54,265 bases of DNA from assembly GCA_938038785.1 (NCBI GenBank), contig CALHTB010000001.1:1-54265 (forward strand). Direction: 5' to 3'. The notes under the pieces are model-generated. The model was not told the DNA's origin. It searched no databases and saw nothing but the letters and a program-made list of their open reading frames with translations. The position numbers and the translations under genes are program-made. This document shows, in pieces, positions 1 through 54,265 of the stretch. The DNA comes from an uncultured Acidimicrobiales bacterium (GTDB lineage: Bacteria; Actinomycetota; Acidimicrobiia; Acidimicrobiales; SHLQ01). The first letter of the stretch is position 1. Every line of letters starts with the position of its first letter.

Positions 1-306
1 AGCAATCTGGTCACCGCCGAGGAAAGGGCCGCTGTGGCCAAGTTGCTCGACAAAGGGTTCACCGACATCGCACGAACACTCCACCCCGAAGACCCGGGCT
101 ACAGCTGGTACTCCTACTCGGCTGGGCAGTTCGGTAAGGGCAAGGGGTATCGATTGGACCTTGTCTTAGCCGGAGCCGACGTGGCCGACGACTTCACGTC
201 GTGCCGAGCGCTTCGCAAGTGGCGAGAACCAAGCCTCTCCCCCAGCGACCACTGCCCCGTCATCGCCGTTCGCTCCTCCAAAACAAAACGCAAACAGCCG
301 CTCTGA
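1..306 (+). CDS. Exonuclease III family, C-terminal part (5' end outside window)
   Basis: The reading frame is open from the first base and ends in TGA at 304-306, giving about 101 residues. The C-terminal motif SPSDHCPV, preceded by YRLDLVLAG, is the catalytic Asp-His end of the exonuclease III / AP endonuclease (endonuclease-exonuclease-phosphatase) fold, which cleaves DNA at abasic sites in base excision repair. The upstream catalytic Glu and Asn lie outside the window. A basic tail (KTKRKQ) follows the fold. Its stop codon sits inside a strong terminator hairpin. I cannot tell which paralogue (xthA or exoA type) it is. Confidence 0.85.
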   Translation, partial: SNLVTAEERAAVAKLLDKGFTDIARTLHPEDPGYSWYSYSAGQFGKGKGYRLDLVLAGADVADDFTSCRALRKWREPSLSPSDHCPVIAVRSSKTKRKQPL

Positions 307-329
307 GGTACTCCCCAGAGCGGCTGTTT
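292..329. terminator. Terminator hairpin at the end of the exonuclease gene
   Basis: A perfect 14-bp stem (292-305 pairing with 316-329, arms AAACAGCCGCTCTG and its complement) with a 10-nt loop overlaps the stop codon of the exonuclease gene. It ends in a short T run on the plus strand, as expected for an intrinsic terminator. Confidence 0.8.
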
Positions 330-357
330 CGGCGTTGGCGGCGTCGCCGTTCGCCTC

Positions 358-381
358 GCTCACCAACCGAGTTGGTGAGCG
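358..381 (-). terminator. Hairpin downstream of the WXG gene
   Basis: An 11-bp inverted repeat (CGCTCACCAAC at 358-368 with its complement at 371-381) lies 17 nt beyond the stop of the minus-strand WXG gene. It probably ends that transcript. There is no strong U tract, so confidence is moderate. Confidence 0.5.
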
Positions 382-397
382 TGCGATTACGAGGGAC

Positions 398-895
398 TTA
401 GCCCATCTTGATCGTTGCGTCAGCAGCGAGGAGGTTCTCGCGGGTCTGACGGGAGGCCTTGGCCAGGTTGGTGTATTCGAGGTCGATCTGGGACATCACC
501 GACTTGAACTCCTGGTTGACGCTGTCGACAATTGCACCCGCGCGGGTGTTGAACGCATCGCGTTCGAGGCCGAGGTTCGTGGTTGCGTTGCCGAGCACGG
601 TGTTGACCTGACCCTGCAGCTGCTCCTTGATGGCAACAGCATTGTCACGCGAGGCACCCTTCCAGTCAGCGCTTACGAGCTGGGTGTGTGTGGCGTTGAT
701 GTCCTTAGTCAGCTCGCCTGCGATGACATCGAACTTCTTCATCAGGTCGCTCATGGCCTCGTTCACTGCCGTCTGCAGCATCTCGGCTGCACTCGAGGTC
801 TCGGTACCGGTCGTAACGGCCAACGCCGCTGACGTGTCGATCCGGTCTGCGCTCTGCGCAATCGAATCCAGGTTGCCACCAATAAAAGCACTCAT
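398..895 (-). CDS. Long WXG100/ESAT-6-like secreted protein
   Basis: 165 residues, almost entirely helical, with no signal peptide. It carries the WXG signature as W-K-G at residues 78-80, in the turn expected between two helices. WXG100 proteins are exported as helical hairpins by type VII secretion ATPases of the EccC/EssC family, and such an ATPase gene lies directly upstream on the same strand. The protein is longer than the usual ~100 residues, with extended arms on both sides of the WXG turn. The start is supported by AGGAGA 8 nt upstream of the ATG. I see no clear YxxxD/E export motif at the C terminus. Role as T7SS substrate is inferred from motif and context. Confidence 0.75.
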   Translation of the reverse strand: MSAFIGGNLDSIAQSADRIDTSAALAVTTGTETSSAAEMLQTAVNEAMSDLMKKFDVIAGELTKDINATHTQLVSADWKGASRDNAVAIKEQLQGQVNTVLGNATTNLGLERDAFNTRAGAIVDSVNQEFKSVMSQIDLEYTNLAKASRQTRENLLAADATIKMG

Positions 896-1093
896 GTGAA
901 ACTCTCCTAAGTCGTTAGTACATTTCGTGTTGTTTCGTTAACCACTATGCACTCCAGAGTGTTTCATGTCAACTCGGAGTGAACAAAACGATATGAAATG
1001 TATCGAACAGTGGATGTTTGATTGAAAACACTGGATGAGGCGCGCGACATCGACGCCCAGAGCGAGCGCCGCTTGAAGGTTTCCCGGGGCCGT

Positions 1094-4000
1094 TTAGCTA
1101 CAGACCTGCACTACGTGGGGGTCACCAGCAGCGACCAGATAGCCGCGGCCAGGAAGGTCGGGCAAGCGAACGTTGCGTGGCAATCGCACCCCAAGGAGGT
1201 CGCCATCGGTGGCGGGATCTGGCTGCAACAAGATGCCAGCACCTGATGCGCGGACAAATCGAGTCCAATGCCCATACGCCTGTCGAGCAACCGACGATCG
1301 CATACCCGCAATGATCGTGACATTCGGCGGCGCATTCTTGGCAAGGTCCACGAGCGGGCCATCGTCGACGTCGACCCGTTCAGCATCGTCCACGATGATC
1401 ACCCAACGGCGTGGGTCGGTCAGGGCCATCGACAGCACGTGACTTAGCCCCTCCACTGCGCCATGGGCATCGAACACGCCTGAAGTAAACAGTGCTGCAA
1501 CCGGTGCCGGGGCCACGCCCACGAGCACCAAGTCAGGGTGATCACTGCGGAGTTGCTCGGCGATGAGCGTAAGTGTGCTCGTGCGGCCGCTGCCAGACGG
1601 CCCGCTGATCGTGGCGTGCTCGCCCGCGCGAACCGTCAGTTGGGTGACTCGGCGGCTGGCATCATCGATGCCAATCGGCACGACAAGGTTCGGCTCGATC
1701 GTGGTACTGGTGCCGTCGAGCACAGCCCGGTCGATCTCGGCGTCGAGTGGGGTGATGTCGGGAAGTTCGTCGGTGACAACGCACTGTTCAGGAGTGAGGC
1801 TCGCTTCCCAGTTCAGCATTTGCACCACCATGGCATCGCTGCCCCACATTGCTCTGCCGGGCACGAATTTGGGAACGGCGGTTGGCCGGACGCCGATGTC
1901 GGCAAACGCGGTTGGGTCCGATTGTTCGAGCAAGATTCGCTCGGTTGCGATCGTCCACGTGTTGCGGGGGACATCACCTCGGCGGGTTGCTCCGACGATG
2001 GTGACGATGCCGACAAGCGGGCCATCACGGACGATTCGCTCCCACAGCTCGCCGTTCGATGTGCCGCTGTTCAGATCGTTCGCTTCGATGAACGACGCCA
2101 TCCCGTCGATGGCCACCACCATGAGCGGCAGCGACTCGACCTCGTCGCGCGACATCTGACGTCGAGCGTCGAGAGTCTCGTTGAGCAGAGAGAACAACCG
2201 GGCATGGCGCGCCTCGTCGTTGGCAGCAATAACGGGCGAGACGTGCGGATACGCGTCGATTCCCGAGAGTCCGCCAGCGCTGTGATCCACCGGGAAGACC
2301 CACACCGACCTCGAACTCTGCGTTCGCCCAAGGCCGACGATCAGGCTCCGCACCGAGGTGCTGACGCCACTGCCAAGAGCTCCGACCAAGACGATGCCGC
2401 CGTCACTAGGCGCCCACGTGCGGATCAACCGACGCTGATGTGAAGGGTCGTCACCAAGCGCCACACGAAGACGCCCGAGCCCTCCACTGGCATCGGCCTG
2501 ATGGTCGGTATCCAAGCCACCCAGGGTGCTCATCTCGACGTCGACTGGAAGGTCGGGCAGCCATGGCCGTCTCGGCGTCGGGCCGCGCCTTGGCGTCTGA
2601 AGAATGGTCTCGACGATCAGTTCGAGCTCGGTGGTGTCACCGCTCGAATCGACATGGGGAAACTCGGGCCCGTGGCCTGAACCGACGGGGATGTCGGCAA
2701 TTCGGACCGGGGGCAGGTCTGCGCCCGCGGGACCGGACAGAAAGCCCGATTGCACAATCGCCAGCTCGCCCTCACCGGTGCGAACGTAGGCACGTCCAGG
2801 AGTGGAACGCGAGAGCTCGGCTGCGGTTGGCTTGTCGATGACGTCAACAGAATCGGCTGGGTCCTGCATGCGAAGCGCAATTCGCAAGTTGGTATTTGCT
2901 CGAATGTTTGCATCAACTGCGCCGGCTGGGCGCTGAGTCGCCAGCACCAGATGAACGCCGAGGCTTCGGCCACGCTGAGCAATGCCGATGAGGGCCGAGA
3001 CGAAGTCGGGTAGCTCGGATCGCAACGTGGCGAACTCGTCGATTAGCACGATCAGGCGAGGCAACGGTCCTTGCGGAGAGCCGAGCTGGCGATAGTCCGC
3101 AACGTCCTTGGCCGCCACCGCACGAAGAACCGCCTCGCGGTGGTGCAGCTCGGCCTCGAGCGACAGCAACGCTCGTTCGGCAAGATGGTCATCGAGGTCG
3201 GTAACCATGCCAACGACGTGCGGTAGCCGAGCGCACGCATCAAAAGCCGAGCCGCCCTTGTAATCGATCAGCACAAAGACCAGGTCGTCAGGGTCGTAGT
3301 TGGTGGCGAGCCCGACAATAAACGTACGAAGCAGCTCCGACTTGCCCGAACCGGTAGTACCGGCCACAAGAGCATGCGGGCCGTCGCTGACCATGTCGAG
3401 CGGCATAAGCCCCTGCTCACCAATACCGATTGATGTTTGCAAGGTGTCGCTTCGGGTGCTGAGCATCCATCGGCGTTGGATGGCCTCGGGGGTGAGCACG
3501 CCGAAGAGGTCTTCCGCACGGACGATGCGGGGCACATCGCCGCCCGGCATTGGAAGTTCAGGGTCTTCAAATCGTGCGAGCTGTCGAGCGAGGTCGCGGG
3601 CCACCTCGATCGAGGCAATATCGACAATGCCAGATTCAATTCGCTGCGGTTCGCGCGGGAACGTCAGTGCCAGCTCGCCGTCAGCCGAGGAGATTGTTGC
3701 GACGGTGGCGGTAGACGCCGGTAGCTGGTCGGCGGTACTTGCGAGTACGACGCCAAAGATGTTTGCATCTGGCCGTTCGAGTAGACGGCGCAGCGCGCTC
3801 GATCGTCGATGGAGCAGCTCGAGGTCGTCGACGATGAGTAGCCAGCCCGGTCGGAGAATGTCAGCGGCAGAGTCAGCCTCGAAGGCGTCGATAATGTTCG
3901 TTGCGAATGCCGATGCGGCGTCGCCGGCAAGCACCATGCTTGCCTCTGTCGCATTGCGACTATGGGGCAGCCAATGGGCCCATTCCCACCGGTCAACTTG

Positions 4001-5299
4001 GTCGGGCGTAGTGAGCACCGCGATGCGATAGTCGGCAGGTCCGTGGTGGGTGGCGAGCTGCAACGTGATCGCTCGGGCCACGCCATCACGAAGCGCATCG
4101 TCGCCGTCGTTCAGCGTCGCATCGCCAACCACGCCAAGCGGGCCGAGACGCAGGTCGGCGAGGAGCTCGATGTCGTCGACTACCCGATGGTCCTCGACCA
4201 TCGCCTCGACGTCCATTGCTACGGTGTCAGCCTTTGATTCGGTCGGCGGCGTGTACGAGATCTGGCCAACGCCGACTCGAACGTTGAGTGCATCAGCATC
4301 GGCCAGGCGTCGTTCCCACAGACGGGTAGAAGGAAGTTCGATTCGGCGGCGAACCTCGAGCAAGTCGGGCCCGATGCCCGAGCGGCGACGTCGTTCATGC
4401 TCGACTGCCTCACCCAACTGCCGTTTCAGTGTGCTCAGCGATTCGCGATGGGTTCGCACGTCGCCCTCGCGTTCGCGCTTGACACGGCGCTTTCCCGAGA
4501 GCCAGTTGCCAATCGCCATCACCGGCGAAAGGAGCCCGAAGATCGCGTAACGCCACGACCCAAGAGCGACCACCATGACACCCGCAAAGATGATCGGCAC
4601 GAGCAACGACACCATCGTGAGAGCTGGCGCTACCCGCTCAGCCGGGCGGTCGGGCAACGTGATTGGTTGTTGCGGGTTCGGAAGCGGAGTGCGCGGCGGG
4701 CGGTTCATCAGCACCTTGCCGCGCTCGTCCGTATGGTCTTGGCTCACCCCAAGCGGCTGATCGCTGTGGTCGACATCGCGCACCCGTAATGATGACGACC
4801 CAATGCGAATCGGTGTATCGACGGCCACGTTTGTCGGCTTCGAAATCGAACGCCCCTTGACCCACGTACCGTTCAGCGAGTCGAGATCATCGACGAGGAA
4901 CTTGTCGTCGGGCAAGCGTTCGATGATGGCATGAGCGTTCGACACGTTCGGGTTGTCGATCGGCAGTTCGTTCTGCTCACTGCGTCCAACCGCGACGTAG
5001 CCAACGGCATCCATATTTCGGACTGCCCCGGCTCCGGGCCCTCCGGTCACCCCGGCCCAGGTGTGTCCAAGCCCCGATCGGCGGTTCGACGTGACCCCCA
5101 GCGACGACACCCGAGAGCCTTCCGAAAACGCGATGTCGGACAGCAGCGTGTCCGGCAAGTGGACACTGCCGTCGACGGTGACCGCGACCGCCGGGTCAAA
5201 TCGCAATTCTCGAGCGAGGTCCGCAGCGGTGGCATGTTCCCCATCAACGGAGATCGCGACAGATCGAGTGGAATCTGAGTACTCGATCTGTAGCCGCAC
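1094..5299 (-). CDS. FHA-domain FtsK/SpoIIIE ATPase of type VII secretion (EccC/EssC-like)
   Basis: 1401 residues with the EssC-type layout. There is a ubiquitin-like N-terminal region (about 1-85), an FHA phosphothreonine-binding domain (about 95-175, with GRSEQNELPIDNPNVSNAHA), a pair of membrane helices at about 220-263, then three FtsK-like ATPase modules. The first has a full Walker A (GTTGSGKS, about residue 645) and a Walker B-like LIVLIDE. The second has a degenerate P-loop (GALGSGVST, about 975). The third has GPSGSGRTS (about 1236), with Arg replacing the Walker Lys. Such motors drive export of WXG proteins. The start is GTG with a strong GAGGAGGGG box upstream. No EccB, EccD, EccE or mycosin gene is visible nearby, so this is a compact locus of ATPase plus WXG partner. 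Confidence 0.88.
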   Translation of the reverse strand: MRLQIEYSDSTRSVAISVDGEHATAADLARELRFDPAVAVTVDGSVHLPDTLLSDIAFSEGSRVSSLGVTSNRRSGLGHTWAGVTGGPGAGAVRNMDAVGYVAVGRSEQNELPIDNPNVSNAHAIIERLPDDKFLVDDLDSLNGTWVKGRSISKPTNVAVDTPIRIGSSSLRVRDVDHSDQPLGVSQDHTDERGKVLMNRPPRTPLPNPQQPITLPDRPAERVAPALTMVSLLVPIIFAGVMVVALGSWRYAIFGLLSPVMAIGNWLSGKRRVKREREGDVRTHRESLSTLKRQLGEAVEHERRRRSGIGPDLLEVRRRIELPSTRLWERRLADADALNVRVGVGQISYTPPTESKADTVAMDVEAMVEDHRVVDDIELLADLRLGPLGVVGDATLNDGDDALRDGVARAITLQLATHHGPADYRIAVLTTPDQVDRWEWAHWLPHSRNATEASMVLAGDAASAFATNIIDAFEADSAADILRPGWLLIVDDLELLHRRSSALRRLLERPDANIFGVVLASTADQLPASTATVATISSADGELALTFPREPQRIESGIVDIASIEVARDLARQLARFEDPELPMPGGDVPRIVRAEDLFGVLTPEAIQRRWMLSTRSDTLQTSIGIGEQGLMPLDMVSDGPHALVAGTTGSGKSELLRTFIVGLATNYDPDDLVFVLIDYKGGSAFDACARLPHVVGMVTDLDDHLAERALLSLEAELHHREAVLRAVAAKDVADYRQLGSPQGPLPRLIVLIDEFATLRSELPDFVSALIGIAQRGRSLGVHLVLATQRPAGAVDANIRANTNLRIALRMQDPADSVDVIDKPTAAELSRSTPGRAYVRTGEGELAIVQSGFLSGPAGADLPPVRIADIPVGSGHGPEFPHVDSSGDTTELELIVETILQTPRRGPTPRRPWLPDLPVDVEMSTLGGLDTDHQADASGGLGRLRVALGDDPSHQRRLIRTWAPSDGGIVLVGALGSGVSTSVRSLIVGLGRTQSSRSVWVFPVDHSAGGLSGIDAYPHVSPVIAANDEARHARLFSLLNETLDARRQMSRDEVESLPLMVVAIDGMASFIEANDLNSGTSNGELWERIVRDGPLVGIVTIVGATRRGDVPRNTWTIATERILLEQSDPTAFADIGVRPTAVPKFVPGRAMWGSDAMVVQMLNWEASLTPEQCVVTDELPDITPLDAEIDRAVLDGTSTTIEPNLVVPIGIDDASRRVTQLTVRAGEHATISGPSGSGRTSTLTLIAEQLRSDHPDLVLVGVAPAPVAALFTSGVFDAHGAVEGLSHVLSMALTDPRRWVIIVDDAERVDVDDGPLVDLAKNAPPNVTIIAGMRSSVARQAYGHWTRFVRASGAGILLQPDPATDGDLLGVRLPRNVRLPDLPGRGYLVAAGDPHVVQVCS

Positions 5300-5437
5300 G
5301 ACGCCCTCCCCTCCTCGAAAATGAGGCCTGGAACAACGGTAGAACCGCTATAGGGGCGGCCTCGATAGGCAGTTTGACCCACAATTGGGTTCACGACTTA
5401 ACCGGGAAAGTGATCGTTTGCAGACCAATGCGCGCTC

Positions 5438-6682
5438 TCAGCGGTGAAGTGCGACAACAACCTCGGCATGGCTGGTGTCATGAAACGCGTCGATGACCTG
5501 CACCGAATCGAGCGTGTACCCCTCACTGGCTAGCAGTTGCACATCTCGGCCGAGCGAGCCGGTGTCGCATGAAACCAACACAAATCGATCCGCGTTACTG
5601 GCCATGAGGGCAGCGACGCCTTTTCGGCCCAAACCGGCACGGGCGGGGTCGGCGATGACGGTGTCTGCAGGAAAGGCCATCCACGATTCAACCTCTTCGC
5701 ACAAGATGACCGCATCGGTGAACTCGGCCAAGTTGACGCGAGCGTCGGCGATGGCGCTGGCAGATTGTTCGACCGCAACGACCGATTGAGCACTCGCTCC
5801 AACCGAACCAGCGAACAGCCCAACACCCGCATAGGCATCGACGAGGTCTCTGTTGGCAAGGTCGCCGGCAGCGAAGGTGACCGCATCGACCAGCGCTGAC
5901 GCGACGTGGGGGCCGGCCTGAAAGAACGATGCTGCGGACACCTGCCAGTCACGGCCACCGGCATGCTCGATGAGGTGAGTCTTGGCACCGTTCGCCTTCG
6001 ACAGGATTGCCAGTTCGCCCACCGGCTCAACGGCTGAGGCGTCGACGGCTGCGGGATCACCGTCGACCATGATGAAGGCATCTTTGGTGTGCTCGCTAAC
6101 TCGAAGCACGGCTTCACTTCCGGCACCTGACCGGAACCGTACGTTGGTCAGCATTGCTTCGAGCTGTGGGTGCACGACGAGACAACTATCGGGCACGACG
6201 GTGTCGTGGCTTGCGCGTCGGCGATACCCGGCGCGGTCGCCGCTGATCGCAAGCCGCACCGTCGTGCGATATCTGTCCGGGATTGAGGCATGCACCGCCG
6301 CTGAACCTGCGGCGATCGCATCGTCGACGAGCGCGTCGTCGAGTCGGCCAATCCGGACGAGCGAGTCCCGTACTACGTGCCTCTTGATTTCTTGTTGGGT
6401 GTCGGCGGTGGCATGAGCGAGGTCGCAGCCTCCACAACCTGCATGGTGTGTGGGGCACGCCGGTTCACGCCGGCCCGGAGCTGGCTCGATGACTTCAACA
6501 ACCTGGCCTCGAGCGAACGACTTCTTCTGGGTCTTCAACTGCACCCGGACCGTCTCGCCGGCCAACCCTCCGTCGCAAAACACCACCCGGCCGTCGTTGT
6601 CACGGCCAACGGCAGCGCCGCCATTCGCGGGTCGGTCAAGCGTGAGTTCGATGGGTTCGGAGGGGTTCGAAGCCGACGTCAT
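5438..6682 (-). CDS. RNA m5U methyltransferase, RumA/RlmD/TrmA family
   Basis: 414 residues. It has an N-terminal TRAM-like beta domain (about 1-60), then a cysteine-rich stretch with CGGC (CPTHHAGCGGC) matching the [4Fe-4S] site of RlmD-type enzymes. A SAM-binding DAYAGVGLFAG loop and a C-terminal catalytic VSCDTGSLGRD motif follow. These enzymes methylate C5 of uridine in 23S rRNA or tRNA. I chose the ATG at 6682 (MTSASNPSEP) because the frame can be extended upstream only by running across the divergent rpe gene, where it has no family resemblance. The gap to rpe is 48 bp, so the two genes share a divergent promoter region. Substrate base unknown. Confidence 0.87.
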   Translation of the reverse strand: MTSASNPSEPIELTLDRPANGGAAVGRDNDGRVVFCDGGLAGETVRVQLKTQKKSFARGQVVEVIEPAPGRREPACPTHHAGCGGCDLAHATADTQQEIKRHVVRDSLVRIGRLDDALVDDAIAAGSAAVHASIPDRYRTTVRLAISGDRAGYRRRASHDTVVPDSCLVVHPQLEAMLTNVRFRSGAGSEAVLRVSEHTKDAFIMVDGDPAAVDASAVEPVGELAILSKANGAKTHLIEHAGGRDWQVSAASFFQAGPHVASALVDAVTFAAGDLANRDLVDAYAGVGLFAGSVGASAQSVVAVEQSASAIADARVNLAEFTDAVILCEEVESWMAFPADTVIADPARAGLGRKGVAALMASNADRFVLVSCDTGSLGRDVQLLASEGYTLDSVQVIDAFHDTSHAEVVVALHR

Positions 6683-6730
6683 GGTCGCAGGATACGGGAC
6701 TTGCGCAGCGCACGCTCTAGGGTCCGTTCC

Positions 6731-7402
6731 ATGCCACGTCCGATCGAAATCGTGCCCTCTGTTCTGCCCGCCAACTTCGCTGATCTCGGTGAGGAATGTC
6801 GACGCCTCGGAGATGCTGGTGTCGACCGAATTCAATGGGATGTCATGGACGGCAACTTCGTCCCCAACCTCACCTTTGGTCCCGACGTCATTGCGGCCTG
6901 TAGGCCGTACACCGACGTTCGTTTCGAGGCTCATCTGATGGTGGCCGACCCCGACCTCATGGCCAAGCAGTACATCGACGCCGGATGTGACCTGCTGATC
7001 GTGCACGCCGAAAGCGCCAAGCACTTGCATCGCACGCTGGCCAACATCGCCGACCTCGGTGGCAATGCTGCGGTAGCGCTGAACCCGTCGACGCCAATCA
7101 CCGAAATCGAGCACGTGCTCGATCTGGTCGAGATGGTGCTGATAATGACGGTGAACCCTGGTTTCGGTGGCCAGAAGTACATCAAAACAATGGAACCGAA
7201 GATCGCGGCCTGCCGAGCAATGCTCGATGCCAGTGGCTACGACATCGACCTCGAAGTCGACGGTGGCATCAGTAAGGACACCATCGCCGGAGCAGCAAGC
7301 GCTGGTGCCAACGTCCTCATCTCGGGCAGCGCGTTGTTCCGCTACGAAAGCCTCACCGAAGGAGTAGCCGAACTCCGCGCCCTAGCCGAAGCCGCGAGGT
7401 AA
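6731..7402 (+). CDS. rpe: Ribulose-phosphate 3-epimerase
   Basis: 223 residues of a (beta/alpha)8 barrel that interconverts ribulose-5-phosphate and xylulose-5-phosphate in the pentose phosphate pathway. The family signatures are present in order: IVPSVLPANF, the metal-binding WDVMDGNFVPNLTFGP, HLMV, VNPGFGGQ and the C-terminal EVDGGI with ISGSALF. Length is normal for the family. The ATG at 6731 begins right at MPRPIEIVPS; upstream codons in this frame belong to the antisense of the methyltransferase gene. It is transcribed divergently from the methyltransferase and convergently with clpP. Confidence 0.96.
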   Translation: MPRPIEIVPSVLPANFADLGEECRRLGDAGVDRIQWDVMDGNFVPNLTFGPDVIAACRPYTDVRFEAHLMVADPDLMAKQYIDAGCDLLIVHAESAKHLHRTLANIADLGGNAAVALNPSTPITEIEHVLDLVEMVLIMTVNPGFGGQKYIKTMEPKIAACRAMLDASGYDIDLEVDGGISKDTIAGAASAGANVLISGSALFRYESLTEGVAELRALAEAAR

Positions 7403-7418
7403 TTCCCGGGCTTTATTT

Positions 7419-7753
7419 CCCGGAGCTTCGCTCCTCCAGCGGTCGCACCGTCGCTTCGCTTTGGGTGCTCGGCTGCTGCGCCCGAGGCGGAGCCTGGTCG
7501 TTCGTCCCTCACTCCCGCACGCGGCAAGCAGTCCTCAATGCGTATAAGCGACGGACCCCGGGAACCCCTGAACCATTGTTCACTGCGACAGCGGAGCTGC
7601 TCACAGCTAAACGCGAGAGCCTGTATACGCACCGCCGAATCGCCAGCTCCCAAGGAGGGAGGGACGAGCGACGGAAAGGCGCCTCGGGCGTAGCAGCCGA
7701 GCATCGAGGAGCGCAGCGACGGATTGCGACAGCTGGAGGAGCGAAGCTCCGGG
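7419..7753. repeat. Long imperfect inverted repeat between rpe and clpP
   Basis: This gene-free stretch (7403-7755, 353 bp) is bounded by a 22-bp perfect inverted repeat (7419-7440 and 7732-7753). The similarity continues inward imperfectly for about 100 bp on each side (to about 7516 and 7650), sharing GCTCGGCTGCTRCGCCCGAGGC. Each tip also forms its own small hairpin (GGAGC-TTC-GCTCC). The right tip ends 2 bp from the clpP stop codon. It could be a bidirectional terminator of repeated origin or a small non-autonomous element. No protein in the ~130-bp centre looks real. Confidence 0.8.
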
Positions 7754-7755
7754 AG

Positions 7756-8355
7756 TTAGATGTCGCCTCGCGACGTGATGACTTTGTCGATGATGCCGTA
7801 TTCCTTGGCTTCTTCGGCGGTAAACCAGCGGTCACGATCGGAGTCGGCTTCGATGGTCTCGACGCTTTGGCCGGTGTGTTCGGCAATGAGTTCTTGCATC
7901 ATGCGCTTGGTCTGGCCCATCTGTTCTGCCTGGATGGCGATGTCGGTGGCCTGACCGCGGACGCCACCGAGTGGCTGGTGCATCATGACGCGGGCGTGAG
8001 GCAGTGCGTAACGCTTGCCCTTAGCGCCTGCGCCGAGGAGGAATTGTCCCATCGATGCGCCGAGGCCCATGCAGAGGGTGCCGACGTCGGGGGCTACGAA
8101 TTGCATGGTGTCGTAGATGGCCATGCCTGCGGTAACCGAGCCACCTGGAGAGTTGATGTAGAGCCAAATGTCCTTCTCGGGGTCTTGGCTCTCGAGGTGG
8201 AGCATCTGCGCGCTGAGGAAGTTGGCGATCTCATCATTGACATCGGTGCCAAGAAAGATGATTCGGTCTTTCAACAAGCGGTTGTAGATGTCCATGCGCG
8301 ACACGTCTTCGGTCAGCGATGCTGCGTACGAAGTGCCGGGAAGTTCGATGCCCAT
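7756..8355 (-). CDS. clpP: ATP-dependent Clp protease proteolytic subunit
   Basis: 199 residues from the chosen ATG ([13 protein letters not shown]), which has AGGAG 6 nt upstream. An upstream in-frame start adds 13 residues without a good ribosome site. ClpP forms the double-heptamer serine protease chamber fed by ClpX or ClpC. The catalytic triad is visible: Ser101 in GASMGQ, His126 in VMMHQPLGG and Asp175 in DRDRWF. The handle and oxyanion segments ([10 protein letters not shown]) are normal. Only one clpP is in the window and clpX is not adjacent, whereas many actinobacteria have clpP1-clpP2 pairs followed by clpX. Confidence 0.96.
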
Positions 8356-8577
8356 TGTTCTCCTGAGTTTGGGGTGGTCGTGTTGCCCAACCAACGCTGT
8401 GAGAGCACAGATATTTCATCCTGGACCAGAAGGTCTGGTTGAGCGTTCTGTGCAGCGAATCGAGGTTACCTCTCTGTATCGGTCGCGAGGCGGTTCTGTG
8501 TTAATTCGCTCATGAGGGAACCGACCGCACCATCTCGACGACGGTGTTGGTTGGCATGTAGTCTTCGGTCACGTTCT

Positions 8578-8661
8578 GCGGACGTGGCGGAACTGGCAGA
8601 CGCGCCAGGTTTAGGTCCTGGTGCCCGAAAGGGCTTGGGGGTTCGATTCCCCCCGTCCGCA
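8578..8661 (+). tRNA. tRNA-Leu (anticodon TAG)
   Basis: An 84-nt class II tRNA. The acceptor stem is GCGGACG pairing with CGTCCGC, with discriminator A at 8661. The anticodon stem is CCAGG/CCTGG around the loop TTTAGGT, giving anticodon TAG. The long variable arm (GTGCCCGAAAGGGCTT) and a T arm with GTTCGATTC follow. The 3' CCA is not encoded. The gene lies 19 bp before the PAS-GGDEF-EAL gene. Confidence 0.96.
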
Positions 8662-8679
8662 CTACCCACGTAAGCAGCT

Positions 8680-11460
8680 ATGACTTCTCACAACCCTGAT
8701 CTCCAACAGACCGACCAGGTCGCCTCGCTGTTGTCGACAGTGCCGTTCGGTCTCGTCGTAATCGATGAACAGCATCGTGTGCAAGCAGCCAACGCCCAGG
8801 CGCTCTCGGTGCTCGGACTTGAGGCAGCTTCGAATCAGCCCGTGATCGATTTGCTGGCTGATCCGGCCGAGAGCTTGTTGCTTGACGAGACGTTCCGCTC
8901 GGCCAGCGAGGGCTCTACCGTTCGCCGGTCATTTCAGCTGCGGACCGCTGGGATGCTGCGCGGGGTCGACTTCCAGTGTTGGCCACAGCAGACCGCCTCG
9001 GGCCCTGTGGTGCTGGCCATGGTCGAGACCGCGGCTGCCGACGACCAGGCTCGCCAGATACGCGACCTCATTGCGCGCAGCCCGCAAGGCATGGCGAGGC
9101 TCATCGACAGCACGACGATGACCGAGGTCAACACGCGCTGGACCGAGATCACCGGCCAGACCGCTGCCGACGCCGCCGGTCTTGGCTGGCTCAGTCGGGT
9201 CGACGAGGACGGTCGGGACGACTTCCGTGCGGCTCTGCTTGCTGCAACCCAGAAGGGCGAGGGCGTTCGAGGTCGGCTCCGGGTCATCACCACCGGTGGC
9301 GAATATCGCTGGCTTGATGTCACCACCACTCCCCTGTCGCAGCCCGGCGCTTCGCTGCTGTCGTTCGACGACACCACCGCCGACATCGACGCGGCCCGCC
9401 GGGCCGAGGAACTGTCTCGGGTACTCGAAGCAACCAAGGACCTTGTTTGCATCCTGAGCCCCGACGGCCAATCGGTGGTGTGGCTGAACGACACGATGGC
9501 CGAAGTGCTCGGAACCGACGTCACCCCGTTGCGTATCCAACAGCTGCTCGACGGCACAGCCATTCCCGAGTTCGGCACCACTGCGCTTTCTTCGGTGCAA
9601 GAGACCGGAACATGGCGGGGCGAGACGACGCTGGTTGGCGCCGACGGCCGGCCTATCCCGGTGTCGGCCATGTTGGTGGCCCACGAGAACGCCTCGGGCG
9701 CGAACGAAGCAATTTCACTGGTTGCCCGCGACCTCACCGAGCTTCGGGCCGCGCAAGCACAGATCGCCGAATCCGAGAATCGGATGCACGCGCTAGTCGA
9801 GAACGCTGCCGACCTGCTCGTGGTCATTCGCGAGAACGGCACCGTCATTTATGCATCTCCTGCGGTCGAGCGGGTGCTGGCTCATCAGCCTGGCAGCCTC
9901 GGCGGTGTTGACATCATCGAACTCGTCCACCCCGACGACTTGGATAGGGCTTATGAGATGGCTGGGGCCGTCCTCGGCGATGGCGCGGTGCCTGGCCCGA
10001 ACCCAGTCACAACAGCGCTTCGCATCGCCCATGGCGACGGCTCGTATCGAAACCTCGAGGTCACCGCCAACAACCTGCTCGACAACCCTGCCGTTGGTGG
10101 CATCGTCCTGAACGCCAAAGACGTGACCGACCGGGTAGCGGCCACCGAACAGCTCGAAGCCCAGGCCTACCACGACGACCTCACTGGCCTTCCGAATCGA
10201 GCCCTGCTCATCGAGCGCATGGGCGATTCGCTTCGCCGAGCTCGCGACCGACGTCTGCTCGTCGGGCTTTTGTTTCTCGACCTCGACCGTTTCAACGTGG
10301 TCAACGAGTCGCTCGGTCATCAAGCTGGCGATGACCTGTTGAACGAAGTTGCGTCACGTATCGAAGGCGTTATCCGCCCGGGTGATGTCGTCGCCCGTCT
10401 CGGAGGCGACGAGTTCGCCGTCGTTATCAGCGACATGCTTCGCCGTGGCGACGCAGTGGTTGCGGCCCGCCGACTTCGCAAGGCGCTGACCCAACCAATT
10501 CGCATCGGCGACCAGACCGCGGTCATCACAACCTCGATCGGCATCGCGATTGCCGAAGGGCAAGAACATCCCGATGATCTTCTCCGCGACGCCGATACTG
10601 CCCTTCGCCGGGCCAAGGAAAAGGGTCGCGACCTCGCGGTGGTATTTGACGATCATCTCCGCGACCAGGCTGTGCGCCGCCTCGAGGTCGAGAACAAGTT
10701 GCGCCATGCCATCGAACACGATGCGCTCGTCGTTCATTACCAGCCGGTGCTCAAAGCCAGCGATGGCCGGCTTGCCGGGTCAGAGGCGCTCGTGCGTATC
10801 CGCAATGAAGACGGCTCGTTGGTTATGCCAGGCGAGTTCATCGATGTCGCCGAGGATTCGGGGCTCATTTCAACGCTGGGCCATCAAGTGCTTGTGAAGG
10901 CAGTTCGCCAGACAGCAAAATGGTCGCGCATGGGCGTTCCTGGCCAGGATCCGCTTTCGATTGCGGTGAACGTGTCGGCTCGACAACTTACCGATCCCAA
11001 CTACGTCGAGAACCTTCGCCTCGAGCTCGAAACCGCTGGTCTCGCTCCCGAGCAGCTTGCGATCGAGCTCACCGAAAGTGCGCTCATCGACGGCAACCCC
11101 ACCACCGAAGCTTCGCTGCAACGCCTGCGTGACCTCGGCATCCGAATTGGGCTCGACGACTTCGGCACCGGGTTCTCTTCGTTGTCATACCTGAAGCGCT
11201 TCCCGATCAGCTTCTTGAAGGTCGACCGCAGTTTCGTGAACGGCCTTGGGGTTGACGAGGACGATTCGGCGATCACTCGCGCCACCATTGCGCTGGCCCA
11301 TGGCCTCAACCTCACCGTCGTGGCCGAAGGTGTCGAGACCGAAGACCAGCTCGACCAGCTCGCTGCCCTCAAGTGCGATCTGGTGCAGGGATATTTGTTC
11401 TCCAAGCCGATCGACCCGACTGAGTTCGAGTCATTCCTCGGCAAGCGCTGGACGTCGTAG
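8680..11460 (+). CDS. PAS-GGDEF-EAL cyclic-di-GMP turnover protein
   Basis: 926 residues with no signal peptide or membrane helices. Several PAS sensor modules fill about residues 15-490 (near 15-120, 130-235, 245-355 and 370-490). A GGDEF diguanylate cyclase domain (about 500-660) has an intact RLGGDEF motif near residue 572. An EAL phosphodiesterase domain (about 675-920) has GSEALVRI, NVSARQL, ELTES, DDFGTGFSSLSYLKRFP and VAEGVET all present. Both catalytic signatures are intact, so it may make and degrade c-di-GMP. The ATG is preceded by only a weak ribosome site. A G+C hairpin lies downstream. Confidence 0.93.
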   Translation: MTSHNPDLQQTDQVASLLSTVPFGLVVIDEQHRVQAANAQALSVLGLEAASNQPVIDLLADPAESLLLDETFRSASEGSTVRRSFQLRTAGMLRGVDFQCWPQQTASGPVVLAMVETAAADDQARQIRDLIARSPQGMARLIDSTTMTEVNTRWTEITGQTAADAAGLGWLSRVDEDGRDDFRAALLAATQKGEGVRGRLRVITTGGEYRWLDVTTTPLSQPGASLLSFDDTTADIDAARRAEELSRVLEATKDLVCILSPDGQSVVWLNDTMAEVLGTDVTPLRIQQLLDGTAIPEFGTTALSSVQETGTWRGETTLVGADGRPIPVSAMLVAHENASGANEAISLVARDLTELRAAQAQIAESENRMHALVENAADLLVVIRENGTVIYASPAVERVLAHQPGSLGGVDIIELVHPDDLDRAYEMAGAVLGDGAVPGPNPVTTALRIAHGDGSYRNLEVTANNLLDNPAVGGIVLNAKDVTDRVAATEQLEAQAYHDDLTGLPNRALLIERMGDSLRRARDRRLLVGLLFLDLDRFNVVNESLGHQAGDDLLNEVASRIEGVIRPGDVVARLGGDEFAVVISDMLRRGDAVVAARRLRKALTQPIRIGDQTAVITTSIGIAIAEGQEHPDDLLRDADTALRRAKEKGRDLAVVFDDHLRDQAVRRLEVENKLRHAIEHDALVVHYQPVLKASDGRLAGSEALVRIRNEDGSLVMPGEFIDVAEDSGLISTLGHQVLVKAVRQTAKWSRMGVPGQDPLSIAVNVSARQLTDPNYVENLRLELETAGLAPEQLAIELTESALIDGNPTTEASLQRLRDLGIRIGLDDFGTGFSSLSYLKRFPISFLKVDRSFVNGLGVDEDDSAITRATIALAHGLNLTVVAEGVETEDQLDQLAALKCDLVQGYLFSKPIDPTEFESFLGKRWTS

Positions 11461-11612
11461 TATCGACTCGGCCCTGACGGGCTTCCCCGAACCCGAGTTT
11501 CATCTCTCCGAGCTGAAACATCGCATTGAGAAAGCGCTCGAGGGGAGCGGAGCTCGCGTAGCGACCATGACGGCTTCCGCGGATCTCGACCGGAAGTGTC
11601 GAGAACAAAACA

Positions 11613-11645
11613 GAAATCGGCCGCCCCGGAGGGCGGCCGATTTCG
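11613..11645. terminator. Strong hairpin between the GGDEF-EAL gene and the tRNA-like gene
   Basis: A 13-bp stem (GAAATCGGCCGCC pairing with its complement) with a 7-nt loop lies 150 bp past the GGDEF-EAL stop and 15 bp past the 3' end of the minus-strand tRNA-like gene. It could serve both. The rest of 11461-11612 shows no gene. Confidence 0.75.
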
Positions 11646-11660
11646 TGTTGTCGTGTTTTG

Positions 11661-11734
11661 CGCGCCCCCAGGGAGTCGAACCCCAAACCTTCCCAGAAAG
11701 CACCGGGTGCTCTATCCAATTGAGCTATGAGCGC
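11661..11734 (-). tRNA. tRNA-Arg-like gene with an irregular anticodon arm
   Basis: 74 nt. The body matches a bacterial tRNA-Arg: acceptor GCGCTCA against GGGGCGC (last pair A-G mismatched), D arm GCTCAATTGGATAGAGC with A20, T loop TTCGACT and discriminator G, as in several tRNA-Arg(TCT). The anticodon region does not fit. A 5-bp stem (CCCGG/CTGGG, with one G-U) leaves only a 6-nt loop, TGCTTT. Forcing a 7-nt loop gives two stem mismatches and no U33. TCT occurs nearby but out of register. It may be a degenerate tRNA gene, or there may be a base error. No CCA is encoded. Confidence 0.6.
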
Positions 11735-11862
11735 TGGATTTGTCTTTCGGGTTTCCCCGGCGGACATTCAGAGCTACGACAGGTTTGACGTGGACCTTGA
11801 CCACAATGTCGCGAAACTGTCGATATTTGGGCCGAACGACCAGGTCAGCTGGTTACGCAGGC

Positions 11863-12453
11863 CTAGGAAAGTCGCGCTTTGAGGGCTCGAAACGCTCGCC
11901 CGCGGTGTGAGATTGCGTGTTTGGTCGTGGGATCCATCTCGGCGAATGTTTGGTTGCGGCCGTCGCTGGGCACGAAGATTGGGTCGTACCCAAAGCCGCC
12001 GTTGCCTGCTTCGCTCAGCGCGATGTGTCCTTCGACGACACCGTGGGCAACGACCTCGGATCCGTCGGGGTATGCGAGCAGAGCTACGGTGCGAAAGCGC
12101 GCAGTGCGACTGGCCAGAGGTACGCCCTTGAGCACGGCCAAGGTCTTGGCCACGTTGTCGGCGTACGTCGCGTTCTCGCCCGCAAAGCGGGCGGTGTGTA
12201 CGCCTGGGGCACCGTCGAGGTGGTCGATCTCGAGGCCGGTGTCGTCGGCGATTGCGGGCTGGCCGGTCGCTTTGCAGATGGCAACTGCTTTCAGGCGGGC
12301 GTTGCCTTCGAGGGTGTCGGCATCCTCGACAACGTCGGGAACATCGGCTGGGCGCGGTTGAATGTTGGCAACGTCGGCCATCAAGATCGCGATTTCTTCG
12401 ACCTTGTCTGGGTTTGCGCTTGCCATGACCACCGTAGGCAGGGCTTCAGTCAT
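11863..12453 (-). CDS. rdgB: Non-canonical purine NTP pyrophosphatase (dITP/XTP)
   Basis: 196 residues of the HAM1/RdgB family, which hydrolyses ITP, dITP and XTP to monophosphates and keeps deaminated purines out of nucleic acids. Motifs seen: SANPDKVEEI at the N terminus, ADDTGLEIDHLDGAPGVHTARFAG, GFGYDPIF and KHAISHRGRA near the end. It starts 15 bp after the stop of rph on the same strand, matching the rph-rdgB pair widely conserved in actinobacteria, so they are probably co-transcribed. Confidence 0.95.
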   Translation of the reverse strand: MTEALPTVVMASANPDKVEEIAILMADVANIQPRPADVPDVVEDADTLEGNARLKAVAICKATGQPAIADDTGLEIDHLDGAPGVHTARFAGENATYADNVAKTLAVLKGVPLASRTARFRTVALLAYPDGSEVVAHGVVEGHIALSEAGNGGFGYDPIFVPSDGRNQTFAEMDPTTKHAISHRGRAFRALKARLS

Positions 12454-12468
12454 CGTTCTTCCAAAACC

Positions 12469-13203
12469 TCAAGCGTCGCGTGGGGGCAATTCGGCAGGCG
12501 GCGTTGACAGCACGCCCTTTTGCGCCTCGGTGATGGTGGCTATTCCGCTAGCTGCAAGGTCGAGCATGTCGTTCAGACGGTCGCGCCCAAACACTGCACC
12601 TTCGGCGGTGCCTTGAATCTCGATGAAGTTTCCGTCGCCGTCCATGACGACGTTCATGTCGACTTCGGCGTTGGCATCTTCGATGTAGGGAAGGTCGAGC
12701 ACGGGGATGCCGTCCATAATGCCAACCGAGATCGCGGCGCATTCAGTGCGGATTGGGTTAGTTTCGAGCTCGCCGGCGATCATCATGCGGGTGATCGCAT
12801 CGTGGAGCGCCACGTAACCGCCGGTGATCGATGCGGTGCGGGTGCCGCCGTCGGCTTGGAGCACGTCGCAGTCGATAGTGATTTCCTTCTCGCCGAGAAC
12901 GCCCATGTCGACAACGGCGCGAAGTGAGCGTCCGATGAGCCGCTGGATTTCCTGGCTGCGGCCCGAGGTTCGGCGACGGATGCGGTCGGGGCTCGAGCCT
13001 GGGAGCATCGAGTATTCGGCGGTGACCCATCCCTTGCCGGTATCACGCATCCAACGAGGCACATCGTCAGATACCGAGGCGGTGCAGATCACCCGGGTGC
13101 GACCAAACGACACAAGCGCTGAACCGGCGCAGGTATCGACAAAGTCTCGTTGGAAGGACAGTGGGCGGAGCTCGTCGTTTGCACGACCGTCTGGGCGAGT
13201 CAT
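12469..13203 (-). CDS. rph: Ribonuclease PH
   Basis: 244 residues. RNase PH is a phosphorolytic 3'-5' exoribonuclease that trims tRNA 3' ends. Family features are clear: the N-terminal [38 protein letters not shown], the RxxxGR segment [22 protein letters not shown], and [17 protein letters not shown]. Length is typical. It heads an rph-rdgB operon and, in the wider order, follows murI and the MBL hydrolase as in mycobacteria, but here a VWA lipoprotein gene sits between. Confidence 0.96.
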
Positions 13204-13258
13204 TCCGAGAATCTACTCTCACCCACTTGTTTTGCGCGATTCCACAGGGTGGACGCGT

Positions 13259-13291
13259 AAGTGCCCCGCCCGGGAGCTGGGCGGGGCACTT
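13259..13291. terminator. G+C-rich hairpin upstream of rph
   Basis: A 13-bp perfect stem (AAGTGCCCCGCCC and its complement) with a 7-nt loop lies between the VWA gene and rph. It can end transcription coming from the VWA gene before rph, separating the two units. Confidence 0.7.
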
Positions 13292-13312
13292 CGTAGCTAC
13301 AACAAAGCCAAA

Positions 13313-13343
13313 CTGACATCCGGAGTCTGACCCCGGATGTCAG
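13313..13343. terminator. Hairpin just past the VWA lipoprotein gene
   Basis: An 11-bp perfect stem (CTGACATCCGG and its complement) with loop AGTCTGACC lies 10 bp beyond the stop of the minus-strand VWA gene. The loop shares AGTCTGACCCC-like bases with the hairpin at 19285-19297, so it may belong to a dispersed intergenic repeat. Confidence 0.7.
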
Positions 13344-13353
13344 CTAGCGACTG

Positions 13354-15222
13354 TTAGCGGCGGAACCCGAATCGATCGACTTGGTCGACCAGGTCAGCGA
13401 ACTCGTCGAACTCGTCGGTGTCGATGCTTCGTGCCAGCGAGTTGACCTCGTCGGCGAGACGACCAAGCTCAACGCCGTCGGCGTAGGGGTTGTCACGAAG
13501 GATCTCAGCGAACGAAGCAACGACGGTTGCCTGCTGGAAGTCGTCGGGGGTGTCGGTCCAGCGAGCTTCGATGTCTCGCATGTCGATGTCCTCGTCGATT
13601 TCGATGACCTCGCCGGTGTCGGGGTCTTGCCAACGTAGGTTGACGATGCCGAGCTCGGCACGGTCGTCGATGCCTACGCTGCGGTCGAGGCGAACCTCAT
13701 AGATGGCGGTTGCCTGGTGCCCAGCACCTAGCTCGCCAGCGTCAACTTCGTCGTTGCGGAAGTCGCTGTCGCGAACGCCACGGTTCTCGTAGCCAATGAG
13801 GCGGTACTCGTCGACGACGTCTTCGTCGAACTCGACCTGAATCTTGGCGTCGATCGCTGCGGTGATGAGCGTCGAGGTGAGCTCTTCGCTGAAGAGGCGC
13901 TCGGCCTCGTCGATGGTGTCGACGTAGGAGTAGAAGCCGTCGCCTTGGTCTGCGAGCTGTTCCATGGTCGTGTCGTTGAAGCCGTTGAGGCCATAGCCGA
14001 CGGTTACCAGGCCGATGCCACGGTCAGCGTCGCCTCGGATGCGGTCGCCGAGGGCGTCGACGCTGGTGATGCCTGCGTTTGCGAGGCCGTCAGAGGCAAC
14101 GATGACTCGGTTGACGCCATCTTCACGGAACGCTTCACGAGCGAGGTCGTAACCGGTGTCGAGGCCTGCCTGAAGGTTGGTCGATCCGCCGGTGCGAAGG
14201 TTGTCGATGGCCCGAAGGATGTCGTCACGGTTACGGACTGCGGTTGGCTCGAGCACGATGTCTGAGCTTCCCGAGTAGGTCACGATGGCGACGGTGTCGT
14301 CACGGTTGAGCTCTTCGACGAGCAGTGCGAGCGACTCACGAACGAGTCCAAGGCGGTCGGAACGGTTCATCGAGCCCGAGGTGTCGACCACGAAGGTGAG
14401 GGCGACGGGCTTGCGCTCGGCGTCTTCGACGATCTCGGCTTGTACGCCTACACGGACAAGCCAGTTGTCTTCGTTGAATGGCGATGGGCCGCCATCGACG
14501 TCGACGTTCAAGCCGTTACGTGGTGCGTCGTAGTCGTAGTCGAAGAAGTTGACGTATTCCTCGACACGAACCGATTCGCGTGGAGGGATGTCGCCTTCTT
14601 GGATGAAGCGGCGGCCGATGGTGTAGCTGCCGGTGTCGACGTCGAGCGAGAAGGTCGACAGGTTGTCGTCACGGGTTTCGATAAAGGTACGGATGCCGTA
14701 GTCGGTGAATCGAGGATCCTGGCTTGGGGCCGGTTCGATCTCGATGGGCTCGTCTTCTTCTTCAACCGTGTTGAACAGGCCGGTGCCGTCTTCGACTTCG
14801 TCGGTGCGGTCACGGGCGGCCGGCGCGGTCGTGGTTGAGGGAGCGGCGGAAGAGGGCTCATCGGCTTCGACGCGGACACTATCGAGAGCCTCGGCTTCGC
14901 CCGACAGGGCGAATTCTTCGGACATTGCGTCGCCGTCTTCCATAGCGTCGTCTTCCATAGCCTCCTCGTCTTCCATGGCCTCGTCGACCGAGTCATCGGT
15001 GAAGACCCTGGTGTCGCCGGAATCGTCGGAGCCAGATTCGACTGCGTCAACGGCGTCGCCAGCAGCATCAGTCGCCTCGGCCGCGCTATCTGAGGAGGAC
15101 GTAGTATCGGAGGCGTCGCTGCCACATGCGGTTGCGATTAGGACAAGGGCGAGGAGCAGTGCGAGCAATCGTCGGACCGCCGAGCCCTGGGGTGTTTTTT
15201 GGGTTTGCGTTGTTGTAGCCAT
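13354..15222 (-). CDS. VWA-domain lipoprotein (YfbK-like)
   Basis: 622 residues. It starts with a lipoprotein signal (basic start, hydrophobic RRLLALLLALVLIATAC, lipobox Cys followed by GSD), so it should be anchored on the outer face of the membrane. A long acidic low-complexity linker (about 35-150) contains repeated AMED/DAME units. A YfbK-type N-terminal domain follows (STFSLDVDTGSYTIGRRFI, EEYVNFFDYDY), then a von Willebrand A domain with a complete MIDAS start (DTSGSMNRSD, about residue 285), and a C-terminal DUF3520-like part. The molecular role is unknown. Its position between the MBL hydrolase and rph interrupts a conserved actinobacterial block. Confidence 0.88.
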   Translation of the reverse strand: MATTTQTQKTPQGSAVRRLLALLLALVLIATACGSDASDTTSSSDSAAEATDAAGDAVDAVESGSDDSGDTRVFTDDSVDEAMEDEEAMEDDAMEDGDAMSEEFALSGEAEALDSVRVEADEPSSAAPSTTTAPAARDRTDEVEDGTGLFNTVEEEDEPIEIEPAPSQDPRFTDYGIRTFIETRDDNLSTFSLDVDTGSYTIGRRFIQEGDIPPRESVRVEEYVNFFDYDYDAPRNGLNVDVDGGPSPFNEDNWLVRVGVQAEIVEDAERKPVALTFVVDTSGSMNRSDRLGLVRESLALLVEELNRDDTVAIVTYSGSSDIVLEPTAVRNRDDILRAIDNLRTGGSTNLQAGLDTGYDLAREAFREDGVNRVIVASDGLANAGITSVDALGDRIRGDADRGIGLVTVGYGLNGFNDTTMEQLADQGDGFYSYVDTIDEAERLFSEELTSTLITAAIDAKIQVEFDEDVVDEYRLIGYENRGVRDSDFRNDEVDAGELGAGHQATAIYEVRLDRSVGIDDRAELGIVNLRWQDPDTGEVIEIDEDIDMRDIEARWTDTPDDFQQATVVASFAEILRDNPYADGVELGRLADEVNSLARSIDTDEFDEFADLVDQVDRFGFRR

Positions 15223-15378
15223 GCATGTTCTACGTCGGCACGTTCACCCAAGTTCCCGAGAAAGATGACAGTTTCATTACAGCCAAACATCTCAATAGCC
15301 ACAGGAACGGGCAACTAGTTCCAGGGTTAACCACCCAGCGTAGTTCTAGGATTTCGGGGCCGGCGCGGCCAAGGGTCC

Positions 15379-16230
15379 CTATGGAGTGAAGGTGCGGCCG
15401 GGAGCTGCGAGTTCTACCGAGCCGGAGAACTCCGCTGTTGTTGCCGTCATGCGTTCAGCGGCATCGTGTCCGGGCGGGATGTGGGTGATCACGAGCTTGC
15501 CGACACCAGCGGCAGCTGCACGGATTCCAGCCTCACGACCAGAGACATGTGGGATGTCGGCATCTTCAAGTTCGATTGGCAGTGTGGTTTCATACACCAA
15601 CAAGTCGATCGGCATGTTGAAGTTCGCGGGCGACCAATCTGGCCCAGTGTCGGCCGAGTACGCCACCGACGCCCCACCGGATTCGACTCGGATCGCCAAG
15701 GTTTCGACCGGATGGTCGGTGAGGGTAAACGAAAAGCTGAGGTCGCCAATTTGGAGGGTTGAACTGGCGTCGATGGTGGTCCAATCGAACGTGCCCTCTG
15801 TGGCACTGGAGCATGCTGCGTCGAGTAGCGCCCGGGTGCCCGCAGTGCCGTAGACCGGAACAGTCGAGTCGTCGAGGCCCCATCGGTACGCGTGATACAG
15901 CGACGGCAACTCGGTCCAGTGATCGGGATGCTCGTGGCTGACGACGATCGCGTCGAGGTCGGCCAAGTCGATGTGACGCTGCAGCTCCATGCTTGAACCG
16001 GGGCCAGCGTCGAGCAGCACCGAAGTCGAATTGGTTTGCACCAGGTACGCCGAGCACGAGGCGTTGGGGGCGCTGTACGTGCCAGAGCAGCCAATGACGG
16101 TGAGTCGCAGGCCGTTCGGGTTGGCAGCATTGAGGTTGGCAGCGTTTGAGGACTCAATGTTTGGAGACTCAATGTTTGGAGACTCAATGTTTGGAGACTC
16201 AGTGTTTGGAGACTCAGTGTTTGAGGTCAT
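15379..16230 (-). CDS. MBL-fold phosphodiesterase-like hydrolase (Rv1339-like)
   Basis: 283 residues. The metallo-beta-lactamase metal motif is HEHPDHW, with a later His in LVITHIPPGHD, and CSGTYSAPNASCSAYLV at the start of the fold. In Mycobacterium the gene between murI and rph is Rv1339, reported as an atypical cAMP phosphodiesterase. The same neighbourhood here suggests an orthologue, though substrate is inference. ATG at 16230 is 2 bp after the murI stop (TAAccATG), implying translational coupling; a TTG start 15 bp upstream is less likely. Residues 3-30 are a repetitive Asn/Glu/Ser/Pro tract encoded by tandem 15-bp units. Confidence 0.88.
   Translation of the reverse strand: MTSNTESPNTESPNIESPNIESPNIESSNAANLNAANPNGLRLTVIGCSGTYSAPNASCSAYLVQTNSTSVLLDAGPGSSMELQRHIDLADLDAIVVSHEHPDHWTELPSLYHAYRWGLDDSTVPVYGTAGTRALLDAACSSATEGTFDWTTIDASSTLQIGDLSFSFTLTDHPVETLAIRVESGGASVAYSADTGPDWSPANFNMPIDLLVYETTLPIELEDADIPHVSGREAGIRAAAAGVGKLVITHIPPGHDAAERMTATTAEFSGSVELAAPGRTFTP
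16151..16225. repeat. Five tandem 15-bp repeats in the MBL gene 5' end
   Basis: Five head-to-tail copies of a 15-bp unit (GACTCAATGTTTGGA; the last two have G for the second A) lie immediately after the start codon of the MBL hydrolase. They encode five ESPN[IT]-like pentapeptides without shifting frame. Copy number could vary by slippage without breaking the gene. Confidence 0.95.
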
Positions 16231-16232
16231 GG

Positions 16233-17033
16233 TTACGGGTTCCAATGGCCAACATTGTCGAGCTCGGGGCCCAACAGCATTCGGCCGATTCGGGCGAACT
16301 CATCGATGTCGCCTGATGAGAGAAACACCGGCGGCACGGGCGTTCCTTCCCGCGTTGTCCGGTTGTTCATCAGCATCGACCGCACTTCAAACGCGGTTTC
16401 GTCGGCGGACGAGACGAGCACGACATCGCGGCCCACAGCCTCGGCGATTGTTCGAGCGAGAAACGGATAGTGCGTACACCCAAGCAATAGCGCATCGACC
16501 TTGGCCTCGACGATGGGCGACAGCAGCCGCTCGGCGAGTACCCGAACCTGGTCGCTTTGTAGCTCTCCTCGCTCGACGAATTCCACAAAGCCCGGGCAGG
16601 CCGCACACGTAAGCCGAACTGCCTCGTCGGCTTCGGCCACCGCGTCTTGGTAGGCACCGCTGCCGATGGTCCCCACCGTGCCAATAACGCCAACGTGATT
16701 CGACTCGCTGACCTTGAGCAACGACGCTACACCCGCATCGATGACGCCGACGATTGGCGTGTCGTAGGTGGATTGCAGGTCGGCGAGCGCCGCAGCAGAT
16801 GCGGTGTTGCATGCCACGACGACCAATTTCACGTCGTATTCGTCGATAAGCCAACGGGTGATCTCATGGCTGTACTCGCGCACATCAGCCTGGGGCTTGT
16901 TGCCATATGGGTAGCGGCCGGTGTCGCCAACGTAAATAAGACGCTCGTTTGGCAGAAGGTCGATGAGCGCGCGTGCCACGGTAAGCCCGCCGAAGCCACT
17001 GTCAAAAACGCCAATCGGACGGTCGTCCACCAC
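16233..17033 (-). CDS. murI: Glutamate racemase
   Basis: 266 residues. MurI converts L- to D-glutamate for peptidoglycan. Signatures: IGVFDSGFGGLTVARAL at the N terminus, GDTGRYPYGNK, first catalytic Cys75 in VVACNTASA, the VIDAG segment and the second catalytic Cys in LGCTHYPFL. The start is one of two consecutive GTG codons. It is divergent from smpB with a gap of 19 bp, so the promoters must overlap the coding starts, and it is tightly followed by the MBL hydrolase. Confidence 0.96.
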   Translation of the reverse strand: MVDDRPIGVFDSGFGGLTVARALIDLLPNERLIYVGDTGRYPYGNKPQADVREYSHEITRWLIDEYDVKLVVVACNTASAAALADLQSTYDTPIVGVIDAGVASLLKVSESNHVGVIGTVGTIGSGAYQDAVAEADEAVRLTCAACPGFVEFVERGELQSDQVRVLAERLLSPIVEAKVDALLLGCTHYPFLARTIAEAVGRDVVLVSSADETAFEVRSMLMNNRTTREGTPVPPVFLSSGDIDEFARIGRMLLGPELDNVGHWNP

Positions 17034-17052
17034 CCCACGTTAGCCTCAGTGG

Positions 17053-17589
17053 GTGGCTACGAAGAACGCAAACAAGCGCGCTAAGCACGGCAAGCAAAAG
17101 CCGGGCATTACCGGTCTCGAGAAAAAGATCGTTGCTTCGAACCGTCGCGCCCGCCGCGACTTCTCGATTTCTGACACTTACGAGTGCGGCATGGTGTTGC
17201 GTGGATCCGAAGTGAAGTCGCTTCGCGAATCGCAAGTACAGATGGGCGAGGCTTATGGCCGTATCGACGATGGCGAGCTGTGGTTGCTCGGTCTGAACAT
17301 CTCGCCGTATGCGTCAACCGGGTCATCGTCGTTCGGCCACGTTCCTGATCGCCACCGCAAATTGCTGTTGCATCGCACCGAGATCGACCGGATCGAGGCG
17401 AAGGTAATGCGCGAGCGCTTGGCCATCGTGGCCCTGTCGATCTACTTCATCGGTGGAAGAGCCAAGGTCGAGATCGGCATTGCTAAGGGCAAGAAGGAAT
17501 ACGATCGTCGACAAGACATTGCCCAGCGCGACGCTGACCGCGAGGCCGAGCGAGCAATGTCAAAAGCAAACCATCGCGAGCATTACTAG
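17053..17589 (+). CDS. smpB: SsrA-binding protein
   Basis: 178 residues. SmpB brings tmRNA to stalled ribosomes for trans-translation. The core is clear: NRRARRDFSISDTYECGMVLRGSEVKSLRE, a central segment ending in HRTEIDRIEAKVMRERLAIVALSIYF, and the basic C-terminal tail (AKGKKEYDRRQDIAQRD). A lysine-rich N-terminal extension of about 25 residues precedes the conserved part. The start is GTG. Its RNA partner, ssrA, lies 8.5 kb downstream in this window. The pgi gene follows after 9 bp. Confidence 0.96.
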   Translation: MATKNANKRAKHGKQKPGITGLEKKIVASNRRARRDFSISDTYECGMVLRGSEVKSLRESQVQMGEAYGRIDDGELWLLGLNISPYASTGSSSFGHVPDRHRKLLLHRTEIDRIEAKVMRERLAIVALSIYFIGGRAKVEIGIAKGKKEYDRRQDIAQRDADREAERAMSKANHREHY

Positions 17590-17598
17590 GAGTCCATC

Positions 17599-19218
17599 AT
17601 GATCGACAGCACCGCCGAGTGGAACGCACTACGAGCCGAGGCTGACGGTCAGCTCGCAAAGACGCTTCGCGAACGGTTCGCCAGTAACCCTGGCCGGGCA
17701 TCCGAGCTCAGCATCGAGGTCGATGGGCTTCATGGCGACCTGTCCAAGCACTTGATCGAGTCGTCTACGGTCGAGGCGCTGGTGGCGTTGGCGAACGCGG
17801 CGGGCTTGAAGGACAAGATCGAGGCAATGTACTCGGGCGAGCACATCAACTCGACCGAAGACCGGGCGGTGCTGCACACGGCGCTTCGCCTTCCCAAAGG
17901 GTCGTCGCTAACCGTCGACGGACAAGATGCAGCCGCCGATGTGCACGCCGTGCTCGACCACATGGCCAGCTTCTCGAACGACGTTCGTTCTGGGGCATGG
18001 AAGGGACACACGGGCGAGCGCATCAAGACGGTGGTCAACATCGGCATCGGTGGTTCGGACCTGGGGCCGTTTATGGCCTATCGGGCGCTCGAAGCGTTCC
18101 GTCACGAGTCGATCGAGTGCCGGTTCGTGTCCAACGTCGACGGGACTCATCTGCACCAGGCGCTAACGGGCATCGACCCAGCGAGCACGCTGTTCATCGT
18201 GGCCTCAAAAACATTCACTACCCTCGAGACCTTGTCGAACGCGCGAAGCGCTCGGGCATGGCTACTCGACCGGCTTGGTGGCGACGAGGCGGCCATTGCT
18301 AAGCACTTCGTTGCGTTGTCTACGAACGCCGAGGGCGTGGCTGCGTTCGGCATCGATACGGCCAATATGTTCGAGTTCTGGGACTGGGTCGGCGGCCGCT
18401 ACAGCATGGACGCAGCGATTGGCCTGTCGGTCATGATCGCAATCGGCGCCGAGAACTTCGCCGACATGCTTGCGGGCTTCCACTCGATGGACACCCACTT
18501 TCGCACTGCGCCACTCGACCAGAACCTGCCAGCGATGCTCGGGCTTATCGGCGTCCTCTACCGGAACTTCTTTGACTGGCCCACCCACGGCGTACTCCCC
18601 TACTGCCAGCTTCTCGACCGCTTCCCCGCCTATCTCCAACAGCTCGATATGGAGAGCAACGGAAAGCAGACCACGCTCGATGGCAAGGCGGTCGTCTACG
18701 ACACCGGTGCCGTCGTGTGGGGTGAACCAGGTACGAACGGCCAGCACGCGTTTTATCAACTCATCCACCAGGGAACGACGCCGGTGCCGGTGGACTTCAT
18801 TGGGTTCTACGAACCGGACTTCCCCGAGGTTGACCACCACGACGCGCTCATCGCCAACCTGTTCGCTCAGGCCGAAGCGCTCGCCATGGGCAAGACGGGC
18901 GACGAAGTTCGTAGCGAAGGTGTCGCCGACGAACTCGTGGCGCACAAGACATTCCCCGGCAACCGTCCCAGCACCATGTTGATGGCGCCTCGGCTCACGC
19001 CGTTTGTTCTCGGGCAGCTCGTCTCGCTCTACGAACATCGAACCTTCACCCAAGGCGTGATCTGGGGCGTGAACAGCTTCGACCAATGGGGTGTCGAGCT
19101 TGGCAAGGTGTTGGCCAAGGCCATCATTCCCGAGCTGGAAGACGGCTCAATCGAGCTCGCTCACGACAGCTCGACGAATGCCCTCATCGCCAACTATCGG
19201 GCCCACCACAACCGCTAG
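17599..19218 (+). CDS. pgi: Glucose-6-phosphate isomerase
   Basis: 539 residues. PGI interconverts glucose-6-phosphate and fructose-6-phosphate. Conserved segments include [55 protein letters not shown], the catalytic Glu region [28 protein letters not shown] and the active-site Lys region [16 protein letters not shown] at 17599 has AGGAG 7 nt upstream. It is probably co-transcribed with smpB, a pairing with no obvious functional link. Confidence 0.97.
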
Positions 19219-19297
19219 GTACCACGCTCCTTTCCCGCAAAAGGAACCTGGCACCTTTTTGCGATTAGGTACCACGTTCCCTTGGGGGTCTGACCCC
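19216..19297. terminator. Hairpins and a short direct repeat after pgi
   Basis: Two hairpins follow pgi: CGCAAAAGG...CCTTTTTGCG at 19236-19263, and GGGGTC-T-GACCCC at 19285-19297 followed by TTT. An 11-bp direct repeat (TAGGTACCACG at 19216 and 19266) is interleaved with them. Together they likely end the smpB-pgi transcript. Confidence 0.65.
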
Positions 19298-19369
19298 TTT
19301 CGGCAGAAAATCTCACGGGTCATCCGATCCACTTCGCGAATCCCCACGTTGCGTGACAAATATTAGTGA

Positions 19370-22300
19370 ATGGGCGCCGGAGAGGAATGGCCTTCCTTGG
19401 CTGCTGACGAAACTCTGGCGGGATTTCGCGGCACAGACACAACTCAGCTAGAAGGGGACGAAGACGATTCTCCACTCTCTGAGGAGCGTGAGCACAGGTT
19501 GACGCGCGTCGAAACGGTGCTTGCACGGCTCGAAGCCGCCGACGCTGAGCGTAATGAACTGATCAAAGAAGCTCGGTGGATGAACGTCCGTGTGCTGACA
19601 CTTGAGCAGTCTCTACGCCAAGCCGTTGACGCGAACGGCGCCATTCTCGAATCTGTCGAGGCGTGTTTGGCCGAGGTCCGTATGTACGAGGACCGCGTAT
19701 CTCCCCGTCTCGCCAAACTCGAAGCTGAAGCCGTCGAAATTTCGTCACGGATAGCCAAGACAAGCGGCGACGTGATGTCGGCTCGTGTCGAAAGTCAGAC
19801 ATCATCATCTCAGTTTGCGGGGCAGCTGGCCGACCTCTTTGACCTGCTTCATGCGGCGAAGCTGTTGGCAGTTCAGGCGAGCCGCGACGCCGGGGCAGCT
19901 GACGAAAAGGCGAACCGGACCATCCTCAATTTACGGGGCGTGGAACGAACGCTGGAGGAATCGACGAGGACTTCCGAGGCTCTTACCGACCGCGTTGATG
20001 CGGTTTCGGCCCAGGCACGTGCTTCGCAAAACAACATCTCGGCAGTCTCCGAAGCGCTCACGGCGAACGTCGCAGAAGTGGCCGACGCTCAGCGTACGGT
20101 CTCTCACCTGGCTGCTGAACTCGAGGCAGCGGTCGACCGAGCTCGAGAGGCTGAGGATCGCTTGGAGGCGTCTCTCTCGAACATCTCCAACGATGTAGCC
20201 GTTCACGGACAACGAATCGATGAGTTCGCCTCACAGACGGGCACCATCGACGACTTGGCCAGCCGCGTCGCCGCGCTTGTCGACGACATCGAAGCAACGA
20301 TCGAACACGTCGACGAGAGCGAGTCTCGAGTTACCGAGCGCATCTCCGACGTTGTGTCAGATCTTGCCGATGTATCGAACGTGCTCGGCGCTACCGGCCA
20401 GCGTGTTGACGAGTTGGCCGACCGCTCCCAGGCCGCCGATGAAGAGCTCTCATCAGCGGTGGACGCAGTTTCAGCGCTCGACAGCAATCTCTCGAAGACC
20501 AAGAAGAGTGTTGCGAGACTCTCCGACTCGGTTGGCACCAGCAACGAACAGCTCGAGGAGCTCTCGAGAAACGATGCGGCCATCAGCGAACGAGTATCTC
20601 TTGTTGCTGACGGGCTTTCGCGGCTCGATGGCGAAGTATCCAACGTGCAGACGAACATTGGAGACATCGAAGAGTTCGCGAGTGCAGCACTTGAGACTGC
20701 TGAGCATGCCAAGCAGCGCGCCGACCGCATCGAAGATCTCATCGACGAAAGCGAATCGCGCACGACGGCGAAGATGTCGGAAGCAGCCAAGGACGTGTCG
20801 GACATCTCGAGCTCGGTTACAGCGACCGAGCAGCGAGTAGATGGACTGGCAGCTGAGCTTGCGACCGTCCGACAGGCGGCCGCTGACGATGCTCAGGAAC
20901 TTGCGACCGAGCTGCACACCACGGTTGAGCTCGTCAGCGAGGCTCAAGGCGCTGCGCAGCAGGCCCAGCAAAGCGCCGAAAGTCTCGACGCCAAGGTCGA
21001 CGCGAGCGAAGCTCGGCTTTCGACGCAGATTTCCGACGTGGCCAGCGACGTTGCAGAGTTGTCGCTTTCGGTAGACGACACCGAACAGCAAGTTGATGCG
21101 CTTGCGATTGCAGCTGACCGTGCCGCCGGCGTTGCTAGCGACCTCTCGACCGAAATCCAGACAGCGTCGGAAGTTGCCGACGCGGCGCAGGTGGCCGCTC
21201 GGGAGGCCATGGAGCGCGCTGACGAAGTCGGCGAATCGGTCGAGGGCAATGGCGAGCAAATCGATGAGCTGGCCGCAGAGCTCTCGAAAGTCCGACAAGG
21301 TTCGAACCGCCGGGCCAAGAAACTCGAGAAGGAAATCCAGGCAACAAACGAACGTATCCAAGCAGCCAACCAGCAACTCGACGACCTCGCAGCCCAAACC
21401 GAAGCCACCGAAGGCCAAATGTCAACGGTCGCCGACGACCTCGCCGTTCTCGACAACAAAATCGTCGACGTACGCGAAGAGGTACAGGCCGTCGAAGGTG
21501 TCCTCGGCCAAGCATCCAAACAAAGCAGCAAACGAATCACCGAACTCGCAACCGAACTCGCCAACGCCCAAGAAACCTCGGCCCACCGAACTGACGAACT
21601 CGAAACCGAGATCCACGCAACTATTGAGCTCGTCGGCGAGGCACAAGCAACCGCCGACAACGCCAAGCAAAGCGCTGCGGGCGCCAACAAGCGCGCTGAC
21701 CAAATCGACAGCGTGATCGAAGACAACGAAACCCGCACGGCAACAAAACTGTCCAGCCTGGCCAACGAAGTAGACGAAATCTCAACCTCGACCAACGACA
21801 CCGATCAGCGCCTCGACGACCTCGCGTCCGAACTCGATGCTGCCCGCACCGCGGCAGCCAACAACATCGGCGAGCTGACGGCCGAACTCGACAGGGCCCG
21901 CACCGCAACAGCGAACGACATCGGAGACCTTGCTGGCGAAATGCACGCTGCGATCGAGCTCGTTGGCCAGAGCGAAACACGGGCGGCAGCGCAACTCTTC
22001 GATGTCGCTGCTGACGTGGACGAATTGGCAAGCGTGAACGGCGAAGCCGCCCGCGACATCGTTGGCCTTACGACTGAGATTCAGGCCGCCGTCGAGCTTG
22101 TCAATGAAGTACGGGAAACCGCCGAGGATGCAAAGGACCACGCAGGCGTTGCCACCGAGCTCGTCGGTGACAGCGAAGAGCGCTTGACCGTACGACTCAC
22201 CGAGGTCACGGCAGGCATGACCGACATCTCGAACTCGGTGAGCCAGACCGACCAGCGAGTCGATGACTTAGCTGCAGAGCTATCAGACACGCGTGAATCA

Positions 22301-22695
22301 GCGGCCAAAGACGTCGAAGAACTTGCCTCCGAGATGCAAGCCGCGGTTGAAGAGGCCAACACCGAGGCGCGCAAGGCCAAGGACCGCGCCGAGTACTCGG
22401 CGAACGTTGCTGATGAGCTACGGGCGGACTTCGAGGCCGAGACCACCGAAGTTCGCGCTGAGCTCGAGAGCGGGCTGCTCCGAAGAAACCCGTTGCTGAG
22501 AGCGAGCCGACCTACGACGAGAGTCACACCCGACTCGCTTCGGCCCTCGACAAAGTCGAGCGATGGGGCGAGACACGCGATCGCGAAGCTCAGCCAGGCG
22601 ATGAGTCCGAATCGAACGAGCGCCATCGTCTTCGGTGGGCCGAACACCTGCAGGTTCAGGCCGAATTGCGTCGTCAGCGCGCCAACAAGTCCTAG
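19370..22695 (+). CDS. Giant coiled-coil repeat protein, 3' frameshift
   Basis: About 1108 residues if the frameshift is bridged. It is almost wholly charged coiled coil rich in Glu, Asp, Ala, Thr and Ser, with no signal peptide or membrane helix. From about residue 300 on, a unit of roughly 100 residues recurs at least five times, each opening with a block like ESRTTAKMS and a TEQRVDGLAAEL-type core, then an ELV-EAQ segment. As written the frame runs to a stop at 22747, but after about 22475 it becomes Arg/Pro/Ser/Thr-rich nonsense. The -1 frame from 22462 to a TAG at 22693-22695 gives a sensible end (KVERWGETRDRE, QAELRRQRANKS). One extra G in GGG at 22472-22474 would join them. Function unknown; a cytoplasmic scaffold or cytoskeletal role is only a guess. 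Confidence 0.8.
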
Positions 22696-22704
22696 TCCGG
22701 GGAC

Positions 22705-22771
22705 TGCGCTAGCCGGGCAGAACGGCGCTAGCCAAGGACGGTGCTAGCTAAGGACGGCGCTAGCCAAGAAC
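22705..22771. repeat. Tandem 16-bp repeats between the coiled-coil and aminotransferase genes
   Basis: Three consecutive 16-bp units (GGCGCTAGCCAAGGAC and variants at 22724, 22740 and 22756), plus a partial copy near 22705, separate two convergent genes. The last unit runs into the 3' end of the aminotransferase gene and supplies its stop codon. Confidence 0.75.
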
Positions 22772-23890
22772 GCTGTCAAGCGCTTCTTCGAGCGAGGCGA
22801 CACTGCGGTCGATGTTCTGCAGCTTGTCAAGGCCGAAGAGGCCGAGGCGGAATGTGCTGTAGTCGTCGCGCTCCCCCACCTGCAGCGGCACGCCACCGGC
22901 GATCTGCATGCCGGCAGCTGCGAACTTCGAACCGTTCTTTACATCTGGGTCAGCAGTGAAGCTCACCACCACGCCCGGCGCCCCGAACCCGTCAGCGGCG
23001 ACACTCACGACACCGCGGTTGGCGAGCGTCTCGCGGACCCTTCGGCCGAGCTCGGCTTGGTCGGCCTTCACTTCCGAGAAGCCATAGGCCTCCGTTTCGG
23101 CCATCACGTTTCGGAACTGGGTGAGCGCATCGGTTGGCATGGTTGCGTGGTACGCGTGCCCGCCGTTCTCGTAGGCGGCCATAATGCTGCGCCACTTGCC
23201 GAGATCGCACGAAAAGCTGGTGCTCTTGGTGCTTTCGAGCAATTCGGTGGCCTTCTCGCTCATCATGACCAGGCCCGCACATGGCGGGCCGCTCCAGCCC
23301 TTCTGCGGGGCGCTACACAGCACGTCGACGCCGGTTGCTTCCATATCGACCCAGATAGTGCCCGACGCAATGCAGTCGAGAACGAAGATGCCGCCGACCG
23401 AATGCACCGCGTCAGCAACCGCCTTGATGTAGGCGTCGGGCAAGATCATTCCCGCTGACGTCTCGACGTGTGGGGCGAACACGACTGCGGGCTTCTGCTC
23501 GGCGATTGCCGCTACGACCTCATCGATTGGTGGTGGGGTGAATTGGCCTTCGGTTTCGTCGGTCAGTTGGCGAGCCATCAGCACGGTCTCGTTGGCCGGG
23601 ATGTTTCCTGCCTCGAAGATCTGGGTCCATCGGTAGCTAAACCAGCCATTGCGGATGACCAGGACATTTTTGTCGGTAGCGAACTGACGAGCCACGGCTT
23701 CCATCCCGTAGGTACCACTGCCGGGCACCACTGCTACTGAGTGCGCGTTGTACACCTGGCGCAGGGTCCGTGAAATGTCGTTCATGACTCCTTGAAACGA
23801 CTGGGACATGTGGTTGAGGGCCCGGTCGGTGTACACCACCGAGTACTCGAGAAGGCCGTCGGGGTCAACGTTGGGAAGAAGTGCTGCCAT
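22760..23890 (-). CDS. Class V PLP-dependent aminotransferase
   Basis: 376 residues. The fold-type I class V pattern is present: a substrate and PLP-phosphate loop VPGSGTYGMEAVARQF, VLVIRNGWFSYRW, then HVETSAGMILP, the PLP-binding Asp in FVLDCIASG, and the Schiff-base Lys in SAPQKGWSGPPCAGL. This resembles alanine-glyoxylate / serine-pyruvate aminotransferases rather than cysteine desulfurases, but the substrate cannot be fixed. ATG at 23890 is taken because family-like sequence (TDRALNHMSQSF) begins shortly after. It starts 28 bp past the stop of the propeller gene on the same strand, so they may form an operon. Confidence 0.87.
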   Translation of the reverse strand: MAALLPNVDPDGLLEYSVVYTDRALNHMSQSFQGVMNDISRTLRQVYNAHSVAVVPGSGTYGMEAVARQFATDKNVLVIRNGWFSYRWTQIFEAGNIPANETVLMARQLTDETEGQFTPPPIDEVVAAIAEQKPAVVFAPHVETSAGMILPDAYIKAVADAVHSVGGIFVLDCIASGTIWVDMEATGVDVLCSAPQKGWSGPPCAGLVMMSEKATELLESTKSTSFSCDLGKWRSIMAAYENGGHAYHATMPTDALTQFRNVMAETEAYGFSEVKADQAELGRRVRETLANRGVVSVAADGFGAPGVVVSFTADPDVKNGSKFAAAGMQIAGGVPLQVGERDDYSTFRLGLFGLDKLQNIDRSVASLEEALDSVLG

Positions 23891-23918
23891 TGCAGAGTTC
23901 TAGCAGAACGTACCGAAC

Positions 23919-25394
23919 TTACTGGTCCTCAAAGATCTGCAGAACGCCCGAATAGTTACTCACCCAAACATTCGACGTATTTGGGTCGACGGTGATGCCG
24001 ATCGGCTTCTCGGCCGTGCGCAGCTCCTGCACTTCTTCCATCTCGCTGGTCAGCACTTTCGACATCGTGTTCGACACGTAGTTGACGACGTACAGCGCTT
24101 CGCCATCGTCGGAAATGGCCATGGAGCGCGGTGCATCGCCGGTGCGGACCTTCTCGACGATCTCACGGGTTTCGAGGTCGATCTTGATGACCCGGCCCTC
24201 GCCGTTGAGCGTGGCGTAGAGGAACTTGTCGTCGGGGCTCAGCACAACGCTTCGCGGCCCCCGACCCACGTCGTCAAGCCAGTCGATCTCGAAATCGAGA
24301 TCCCATTGACCGAGGCGAATGTCGGCGCCGTTCGGCGGGTAGATGCGGGACTCGGGGCGCCCAATTTCGTCGAGCGGAATGATCGCGATTCGAGTTCCGC
24401 CCATTTCGGTGACGTACGCAGTCGACGAGTCACTGCTGATCGCAACCCCTCGGGGGTGACGGCCAATATCGATCCGGGCGATCTCGCTGCCAGAACGGGT
24501 GTCGACGATGCTGACGTCGTAGCTGCACCAGTTGCTGACGATCACGAACTCGTCGTTTGGCGTGACCGCCAAGAACTTAGGAACTGCGCCAACTTCGATG
24601 ACCTGGTCGATCTCGAGTGAGTTGGTGTCAACCCGGTACAAAAAGCTGTTGTCCCAGCCCGAGTCAGAACACTGATCGCCCGGCTCTCGGCCAAAGCCTG
24701 GGCCGTACATGGCGTAATTCGACACGTAGACGTACTCGCCGTCCGACGTCGACGCTGCTTCAACTGGAGCACCGCGGGCAACGACCCCGTCTTCGACGCC
24801 AAACTCGGCAAGGTCGACGCGGTCGTTGATGGTCTTGAGCAGCGACCCCTGCTCGTCGTACACGGTGACCGTGTGGCGGTACATCATGTTCTGGGCGAAG
24901 AACAGGCCGTTCGGTGTGGCCGTGACCGACTTCGGAGCGATATCACCAAAGACTGAATCGATTCGCGCTAGCTCGCGCTCCGATAGCGGAATCGTGGTGG
25001 TGGTTGTTGTCGTGGTGGATGTGCTTGTGGTTGTTGTGGTGGTCGGTGCAACCGTTGTCGTCGGCGCCGCAGTTGTAGTGGGCACTGCGGTTGTTGTGAC
25101 CGGAACAGCCGTCGTGGTGATCGGCAGTGGAGCTGCGACCACGCTCGCTGCCTGATTCTTGAACACCCACCCGAGCACACCAACGAGCCCAAGGGCAAAC
25201 AGCAGACCGAAGTACATCAAGCCGCTCGGCCGATCGTCATTCGATGGTGAAACCGCTGGAGGAACCGGGGCCTCGACACGCCCCGTCGTCGGAGCAAGTG
25301 CTGTGCGCGGCCGTGTGGGCTGAGTTGGCTTGGCAGGAGCGGTGCGCGGACGCGGGCCAGGGCGTTGGCGTTCTCTTGGAGAGTCCGGGCGCAT
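23919..25394 (-). CDS. Membrane-anchored beta-propeller protein with Thr-rich stalk
   Basis: 491 residues from the ATG at 25394 (MRPDSPRERQ); an upstream in-frame extension of 25 residues looks non-coding. The protein has a short Pro/Arg-rich cytoplasmic part, one membrane helix (LMYFGLLFALGLVGVLGWVF), then a stalk of about 60 residues nearly all Thr, Pro, Val and Ala. A YVTN/lactonase-like beta-propeller follows, whose blades repeat segments such as PKFLAVTPNDEFVIVSNW, PRGVAISSDSSTAYVTEMG and PRSMAISDDGEALYVVNYV. This is a type II-like surface protein. Binding partner unknown. The stalk DNA is a GTGGTTGT-type low-complexity tract. Confidence 0.83.
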   Translation of the reverse strand: MRPDSPRERQRPGPRPRTAPAKPTQPTRPRTALAPTTGRVEAPVPPAVSPSNDDRPSGLMYFGLLFALGLVGVLGWVFKNQAASVVAAPLPITTTAVPVTTTAVPTTTAAPTTTVAPTTTTTTSTSTTTTTTTTIPLSERELARIDSVFGDIAPKSVTATPNGLFFAQNMMYRHTVTVYDEQGSLLKTINDRVDLAEFGVEDGVVARGAPVEAASTSDGEYVYVSNYAMYGPGFGREPGDQCSDSGWDNSFLYRVDTNSLEIDQVIEVGAVPKFLAVTPNDEFVIVSNWCSYDVSIVDTRSGSEIARIDIGRHPRGVAISSDSSTAYVTEMGGTRIAIIPLDEIGRPESRIYPPNGADIRLGQWDLDFEIDWLDDVGRGPRSVVLSPDDKFLYATLNGEGRVIKIDLETREIVEKVRTGDAPRSMAISDDGEALYVVNYVSNTMSKVLTSEMEEVQELRTAEKPIGITVDPNTSNVWVSNYSGVLQIFEDQ

Positions 25395-25562
25395 ACTCAC
25401 GCCGGCAATGCTATTCGCCCAACGCGCCCGACCCGAACCGGGGGGCGAGAGTTCACAATCTGGGCACACGCGCTACCGTGGGTGTTCCGGCGTGCAAGGG
25501 CCGGAGTTTCTTGACAAGCCAGAACAAACCAAAGACACGGCGACAGCTGTGTTCTTGCACAC

Positions 25563-25946
25563 GGGGCTGATCGGTTTCGACGTTGAAGTCGGAAGTTTCA
25601 TCGTGCGACCGGAGTTGCTCAGACTCCTAAAACGGGGCAACAACAGAGACGCCAATCAGGACGATCTCGCTCTCGCTGTCTAACTTTTAGTTAGACGGTA
25701 AAGAGTCATTGCGAGCAGAAATGTCACGCGGGGCCAGTCCACTGCAGCCCGGCAACAGAAGCAGTGGAGGACCGTAGGGAAAGACCACTGACGGCGTGAA
25801 AGACCGCTGACATCGGAGAAAGATCCGGCAGCCGAGCTTGCTCAGCGGACCCGTCCGTACGACAGCTGCTAAGTCATGAAACGGGAATGGTCGTATCGCG
25901 GGTTGCAACCCTTCACCGGACGAGGGTTCGATTCCCTCCAGCTCCA
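25563..25946 (+). ncRNA. ssrA: tmRNA (SsrA)
   Basis: The 5' end GGGGCTGATCGGTTTCGACG at 25563 is the classic tmRNA start, and the 3' end carries a T arm (GAGGGTTCGATTCCCTC). The acceptor stem GGGGCTG (25563-25569) pairs with CAGCTCC (25939-25945), discriminator A at 25946. CCA is not fully encoded (ACG follows). The tag frame is read as GGC at 25636 to GTC at 25680, then TAA: GNNRDANQDDLALAV. Directly after it, GTCTAAC/GTTAGAC forms the expected helix. tmRNA with SmpB rescues stalled ribosomes and tags products for Clp proteases, whose clpP is also in this window. A TTGACA box at 25511 may be the -35, but no good -10 is seen. Confidence 0.95.
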
Positions 25947-26034
25947 CGTATTGGCCTTCGGCCAAACCAGCCTTTTGCCTCCGGCAAAACGCCCCCACGT
26001 ATTGGCCTTCGGCCAAACCAGCCTTTTGCTGGTT
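25944..26034. terminator. 35-bp direct repeat and hairpin cluster after tmRNA
   Basis: A perfect 35-bp sequence occurs twice, at 25944-25978 and 25995-26029; the first copy begins with the last three bases of the tmRNA gene. Each copy carries a TTGGCCTTCGGCCAA hairpin. Between and after them lie TTTTGCC-TCC-GGCAAAA (25973-25989) and AACCAGC...GCTGGTT (26016-26034). The cluster probably terminates ssrA and the minus-strand gene ending at 26035. Confidence 0.85.
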
Positions 26035-26856
26035 TTAACTCGCGAGTCGCCGGATGATGCTGCGCAACGCAGCGCTACGACTCGACTCGTCCTCATCGAG
26101 GTGAGCGACCGATTCGAGGCTTGCATCTTCGGTCGCCTGGGGAACCGACTCGAATCCGGCTTCTCTGGTCTGTTCCAAGAGGACACGGAGCTGAGCGGCG
26201 CGCTGAGGCTGGATCGTTGCAAGATCCACAGCTGCCCCCTTGAGCTGCGAGCGATCGGAGATGCTAACCGCCTGCTTCAGAGCCGAACCGGGGGTTGGTT
26301 TGGACTGGGTTGGGATCATTGGGGTGTCCCTGGCTGGTAGGACCAACGTCGCCATTGGCGCCGTGTCGCGGACCACATAGGACAGTGCTGCCACTGTTTG
26401 TTCACCCGGAGCCGCTGGTTGGGCGTCTGCCTCCAGTGCCGCTGATGACGCATCAGAAGGAACTGGGGGAGGTGTTGGTTCACCCCCATTGGCCCAACTC
26501 GGAACTGTAGCTGTGGCCGTCGCCGGTATTCCGAGGGCTGCCGTAAGGACCGTCTGTATTTCCACGGATGGAAGCGAGTCCACTCCAGACAAGCCAACAA
26601 GTGGCTTGCAGGCGAAACTTCCGCCGTTCCTATGGTTGTACCGAATGAGGTCGACAACGCCATGTTGGGCCAGTCTGCGGCTCTTGTCATCGCCAGCGTT
26701 CTGCAGTGCTACACGACCCGACGCAAGAATAATTCGCCCGTCACGGCCCCCGCCGCTGATCTCGAGAAGCGCGTACATTTCTTGTTTCTCTGCGTAGTCG
26801 AGCAGCAGCTCGAATCCGCTGTCATCGAGTGGACCTTGAAAGGACAACCTGGTCAT
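26035..26856 (-). CDS. DUF4388-like protein of a roadblock/GTPase operon
   Basis: 273 residues. The N-terminal ~100 (MTRLSFQGPLDDSGFELLLDYAEKQ..., LLEISGGGRDGRIILASGRV) resembles the DUF4388/PatA N-terminal domain found in bacterial signalling proteins. The centre (about 110-200) is Pro/Ala/Thr-rich linker, and the C-terminal ~70 residues are helical and charged (AAQLRVLLEQTREAGFE). It is the last gene of a four-gene operon; its start overlaps the upstream stop by 4 nt (ATGA). Likely a regulatory or output partner of the GTPase; family assignment is tentative. Confidence 0.65.
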   Translation of the reverse strand: MTRLSFQGPLDDSGFELLLDYAEKQEMYALLEISGGGRDGRIILASGRVALQNAGDDKSRRLAQHGVVDLIRYNHRNGGSFACKPLVGLSGVDSLPSVEIQTVLTAALGIPATATATVPSWANGGEPTPPPVPSDASSAALEADAQPAAPGEQTVAALSYVVRDTAPMATLVLPARDTPMIPTQSKPTPGSALKQAVSISDRSQLKGAAVDLATIQPQRAAQLRVLLEQTREAGFESVPQATEDASLESVAHLDEDESSRSAALRSIIRRLAS

Positions 26857-27269
26857 GCTGCACGCCCTTCCAGCAACCTCGCCTCAAGTGGGGCAAGCGC
26901 AGCGATTGCATCACGCGCCTTCAGATGAAGCATGCCAAGGTTGATGTTCGCCATCGTGATTACTACAAGCGCAGATTGCTGTCCGACGGCATAGACAACG
27001 GTGTAGCCATGCTTTGAGCGGACGACGAGCTCTTCGGCCTCTGTTGCTCCACCGAGCTCTGCAAGCTTGCTCCCAAGAGCGAACGATGATGCAACCACGG
27101 CGGCAACCGGGCCCCGACGTTCTTCGGCGAGGTCGGCAACAAGTGGACGCCCGTCGACAGAGGTCAGCAATGAACCGGTTATCAACGGGACCGCCATGAA
27201 GAGGTCGGCGAGAATACTCTCCGCCCGATCAAAGTCAGCATCTGCAGTAGCGATTGGAACGTTGGTCAT
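26853..27269 (-). CDS. Roadblock/LC7-domain protein (MglB-like)
   Basis: 138 residues covering a single roadblock/LC7 fold: a helix (DFDRAESILADLFMAVP), the ITGSLLTSVDGRPLVADL strand pair, GPVAAVVASSFALGSKLAELGG, and the strands EELVVRSKHGYTVVYAV and SALVVITMANINLGMLHL. Such proteins act as regulators or GTPase-activating partners of small Ras-like GTPases. Both ends overlap neighbours by 4 nt (ATGA), showing tight translational coupling with the GTPase before it and the DUF4388-like gene after it. Confidence 0.85.
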   Translation of the reverse strand: MTNVPIATADADFDRAESILADLFMAVPLITGSLLTSVDGRPLVADLAEERRGPVAAVVASSFALGSKLAELGGATEAEELVVRSKHGYTVVYAVGQQSALVVITMANINLGMLHLKARDAIAALAPLEARLLEGRAA

Positions 27270-27835
27270 GCTGCCTTGCTCACTTCCTGCTCTGAGGCGA
27301 TTTCAGCCTCGAGGATGGAAAGGAGCAGTTCGATGAGGGCGTTCTGCGCTTGTTCTCTGTCGGTTACATCGAAGCCGACGTACGTTGCTCCGTCCACCGG
27401 CACCTGGTCTCGAACGGCCTCAGTGATTTCTGGCCGTCCTTTCGCTCGATTCACTCCGACGACGACTGGGTGGGACGAGTTTCGTTGGAAGTGGTCAGCA
27501 ATCCGGGACGATGTCTCCCATGTTTCGGGGCGCTCGGCGTCTACCAGGAGAAACAAGCCGTCCATTCCTGAACTAACGATGTCCCACATAAAGCTGAACC
27601 GTTCTTGCCCCGGTACGCCGTACAGGCTCAGCTCCACACTGAAATGATCGGTCTCGTGCTTCAGCGTTCCGTATTCCATACCAACCGTTGTCATCTCCTT
27701 GACGCGCGCCTCGTCGCCCGAGGTCGGAGCCTCGGTGCCGACGAGGGGCCCGTCTGAAGATGCGGTGATCATGGTCGTCTTGCCGGACGCGAAAGGACCA
27801 GCGACGACGACTTTGAACGCGTAGTGCAGTGTCAT
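27266..27835 (-). CDS. Small Ras-like GTPase (MglA/CvnD type)
   Basis: 189 residues. P-loop GPFASGKTT at residues 13-21, then a switch region (TTVGMEYGTL). The Walker B/G3 motif is YGVPGQERF, so the usual Asp of DxxG is replaced. The base-specificity motif is NRAKG rather than NKxD. These changes are typical of the GTPases in actinobacterial conservons and related Mgl systems. It sits between two roadblock genes in one operon. No histidine kinase-like or DUF742 gene, the other usual conservon members, is present. Confidence 0.88.
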   Translation of the reverse strand: MTLHYAFKVVVAGPFASGKTTMITASSDGPLVGTEAPTSGDEARVKEMTTVGMEYGTLKHETDHFSVELSLYGVPGQERFSFMWDIVSSGMDGLFLLVDAERPETWETSSRIADHFQRNSSHPVVVGVNRAKGRPEITEAVRDQVPVDGATYVGFDVTDREQAQNALIELLLSILEAEIASEQEVSKAA

Positions 27836-27854
27836 GAGTGTGTGAAACGCCTAG

Positions 27855-28220
27855 CTAGAAGGAGAGGTTCTCTTCAATGGTCTGCAGCTGGCGACGTGCC
27901 ATCGCGAGGTTTGCTGTCTCGCGGCTAAGTGCGAGATACATGAAGAGTCCGTCGTGCTTCGCCAACAAGCGGATGAGGTGGTACTGGCCACCGAGGGTGA
28001 TCAATACGTCTTCAATGCGGTCATTGAGCTGAAGCGCATTCATTGTGGCCATCTTGGCCCGAATGACTTCGGTGTTACCGGCAGCTGCGACCTCAAGGTC
28101 AAGGCCAGCGCCGCCACCTGCGGTCCCGAGCGTCATGCCCGATCCGTAGTCGACCAATGCAACCCCGACTGCGCCGGTGATTGCCATTGCTTCTTTCAAG
28201 CTCTCTTCGAGTTGAGACAT
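27855..28220 (-). CDS. Roadblock/LC7-like protein, first gene of the GTPase operon
   Basis: 121 residues. The helix-strand pattern (EESLKEAMAITGAVGVALVDYGSGMTLG, VIRAKMATMNAL, DVLITLGGQYHLIRLL, LFMYLALSRETANLAMARRQL) fits a divergent roadblock fold. The gene leads the operon and starts 19 bp before the GTPase. Two different roadblock proteins around one GTPase suggest a heteromeric regulator, which is inference. Confidence 0.78.
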   Translation of the reverse strand: MSQLEESLKEAMAITGAVGVALVDYGSGMTLGTAGGGAGLDLEVAAAGNTEVIRAKMATMNALQLNDRIEDVLITLGGQYHLIRLLAKHDGLFMYLALSRETANLAMARRQLQTIEENLSF

Positions 28221-28681
28221 TACTTCATCTTCTTCCTAGCGCCCACAGCGCCGATCACCTCGGAACGGTCTCCGATACATATGGGTTTCGGCATCTAAAG
28301 AAGGGCCTTTAGTGATAAATGAATCTTGTCCGTGTGTACCGACCGTGAGCCCGCTGCGGCTGACATGATCGGCATGAACCAGGGCGAGTCTCATTGTCTA
28401 AGTCGAGGGATCCAACGCGACTCCCTACCGCAGAGTCGACCAATGGACTCGCCGTAAGCGGCGGCGGACCATGATGTAGGTCATGGCACTAGTAACGAGG
28501 TGTTTTCTCATCAGGCGTCTCCTAGCGGTGGGCGGCGTGGTGATATTCCAACGCCGCTGCGAACCCGTTTGGTTCCCAGCAATCACGAAACTGACTTGCG
28601 ATCGCAACATCGCCCAGCTTTGCCAGGCTGACCTCCACCTCACTGCCCGGCTATGACGTGTTCAAGAAGTACTGTTCGTGA
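28221..28681. other. 461-bp intergenic region between divergent operons
   Basis: This holds the divergent promoters of the roadblock operon and the PPOX gene. The only possible gene I see is a 28-residue minus-strand ORF at 28425-28511. A GGGCCTTTAGTGATAAATG stretch near 28305-28323 is A+T-richer than its surroundings and may be promoter-related, but no clear -35/-10 pair stands out. Confidence 0.5.
28425..28511 (-). CDS. Possible 28-residue basic small protein
   Basis: The ATG at 28511 follows an ideal ribosome site (AGGAG, 7 nt spacing). The product is 28 residues, strongly basic (RRRLRR) with a short hydrophobic start (HLVTSAMTYIMV). It could be a small membrane-active or regulatory peptide, or chance. 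A longer reading of the same frame upstream exists but lacks a ribosome site. No family recognised. Confidence 0.3.
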   Translation of the reverse strand: MRKHLVTSAMTYIMVRRRLRRVHWSTLR

Positions 28682-29125
28682 ATGGCAACCATCGCGGACA
28701 TCGAACGTCTTTCGACCGGCGAGCACGGGCTGGTCACGATCAGCGTGGCCCGCGCCGACGGGTCAGTGCATTCATCGGTCGTGAATGCCGGCGTGATGGA
28801 TCATCCCATCACGGGCGAACGGGTAGTGGCCACGGTTCTCCGTGGCCCGAGTTGGAAGCTTGGCCGGTTACGCGAAACCAAACGATGCACCATCTTGTTT
28901 CGGGTGAGCTGGGACTGGGCGTCGGTCGACGGCCCGGTCGACATCGTCGGGCCAGCCGACACCATCGACGGCTTCGACCCAACACAGGTACCGCAACTGT
29001 TACGCGACGTGTTTACCGCAGCTGGCGGAACCCACGACGACTGGGACGAGTACGACCGAGTGATGGCGGAAGACGGACGAACCGCCGTGTTCGTGTCACC
29101 CGAGCGCGTCCAGGGGCGAGGCTGA
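28682..29125 (+). CDS. Pyridoxamine-phosphate-oxidase-like flavin/F420-binding protein
   Basis: 147 residues with a split-barrel pattern: an N-terminal helix (TIADIERLSTGEHGLVTISVARADG), HSSVVNAGV, VVATVLRGPSWKLGRLRETKRCTILFR and a WASVDGPVDIVGPAD strand pair. This fits the PPOX superfamily, whose actinobacterial members often use F420H2 or flavins to reduce small molecules. The cofactor cannot be told from sequence alone. The stop is followed after one base by the ATG of the transketolase-like gene, so they are co-translated. Confidence 0.75.
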   Translation: MATIADIERLSTGEHGLVTISVARADGSVHSSVVNAGVMDHPITGERVVATVLRGPSWKLGRLRETKRCTILFRVSWDWASVDGPVDIVGPADTIDGFDPTQVPQLLRDVFTAAGGTHDDWDEYDRVMAEDGRTAVFVSPERVQGRG

Positions 29126-29126
29126 C

Positions 29127-31469
29127 ATGGCCGAACAACCGAGCATTGAGGCGCTCCGTTCGATCGAACGACGAGTCCTTTGGCTCGCCGCGCGTATGGT
29201 CGACGTGGCAAATCGGCGGCCCGCCGGCGAGGTGAAGGTTGGCGGTCACCAAGCCTCCTCGGCCTCAATGACATCAATCATGACCGCACTGTGGTTCGCC
29301 CACATCTCCGGCGAAGACAAGGTGGCCGTCAAGCCACATGCATCGCCGGTGTTTCACGCCATCAAGTACCTGACCGGCGAACTCGATCGCAGCTACCTCA
29401 CAACGTTGCGCGAGCGAGGCGGGCTCCAGGCCTACCCCTCGCGCACCAAAGACCCTGACGTTGCCGACTTCTCCACCGGCTCGGTGGGGCTCGGGGCGGT
29501 CGCCCCGCTGTTCTCTGCGCTCACCCGCCGCTACCTCGACAGCCACTTCGGCGAACGACCCGACGCTAGGTTCTATGCACTCGTGGGCGACGCCGAGCTC
29601 GACGAAGGCAATGTGTGGGAGGCCATTGCCGACCCCGCCACCAAGGGCCTCGGCAACTTCACCATGATCGTCGACCTCAACCGGCAAAGCCTCGACCGCG
29701 TCATCCCCGAGATTGCGGCCGTTCGACTGAAGAGCTTCTTCGCTGATGCCGGCTGGCATGTGGCCGAGGCAAAGTGGGGTCGGTTGCTCCAAGAGGCATT
29801 CACCCTTCCCGGTGGCGACGCCCTCGAACATCACATTTCGAGCATGTCGAACGAGGCGTACCAAGAGCTCTTTGCGCTCGACGGCTCGGCTATGCGAGAG
29901 CGATTCCTCGCCAATGCCGACGCCGCGGTCGTCAAGTTCGTCGACGAGCTCGATGATGACCCGCTGAAGACGCTCGTCACCGACCTTGGCGGCCACGACT
30001 TGGCCGTCTTACTCGACACCTACCGAGCGTGCGATGACGAAGCCGACCGGCCTTCGGTGGTGTTCGCCTACACCGTCAAGGGCAAGGGCTTGCCCATGGC
30101 AGGCGACCCCATGAACCACGCCGCCCTTATGTCGGCCGACGAGATCGATGCGTTGCGCACGGTGAGCGGGCTCACCGAAGCAACCGAATGGGACCGCTTC
30201 CCTCCCGACTCGCCCGCAGGTCGACTGTGTGCATCGGTCGGCGGCGATATCAACAACGCCAAACGCAAAGAGCGACCAACGCTGCCGATACCCATCGCCG
30301 CCCGCCCTCCGGTGAAAACCGGCAAACCGTCTACCCAGGAAGCCTTCGGCCGGATCCTCGCCAGCTTGGCCGACATCGACGGCGTAGGCGAACACATCGT
30401 GTCCACCGCACCCGACGTATCGATCTCGACAAACCTGGGCGGCTTCATCAACAAGCTTGGCGTCTACTCGCCGGTCGAGGCTGCTGACCATGGCGGGTCG
30501 TCACAGCTGCTGAAATGGGAACCAGGCCCTTCAGGGCAGCACATCGAATTGGGCATTAGTGAGATGAACCTGTTCATGCTTCTGGGCCAGCTCGGGCTTA
30601 GCCACGACCACCATGGCCATCACCTCATCCCGATCGGCACGGTGTATGACCCGTTTGTTCTGCGTGGGCTCGATGCGCTGATCTACGGCATCTACAACGA
30701 TGCACGGTTCATCGTCACGGGCACCCCGGCCGGTGTCACCCTCGCACCCGAAGGCGGAGCTCACCAGTCGACGATCACCGCATCGGTCGGAGCTGAGCTC
30801 CCCAACCTCACCTATGCCGAACCGGCGTACGCCACCGAGGTCGACTGGCTGCTTTGCGATGCGATCACCGACCTAGCTGCAACCGATGGCAACAGCACGT
30901 ACCTCCGGCTCTCGACCCGCCCAATCGATCAGGAACCGTTCGCCGCAGCGCTCGAGCGGTACGGCGACTCAGCGCTGCGATCGATGGTTCTCGCTGGTGG
31001 GTACCGGCTGGTCGACGGGCCTGAAGATGGCCGGCCCGCTGTCACGATCGTCACGACCGGAGCAATGGCCCCCGAAGCTATCGCTGCGGCCGAGGAACTC
31101 GATGATGAGGGCGTCCAAGCGACCGTCGTCCACCTGACCAGCCCCGATCGCACCTACCAGAGCTGGCGCAGCGGTTACGCCGCAAGCACATCGTCTCCGT
31201 CGGTTATCCGGGCTCCCAGCCACCTGCATCGGCTGATCCCGGCAGAGGAACGTCGCCGTCCGATCATCAGCGTCCACGACGCCGCGAGCCATAGCTTGGC
31301 GTGGCTCGGGTCGGCCATTGGCACCCGGCAATACGCGTTAGGCGTCGACCGCTTCGGTGAATCAGGCACCGTGGCCGACCTCCACGAAATCACCGGCATC
31401 TCGGCGGGCAACATCGTCAACGCGGCGCTGATCGCAGTAAGCGAGCTCGAACCAATCGAAGACGACTAG
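29127..31469 (+). CDS. ThDP-dependent transketolase / pyruvate dehydrogenase E1-like enzyme
   Basis: 780 residues. The N-terminal pyrophosphate domain has [10 protein letters not shown] and the thiamine diphosphate motif [14 protein letters not shown]...N (about residues 153-180), followed by [12 protein letters not shown], as in homodimeric AceE-type E1. The pyrimidine domain (about 400-590) has [12 protein letters not shown] and [10 protein letters not shown], and a transketolase C-terminal domain ends the protein. It is shorter than typical AceE (~890). It could be a 2-oxoacid dehydrogenase E1 or a transketolase-like enzyme with another substrate. No E2 or E3 gene lies nearby. Its stop overlaps the convergent methyltransferase stop at CTAG. 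Confidence 0.82.
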
Positions 31470-32245
31470 GCGGGCTTTCGTCCTCGAATGTGATGGGGGC
31501 AATGCTCACCGCTATCGAGGACGATCTGCATTGCGTCCCATGTCGCGATCTGTTCCACCACTTCGGCCACACCAAGTGCCTCTTCGAATCGGGAACGTTG
31601 TGGACCGGCCAGTCGACCCCGTTCGTCTCGTGCAAGCTGCGCGTACCACCGATTCCGACTCGTCAACTTCACGTCGACGAAACCAGCCGAGGCGAGCGCA
31701 TTGGAGTACATCTCCGGCGAGGCCATGCCAAAACCCAGATCCTCAAGCCGAAGGTAGTGCTGCATGTCTGCCGACGGTTCACCGTCGTGTCCGATCAGCC
31801 AGTCGGAAGCAACAAACCAACCATCGGGAACAAGAACTCGAAAGACGCTCTCGGCGAGCAGGTGCTTGTCGGCGATATGCACGATTGCGTCCTTGCTGAA
31901 CACGACGTCGAAGCGGCTGTCTTCGAACGGGAGCGGCCCGGGTTCTACGAGCTGAATATCAACTCTGTCGCTGAGACCGCTCGCGTCGATTCGCGCACGC
32001 GCCGCTGAAACGACTGGATGTTCAACATCAATCCCAACCACCGAATGTGCGCCATGCTCCAACACCAGCGATGCGGTGATTCCACCCGATCCGCAACCGA
32101 TATCGAGTACCCGCTTACCGAAGAGATCTATACCTTCGAGCACTCGCCGAACCTCATCGGGTCCGCCCGGCGATAGGTACCCGTCGCCCCACAACTCCTC
32201 TAAGAACTTGATGTGCGCGAGGTCGTAGTGAAGCTCGTCAGTCAT
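31466..32245 (-). CDS. SAM-dependent methyltransferase (phosphoethanolamine N-methyltransferase-like)
   Basis: 259 residues. A class I Rossmann fold: motif [25 protein letters not shown], then [16 protein letters not shown] and [21 protein letters not shown]. The N-terminal segment [14 protein letters not shown] resembles small-molecule N-methyltransferases acting on phosphoethanolamine, sarcosine or dimethylglycine. The ATG at 32245 overlaps the upstream isochorismatase-like stop by one base (TGATG). A betaine-related role would fit the betaine-type binding domain encoded at 37.3 kb, but that link is speculative. Confidence 0.83.
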
Positions 32246-32793
32246 CAGGTCGCAGCTAGCACCGAGGCCGTCGTGTTGACCGCGCTGAATCGGTCGGCCA
32301 AGGCCGCTAAGGCAGCACCGTGGAGCGCTTCGGCAGATATCGCGTCGCCTCCTGCGGTCGCCGGAAGTGCCCGCGTCGCAGTGGCGTCCGACACCACGGT
32401 TGTCTCGTAGCCGAGGTCGAGCGCTGCACGAGCTGTCGAGCTCACACACATGTGGGTCATGAAGCCGCAGACAATCAGATGGGGCCGTCCGATCCCAGCG
32501 AGATGATTCTGCAACTCGGTGTGGGCAAACGAGTTCGGCAACCCTTTGCCGATGACTGTCTCGCCCTCAACCGGCGCAACCTGGCCAATGATGCGGCCGC
32601 CCTTGGCCGGGTCGAAGGCCCGACCTTGCGACCCCTCGTGGGCAATGTGCACAATCTCGGCCCCGTCTTTGCGCCCCTTCAGCAGCAATGCGCTGATGTT
32701 GTCGAGGGCTGGTTGCAAACCAGGAAGGGCGAGGGCCCCCTCGTCGGTGTATTCCATTTGCGCATCGATCACGATCAGCACGGCATCGTTCAT
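32245..32793 (-). CDS. Isochorismatase-like cysteine hydrolase
   Basis: 182 residues from ATG 32793 ([15 protein letters not shown]); an upstream ATG at 32862 would add 23 residues not typical of the family. The catalytic Asp is in IDAQ, a Lys in GKGLPNSF, and the nucleophilic Cys in [21 protein letters not shown], giving a complete triad. Members hydrolyse amides such as nicotinamide or biuret-type compounds, or vinyl ethers; the substrate is unknown here. It is coupled to the methyltransferase downstream. Confidence 0.87.
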
Positions 32794-33049
32794 CGGGCCA
32801 TACCTCGGGGGAAGCCCGGCTGCAGCTCGAAGGGTAAATGCTTGGGCCTCATCAGCGATCATGAGGCGACTCTACTGAGCGTTCCACACCGCGGACCCAT
32901 CCAAAAAGGAGAAAAGGTCAAGCGTCGATCTGACCTACCGCCACTTTTTGGGCAATACTGGGGGCTGCGGGGTGATTCACTGCGGGATGGATCTACGAAC
33001 TGTCCGGTCTCATTGCCTGCGGGAGTGTTGAGGTCGGACGGTTTCGCGT

Positions 33050-34456
33050 CTAGGCCCCGGCGAACGGTTCGTCACCCACCTGCGCCTGCAGTCGTGCGAG
33101 TTCGGCGCGCAGCATGCGAGTGACGTCCTCTGCTTCTACGGTGCCATAGATGTTGTTGACCTCCAGCGGATCCTCCACCAAGTCGAAGAGCTCCCATTCA
33201 ACGGGGTTCGCCGGGCCCCGAGCGCCGGGCTGGTCAAGTGGGTCGTTGTAGTAACAAATGAGCTTGTGCGTTCGTGTTCGCACGCCGTAGTGGGCTGGCA
33301 CGGCATGGTCACCGTCGTTGTGCATCCAGTAGCGGTAGTACATCGCGGTCGGCCAGTCGTCGACATCGTCGCCCACGAGCAGCGGCGCGAACGAGCGGCC
33401 CTGTACATGCTCGGGGGCGGCAACACCGCAGAGCTCGAGCAGGGTCTGGCCGAAGTCGACATTGACGACGATGTCGTCGATCACTCCCCCGCCGGCAATT
33501 CGTTCGGGGTAGCGAATTAGCAGCGGCATCTGCAGCGATTCTTCGTACATCAAGCGCTTATCGAACCATCCGTGGTCGCCAAGGAAGAAGCCCTGGTCTG
33601 ACGTATAGACCACGATCGTGTTGTCGGCGAGGCCGTTGTCGTCGAGATAGTCGAGCATGCGGCCGACATTGTCGTCGATTGACGCCACGACTCGGAGGTA
33701 GTCCTTGATGTATCGCTGGTAGCGCCAGTCAATCTCCTCGTCGAGGGTAAGCCCGTCGGGCACGGTGGCCTTGAGGTCGATGATCGGGTCGAGATCGAGC
33801 ATTCGCATCTTGACCGCTTGCACCACCTCTGCGCGTCCGACCAGGTCGTCACGAAACGTGTCCGGAAACGGGATCTCGACGTCGTCGTACATCGTGAAGT
33901 GTTTGGCATCAGGTTCCCAGGTGCGATGGGGTGCCTTGTGATGGCAGAACAAGGCAAAGGGCTTCGACTCGTCACGGCTGTCGAGCCAGGCGAGACAATC
34001 ATTGGTGATGAGGTCGGTCACGTACCCACCCACCTCGTCGATGCCGAGCTCAGAATCGAGGAACACCGGGTTGTGGTAGTGCCCTTGCCCAGGGAGTAGC
34101 CGCCATCGGTCGAACCCGGTCGGGTCGGCGTTGGGGCCGTGGCCAAGATGCCATTTGCCAAAGATGACGGTTTGCCATCCGGCATCCCCGAGCTCGTGGG
34201 TGAAAGTCCACAGGCTGTTGTCGAGCGGAGTTGCCAGCGTGGTCACACCGTTTACATGGTTGTACGTGCCGGTGAGGATGGCGGCGCGGCTCGGGGCGCA
34301 GATCGAGTTTGTGCAGAACGCGGCGTCCATTCGAACCCCGCCCGCGGCGATGCGATCGAGGTGAGGAGTTGTGTTGATTCGGCTTCCGTACGCGGAGATC
34401 GCATGAGCTGCGTGATCGTCGCTCATGATGAACACGATGTTTGGCCGATCGCTCAC
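33050..34456 (-). CDS. Type I sulfatase (formylglycine-dependent)
   Basis: 468 residues of the alkaline-phosphatase superfamily. The metal-binding start is NIVFIMSDDHA, and the sulfatase signature CAPSRAAILTGTY has Cys53 as the residue converted to formylglycine (CxPSR). HLGHG and KWHLG follow, then TSDQGFFLGDHGWFDKR with second-site metal ligands. It hydrolyses sulfate esters. No signal peptide is seen, so it appears cytoplasmic. The start is GTG, overlapping the upstream small membrane gene by 4 nt. No formylglycine-generating enzyme is in the window. Confidence 0.93.
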   Translation of the reverse strand: MSDRPNIVFIMSDDHAAHAISAYGSRINTTPHLDRIAAGGVRMDAAFCTNSICAPSRAAILTGTYNHVNGVTTLATPLDNSLWTFTHELGDAGWQTVIFGKWHLGHGPNADPTGFDRWRLLPGQGHYHNPVFLDSELGIDEVGGYVTDLITNDCLAWLDSRDESKPFALFCHHKAPHRTWEPDAKHFTMYDDVEIPFPDTFRDDLVGRAEVVQAVKMRMLDLDPIIDLKATVPDGLTLDEEIDWRYQRYIKDYLRVVASIDDNVGRMLDYLDDNGLADNTIVVYTSDQGFFLGDHGWFDKRLMYEESLQMPLLIRYPERIAGGGVIDDIVVNVDFGQTLLELCGVAAPEHVQGRSFAPLLVGDDVDDWPTAMYYRYWMHNDGDHAVPAHYGVRTRTHKLICYYNDPLDQPGARGPANPVEWELFDLVEDPLEVNNIYGTVEAEDVTRMLRAELARLQAQVGDEPFAGA

Positions 34457-34710
34457 GAAGCGAACGCCCCAGCGACGTTAACCAGCACCGTCAACACGAT
34501 GCTGATGATGAGCATTGCCTTCCACGGGAAGAACACCTTGACCCGGGGGCCGCCATCGCCAGGCTCACGGTCAGACCAGGCGTCTTCGACGCGCCGATGG
34601 ACCTCTTGCTCGGCCTTTCGGGTGGCGTTGGGGAACAGGCGTGGCAAGAAGTTCAGTGCCACGGTCAAAACCACTGATGCCACCGCAGATTGGATAAGAA
34701 AGTCACGCAT
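34453..34710 (-). CDS. Small two-helix membrane protein coupled to the sulfatase
   Basis: 85 residues from ATG 34710. There is a hydrophobic helix near the start (FLIQSAVASVVLTVALNFL), a charged middle (RKAEQEVHRRVEDAWSDREPG) and a second helix at the end (AMLIISIVLTVLVNVAGAF). The stop overlaps the sulfatase GTG start (GTGA), so the two are translated together. No family recognised. It may help place the sulfatase or be an unrelated membrane protein. Confidence 0.65.
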   Translation of the reverse strand: MRDFLIQSAVASVVLTVALNFLPRLFPNATRKAEQEVHRRVEDAWSDREPGDGGPRVKVFFPWKAMLIISIVLTVLVNVAGAFAS

Positions 34711-34744
34711 CCAACGACCGTAGTGCGTGGGGTGTTGCGCCCGC

Positions 34745-35059
34745 CTACGCCGCTTCGGCCTCGACAACCTCAGGGGCAACAACGGCAAGCCAAAGGGCGG
34801 CCCGGATCTTGTCGGCCTCGACGCCCGTTGCCCCGTTGGCCACGAGGATTCCTTCGATCATGTCGGAGAGCACCGCTGGCCACGGCCGCCCTCGTAGAGC
34901 GACCGACACCGTTACCCCATTGGACCGGCGCCGAATGGTCCGCGATACGTCGTTTCGGCGCGGTGGCGAAGTGAACGACGGTGGGGTCAGCCCACAAAGA
35001 CGCGCAGAACGGCCGAGGTCCCTCGCTGCCCCTGCAAAACGTACCGACGTCGACTCCAT
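34745..35059 (-). CDS. Conserved-looking hypothetical protein, ~104 residues
   Basis: 104 residues from ATG 35059 (MESTSVRFAGAARDLGR). Basic N-terminal half (LTPPSFTSPPRRNDVSRTIRRRSNG), then VSVALRGRPWPAVLSDMIEGILVANG and a helical acidic end. Composition and codon use look genuinely coding. No family recognised. One copy of the 59-bp repeat lies about 50 bp upstream of its start. Confidence 0.5.
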   Translation of the reverse strand: MESTSVRFAGAARDLGRSARLCGLTPPSFTSPPRRNDVSRTIRRRSNGVTVSVALRGRPWPAVLSDMIEGILVANGATGVEADKIRAALWLAVVAPEVVEAEAA

Positions 35060-35107
35060 GACACCATCATCGCGCTGGGGTGTGACACGACCTCGGGCGA
35101 GGAGGTT

Positions 35108-35166
35108 CTGCGTCCGTCGAATACCGGGCAAACCCGTGCAGATCTGCACGGGTTTTGCTGGTATTC
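35108..35166. repeat. 59-bp direct repeat, copy 1 (with internal palindrome)
   Basis: Identical to 36165-36223. Each copy contains the palindrome AACCCGTGCAGATCTGCACG (plus flanking bases), which forms a hairpin followed by TTTT on the plus strand. This copy ends inside the stop codon of the AbiEi/DUF559 gene. Confidence 0.93.
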
Positions 35167-36106
35167 AGCCTGCTGGAAGGTCGATATCCAACAGATGCGC
35201 CCGCTGGCGAGCTGCAACGGAGAACAGACGGGCGAACTCAGCAGGTTGCTGAATTTGCGACCACGTGACGTAAAGGATGTGCCAGCCTTCGGCGGCTAAG
35301 TGCAGGTCCCGAACATTGTCGGCATCGGCCTTTTGGGCACCCCAATGGAACGAGCGACTGTGCACTTCAACACCAAGCATGAGGTCGGGGCACGCAATAT
35401 CGAGTCGGAACACTCCGCCGGCGGTTCGTACTTCATGCTGCACGTCCAGAGGCGGCATCCACGGAAGCGCAACCAGCTGGGTAACGACACGTTCGAACCA
35501 GCTATCGGGAACTCCACCAACTCGCCGCGGGTCCTCGAGGAGGAGACGAAGTGCAGTGACACCTCCGGGTTTGCGAGACCCGAGGCGGTCCATCGTCGCA
35601 GCAAGCCATTTCATCGAGCTGGTTCGCAGGTACTCATCGAGGCAGCGCTCGAGTGTGACGTCATCGACGTGGGGACCAAGCGAACACAGCGTCGCGGCTT
35701 TGTTGAGCGTCGGAATCCCATCAACTGTCGTGATGTCACGACCCGGGTCGATCCGGGCCCAGCGCCGTAGATCAGCGACAGGGTGGTTCCGCGATTCTGA
35801 CCGCGGAAACCAGAGCTGGGGAATGGTTGGTTGGTCGATCCAGCCGTGCAGCCACGCTGCAGATGTCGTCGTGCAGGCAGTGCCGGGGAGGGACAACGTC
35901 GAAGCATAGGCTGCTTGTTCGGGCGGGTCGGGTAGCGAGTTGAATGCCCAAACACGTGGGTGTAAACGCCGGAGATCACCCCGTAGCTCGAGGCGGCGGA
36001 GGCGTTGGGCGGGGATCTGTTGTTCGGCGGCCTCGAAAGAAGTGAATGCGTTGTGTCGGGAGGCTGCGATCGCGACGAGTGCCCGAAGGCTGTCGTCTGA
36101 GTGCAT
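35165..36106 (-). CDS. AbiEi-like / DUF559 nuclease-fold protein
   Basis: 313 residues. The N-terminal winged-helix part (LVAIAASRHNAFTSFEAAEQ, RLRRLELRGDLRRLHPRVWAF) resembles the AbiEi antitoxin domain. The C-terminal ~110 residues (FRLDIACPDLMLGVEVHSRSFHW, RDLHLAAEGWHILYVTWSQI) resemble the DUF559 / very-short-patch-repair endonuclease fold, with Asp and Glu of a PD-(D/E)xK-like site. Such genes recur in actinobacterial genomes as accessory cargo; true function unknown. No AbiEii toxin gene is adjacent. The gene is bracketed by the two 59-bp repeats. Confidence 0.75.
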   Translation of the reverse strand: MHSDDSLRALVAIAASRHNAFTSFEAAEQQIPAQRLRRLELRGDLRRLHPRVWAFNSLPDPPEQAAYASTLSLPGTACTTTSAAWLHGWIDQPTIPQLWFPRSESRNHPVADLRRWARIDPGRDITTVDGIPTLNKAATLCSLGPHVDDVTLERCLDEYLRTSSMKWLAATMDRLGSRKPGGVTALRLLLEDPRRVGGVPDSWFERVVTQLVALPWMPPLDVQHEVRTAGGVFRLDIACPDLMLGVEVHSRSFHWGAQKADADNVRDLHLAAEGWHILYVTWSQIQQPAEFARLFSVAARQRAHLLDIDLPAG

Positions 36107-36164
36107 ACGTGGACCTTAGAGCTCGGCACTGACAGCGAGGAACCGGCGGCTGAGGAAAGCGGTG

Positions 36165-36223
36165 CTGCGTCCGTCGAATACCGGGCAAACCCGTGCAGAT
36201 CTGCACGGGTTTTGCTGGTATTC
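36165..36223. repeat. 59-bp direct repeat, copy 2 (with internal palindrome)
   Basis: Second identical copy, 1057 bp downstream of the first on the plus strand and about 60 bp upstream of the AbiEi/DUF559 start codon. See copy 1 for its hairpin. Confidence 0.93.
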
Positions 36224-36314
36224 GGCAACAGGTGTGCCCTAGACCGCGGCATGTGAGGTAAGAAATTCGTGGGCTCGAAATGTACGACGACCGAGGCGGG
36301 TTTCACTTCACACG

Positions 36315-37193
36315 ATGAAGAACCCATTTCGCCGCATCGACACCACAATCCGAGCGGCCGCGCTCAAACAGCCGATTGAGGTTGGCACCGTTGCGTGGAA
36401 CCGCGAGCTCACCGATGCCCTCGCCCAGTCATCATCAACAGGTAAACCTGTGTTCGCGCTGTTCCAAGAAGTGCCCGGATGTTCGGGCTGCAAGCAGTTT
36501 GGGCGCGATGTGCTTTCTGATCCGCTCGTTGTGAAGGCGATCGAGAACGACTTCATTCCCCTGCTCATCCACAACAACACCGGCGGACGCGATGCCGAGG
36601 TTCTTGCCGCCTACGGCGAACCTTCGTGGAACTACCAGGTCGTTCGCTTCCTCAATGCCGACGGCGCTGACATCATCGAACGCAAGGACAAGGTCTGGTC
36701 GACCGGGCCCCTCGCCGAGCGCATGATCGCCGTGCTCGAATCGGCCGGCGCTGAGGTGCCGCCCTATCTTCGCCTCGTCGAGCAAGAGCACAGCGACCGG
36801 CTCGAAACCGCCTACATCGCGCAAAGTTGCTTCTGGGTTGGCGAGATGGAACTCGGCAAGATCGACGGCGTCGTCACCACCGAAGCAGGATGGATGGGCG
36901 GCGACGAAGTGACGGCGATTCAGTTCGACCGCGCTGCCACAACCTTGGGTGAAATCGTGGACGCTGGCAGGAAAGCTGGCGTGGTCTCGTCGGTCTACGC
37001 GCAGGACTCGATCGCTGACGGTGTTCCCGTCAAGAAACCCAGCACGTACCGGGTAGCAAAAGGCTCCGACCAGAAACGTCAGATTCGTGGCCACATCGAA
37101 ACCGATGGCATGAGTGCCGCTCAGGCGACGAAGGTCAACGCGTTCGCCCGTAACTCGAAGGAGACAGCAGCGCTCTATCTCGTGCGCGACTAG
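36315..37193 (+). CDS. Thioredoxin-fold domain fused to an MsrA-like domain
   Basis: 292 residues. The first half has a thioredoxin-like fold with VPGCSGCKQFG (CxxC, about residues 54-57) followed by DVLSDPLVVKAIENDFIPLLIHN. The second half resembles peptide methionine sulfoxide reductase A: AYIAQSCFWVGEMELGKIDGVVTTEAGWMGG matches the GCFWG active-site region, with Cys kept but flanking Gly residues changed. A VPGUxxT family of thioredoxin-like (seleno)proteins is known; this looks like a Cys-containing relative. Reaction unproven: a thiol-dependent reductase with built-in reductant domain is the simplest reading. Confidence 0.72.
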   Translation: MKNPFRRIDTTIRAAALKQPIEVGTVAWNRELTDALAQSSSTGKPVFALFQEVPGCSGCKQFGRDVLSDPLVVKAIENDFIPLLIHNNTGGRDAEVLAAYGEPSWNYQVVRFLNADGADIIERKDKVWSTGPLAERMIAVLESAGAEVPPYLRLVEQEHSDRLETAYIAQSCFWVGEMELGKIDGVVTTEAGWMGGDEVTAIQFDRAATTLGEIVDAGRKAGVVSSVYAQDSIADGVPVKKPSTYRVAKGSDQKRQIRGHIETDGMSAAQATKVNAFARNSKETAALYLVRD

Positions 37194-37304
37194 CCCTGCT
37201 AGACCTCCATCAACGCAATCTGTAGCCCCGTAATTATCTCCTCGTCGCTGCATACGCCATACTTGCAATTCCACATTCGATTACGCAGCGCTAGGCGGAT
37301 ACAC

Positions 37305-39020
37305 ATGGAATTGGCAAGATTCAGCTTTCGACAGGTGACGGCAGCAGCGGCGGTTATTGCGCTCATCGCATCAACCGTCGCTTTTTCGGGCGGGACAGCC
37401 GGAGCCCAGGCCACAATCATGTGTGGCGGCGAGACCGCCACGATCGTGGGCACCGCGGGTAACGACACGCTCATCGGCACACCCGGAAACGATGTCATTG
37501 CTGGCCTGCAAGGCGACGACATCATCAAGGGTGCCGGCGGAGACGACATCATCTGCGGCGGCCTTGGCAACGACGAGCTCTTCGGCGGGTTTGGCTTCGA
37601 CATCATCTTCGGCGCTCAAGGCAACGACGTGCTCATTGGCAGCAAAGCCAAGACCGGCACGGACACTAAAGGCGCCCGCATGTTTGGCGGCGCTGGCAAC
37701 GACGAGATCTACGGATCATCGGGCTGGGACCGTATGCAGGGCGGCATCGGCAACGACAAGCTGTATGGCTTTGGCGGGCGCGACTGGATGCGCGGCGGAC
37801 GCGGAGCAGATCTGCTCGACGGCGGCGACTGGATCGACGACATGAACGGCGGCTACGACAACGACGTGATCCTGGTCAGCGCAGCGGACACTGTCCGCGG
37901 CGGCCCCGGCAAACGCGACGTCTGCAACGCTACGGCCGACATCACCGATGCGGTCGTTCGCGGTTGCGAACGAGGAACTGCGCTGCCAATTCCCGCCGCA
38001 GGGTCGCTGGGCAACATCACCTTGGGTCGGGCCAACTGGTCTTCTGGCTACGTCCAGGCAGCCATCTTGCACGACCTGCTCACCGAGGTTGGCTACACGG
38101 TCACCGAACCTGCCGACGCCGAGTTCGCCCCCGACCTCGGCTACCAGGCCATGGCGACTGGCGAGATCGACGCGTGGGCGAACTCGTGGTACCCCGGCCA
38201 CCTCAGCTGGTGGGAAGACCAGTTGCCAGACGGCAGCCAGGTCGGCGACAACCTCGAACGCCTCGAAGGGTCACTGCTACCTGGCGGTGGACGCCAGGGC
38301 ATGCTCATCACCAAGAGCTGGGCCGAGGCAAACGGTGTCACCACACTCGATCAGATCAATGACAACGGACGCCTTTGGAGTCAGCTCGATAACGACGGCG
38401 ACGGCAAGGGCGAGTTCTTTGGCTGCCCTAGGGCCTGGACCTGCGACGACATCATGAACTCCCAAATCGCGTTTGCCGGCTGGAACCGTCTCGAGCAGGT
38501 GAGCGCCGGATACGACGCGATGTTTGCCGAGTTCATTACCAAGGCCCGTGCCGGTGAACCAGCAATCATGTACACGTGGACGCCAACCTCGTACTTCGCA
38601 GAGGCCGAGCTTGGCGAAACCACCATGTGGCTCTCGGTGGAAAACTCGTCGGTGCTCGACAACTCGAACCCGCTCAACCATCCACGGGGAGAGAACTATT
38701 CCCAACGCGACGGCAACATCATCGGGTTCAGCGGCGCTGAGCCCGGCACGTGCCTGATCGGCCCCGATGGGTGTCAGCTCGGTTGGCTGGCCGCCGATAT
38801 CGAGATCACCGCAAACAAAGACTGGCTTGCGAACGAGCCGGTGGCCCGGGAGTTGTTCAACCAGTACAAGCCGCCGCTGGTCGACCTCGCGATTGCTGGC
38901 ATCGAACTCGATGCCAGTGACGGCTCCACCGACGCCATGAACCAAATCGCGGCCCAGTGGATAGCCGACAACCGTGCACTTGCCAACCGGTGGGTGCGGG
39001 CGGCTGCCAACGCTCGCTAG
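37305..39020 (+). CDS. Secreted RTX-repeat protein fused to a betaine-type substrate-binding domain
   Basis: 571 residues from ATG 37305, which has AGGCGG upstream. A signal peptide (VTAAAAVIALIASTVAFS...AGAQA) is followed by about eight RTX nonapeptide-type repeats (GTAGNDTLIG, GAGGDDIICGG, GGIGNDKLYGFGG; about residues 45-195) that should bind calcium. From about residue 230 the sequence becomes a ProX/OpuAC-like periplasmic binding fold (LGRANWSSGYVQAAILHDLL, DLGYQAMATGEIDAWANSWYPGH, QGMLITKSWAEANGVTTLDQI, MYTWTPTSYFAEAE), the family that binds glycine betaine, choline or proline betaine. There is no lipobox and no transporter permease or ATPase gene nearby. The combination is unusual. Confidence 0.85.
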   Translation: MELARFSFRQVTAAAAVIALIASTVAFSGGTAGAQATIMCGGETATIVGTAGNDTLIGTPGNDVIAGLQGDDIIKGAGGDDIICGGLGNDELFGGFGFDIIFGAQGNDVLIGSKAKTGTDTKGARMFGGAGNDEIYGSSGWDRMQGGIGNDKLYGFGGRDWMRGGRGADLLDGGDWIDDMNGGYDNDVILVSAADTVRGGPGKRDVCNATADITDAVVRGCERGTALPIPAAGSLGNITLGRANWSSGYVQAAILHDLLTEVGYTVTEPADAEFAPDLGYQAMATGEIDAWANSWYPGHLSWWEDQLPDGSQVGDNLERLEGSLLPGGGRQGMLITKSWAEANGVTTLDQINDNGRLWSQLDNDGDGKGEFFGCPRAWTCDDIMNSQIAFAGWNRLEQVSAGYDAMFAEFITKARAGEPAIMYTWTPTSYFAEAELGETTMWLSVENSSVLDNSNPLNHPRGENYSQRDGNIIGFSGAEPGTCLIGPDGCQLGWLAADIEITANKDWLANEPVARELFNQYKPPLVDLAIAGIELDASDGSTDAMNQIAAQWIADNRALANRWVRAAANAR

Positions 39021-39042
39021 AGCGGATTGCATTATCGCTTAA

Positions 39043-39072
39043 CCCGATGCTTCGGTTCGCCGAAGCATCGGG
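39043..39072. terminator. 13-bp hairpin with TTCG loop
   Basis: A perfect 13-bp stem (CCCGATGCTTCGG and its complement) closed by the very stable loop TTCG lies 22 bp past the RTX-binding-protein stop, so it is a likely terminator. It contains the ATG at 39047, which casts doubt on that codon as the start of the next ORF. Confidence 0.75.
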
Positions 39073-39409
39073 TGTGCGTAAGTTCTTTCAATCATTGTCG
39101 CGATCTGCCTCATCGGTAGACGACCCTCAGCAGAACCAGCTCTCCGCTCTTATCGATGAGGTGGAGGGCGTCCTCGAACGTACGCTCGGCGGAACCCGCG
39201 GTCTTCTCGGTGTTGGCGAGCCGTTCCTTGCCTTCGAGGGAATCTGCACCGCGGTCATCGATGCACCTGTCGCGTTGTCAACGTCGCTGCTCGATCGGCT
39301 CGTGGCCATGGCCCAGGGCTTCAATGCCGATGGAATTGTGGCCGAGCTCAACAGCATCCGCCCCGACGACACCCATCGTGCATGGATGGACAACGCATCG
39401 GCCGCGTAG
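39047..39409 (+). CDS. Hypothetical protein, ~111-120 residues
   Basis: 120 residues if started at ATG 39047, but that codon lies inside a strong hairpin; GTG 39074 (VRKFFQSLSRSAS) gives 111. The sequence (LSALIDEVEGVLERTLGGTRGLLGV, ICTAVIDAPVALSTSLLDRLVAMAQGF) is mostly helical with normal codon use. No family recognised. Confidence 0.45.
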   Translation: MLRFAEASGVRKFFQSLSRSASSVDDPQQNQLSALIDEVEGVLERTLGGTRGLLGVGEPFLAFEGICTAVIDAPVALSTSLLDRLVAMAQGFNADGIVAELNSIRPDDTHRAWMDNASAA

Positions 39410-39441
39410 GCGACGTGTCGAGCTGAAAGTTGCTCTAACAG

Positions 39442-40305
39442 CTAGGCCGCGTCGCGAATTGGAGTCACTTCAGCGGGATCAGCAACGCCATTCTGGCCGT
39501 TCTCGCTGGTTTCGAGCACGCTCGCGATCGCTGAAGCTGCAATGTCACGTGAGGTAATGGCGAAGTACTGGGACCAGGCCAGGACGCCCAAGAACTTCAA
39601 GCCGTCCTCGACGAGCAGACTCGTGTCGCCAGCAAGCCCGAAGATGACGTCCATCACGACCGAGCCTGCGAGCGATATAAGCGCAGCGAACAGCAACGCC
39701 GAGCGGGTTCGCTTGATGTCAGCCCAGAACACCGCAATCCACACCACAACCGGCAGCACAACGACCCCCTGGGCCACGCTCTTCGAGCCGCCGAGCAGTC
39801 GCCGCAACGGACCCGAGTGAAGCCGAAAGACGTCGTCGAGAAGCAGGATCAGTGTCGCTGCGGCGCCCATGGCCAAGAACCGTGCGGCGCTCTCTCGCCC
39901 AATGCGGCGGGCCACCCATGCGCCGGCTCCGGCGAACACGACCCCGGATGTCCACACAAGCACGCCCAGGTTCGAGAGTGCACCCGTGTACCAGGGCGAT
40001 CCGGTGAGGAAGCCGGGATCGAGAAAGAGGTTTCGCAGCGGAGTTACCGTCTGGAAGCGAGCGACGAACAGCAACGTGAGTCCCAGGATCCACAGGGTTG
40101 CGAGCGGGGCAAGGCTTGTCAACTGACGCCGAAGCGAAAAGCCGCGACGGCGTTCGGCGCTCGACAGAGTCGAGCGGGAACCCGACGAAGTCGAGCGGAA
40201 ACTCGACGAAGGAGAGCGATATTCAGTGCGGTCTGGGGCCACGAGTAGGTGTTCGACAGATTTGCCGCGCCGCTGGAGCGAATAGGGCCGTTGTGCCCGA
40301 GCCAC
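39442..40305 (-). CDS. Multi-pass membrane protein, unknown function
   Basis: 287 residues from GTG 40305. After a basic/serine-rich start, about six membrane helices are visible (LATLWILGLTLLFVARF, LSNLGVLVWTSGVVFAGAG, FLAMGAAATLILLLDDVF, VVVLPVVVWIAVFWADI, LLFAALISLAGSVVMDVIFG, FLGVLAWSQYFAI). A loop DDVFRLHSGPLRRLLGG is charged. Residues ~30-48 (RSPSSSFRSTSSGSRSTLSS) derive from short tandem DNA repeats at about 40155-40225, so the true start may be downstream. It diverges from the RTX gene at 40415. No family recognised. Confidence 0.6.
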   Translation of the reverse strand: MARAQRPYSLQRRGKSVEHLLVAPDRTEYRSPSSSFRSTSSGSRSTLSSAERRRGFSLRRQLTSLAPLATLWILGLTLLFVARFQTVTPLRNLFLDPGFLTGSPWYTGALSNLGVLVWTSGVVFAGAGAWVARRIGRESAARFLAMGAAATLILLLDDVFRLHSGPLRRLLGGSKSVAQGVVVLPVVVWIAVFWADIKRTRSALLFAALISLAGSVVMDVIFGLAGDTSLLVEDGLKFLGVLAWSQYFAITSRDIAASAIASVLETSENGQNGVADPAEVTPIRDAA

Positions 40306-40414
40306 GTAGGTACGGGTCGTCGCGATGACCGATGGGGGTCCTCCCCATCGAAAGGCTTGCCAACCCTCCCGAATCGCGAGTTAGGTAGTGACAACTCAAT
40401 TTGCGGAGGTCGGG

Positions 40415-41686
40415 ATGCGTGGTCGGTCAGTACTAGCAGTGGTTGCTTTGGCAGCCTCATCGATCGTGGCGACAGCCACCCCGGCCGGAGCACAACAGTT
40501 CGAATGCGACGACCTGCCGGCCACCATCGTCGGCACCAACGGCAACGATGTCATTCGTGGCACCGAAGGCCCCGACGTCATCGTCGCCCTCGGCGGCAAC
40601 GACAGGATCTTCGGACTTGGCGGTGGCGACACCATCTGCGGCGGACCGGGCAACGATCGCATCAAGGGCCAGAAGGGCAACGACTACATCATTGGCGGTA
40701 GCGGCAACGACGTCATCTTCGGTAACGCTGGCGGTGACACGATCTTTGGGCTGACCGGTAAGGACATTCTTTGGGGCGGGGTGGGCCCGGACACGATTCA
40801 CGCTGGCCCAGGCGATGACACCATCAAGGCCGGGCACGGCAACGACATTGCTATCGGCGGCGAAGGAAACGACGTCATCGAAGGCAGTACCGGAGCAGAT
40901 GGCCTGCTCGGCGAGGCGGGAGCTGATCGCCTGGTCGGCGGCAAGGGCTTCGACACCCTGCTAGGTGGCGATGGCGGCGACCTGCTCATCAGTGGCCCTG
41001 GTGACGACTTCGTCGACGGAGAGAACGGCATCAACCGGTGCCGCGTCGACCAGCGCGATGAGTTCCTCAGCTGCAACCGAGGCGGCCTGGTGGGCGAATG
41101 GGGCACCGGATTCGAGAAGTTCCGCGTCGCCGTGACCCCCGCGTTCATGCTCGACTCGCCTGGCGGCCCCCACTACGTCATGCATGTGAACGCCGAGCCC
41201 GAAACCGGCGACAGATTCCAGATCACCGTCCGCAACTCGAACCGCGAGATCATCTTCGACGGAGAGTTCTTCGGCGATACGTTCCACAACGTGCTTGTCA
41301 CCGGCGGCACCCCTGCCGAGGTTGAGATTCTCGGGGCCAAGGATTGGAATGTCGCCTTTGTAAAGGAGACGTTCCCGGCCAAGAACATCGGCCAATTCAA
41401 TGGCAACAGCGATGAAGTATTCAAGATCTTCCGGAACGGCCAGCCTCAACCAACCGGCGTGGTAGTGCGTAACAACGGCACCCGCCAAGAACGCATCGTC
41501 ATTATGTCGATCGGCGACATTGGTCTGACTGTCGAGCTCGATGCCACGATCGAACCTGGCGCCACCGAAACGTTCTCGGGCGATACCCGAGCTTCGGCAA
41601 AGTACATAGCCGTGTACGCCACCAAGGCGGTCGACTGGACCTGGGAGCTCGACAGCTTCCAGGGCGGAGGAATGCTGAGTTCTTAG
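40415..41686 (+). CDS. Secreted RTX calcium-binding repeat protein
   Basis: 423 residues from ATG 40415, with GGAGG 6 nt upstream. A signal peptide (SVLAVVALAASSIVATATPAGA) is followed by about ten RTX repeats (NDRIFGLGGGD, GGSGNDVIFGNAGGD, GGKGFDTLLGGDGGD) to about residue 215. The C-terminal ~200 residues (GTGFEKFRVAVTPAFML, GDRFQITVRNSNREIIFDG, VVRNNGTRQERIVIMSIG) look like a beta-sandwich of unknown family. RTX repeats fold on binding calcium outside the cell. No type I secretion genes are near; a Sec signal is used instead. Confidence 0.83.
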   Translation: MRGRSVLAVVALAASSIVATATPAGAQQFECDDLPATIVGTNGNDVIRGTEGPDVIVALGGNDRIFGLGGGDTICGGPGNDRIKGQKGNDYIIGGSGNDVIFGNAGGDTIFGLTGKDILWGGVGPDTIHAGPGDDTIKAGHGNDIAIGGEGNDVIEGSTGADGLLGEAGADRLVGGKGFDTLLGGDGGDLLISGPGDDFVDGENGINRCRVDQRDEFLSCNRGGLVGEWGTGFEKFRVAVTPAFMLDSPGGPHYVMHVNAEPETGDRFQITVRNSNREIIFDGEFFGDTFHNVLVTGGTPAEVEILGAKDWNVAFVKETFPAKNIGQFNGNSDEVFKIFRNGQPQPTGVVVRNNGTRQERIVIMSIGDIGLTVELDATIEPGATETFSGDTRASAKYIAVYATKAVDWTWELDSFQGGGMLSS

Positions 41687-41774
41687 ACACGACCGGTTTC
41701 TTTGACACGACACGGGTTCGGTAGGTTGATGCGGTGGCCGGTGATTGACCGGCCACCGACCTACGAGGAGACCC

Positions 41775-43394
41775 GTGTCTGCAGAAGAGTACGCAGCGCT
41801 ACCAAAGACGCCGGCGAACTATGTACCCCTTACCCCCCTGTCGTTTCTGACCCGCACGGTCGACCTTCACCCCAACCGCGAGGCGCTCATCTACGGCGAC
41901 CGCCGCTACAGCTGGGGTGATGTTGGCGAGCGAACCACCCGCCTCGCCTCTGCGCTTGCCAACCTCGGAATTGGCGTCGGCAGCACGGTAAGCATGTTGT
42001 GCCCCAACACCCCTGAGATCTTCGAAGCCCACTTCGGCGTACCTATGGCTGGAGGGGTGCTTAACGCCATCAACACCCGGCTCGACGTCGACACGGTGGC
42101 CTACATCCTCGACCACAGCGACGCCGAAGTGCTCATCACCGATACGGCGTTCTCCGACACCGTCGGCGCCGCGTTGGCCAAGGTAGATCGAGATATCACC
42201 GTCATCGACATCGTCGACCCGGCCGGCCCTGGAGGTGAACGCCTCGGCGAGCTCACCTACGAAGAATTCCTCGCATCGGGCGACCCCGCGTACAACTGGC
42301 AGATGCCCGAGGACGAGTGGCAGGCACACACGCTCAACTACACGTCGGGAAGCACCGGCGTGCCCAAGGGCGTCGTCTATCACCACCGTGGCTCGTACCT
42401 CATGTCGATGGGCACCGTGGTTGGATGGGGCCTCGGCCAACCGCCCGTCTACCTGTACACGGTTCCGCTTTTCCACTGCAACGGTTGGGGGCATGCGTGG
42501 ACGATGGCGTTGCTCAGCGGCACCACGGTGTGCATTCGCGACATCAACGCGAAGAACGTGTTCGATTCCATTGCCGACCATGGGGTCACCCACTTTGGCG
42601 GCGCGCCGATCATCCTTGGGATGTTGGTCAACGCCACCGACGACGAGCGCCGGGACTTCGACCACACGGTCAACGCCATGACCGCGGGCGCTCCGCCACC
42701 CGCTGCCATTTTGAAGGCGGTCGAGGAGATCGGTTTCGACGTCATGCAGGTCTACGGACTGACCGAGACCTACGGCCACGTCAGCCAGTGTGAATGGCGC
42801 GAAGACTGGGACGGCCTCGACGCTGATGCCCGCGCCGACAAGAAGGCGTGGCAGGGCGTCACCATGCCCATGAATGAAGAGCTCGCCGTGTTCGACGTCG
42901 AAACTATGAAGATGGTGCCGCGCGACGGCGAAACCCAAGGCGAGATCTTCATGCGGGGCAACACCGTGATGAAGGGCTACTACAAAGACGCCGAGGCAAC
43001 CGCGAAGGCGTTCGATGGCGGGTGGTTCCACTCGGGCGACGGCGCGGTGTGGCGAGATCACGGCTACATCCAGATCAAGGACCGTCTCAAGGACGTCATC
43101 ATTTCTGGTGGCGAGAACGTGTCGTCGGTCGAGGTTGAGAACACGCTCTATAAGCACCCCGCCGTGCTTGCCGCTGGCGTGGTGGCCAAGCCAGACGAGA
43201 AGTGGGGCGAAGTGCCAATGGCCTTCATCGAGCTGAAGCCCGATGCCCAGGCCACCGCCGAAGAGATCATCGCCTTCTGCCGCGAACACCTCGCCGGGTT
43301 CAAGACGCCCAAGGCGGTCGAGTTCTGCGAGCTGCCAAAGACCAGCACCGGCAAGATCCAAAAGTTCGTACTGCGTGAACAGGCACGCGGCTAA
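41775..43394 (+). CDS. Acyl-CoA synthetase (AMP-forming)
   Basis: 539 residues from GTG 41775, with GAGGAG just upstream. The ANL-superfamily motifs are complete: the P-loop YTSGSTGVPKGVVYHHRG (about residue 190), VYGLTETYG, GEIFMRGNTVMKGYYKD, FHSGDGAVWRDHGYIQIKDRLKDVIISGGENVSSVEVE, and the C-terminal catalytic Lys in KTSTGKIQKF. The opening NYVPLTPLSFLTRTVDLHPNREA is typical of FadD-like enzymes for medium-chain or aromatic acids. It activates a carboxylic acid to its CoA thioester; the chain length is unknown. Confidence 0.94.
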   Translation: MSAEEYAALPKTPANYVPLTPLSFLTRTVDLHPNREALIYGDRRYSWGDVGERTTRLASALANLGIGVGSTVSMLCPNTPEIFEAHFGVPMAGGVLNAINTRLDVDTVAYILDHSDAEVLITDTAFSDTVGAALAKVDRDITVIDIVDPAGPGGERLGELTYEEFLASGDPAYNWQMPEDEWQAHTLNYTSGSTGVPKGVVYHHRGSYLMSMGTVVGWGLGQPPVYLYTVPLFHCNGWGHAWTMALLSGTTVCIRDINAKNVFDSIADHGVTHFGGAPIILGMLVNATDDERRDFDHTVNAMTAGAPPPAAILKAVEEIGFDVMQVYGLTETYGHVSQCEWREDWDGLDADARADKKAWQGVTMPMNEELAVFDVETMKMVPRDGETQGEIFMRGNTVMKGYYKDAEATAKAFDGGWFHSGDGAVWRDHGYIQIKDRLKDVIISGGENVSSVEVENTLYKHPAVLAAGVVAKPDEKWGEVPMAFIELKPDAQATAEEIIAFCREHLAGFKTPKAVEFCELPKTSTGKIQKFVLREQARG

Positions 43395-43402
43395 CCGCAC
43401 CC

Positions 43403-44389
43403 ATGACCGAAACGTTTGCGTCTGATCCGGCCCCAGCGCCGCCAACGGCCGCCGGGCTCAGCCCGGTCCAACAAGAGGTCGTCGATCAGATCGGCGCCAG
43501 ACGAGAGACCTGGCCCGAGTTTCCTGGCGAGCTTCGCTACGAGCTGCGCGGCGAGCTCGAGAAAGGCATTGCCGAGCATGTGGCCATGCTGCCCAGCGAC
43601 GCATCGATTTGGGCCAACAAACACGCGATCAGCGCGGTTCACGGCTGCGAGAAGCGCTATCTCGCTGACCGCGAGTTTCCCGGTTGGTCGGTGCCGCTCG
43701 CCCGCGGCACGGTGGTGCACAAGGCCATCGAGTTCTCGATCAACTGGCGAGGCGTGCCCGTGCCCGCCGACCTCGTCGACGAGGCAATGGCGAGCCTCGA
43801 ATTCGGCGATCAGAACATCAGCACCTTCATGCAGGAGCTCTCCGACGGCGATCGGGCACAGCTTCGGTCCGATTCGGTCGACCTGGTGTCGAAGTTCGAC
43901 GAGTGCTGGCCCGACCTCAAGAAGCAGTGGCGTCCGGTTACCGAGTCGAAGATCCGCGCCGAGCTCTTCGGAGGCCAGGTGGTGCTGCAGGGCAAGATCG
44001 ATCTGACGCTCGGCCGTGCCGAGGGCTTGAAGGCAGGCAAGGTGCTGGTCGACCTCAAGAGCGGAAAGTTCCAGCCTCAGCACATGCACGACCTGCGCCA
44101 CTACGCGATGATCGAAACCGTTCGTATCGGGGTTCCACCGCGGCGCATTGCCAGCTATTACCTCGACCAGGGGCGCTTTCACTCCGAGGACGTCACCGAG
44201 GACCACCTGTTCTCGGCAGCTCAACGGGCCATCGACGGCATCAAGCGCATGATCGAACTAGAGCTCGACCAATCAAACCTGCGCATCGCCACCAGCCCGG
44301 CATGTCGCTGGTGTCGAGCGCTCGACACCTGCGAACCAGGCCAGGTCAGCCTCCGAGAGTTCGACGACCCCCTCGAAGACTTGCTGTAG
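43403..44389 (+). CDS. RecB/Cas4-like PD-(D/E)xK nuclease with Fe-S cysteines
   Basis: 328 residues. The nuclease core is visible as QGKIDLTLGR (Asp ~199), then LVDLKSGKFQ (D-x-K) and HDLRHYAMIE, the QhxxY-type motif. Four cysteines, Cys82 (HGCEKRYL) and Cys301, Cys304, Cys310 (CRWCRALDTC), follow the split C...CxxCx5C layout of AddB and Cas4 [4Fe-4S] nucleases. It starts 8 bp after the acyl-CoA synthetase stop. No cas genes or CRISPR arrays are seen, so a DNA repair role (AdnB/RecB-family exonuclease) is more likely than CRISPR adaptation. Confidence 0.85.
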   Translation: MTETFASDPAPAPPTAAGLSPVQQEVVDQIGARRETWPEFPGELRYELRGELEKGIAEHVAMLPSDASIWANKHAISAVHGCEKRYLADREFPGWSVPLARGTVVHKAIEFSINWRGVPVPADLVDEAMASLEFGDQNISTFMQELSDGDRAQLRSDSVDLVSKFDECWPDLKKQWRPVTESKIRAELFGGQVVLQGKIDLTLGRAEGLKAGKVLVDLKSGKFQPQHMHDLRHYAMIETVRIGVPPRRIASYYLDQGRFHSEDVTEDHLFSAAQRAIDGIKRMIELELDQSNLRIATSPACRWCRALDTCEPGQVSLREFDDPLEDLL

Positions 44390-44509
44390 GTCCAATGCGA
44401 AAATCGTCGCCTCTACGACGCGAGGGCAGCGTGTCGAAGCCGACTGCTAGGTTGCGTTCGTAGGTACTGCTGTCGTTTCGTGGCAGCACACGACAGAAGG
44501 AAACCTCCC

Positions 44510-45073
44510 ATGAGTCCAACAGCACCACTTCAGGCTGCATTCGCGTCCACCCGCGCCGCAATGGCCGCCGTTCAGGCCGACCAGATGAGCGCACAAACCC
44601 CGTGCGCCGAGTGGGACGTCGCCGGCGTCATCAACCACGTCGTTGGCGGCACGCAGTTCTTCATCGCTGGCATGAAGGGCGAACAGCCCGCCGAAGGCCA
44701 AGACTGGGCTGCCGGTGACTACATGGCCGCGTTCGATCAGGCCGCCGCCGAGTGTGTTGCCTGCTTCGAAGAAGAAGGCGCGCTCGAGAAGACCGTTGCT
44801 CTGCCATTCGGCGAAATGCCGGGATCTGCGGTCATGGGCATTGCGATGACCGACGTGTTCACCCACGGCTGGGACATTGCCAAGGCCACCGGCCAAAGCA
44901 CCGACCTCGCACCCGAACTCGCTGCGGGCATCTTGGCCCAGTCGCAGCAGAGCATTTCTCCTGAATGGCGTGGCCCTGAGGGAAGCCCGGCACCATTCGG
45001 CGCCGAGCAGCAGTGCGCTGATGGTTCGTGCGCTGCTGACCAGCTAGCAGCATTCTTGGGCCGCCAGGTCTAA
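44510..45073 (+). CDS. TIGR03086-family (DinB/MDMPI-like) protein
   Basis: 187 residues from ATG 44510, with AGAAGGAA upstream. A four-helix DinB-like bundle: LQAAFASTRAAMAAVQADQMSAQTPCAEWDVAGVINHVVGG (first His), and MTDVFTHGWDIAKATGQS (the HxWD metal-binding motif). TIGR03086 proteins are common in actinobacteria and are related to mycothiol-dependent maleylpyruvate isomerase; the reaction is unknown. A 134-bp gap with no clear feature precedes it, and a hairpin follows. Confidence 0.87.
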   Translation: MSPTAPLQAAFASTRAAMAAVQADQMSAQTPCAEWDVAGVINHVVGGTQFFIAGMKGEQPAEGQDWAAGDYMAAFDQAAAECVACFEEEGALEKTVALPFGEMPGSAVMGIAMTDVFTHGWDIAKATGQSTDLAPELAAGILAQSQQSISPEWRGPEGSPAPFGAEQQCADGSCAADQLAAFLGRQV

Positions 45074-45089
45074 GTCGAACACATCTTCG

Positions 45090-45134
45090 AAAATTCCTGC
45101 GCTAGACGGCTACCTGCCCTCTGGCGCAGGATTT
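45090..45134. terminator. Bidirectional terminator between convergent genes
   Basis: An 11-bp A+T/G+C stem (AAATTCCTGCGC near 45090-45102 with GCGCAGGATTT at 45124-45134) and a 21-nt loop lies between the TIGR03086 gene and the minus-strand helD stop. Confidence 0.65.
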
Positions 45135-45141
45135 CGTCGTT

Positions 45142-47208
45142 TTAAGACAGCTGCTTCGGGAGCGGCTGGCTATGCACAATCGTGAGCCGCTGCACGGCAC
45201 GGGTGAGCGCTACATACAGCAGCCGCAGCGCAGTGAGCTCGGGAAGGGCGAGGTCGAGAAGCGCCGCCGGTTCGACCAGAACCACAGCGTCGAACTCAAG
45301 CCCCTTCGCAACCGCGGCGTCCACCACCGACACCTTCGCTCCGAGGGTTTGCGACTTCGTCGTGTCGACCGGTTCGAGGCCGGCGGCTGCGAGGGCGTCG
45401 AAGGTCTCCCCCAGCAGCGGGCCTGGCACGATGACGCCCGTGGTTTGGTGCTCACCGCCAAGCGCCCGAACAGCGTCGATAACCGCGTGCGCCCGGCCAG
45501 GTGCCGTGACTTCGACAAGCTCAGGACCCGGTCCGGCATGGCGCACCGAGGTCGATGGGGTGATGCTCGGAGCGGTGGTTGGCAGGAGCCGGTTGGCGTA
45601 GTCGAGGATCGGTCCAGGCACCCGGTAGCCCACCGTCAGCTCGGACACCCGCACCGCAGTCTCGTCGTGGTCGATACCCAGAGCACCTATGACTTCGTCC
45701 CAGCTCGACTGGGCTGCCGGCGCGGTGGCCTGGGCGATATCACCCAAGATCGTTACTGACCCCCTGCGAGCTCGACGGCCGACTACCCGAAGCGCCATCG
45801 CGCTGAGGTCCTGTGCCTCATCGACAACGACATGGCCGTACTGCTTTGAGGTCCCCGAGCACAGCGCCTCGGCTTCGTCTAACAGTGCGAGGTCGGCAAT
45901 GGTCCACGCCTCGTCCTTCGCGGCCTTAGCCACCTTGCGTTGCAGCAAGGCCCGTTCGTCATCTGACAGCACCGAGCTGCTCGCCCGCTTGAGCAGGTTC
46001 TTGTTTCCCAGCACTGCCTGCACCAGCGTTGTGGCTCCGAGGTTCGGCCAGGTGCGAGCGATGAGCTTCTTGAGGTCGTCGCCCTTCTGGAGCTGACTCG
46101 CAGCGCTATCGACAGCAGGTTCGTCGATCCCGCGATCGAGCAGCTGTTGCTTTGCCTCTCGGACCAGCAGCTGGCCATAGATCGAACGGGCGTCGTTCAT
46201 CGGCACGTCGCGACCCAGAGCCGTCCTTTGTGCCATGGAGATCTGCTCGGGGTTTAACGTCACCGTCCGAGCTCCGACACCCAGCCGCGCTTCCTCCTTG
46301 GGAATCGACAATTTGTCGAGGGCAGCCGCCCGAAGGACCTGGGCCATTCGAACATCGCCCTTCAGCACCGCTACGTCCGTCGACTCTTCGCCTCGAACCC
46401 GATACTTCACGTCGAGCAGCGATTGCACGGTGGCCTGGGTAACTGCGGTCTCTCCGAGTGACGGCAGCACATTGCCCACATAGCGAAGGAACATGCGGTT
46501 CGGGCCAACCACCAACACCTGCGTCGTGGCCAGCTCACGACGATATTCAAAGAGCAGGAAGGCAGCACGGTGCAAACCAACGGCGGTCTTGCCGGTACCG
46601 GGGCCACCCTGAACGATCACACATTCCGAAAGCGGAGCTCGAATAATCTCGTCCTGCTCAGCGGCAATCGTCGAGACAATGTCGCTCATCTCGCCGCTTC
46701 GTGACCGTTCGATCTCAGCGAGCAATGGGTCGGGCAGCCCGGCGCCCACCACCGACTCGGGGTCGTCGAGGTGTTCGTCGAACAACGCCACGAGCGTGCC
46801 GCCATCGATAGTGAACCGTCTCCGCAGTTCGAGCCCCTGCGGGTCAGCTGCAGTAGCTCGGTAGAACGGGATGGCGACGGGCGCACGCCAGTCGACCACG
46901 AGCGGGTCGCCCGCCTCGTTCTCGATGTGACGGCGACCTACGTACCAACTGTCGCCGTCGGCCAACAGTGGGTCCTCGTCAATCCGGCCAAACGCAAGCG
47001 TGACGTCACCCAACTCGAGTGACTCAGCTCGGCTCTCGAGGTAGCCCTGGGCGATACGCGCATCAGCGCTGGCTTCTTCTTCAACCCGACGTGCACCAAA
47101 CACGACCGCTGCATCAGCACGCGTCTGCATCGCTACCAACGCGGCCCCGGCAGCGTCGAGATAGGCCTGCTCGGCGGCCCGGTCGGGGTGTTCAACGGGC
47201 TCGTCCAC
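45142..47208 (-). CDS. HelD-like RNA polymerase-recycling superfamily 1 ATPase
   Basis: 688 residues from GTG 47208. HelD/HelR ATPases pull stalled RNA polymerase off DNA, and in actinobacteria can protect it from rifampicin. The N-terminal coiled-coil arm (AEQAYLDAAGAALVAMQTRADAA) and the HelD-type segment DPLVVDWRAPVAIPFYRAT are present. The Walker A is QGGPGTGKTAVGLHRAAFLL (about residue 205). The Walker B region is VVVDEAQDLSAMALRVV, followed by GDIAQAT and LRLLYVALTRAVQRL of UvrD-type motifs. Length is typical for actinobacterial HelD. Confidence 0.88.
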   Translation of the reverse strand: MDEPVEHPDRAAEQAYLDAAGAALVAMQTRADAAVVFGARRVEEEASADARIAQGYLESRAESLELGDVTLAFGRIDEDPLLADGDSWYVGRRHIENEAGDPLVVDWRAPVAIPFYRATAADPQGLELRRRFTIDGGTLVALFDEHLDDPESVVGAGLPDPLLAEIERSRSGEMSDIVSTIAAEQDEIIRAPLSECVIVQGGPGTGKTAVGLHRAAFLLFEYRRELATTQVLVVGPNRMFLRYVGNVLPSLGETAVTQATVQSLLDVKYRVRGEESTDVAVLKGDVRMAQVLRAAALDKLSIPKEEARLGVGARTVTLNPEQISMAQRTALGRDVPMNDARSIYGQLLVREAKQQLLDRGIDEPAVDSAASQLQKGDDLKKLIARTWPNLGATTLVQAVLGNKNLLKRASSSVLSDDERALLQRKVAKAAKDEAWTIADLALLDEAEALCSGTSKQYGHVVVDEAQDLSAMALRVVGRRARRGSVTILGDIAQATAPAAQSSWDEVIGALGIDHDETAVRVSELTVGYRVPGPILDYANRLLPTTAPSITPSTSVRHAGPGPELVEVTAPGRAHAVIDAVRALGGEHQTTGVIVPGPLLGETFDALAAAGLEPVDTTKSQTLGAKVSVVDAAVAKGLEFDAVVLVEPAALLDLALPELTALRLLYVALTRAVQRLTIVHSQPLPKQLS

Positions 47209-47286
47209 GGCGTCACGCTACCGCTGTGGCTAGGTCGGGTGTTGCACGCTGCGACACCCCAACTAACCCTGCGCGAAGATCTCCCA

Positions 47287-48408
47287 ATGAAGATCACCCA
47301 GATCGACGTATTTCAGGTCGACCTTCCGTATTCGGGCGGCGTCTATCGACTGTCGGGTGGGCGCGAGTACCGATCGTTCGATTCGACGATCGTTCGACTC
47401 ACCACCGACGATGGCCTTCACGGCTGGGGTGAAAGCACGCCCTTTGGCTCCAACTACATCGCAACCCACCCGAACGGCATCCGTTCGGCGATCGAACTGC
47501 TCGCTCCAACCCTGCTCGGACTCGACCCCCGACGGACCGAACGGGTCAACGAGACCATGGACCTTGCCCTAGTGGGGCATCATTCGGCGAAGTCCCCCAT
47601 CGACGTTGCGTGCTGGGATTTGTTCGGAAAGTCCGTAGATCTCCCCGTCTACGACTTGCTCGGCGGCTCGACCGAAACCCGAATCCCCACAATCTCCTCG
47701 ATTGGCTCGGGAAGCCCTGAAGACATGCGCTCTCGTGTCGCTGAACATCGATCGCTCGGCTTCCGAGGTCACTCGATCAAGATCGGATCGCTCGATTCTG
47801 AAGGCGGACCAGCGCTCGACGCCGCCCGCGTCGCTGCGTGCCTGGCGGATCGGCAAGATGGCGAGTTCTTTCTCGTCGATGCAAACGGCGGAATGCTTCC
47901 CGAAGCCGCCCTACGTTTCTTGAACCTGTTGCCAGACGGAGCCGACATCGTCTTCGAACAACCATGTTCGAGCTGGCGTGAGATCGCGTCGGTGCGAGCT
48001 CGAACCTCAGTGCCAATCATTCTCGACGAGTTGGCTGATTCCGAGGCGAGCGTGATCAACATCGTCGCTAACGACCTCGCCGACGGCGTCGGGTTGAAGA
48101 TCTCGAAAGCGGGCGGGCTCACGAAATCTCGGCGCACACGAGACATTTGCAACGCAGCAGGGCTCACCATGAGCGTTCAGGATTCGTGGGGTGCGCAGAT
48201 CGCCTTCGCTGCGATCGTCCATCTCGCGCACACCGTTCCCGAGCAACTGTTGCGCTGCATCCTCGATGCCCGCACCACCACGCCGGTGGTTCTGGCCGAG
48301 TTCGACGCCTCGATTGTCGACGGCGGCGTGGTGGCCCCGAACGAACCCGGTCTCGGCGTGCACCCAGACATGTCGGTCCTGGGCGTACCGGTAGCTACCT
48401 ACAAGTAG
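47287..48408 (+). CDS. Enolase-superfamily enzyme (mandelate racemase/muconate lactonizing type)
   Basis: 373 residues from ATG 47287; the longer upstream frame overlaps the divergent helD start. The capping domain contains GWGESTPFGSNY. The barrel has Lys in GHSIKIGS, the metal ligands Asp in DANGG, Glu in FEQPCSSW and Asp/Glu in LDELADSE, and the opposite Lys in KISKAGGLTKS. This places it in the MLE-like group that includes dipeptide epimerases, hydroxyproline betaine epimerases and cis-3-hydroxyproline dehydratases. The specific substrate is not resolvable by eye. Confidence 0.85.
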   Translation: MKITQIDVFQVDLPYSGGVYRLSGGREYRSFDSTIVRLTTDDGLHGWGESTPFGSNYIATHPNGIRSAIELLAPTLLGLDPRRTERVNETMDLALVGHHSAKSPIDVACWDLFGKSVDLPVYDLLGGSTETRIPTISSIGSGSPEDMRSRVAEHRSLGFRGHSIKIGSLDSEGGPALDAARVAACLADRQDGEFFLVDANGGMLPEAALRFLNLLPDGADIVFEQPCSSWREIASVRARTSVPIILDELADSEASVINIVANDLADGVGLKISKAGGLTKSRRTRDICNAAGLTMSVQDSWGAQIAFAAIVHLAHTVPEQLLRCILDARTTTPVVLAEFDASIVDGGVVAPNEPGLGVHPDMSVLGVPVATYK

Positions 48409-48417
48409 TTCTGGCGA

Positions 48418-50217
48418 TCAGATTTTGCAGACGAGGTCGCTGGCCGGGGTGTGATCGACTGTCTTGGTGGTCCACCACCCGTGCGGGCCGTCGTTGCTCA
48501 ACGCAAACGCATTGGCACGGGTCGGGTCGCCGGCTACGGCAATAAGCAGCTGCGCCGGGTTGCCAACGACTGGCACCAGACGATTCGGGTCATCGGATTC
48601 GGCGAACACCGTCGGCAGCTCACCCGCCTCGACAAGCTCGGCCAGCGTGCGCCTGCCCGCAGTGAGGTTGCTCCACTCACCAATGAACTTCTCGAACGTG
48701 CTCGCTGGCAACCGGGCGTGTTCGAACAACGCAGCTTGCACCTTGACCTTCGACCACCCTGCGCTAGCGAACAGGCGCGCAATCAATGGCGAGATAACTA
48801 GGAGCGGCTGAAACTGATTGTGGCCAAGCCCATAGACGTGGGTGAGATCCCACGCGGCGGTTCGAACGATCCCGTTGGCGAGGTACGGCACGACCTCCTC
48901 AGGGGTCGAACCAAACACGCTGCCGATAATCGTGCCGCTGTTCATCCGGGCCATCGAAACGGCATCTCCGCTCGGCACTTCCGGCCGAGGTCCTGTGTTC
49001 ACGCTCGGCACTTCCGGCCGAGGACCTGCTGCGCTCAGGTCTTCAGCGAGCGTGGTCCACCCGATCTCGGCAAGACACTCCATGTCCTCAGCGAGCACCG
49101 GCCGAGTCGGATTTCCGAACGTCGCCTTGTCATGAGCATCAGCGGTAAAGCCAAACACGTTTCGTAGATACAGCCGGAGCCACCGACCAACCGACGTGTT
49201 GGCATGGGCTCCCTCACGCATCGCACCAGGACCATGGTTGAACCCGAGCGCTGCGGTGTTTGGCCCGTCGAGAACCACGATTGCGTCAGCTCCGGTGGTG
49301 TTGCCCGAGTGTTCGGCTCCATAGGACGGGTCGGCCAGAATTTCGGTTATGGCGATCAGCACCGGAAGGTGCTCGGGGCGACAGCCCGCCATCACGCCGT
49401 TCACTGCGATCGACCAGATCGTGAGGTCTCGTCCCGAAGATGACGCAACTCCGAGTGTCTTCCACGGGTCATGGCCAGAGTTGGTAATGAACGCCTCGAC
49501 CCGGTCTTGGGTCGGCGGGATGAACGGGTGGCCGTCGGTCCAACCCTTCTCGACGAAATGCGCGTGCACGTCGTCGATCGTTCCGCTCACGACGACATCG
49601 AGGGCGGTTGGCTCGGCAGCCCCGCCTGGGAGTTCAGCGCCGTCAGCGAGCTCGGGTTCTACTGTCAGCCCATGGACGATGTGGTCGACGGTTTCGTTCA
49701 CAAAGTTGGACGTCATCTGTTCGACCGACTGCGCGTCGACATGGCCAACGGTTACCGCAATCGGAATGTTGTCGAACCCATGACCGCGAGCCGTCGCTGC
49801 AGCTTGGCCTTGAAAGCCATCACACACGATCGACACCGATGGAATCCCCACCGATTCGGCGGCAAGTGCTGCCCGCATCACGGCGGGCGTACAGCTACCT
49901 CAACAACCCATCCCCGACACCACCGCGTCGACACCACGATTGCGCAGGTCTGCGGGCAGTGCTTCGATGCGCTCCTTCTCGTCGGCACCGTGCAGGTTGC
50001 CGAACTCCTCGTACCCAACGATCTCGATCGCCGGGTAGCGGCGCCGCAGCTCGGCTTCGAGAACCGGGAACAGTTCGTCACCTCGGAAGAGGTAGTCCCA
50101 CAGAAACGCCACGGTCGCCGTATCGAGGTCAACTCGGGGCGACCGCTGTCGTTGCTGAATGCCCCGCGGACTGCTGGGCCACACAACCTCATATCGACCT
50201 GGCTTGCTCGTTCCCAC
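48418..50217 (-). CDS. UGSC-family selenoprotein fused to a MAGCRPE-domain protein (in-frame TGA = Sec106)
   Basis: 599 residues when the TGA at 49902-49900 is read as selenocysteine. Upstream (GTG start, 105 residues) ends in VVSGMGC; then TGA; then GSCTPAVMRAALAAESVGIPSV in the same frame. The junction is U-G-S-C, the motif that names the UGSC family of (seleno)proteins. A hairpin follows the TGA. Residues from about 215 on (HFVEKGWTDGHPFIPPT, NGVMAGCRPEHLPVL, GRWLRLYLRNVFGF) form a second conserved-looking domain of unknown function, fused here. Ordinary gene finding would give a 105-residue stub and a 487-residue ORF from GTG 49881. Redox role inferred from Sec/Cys pairing. Confidence 0.85.
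49871..49888 (-). promoter_or_regulatory. SECIS-like hairpin after the selenocysteine codon
   Basis: On the coding strand, 11 nt after the TGA, GCCCGC pairs perfectly with GCGGGC around loop CGTGAT. GCT further upstream can pair with AGC below, leaving a small bulge. The loop begins 17 nt after the TGA and has G at its second position, within the spacing and loop rules described for bacterial SECIS elements. Function not tested. Confidence 0.65.
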
Positions 50218-50252
50218 GGAGAAACCCTAACGCCGCCTAGCGTTTGAGACCG

Positions 50253-51113
50253 ATGCGGCACACGAGAGCACTACTCGGTTTCACGGTAAGCGTGTGCGCG
50301 TTGTTTTTGGGTGCGTTGCTCCTCGCTGGGTCGGGCGAGCGCGTGCACCGCGGAGTGCTCTCGCCGCTACCCAAGTCGAGCACCGTGCAATACGGCGAGG
50401 ACCCAGCGACCTTTGGTCGGCTAACCCTTCCTGACTCCGCCAAGCCCGACGAGGGTTATCGCGTGGCGATGCTGATCCACGGCGGGTTCTGGAAGCGGAA
50501 CATTGGCGACCTGTCACTAATGGATGGCCTCGCCGACCGGCTCACCGCTGAGGGGTTCGCAGTGTGGAACATCGAGTACGGGCGGGTCGGTGAGAGTCGG
50601 GGAGGCTGGCCGCACACATTCGACCACCTAGGCGCCGCCATCGACGCGGTTGCGGCGATGCCTGCTTCTGCCGTCCTCGACCCGGAGAACGTTGTCGTGA
50701 TCGGGCACAGCGCTGGCGGGCAGCTCGCACTGTGGCTTCGCACCCGGGGCCAGCTCGCAGGCGAAGAGCCGCTGGTCATTCCCCAAGCAGTGGTCGCCCT
50801 GGCCCCGATCGCCGATCTCGAACAAGCATCGATCGACGGCTTGGGCAACGGCGCGGTCGACGGGCTGCTCGACGGTTCACCCGATGAGGTTCCCGACCGC
50901 TACGAGTACGCGTCGGTACGCAGACCAAGCGACATCCCAACGCTGATCATCGTGTCGCCAACCGACGATGATGTGCCACTCAGGTACTCAACCGGCGTGC
51001 CTGGTGCCGAACTTGTTGAGGTTGATGCGACAGTCAACCATTTCGGACTCATTTCCGGCGACGGCCAAGCCATCGACGCAGCCCTTTCCTGGTACCGAAC
51101 CCTGAACAGCTAG
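50253..51113 (+). CDS. Secreted or anchored alpha/beta hydrolase (BD-FAE/kynurenine formamidase-like)
   Basis: 286 residues from ATG 50253. A hydrophobic N-terminal segment (ALLGFTVSVCALFLGALLLAG) is a signal or anchor. The oxyanion-hole motif HGGFWKR, nucleophile Ser in GHSAGGQ, Asp in SPTDDDVP and His in NHFGL make a complete triad. Similar enzymes cleave esters or N-formylkynurenine. It diverges from the selenoprotein gene and ends 3 bp from the convergent aldehyde dehydrogenase stop. Confidence 0.86.
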   Translation: MRHTRALLGFTVSVCALFLGALLLAGSGERVHRGVLSPLPKSSTVQYGEDPATFGRLTLPDSAKPDEGYRVAMLIHGGFWKRNIGDLSLMDGLADRLTAEGFAVWNIEYGRVGESRGGWPHTFDHLGAAIDAVAAMPASAVLDPENVVVIGHSAGGQLALWLRTRGQLAGEEPLVIPQAVVALAPIADLEQASIDGLGNGAVDGLLDGSPDEVPDRYEYASVRRPSDIPTLIIVSPTDDDVPLRYSTGVPGAELVEVDATVNHFGLISGDGQAIDAALSWYRTLNS

Positions 51114-51116
51114 AGA

Positions 51117-52582
51117 TCAAAGGTTCGCGGTGACCGTGCCGTTCAGGATCATCAGCGTCTTGAGGTCACTATGGAAGTCGAGCGCGTGGTCGCCGCCCTC
51201 GCGGCCAATTCCGCTGATTCCGCAGCCACCAAAGGGCGCAGTGAGGTCGCGAACGAGGAAGGTGTTGACCCACACCAGGCCAGCACGAAGAGCTCGGCCA
51301 ACCCGCTCGGCACGGTCTTGAGAGGTGGTCCACACCATGGCTGACAAGCCGTACGCGGTGCTGTTGGCCAGCTCGATCGCTTCGGCTTCAGTAGCGAACG
51401 TTTGGAACGTGAGCACCGGGCCAAAGACTTCGTGCTGCACGACCTCGCTGTCGTTGGACGCTGGCTCGATCAGCGTCGGCACGTAGTGCATGCTGTCTTC
51501 TGCGGGCATGCCGCCGCGAACGATCGTGTCACCAGCCGCAGCCGCACGCTCGACGAAGCCATGGATGTTGGCTCGATGGTCGGGATGAACAACGGGCCCG
51601 ATGTCGGTGCCGTCATCGCGGGGGTCACCGAGAACGAGGGCGTCGGCATGCTCGTTGAACTTCACGAGGAACTCGTCGCGGATCGATTCCTCGACGAGGA
51701 TCCGGGTGCCAGCAAGACAGACCTGGCCCGAATCGTCGAACTGCCATGCTGCTCGGTACGCGGCGGCGTTGAGGTCGGCGTCGGCAAAGACCACGAGCGG
51801 CCCTTTACCACCGAGCTCAGCAGTGAACGGCACCAAGTTCTCGGCTGCGGCCTTGCCGATGTGGCGGCCGGTTGCCGGTGAACCAGTAAAGGTGATGCGG
51901 CGAACCTTCGGGTCGGCCACCAAGGCAGCGCCAACCTCTTCCCCGATGCCCTGAACCAGGTTGTACGACCCCGCCGGGAACCCTGCTTCGTCGGCCAGCT
52001 CGGCTAGCAACGCCGCAGACAGAGGCGACCACTCGGCCGGTTTGTGGATCACGCTGTTTCCGGCGGCCAACGCGGGAGCCAGCTTCCAAGTGCTCAGCAT
52101 GAACGGCGCATTCCATGGGGTGATGACTACCGCGGGACCTGCCGGCATACGTTGCACGACATTGGCCATGTTCTTGGCGTCCCATGCCCGCTCTTCGTAG
52201 TCGACAATCAGGTCGGCGTAGAGCCGAAAGTTGATCGCCCCGCGGGCGACGAGCCGGTTCTTCATCGATTCGTACATGAAGCCCATGTCGAGCGTCTCGA
52301 CCATGGCGATGTCGTCGTTGTTCGCTTCGATGAGGTCGGCCATGCGGTGCATAACTTCGGCACGTTGGGCTGGCGTGTACGAGCCCCACACGTCAAAGCC
52401 GGCAACTGCGGCGTCAACCGCAGCGGCTGCTGTAGCGGCATCGCCACGGGCAACGTCGGCCAGCGGCCCTGCATCCCAGTCGAGGGCGAGCTCGTCGTGA
52501 ATGTCGAGTCCGACGCCGTCCATTTTCCGCCGATGAAGTGATCGACCGGAACCGCTACCCCACCGACATCTGCGGTACGCAT
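51117..52582 (-). CDS. Aldehyde dehydrogenase (HpaE-like), with a 5' frameshift
   Basis: The main frame covers the NAD(P)-dependent ALDH core: ITPWNAPFMLSTWK, FTGSPATGRHIGKAA, catalytic Glu in AELGGKGPLV, catalytic Cys in GQVCLAGTRILVEE, HEVFGPVL, and a normal C terminus. It resembles 5-carboxymethyl-2-hydroxymuconate or hydroxymuconic semialdehyde dehydrogenases. The N-terminal ~36 residues (MRTADVGGVAVP, DHFIGGKWTASDS, TTSSPSTG) are in another frame, starting at ATG 52582, 3 bp after the FAH gene. One extra G in GGG (CCC on the plus strand, about 52475-52480) would join them as SPSTG-DAGPLADVARGD. As written, the gene is broken or contains a base error. Confidence 0.85.
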
Positions 52583-52585
52583 TTC

Positions 52586-53476
52586 CTATGCCTCGTCTTC
52601 GTCGAGCGTGCTCTTGTAGTGCGCCGCACCCGGGCCGAGCGGAGCTCGAATTCCGCGGAACTCCCAGTCGCCGCCCTGTGCGGTAGACAGCACCTCTTCG
52701 GAATCGCTCGGTTGCGCGCCCACATCGGAACGAATCGGCGTTGGGCCGGTGACGATCGAGTTCGTAAGCGCCCCGAGACCCTCGACCTCGACGGTGACCA
52801 CGTCGCCCGGATACACCGTGCGCGAGTTCGCTGGGGTACCCGACAACAGGATGTCCCCGGGAACGAGCGTGATGGTCCGCGCGATGTCGGCGACGATGTA
52901 GTGCATGTCCCACTCCATCTCATCGGTGTTGGCGTCTTGTTTGACCTCGCCATTGACGATGGTCTGAATCCGCTTGTTACGGAAGTCCCAATCGGTGACG
53001 AGCCCAGGCCCAACCGGACACAAGGTGTCGCTGCCCTTGACCCGAAGCATCGAGCCGGCATCGGTGTCGCGAAAGTCGTGGAGGCCGTAGTCGTTGGCCA
53101 CCGAATAGCCAGCGATGTAGCCGCCCGCCTCGTCGGGTGAAATGTTGCGACACGTCTTGCCGATGACGATGGCGATCTCGCCCTCGTAGTTCAGCCATTC
53201 ACAGCCAGCGGGCCGCACGATGTTCGAGCCGTGTCCGGTCAGCGCTGTGATCGGCTTGTGAAAGTACGTTGGCGCCACCGGCAGCTTCGTCATGAACTCG
53301 TCGACCCGACTGGTGTAGTTCAGGTGAATACAGATGATCTTGCTGGGCTCGACCGGCGAGAGGTGGGTTGCCTCATCAACGGCGACGGTTCGCCCGTCAT
53401 GGGCAACGAGCATGTCGCCATCACGGCGGACCTCGGTCGGATAGCCATCGAGCAGAATGCGGCGGATCTCAGCCAT
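52586..53476 (-). CDS. Fumarylacetoacetate hydrolase family protein (HpaG-like)
   Basis: 296 residues from ATG 53476, with GAAGGAC upstream. The FAH fold is recognisable: KIICIHLNYTSRVDEF, PTYFHKPITALTGHGSNIVRP, the metal-binding WLNYEGEIAIVIGK (ExE), DYGLHDFRDTD, and PGDILLSGTPAN near the end. Members include 2-hydroxyhepta-2,4-diene-1,7-dioate isomerases and acylpyruvases of aromatic catabolism. It forms an operon with the aldehyde dehydrogenase, the usual partner in homoprotocatechuate-type meta-cleavage, and diverges from the MarR gene. Confidence 0.93.
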   Translation of the reverse strand: MAEIRRILLDGYPTEVRRDGDMLVAHDGRTVAVDEATHLSPVEPSKIICIHLNYTSRVDEFMTKLPVAPTYFHKPITALTGHGSNIVRPAGCEWLNYEGEIAIVIGKTCRNISPDEAGGYIAGYSVANDYGLHDFRDTDAGSMLRVKGSDTLCPVGPGLVTDWDFRNKRIQTIVNGEVKQDANTDEMEWDMHYIVADIARTITLVPGDILLSGTPANSRTVYPGDVVTVEVEGLGALTNSIVTGPTPIRSDVGAQPSDSEEVLSTAQGGDWEFRGIRAPLGPGAAHYKSTLDEDEA

Positions 53477-53508
53477 TGTCGTCCTTCGATCGTGTTGCGG
53501 CCACAATA

Positions 53509-53522
53509 GTTCGGTACCTAAC
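53509..53522. promoter_or_regulatory. Probable MarR operator in the FAH-MarR divergent region
   Basis: GTTCGGTACCTAAC is a near-perfect palindrome centred on GGTACC, 32 bp upstream of the FAH start and 55 bp upstream of the chosen MarR start. It shares its core (GTTyGGTACCwAAC) with the site at 54140-54161. A MarR protein bound here could regulate both directions. Confidence 0.7.
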
Positions 53523-53577
53523 GACTTTCCCAACGCGAGTGAGAGTTGCCTTCGAGGGCACGGCTACTATCGGCCAG

Positions 53578-54117
53578 GTGACCACCTTCGACGATGAGCG
53601 CGTCCAGCCTGAGAGCTCAACAGGCGACCGCTTGCTCGATGCCGAGCGGCAGGTGAAGGCTCGTCTTGGCGGCAAGCCCCTCGACTTCGCATCGCTCGAC
53701 GCAATCTCGAATATCTACCGCGCTGCCGCAGCGGTTCGGCGCCGCGCCGAGGCCGATGTGCTCGCCGATTACAACGTCTCGTTCGGAGGCTTCACCATTC
53801 TGTGGGTGCTGTGGGTATGGGGCGAGATGGAGACCGCGCAATTGGCCGAGGAATGTGCGCTCGCGAAGGGCACCCTCACCGGAATGCTGACCACTCTTGA
53901 GAAACAAGAGTTGGTGAAGCGAACAAAAGTGCCGGCAGACAAACGTCGAGTCACCGTGGCCCTCACCGAATCGGGCACCGACACGATCTCCGAGCTCTTT
54001 CCCAAGTTCAACGCCTTCGAGTCGTCGATGACCGCCGGGCTCGATGTCGCCGAGATGCAAACTCTTGCTGAGCTCCTGCGGACGGTCACCACCAACGCGT
54101 CCGACAACGACGATTAA
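53578..54117 (+). CDS. MarR-family transcriptional regulator
   Basis: 179 residues from GTG 53578 (VTTFDDERVQ); another GTG at 53539 would add 13 residues. The winged helix is typical: NIYRAAAAVRRRAEADVLADYNVSFGGFTILWVLWVWGEMETAQLAEECALAKGTLTGMLTTLEKQELVKRTKVPADKRRVTVALTESG, with the DKRRV wing. MarR repressors release DNA on binding aromatic or related ligands. Location between the FAH-ALDH operon and a decarboxylase-like gene, and palindromes in front of both, make it their likely regulator. Confidence 0.92.
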   Translation: MTTFDDERVQPESSTGDRLLDAERQVKARLGGKPLDFASLDAISNIYRAAAAVRRRAEADVLADYNVSFGGFTILWVLWVWGEMETAQLAEECALAKGTLTGMLTTLEKQELVKRTKVPADKRRVTVALTESGTDTISELFPKFNAFESSMTAGLDVAEMQTLAELLRTVTTNASDNDD

Positions 54118-54139
54118 CCAACTCCGATACATCCACTTG

Positions 54140-54161
54140 AATCGTTTGGTACCAAACGATT
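54140..54161. promoter_or_regulatory. Perfect 22-bp palindrome, probable MarR operator
   Basis: A perfect inverted repeat with half-site AATCGTTTGGT, centred on GGTACC, lies 11 bp upstream of the decarboxylase-like start codon and 22 bp after the MarR stop. Its core matches the 53509-53522 site. Confidence 0.8.
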
Positions 54162-54172
54162 AAGCTCCGCTC

Positions 54173-54265
54173 ATGGCAGAACTGAACGGTTTGATGTACC
54201 CGCGTACGCCTACTGGGGCCGGCAGCATTTTGCCGTCGCCACCTTGGCACTACAGCGGCGAGATG
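54173..54265 (+). CDS. Acetoacetate decarboxylase-like protein, N-terminal part (runs off window)
   Basis: The first 31 codons only (MAELNGLMYPRTPTGAGSIL, then PSPPWHYSGEM). The PRTPxGxxSxxPxPPWHYxG opening is that of the acetoacetate decarboxylase family. The rest lies outside the window, including the catalytic Lys, so activity cannot be judged. Start ATG 54173 lies directly after the MarR-type palindrome. Confidence 0.7.
   Translation, partial: MAELNGLMYPRTPTGAGSILPSPPWHYSGEM

Follow-up and report, generated by a model that had tools for sequence, protein, structure and literature searches.

Selenocysteine (Sec)-containing proteins of the UGSC family were found by Zhang and Gladyshev in 2008 to rank with the most numerous selenoproteins of the Global Ocean Sampling data, where 255 forms had Sec and 21 had Cys (PMC2398784). 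The same paper suggested a 'likely Trx-like fold' for the UGSC-containing protein and presented, in Figure S1A, a UGSC/Unknown_1 fusion, that is, a UGSC protein joined to a conserved domain without assigned function. A 2026 review that lists UGSC describes the functions of nearly all the listed selenoproteins as largely uncharacterised (PMC13188914); UGSC-containing proteins are also listed in PMC9312934, and the consulted sections of the two papers give no function for them. PrdB and GrdB, with which we compare UGSC below, are described as reductases that act on amino acids in clostridia and other anaerobes (PMC13188914). The portions of the literature on UGSC selenoproteins and on selenocysteine in Acidimicrobi- taxa that were accessible to us contained no report of a linked partner gene or of a connection to PrdB.

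Here we describe a UGSC gene in a window of 54,265 nt, a contig of an uncultured Acidimicrobiales bacterium. The gene is almost certainly, judged from its sequence and that of its relatives, a selenoprotein gene, and its product joins the UGSC domain to a second domain that is encoded by the neighbouring gene in other genomes.

A UGSC gene with an in-frame TGA

A minus-strand frame of 599 residues extends from a GTG at 50217 to 48418, with the TGA at 49902-49900 as its sole internal stop; an in-frame TAG lies upstream (50229-50227) and the terminator is a TGA (48420-48418). The residues around the internal TGA are VSGMGC-TGA-GSCTPAV, or C-U-G-S-C (a second listing of the site gives VSGMGC-TGA-GSCTPAVMRAAL). 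Sec would thus be residue 106 of 599, numbered 100 in the structure model. The features of the gene are as follows.

48418..50217, minus strand: predicted fused selenoprotein gene; GTG start, Sec TGA inside, 599 residues
49900..49902, minus strand: in-frame TGA, predicted to be read as selenocysteine (C-U-G-S-C); TGA in 39 of 39 relatives examined
49871..49888, minus strand: SECIS-like hairpin GCCCGC-CGUGAU-GCGGGC; invariant fourfold codons and folding
49663..50187, minus strand: UGSC domain (PF24696); Pfam match and predicted model
48421..49605, minus strand: C-terminal partner domain; a separate gene adjoining UGSC in other genomes
48973..49020, minus strand: two repeat copies, in frame, within an insertion missing from the other 29 aligned relatives

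The original prediction, made from the letters of the window alone, had proposed one frame interrupted only by this TGA, the C-U-G-S-C context, membership in the UGSC family and a separate downstream domain of ∼390 residues containing MAGCRPEHLP. Translation and the relatives that keep the TGA (39/39) bear out the first of these, a reading of the sequence confirms the second, and the downstream domain is real, with a length of about 395 residues. Family membership is settled by Pfam: PF24696 covers residues 11–185 of the window protein with 100 bits (gathering cut-off 25), while the parts upstream and downstream of the TGA score 26.2 and 50.5 bits when taken separately. All 30 members of our alignment (the window and 29 of its 39 relatives, 30 of 40 sequences) match PF24696 at E up to 1, and the window protein has the Sec codon at the first position of (U/C)GSC, where the family carries Sec or Cys. 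The NCBIfam equivalog NF041046 gives 56.4 bits and misses its curated cut-off of 125; we therefore assign the protein to the Pfam domain family alone.

Conservation of the UGA

A scan of GTDB contigs yielded 43 loci homologous to the fused gene. Four partial loci (L055, L058, L059 and L060) were omitted from the count of TGA codons; the remaining 39 relatives all carry, as a bacterial selenoprotein gene should, an in-frame TGA at the site with homology on both sides. These relatives are actinobacterial, mostly Acidimicrobiia or Acidimicrobiales. No relatives were found in viral contigs. In one fused homologue (L089/L132, genome G192) the UGSC site reads DMGTSS, without Sec or Cys, and the genome has no selA match.

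In a wider survey of the phylum, UGSC matches were found at 46 places in 29 of 396 genomes, the two weakest matches (G324 and G251, below cut-off) being left out of the count. Thirty loci were fetched, and 26 of them are stand-alone UGSC genes. The codon at the site is TGA in 22 of the 26 and Cys in four (L063, L079, L083 and L084), so that the Cys homologues with which the original prediction wished the protein to be aligned do exist.

A conserved hairpin downstream of the UGA

A hairpin with a 6-bp stem (GCCCGC-loop-GCGGGC) begins 11 nt after the TGA of the fused gene, that is, a SECIS-type hairpin is situated directly 3′ of the UGA. Third-base conservation was scored in the window and 38 relatives (39 sequences; L039 omitted) at codons whose first two bases are common to at least 90% of the sequences and whose third base is free. 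At each of the five fourfold codons inside the hairpin (ACG, CCC, GCC, GTG and CGG) the third base is identical across 39/39 sequences. Third-base identity at the 38 comparable codons outside codons 0–9 after the TGA has a mean of 0.55 and a maximum of 0.87, and it is 0.49 at both codons flanking the stem (0 and 9). The omitted L039 has the TGA and the same hairpin stem.

The 43 nt hairpin region of the window folds with −19.7 kcal/mol (z −2.5), a value reached by 2 of 200 shuffles. In an alignment of 28 of the 40 sequences the six main-stem pairs never vary, which makes covariation uninformative; one of the 13 predicted pairs is changed on both sides, and it lies outside the main stem.

The stand-alone genes of the TGA type have a hairpin of a different sequence, typically ACG TCG TGC AGT GTG CAC GAC. 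With folds judged by eye, it starts 11 nt past the TGA in 18 of the 22 genes and 12–13 nt past it in L092 and L081, and it is missing from the best fold of L075 and L082. None of the four Cys-codon genes (L063, L079, L083 and L084) has the hairpin. Folded singly, the corresponding regions of the stand-alone UGSC gene and of a PrdB-like gene in the window's own genome do not surpass their shuffles (z −0.35 and +0.68).

Selenocysteine machinery

The genome of the window has a tRNA-Sec (66 bits, the sole one of nine matches above the family cut-off; ARAGORN agrees, with tRNA-SeC), selB (285.7 bits) and selD (267.4 bits). No selA match was found in this assembly, which is rated 73% complete. In the genomes of near relatives selA is always present (10/10 congeners and 8/8 other genomes of the same family), and by coordinate comparison each of the 18 has it within 100 nt of selB, on the upstream side. 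The selB contig of the window's genome measures 3186 bases, and its end, which falls between repeat copies, is ∼80 nt upstream of selB. Since selB stands at a contig end and selA adjoins selB in 18/18 relatives, the absent selA is most likely an assembly gap. The machinery for Sec insertion anticipated by the original prediction was therefore recovered as far as selC (tRNA-Sec), selB and selD are concerned, and selA was not found. The observations named beforehand as counting against the prediction, a genome without selB, selC and selD or homologues without Sec or Cys that are truly split genes, were not made. While the frame across the TGA, the conservation of this codon, the downstream hairpin and most of the Sec genes are directly visible in the data, the insertion of Sec itself is inferred.

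Among the other genomes, selA is present in 22 of the 23 that have a UGA-type UGSC gene (the exception is G093). Where the UGSC gene occurs in a non-UGA form alone, in four genomes, selA is present in one (G037, whose form is of the Cys type) and has no match in G158, G192 and G206; this comparison leaves out G035 and G238, where the UGSC part is unseen or absent. The hypergeometric chance of such an association is ∼0.005 when kinship is ignored. Of 58 relatives, 15 have long matches (at least 290 residues, at least 45% identity) to the part after the TGA, taken without regard to the UGSC half, and each of these carries selA.

A repeat, CGRCCGGAAGTGYCG, was seen in the course of this analysis in 48 copies in the genome (0 copies of the backward pattern), often with two or three together at distances of 33–84 nt. 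Two copies lie in frame in the selenoprotein gene and others at the contig end beside selB; the positions noted are 48973-49020 (minus strand) and 11587-11601 (plus strand) of the window and G000:C52:3110-3184 of the same genome. Separately, ARAGORN predicts at 11660-11734 (minus strand) of the window a tRNA-like gene whose anticodon, unusually, has two bases; Rfam has no match for it at gathering scores.

Predicted fold of the UGSC domain

The AlphaFold2 model built from the 30 aligned sequences has a pLDDT of 82.8 and a pTM of 0.85. From residue 29 on, the UGSC domain is predicted to alternate between strands and helices, with five strands each followed by a helix: strand 29–34, helix 40–54, strand 59–61, helix 74–87, strand 92–98 and, after Sec100, helix 103–115, strand 121–125, helix 130–139, strand 147–149 and helix 159–179. 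Sec is thus placed between strand 92–98 and helix 103–115. The thioredoxin fold has its own order of strands and helices, which includes an antiparallel hairpin. Judged by this order, the modelled UGSC domain is unlike thioredoxin, contrary to the Trx-like fold that was thought likely in PMC2398784.

A PDB sequence search with the window protein or its profile gave no match, and Foldseek with the whole model and with the C-terminal domain gave TM-scores of at most 0.30. The lowest Foldseek E-value, about 8e-4, belongs to fumarate hydratase at TM 0.14–0.17. Some short matches of the whole model (MccF, 3-dehydroquinate synthase) reach Foldseek probabilities of up to 0.99 with TM of at most 0.30 over 110–190 columns; these were treated as no match. 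Weak hits of the LarB type and similar ones (E 0.14), from the model scans, were put down to chance.

Comparison with PrdB and GrdB

The UGSC domain weakly resembles the Sec half of the PrdB/GrdB reductases. In a profile alignment of 30 UGSC sequences with 11 PrdB-like sequences the Sec columns line up, and so does the E-x-x-G-I-P segment after them (hhalign score 27.6, E 0.0017, probability 15.5%). The score exceeds those of 100 column shuffles (mean 12.7, maximum 21.6), a soft control because shuffling destroys helix periodicity, and that of one reversed profile (14.3). A first comparison with seven PrdB-like sequences had given E 0.004 and a probability of 8.4%. Of two PrdB-like proteins, one is touched around its Sec by the NCBIfam model for UGSC (E 0.06), and the window protein has no match to PF07355, TIGR01918 or TIGR04483 at E up to 0.01. 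Kinship of UGSC and PrdB is, on these alignments, probable but unproven.

The window's genome also has a PrdB-like selenoprotein gene of its own (L102, G000:C112), with a UGA at 1879 in the context VPV-UGA-PVC, and similar genes are present in related genomes. Two of the PrdB-like proteins score 151.5 (L102) and 171.9 bits against TIGR04483, the cut-off of which is 300.

The partner domain and its linkage to UGSC

The C-terminal domain has no Pfam or NCBIfam family beyond chance-level matches and no PDB sequence match. It is modelled with a pLDDT of 84.6 and a pTM of 0.88, and Foldseek gives no convincing PDB fold match for the model. The Cys of its MAGC motif is nearly invariant, with Leu in L053 and Ala in L088.

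By profile search, a gene for this domain adjoins the UGSC gene on the same strand in all 26 stand-alone loci (L063–L087 and L092). The partner gene comes first in 24 of them, and the UGSC gene comes first, as in the fusion, in L076 and L087. The linkage was seen in further loci as well (L108, L138 and L159). The suspicion voiced in the original prediction that the fusion may be informative about function has thus been rewarded, as the second domain turned out to be the product of UGSC's neighbour gene. Because the partner gene is adjacent and on the same strand in 26/26 loci, the fused protein very probably represents two normally separate subunits joined in one chain.

Other fusions are L106/L139 (same order), L138, L088 and L131 of G241 (with U-D-G-C and U-P-G-C) and L089 of G192. 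When 29 partner domains are placed in a tree, the window groups with six loci of the GTDB scan in one clade (100/100); three changes are needed to account for all nine fusions, and L088 and L089 are long branches. A single origin of the nine fusions may be compatible with this tree.

Three observations belong here. The window's genome has, in addition to the fusion, a stand-alone UGSC selenoprotein gene (L125, G000:C71, 5750-7782) with a thioredoxin-like/partner gene just upstream. A contig of another genome (L126, G238:C272) carries two genes with two partner-domain copies each, and no UGSC domain was detected on it. Finally, PMC2398784 had already described a UGSC fusion, a fact on which the original prediction was silent; we infer that its Unknown_1 corresponds to the C-terminal partner domain described here.

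A thioredoxin-like extension on partner proteins

Six of the 16 partners inspected (L065, L067, L068, L072, L077 and L081) have an N-terminal extension of ∼90–140 residues with a CxxC motif (CETC, CPTC or CATC) and a VPT segment. The L081 pair is from the window's own genome; the fused window protein has no extension. The NCBIfam thioredoxin model matches 3/3 extended partners scanned (E 3.4e-4 to 5.9e-4) and 0/5 partners without the extension, with scores of about 20 bits, far below the curated 96.8. Other matches also fall below their cut-offs: Pfam Thioredoxin (E 0.1 and 0.18) and Pfam TraF (E 2.3e-4 and 3.1e-3), each in two of four extended partners. Thioredoxins of the PDB match extended partners at E 0.08 and worse. 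The extension suggests thioredoxin as a candidate electron donor.

Genomic neighbours

Across 41 loci, no conserved neighbours surround the fused gene. A BLAST search of the seven window neighbours against the ORFs of these loci returned only a generic AMP-binding protein, in two loci, and no cluster of neighbours occurs in more than four loci, the gene itself and overlapping frames aside.

Around the stand-alone pairs, BLAST clusters in the 24 larger loci include generic ABC-transporter ATPases (six loci), acyl-CoA dehydrogenases (six loci, two scanned) and MaoC-like proteins (four loci, one scanned), counts to which several genomes of close kin contribute. Of the two ABC members scanned, that of L157 is a permease-ATPase of the branched-chain type, and that of L143 is an ATPase with CBS domains. 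In three of the 24 loci (L129, L147 and L152, from three families) UGSC adjoins a gene for a class III CoA-transferase. These neighbours weakly favour a catabolic enzyme over peroxide defence.

The ATPase of L143 (9786-11063) lies ∼0.4 kb downstream of the UGSC gene and is a possible lead to the substrate. ABC ATPases of this kind are known from glycine-betaine transporters.

Proposed function and alternatives

UGSC and its partner may form a Sec reductase of the PrdB type that is driven by thioredoxin and acts on a small organic substrate, and whose subunits are fused in the window protein; we hold this reading tentatively. The hairpin 11 nt past the UGA would recruit SelB with Sec-tRNA, and Sec would be inserted at residue 106, flanked by Cys on both sides (C-U-G-S-C) and placed at the N-end of a helix in the beta/alpha fold. 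The UGSC domain would then play the part that PrdB or GrdB, the Sec subunit, has in D-proline or glycine reductase: its Sec would attack or reduce a bond in the substrate at the interface with the partner domain, and a selenylsulfide formed with the Cys of GSC would be reduced by thioredoxin. The thioredoxin-like domain appears to be fused to the partner in some genomes, and the two usual subunits would be joined here.

We favour a PrdB-like reductase because the Sec columns align above shuffles, the model is of the beta/alpha type and some partners carry thioredoxin-like extensions; the chemistry, the donor and the catabolic role are all putative. Against it stand the low hhalign probabilities (8–15%), the lack of a GrdB/PrdB family match and of a fold match for the partner, the sub-cut-off thioredoxin scores, the missing selA and the absence of conserved neighbours around the fused gene. 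The same holds for L089 with neither Sec nor Cys, for G093 with a UGA form and no selA match, for G037 with a Cys form and selA, and for the hairpins of the two other selenoprotein genes of the genome, which fold no better than shuffles.

It is rather doubtful, but the next best reading, that the selenoprotein has a thiol-disulfide or peroxide-type (thioredoxin-like) role, with the partner as electron relay or scaffold. The UxxC motif is common to thioredoxin-like families (PMC2398784), and the partner has the nearly invariant MAGC Cys. However, that Cys is not universal (Leu in L053, Ala in L088), some partners already carry a thioredoxin-like domain of their own, and some neighbour genes in other lineages look catabolic. 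The modelled alternation of strands and helices, without the antiparallel hairpin of thioredoxin, also argues against this role.

An unlikely alternative is that the UGA does encode Sec, but that the UGSC half binds a metal or metalloid or delivers selenium or sulfur to the partner. C-U-G-S-C could in principle bind soft metals, and the partner fold is without a match; yet the neighbour genes scanned, a small sample, include no metal-handling family, and a redox cycle is favoured by the thioredoxin-like domain that some partners carry.

That the gene is no selenoprotein gene at all, but a pair of genes, a pseudogene, an error of sequencing or a case of general UGA reassignment, is highly improbable: the standard code does break the frame at the TGA and selA was not found, but a split gene or pseudogene is rejected by the UGA kept in 39/39 relatives from many assemblies and by the invariant hairpin, reassignment is rejected since TGA ends 3 of the 18 long ORFs of the window, the fused gene included, and tRNA-Sec, selB and selD are present.

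Relation to known systems

What is new here is the linkage of the fused domain's gene to UGSC (26/26) and the thioredoxin-like extensions (6/16). The finding that the fused domain is the product of UGSC's neighbour gene is a first lead on the role of a widespread selenoprotein family. Together, the linkage, the fusion and the extensions make of an orphan redox protein a candidate enzyme of two subunits, open to expression and assay.

The window protein shares with the UGSC family (PF24696; NF041046) the same domain and the Sec/Cys position of (U/C)GSC, and differs as a divergent subfamily with 18–26% identity to 24 aligned stand-alone forms. As in the UGSC/Unknown_1 fusion of PMC2398784, a UGSC-containing protein is joined to a conserved domain; the accessible part of that account proposes a Trx-like fold and is without the partner-gene linkage. 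The PrdB-like gene L102 is likewise UGA-encoded, but is a separate gene of a separate family, below the TIGR04483 cut-off. The partner shows no PrdA- or GrdE-like sign in Pfam or NCBIfam scans, whereas the Sec half has in common with PrdB/GrdB (TIGR04483, TIGR01918 and PF07355) a Sec-x-x-Cys followed by E-x-x-G-(I/V)-P. Conceivably, UGSC and its partner represent a further class of thioredoxin-driven Sec reductase beside the glycine/betaine/sarcosine and D-proline reductases, one that would be widespread in presumably aerobic aquatic actinobacteria and would serve the CoA-linked catabolism of a small organic substrate, and of which the gene in the window would be the one-chain form.
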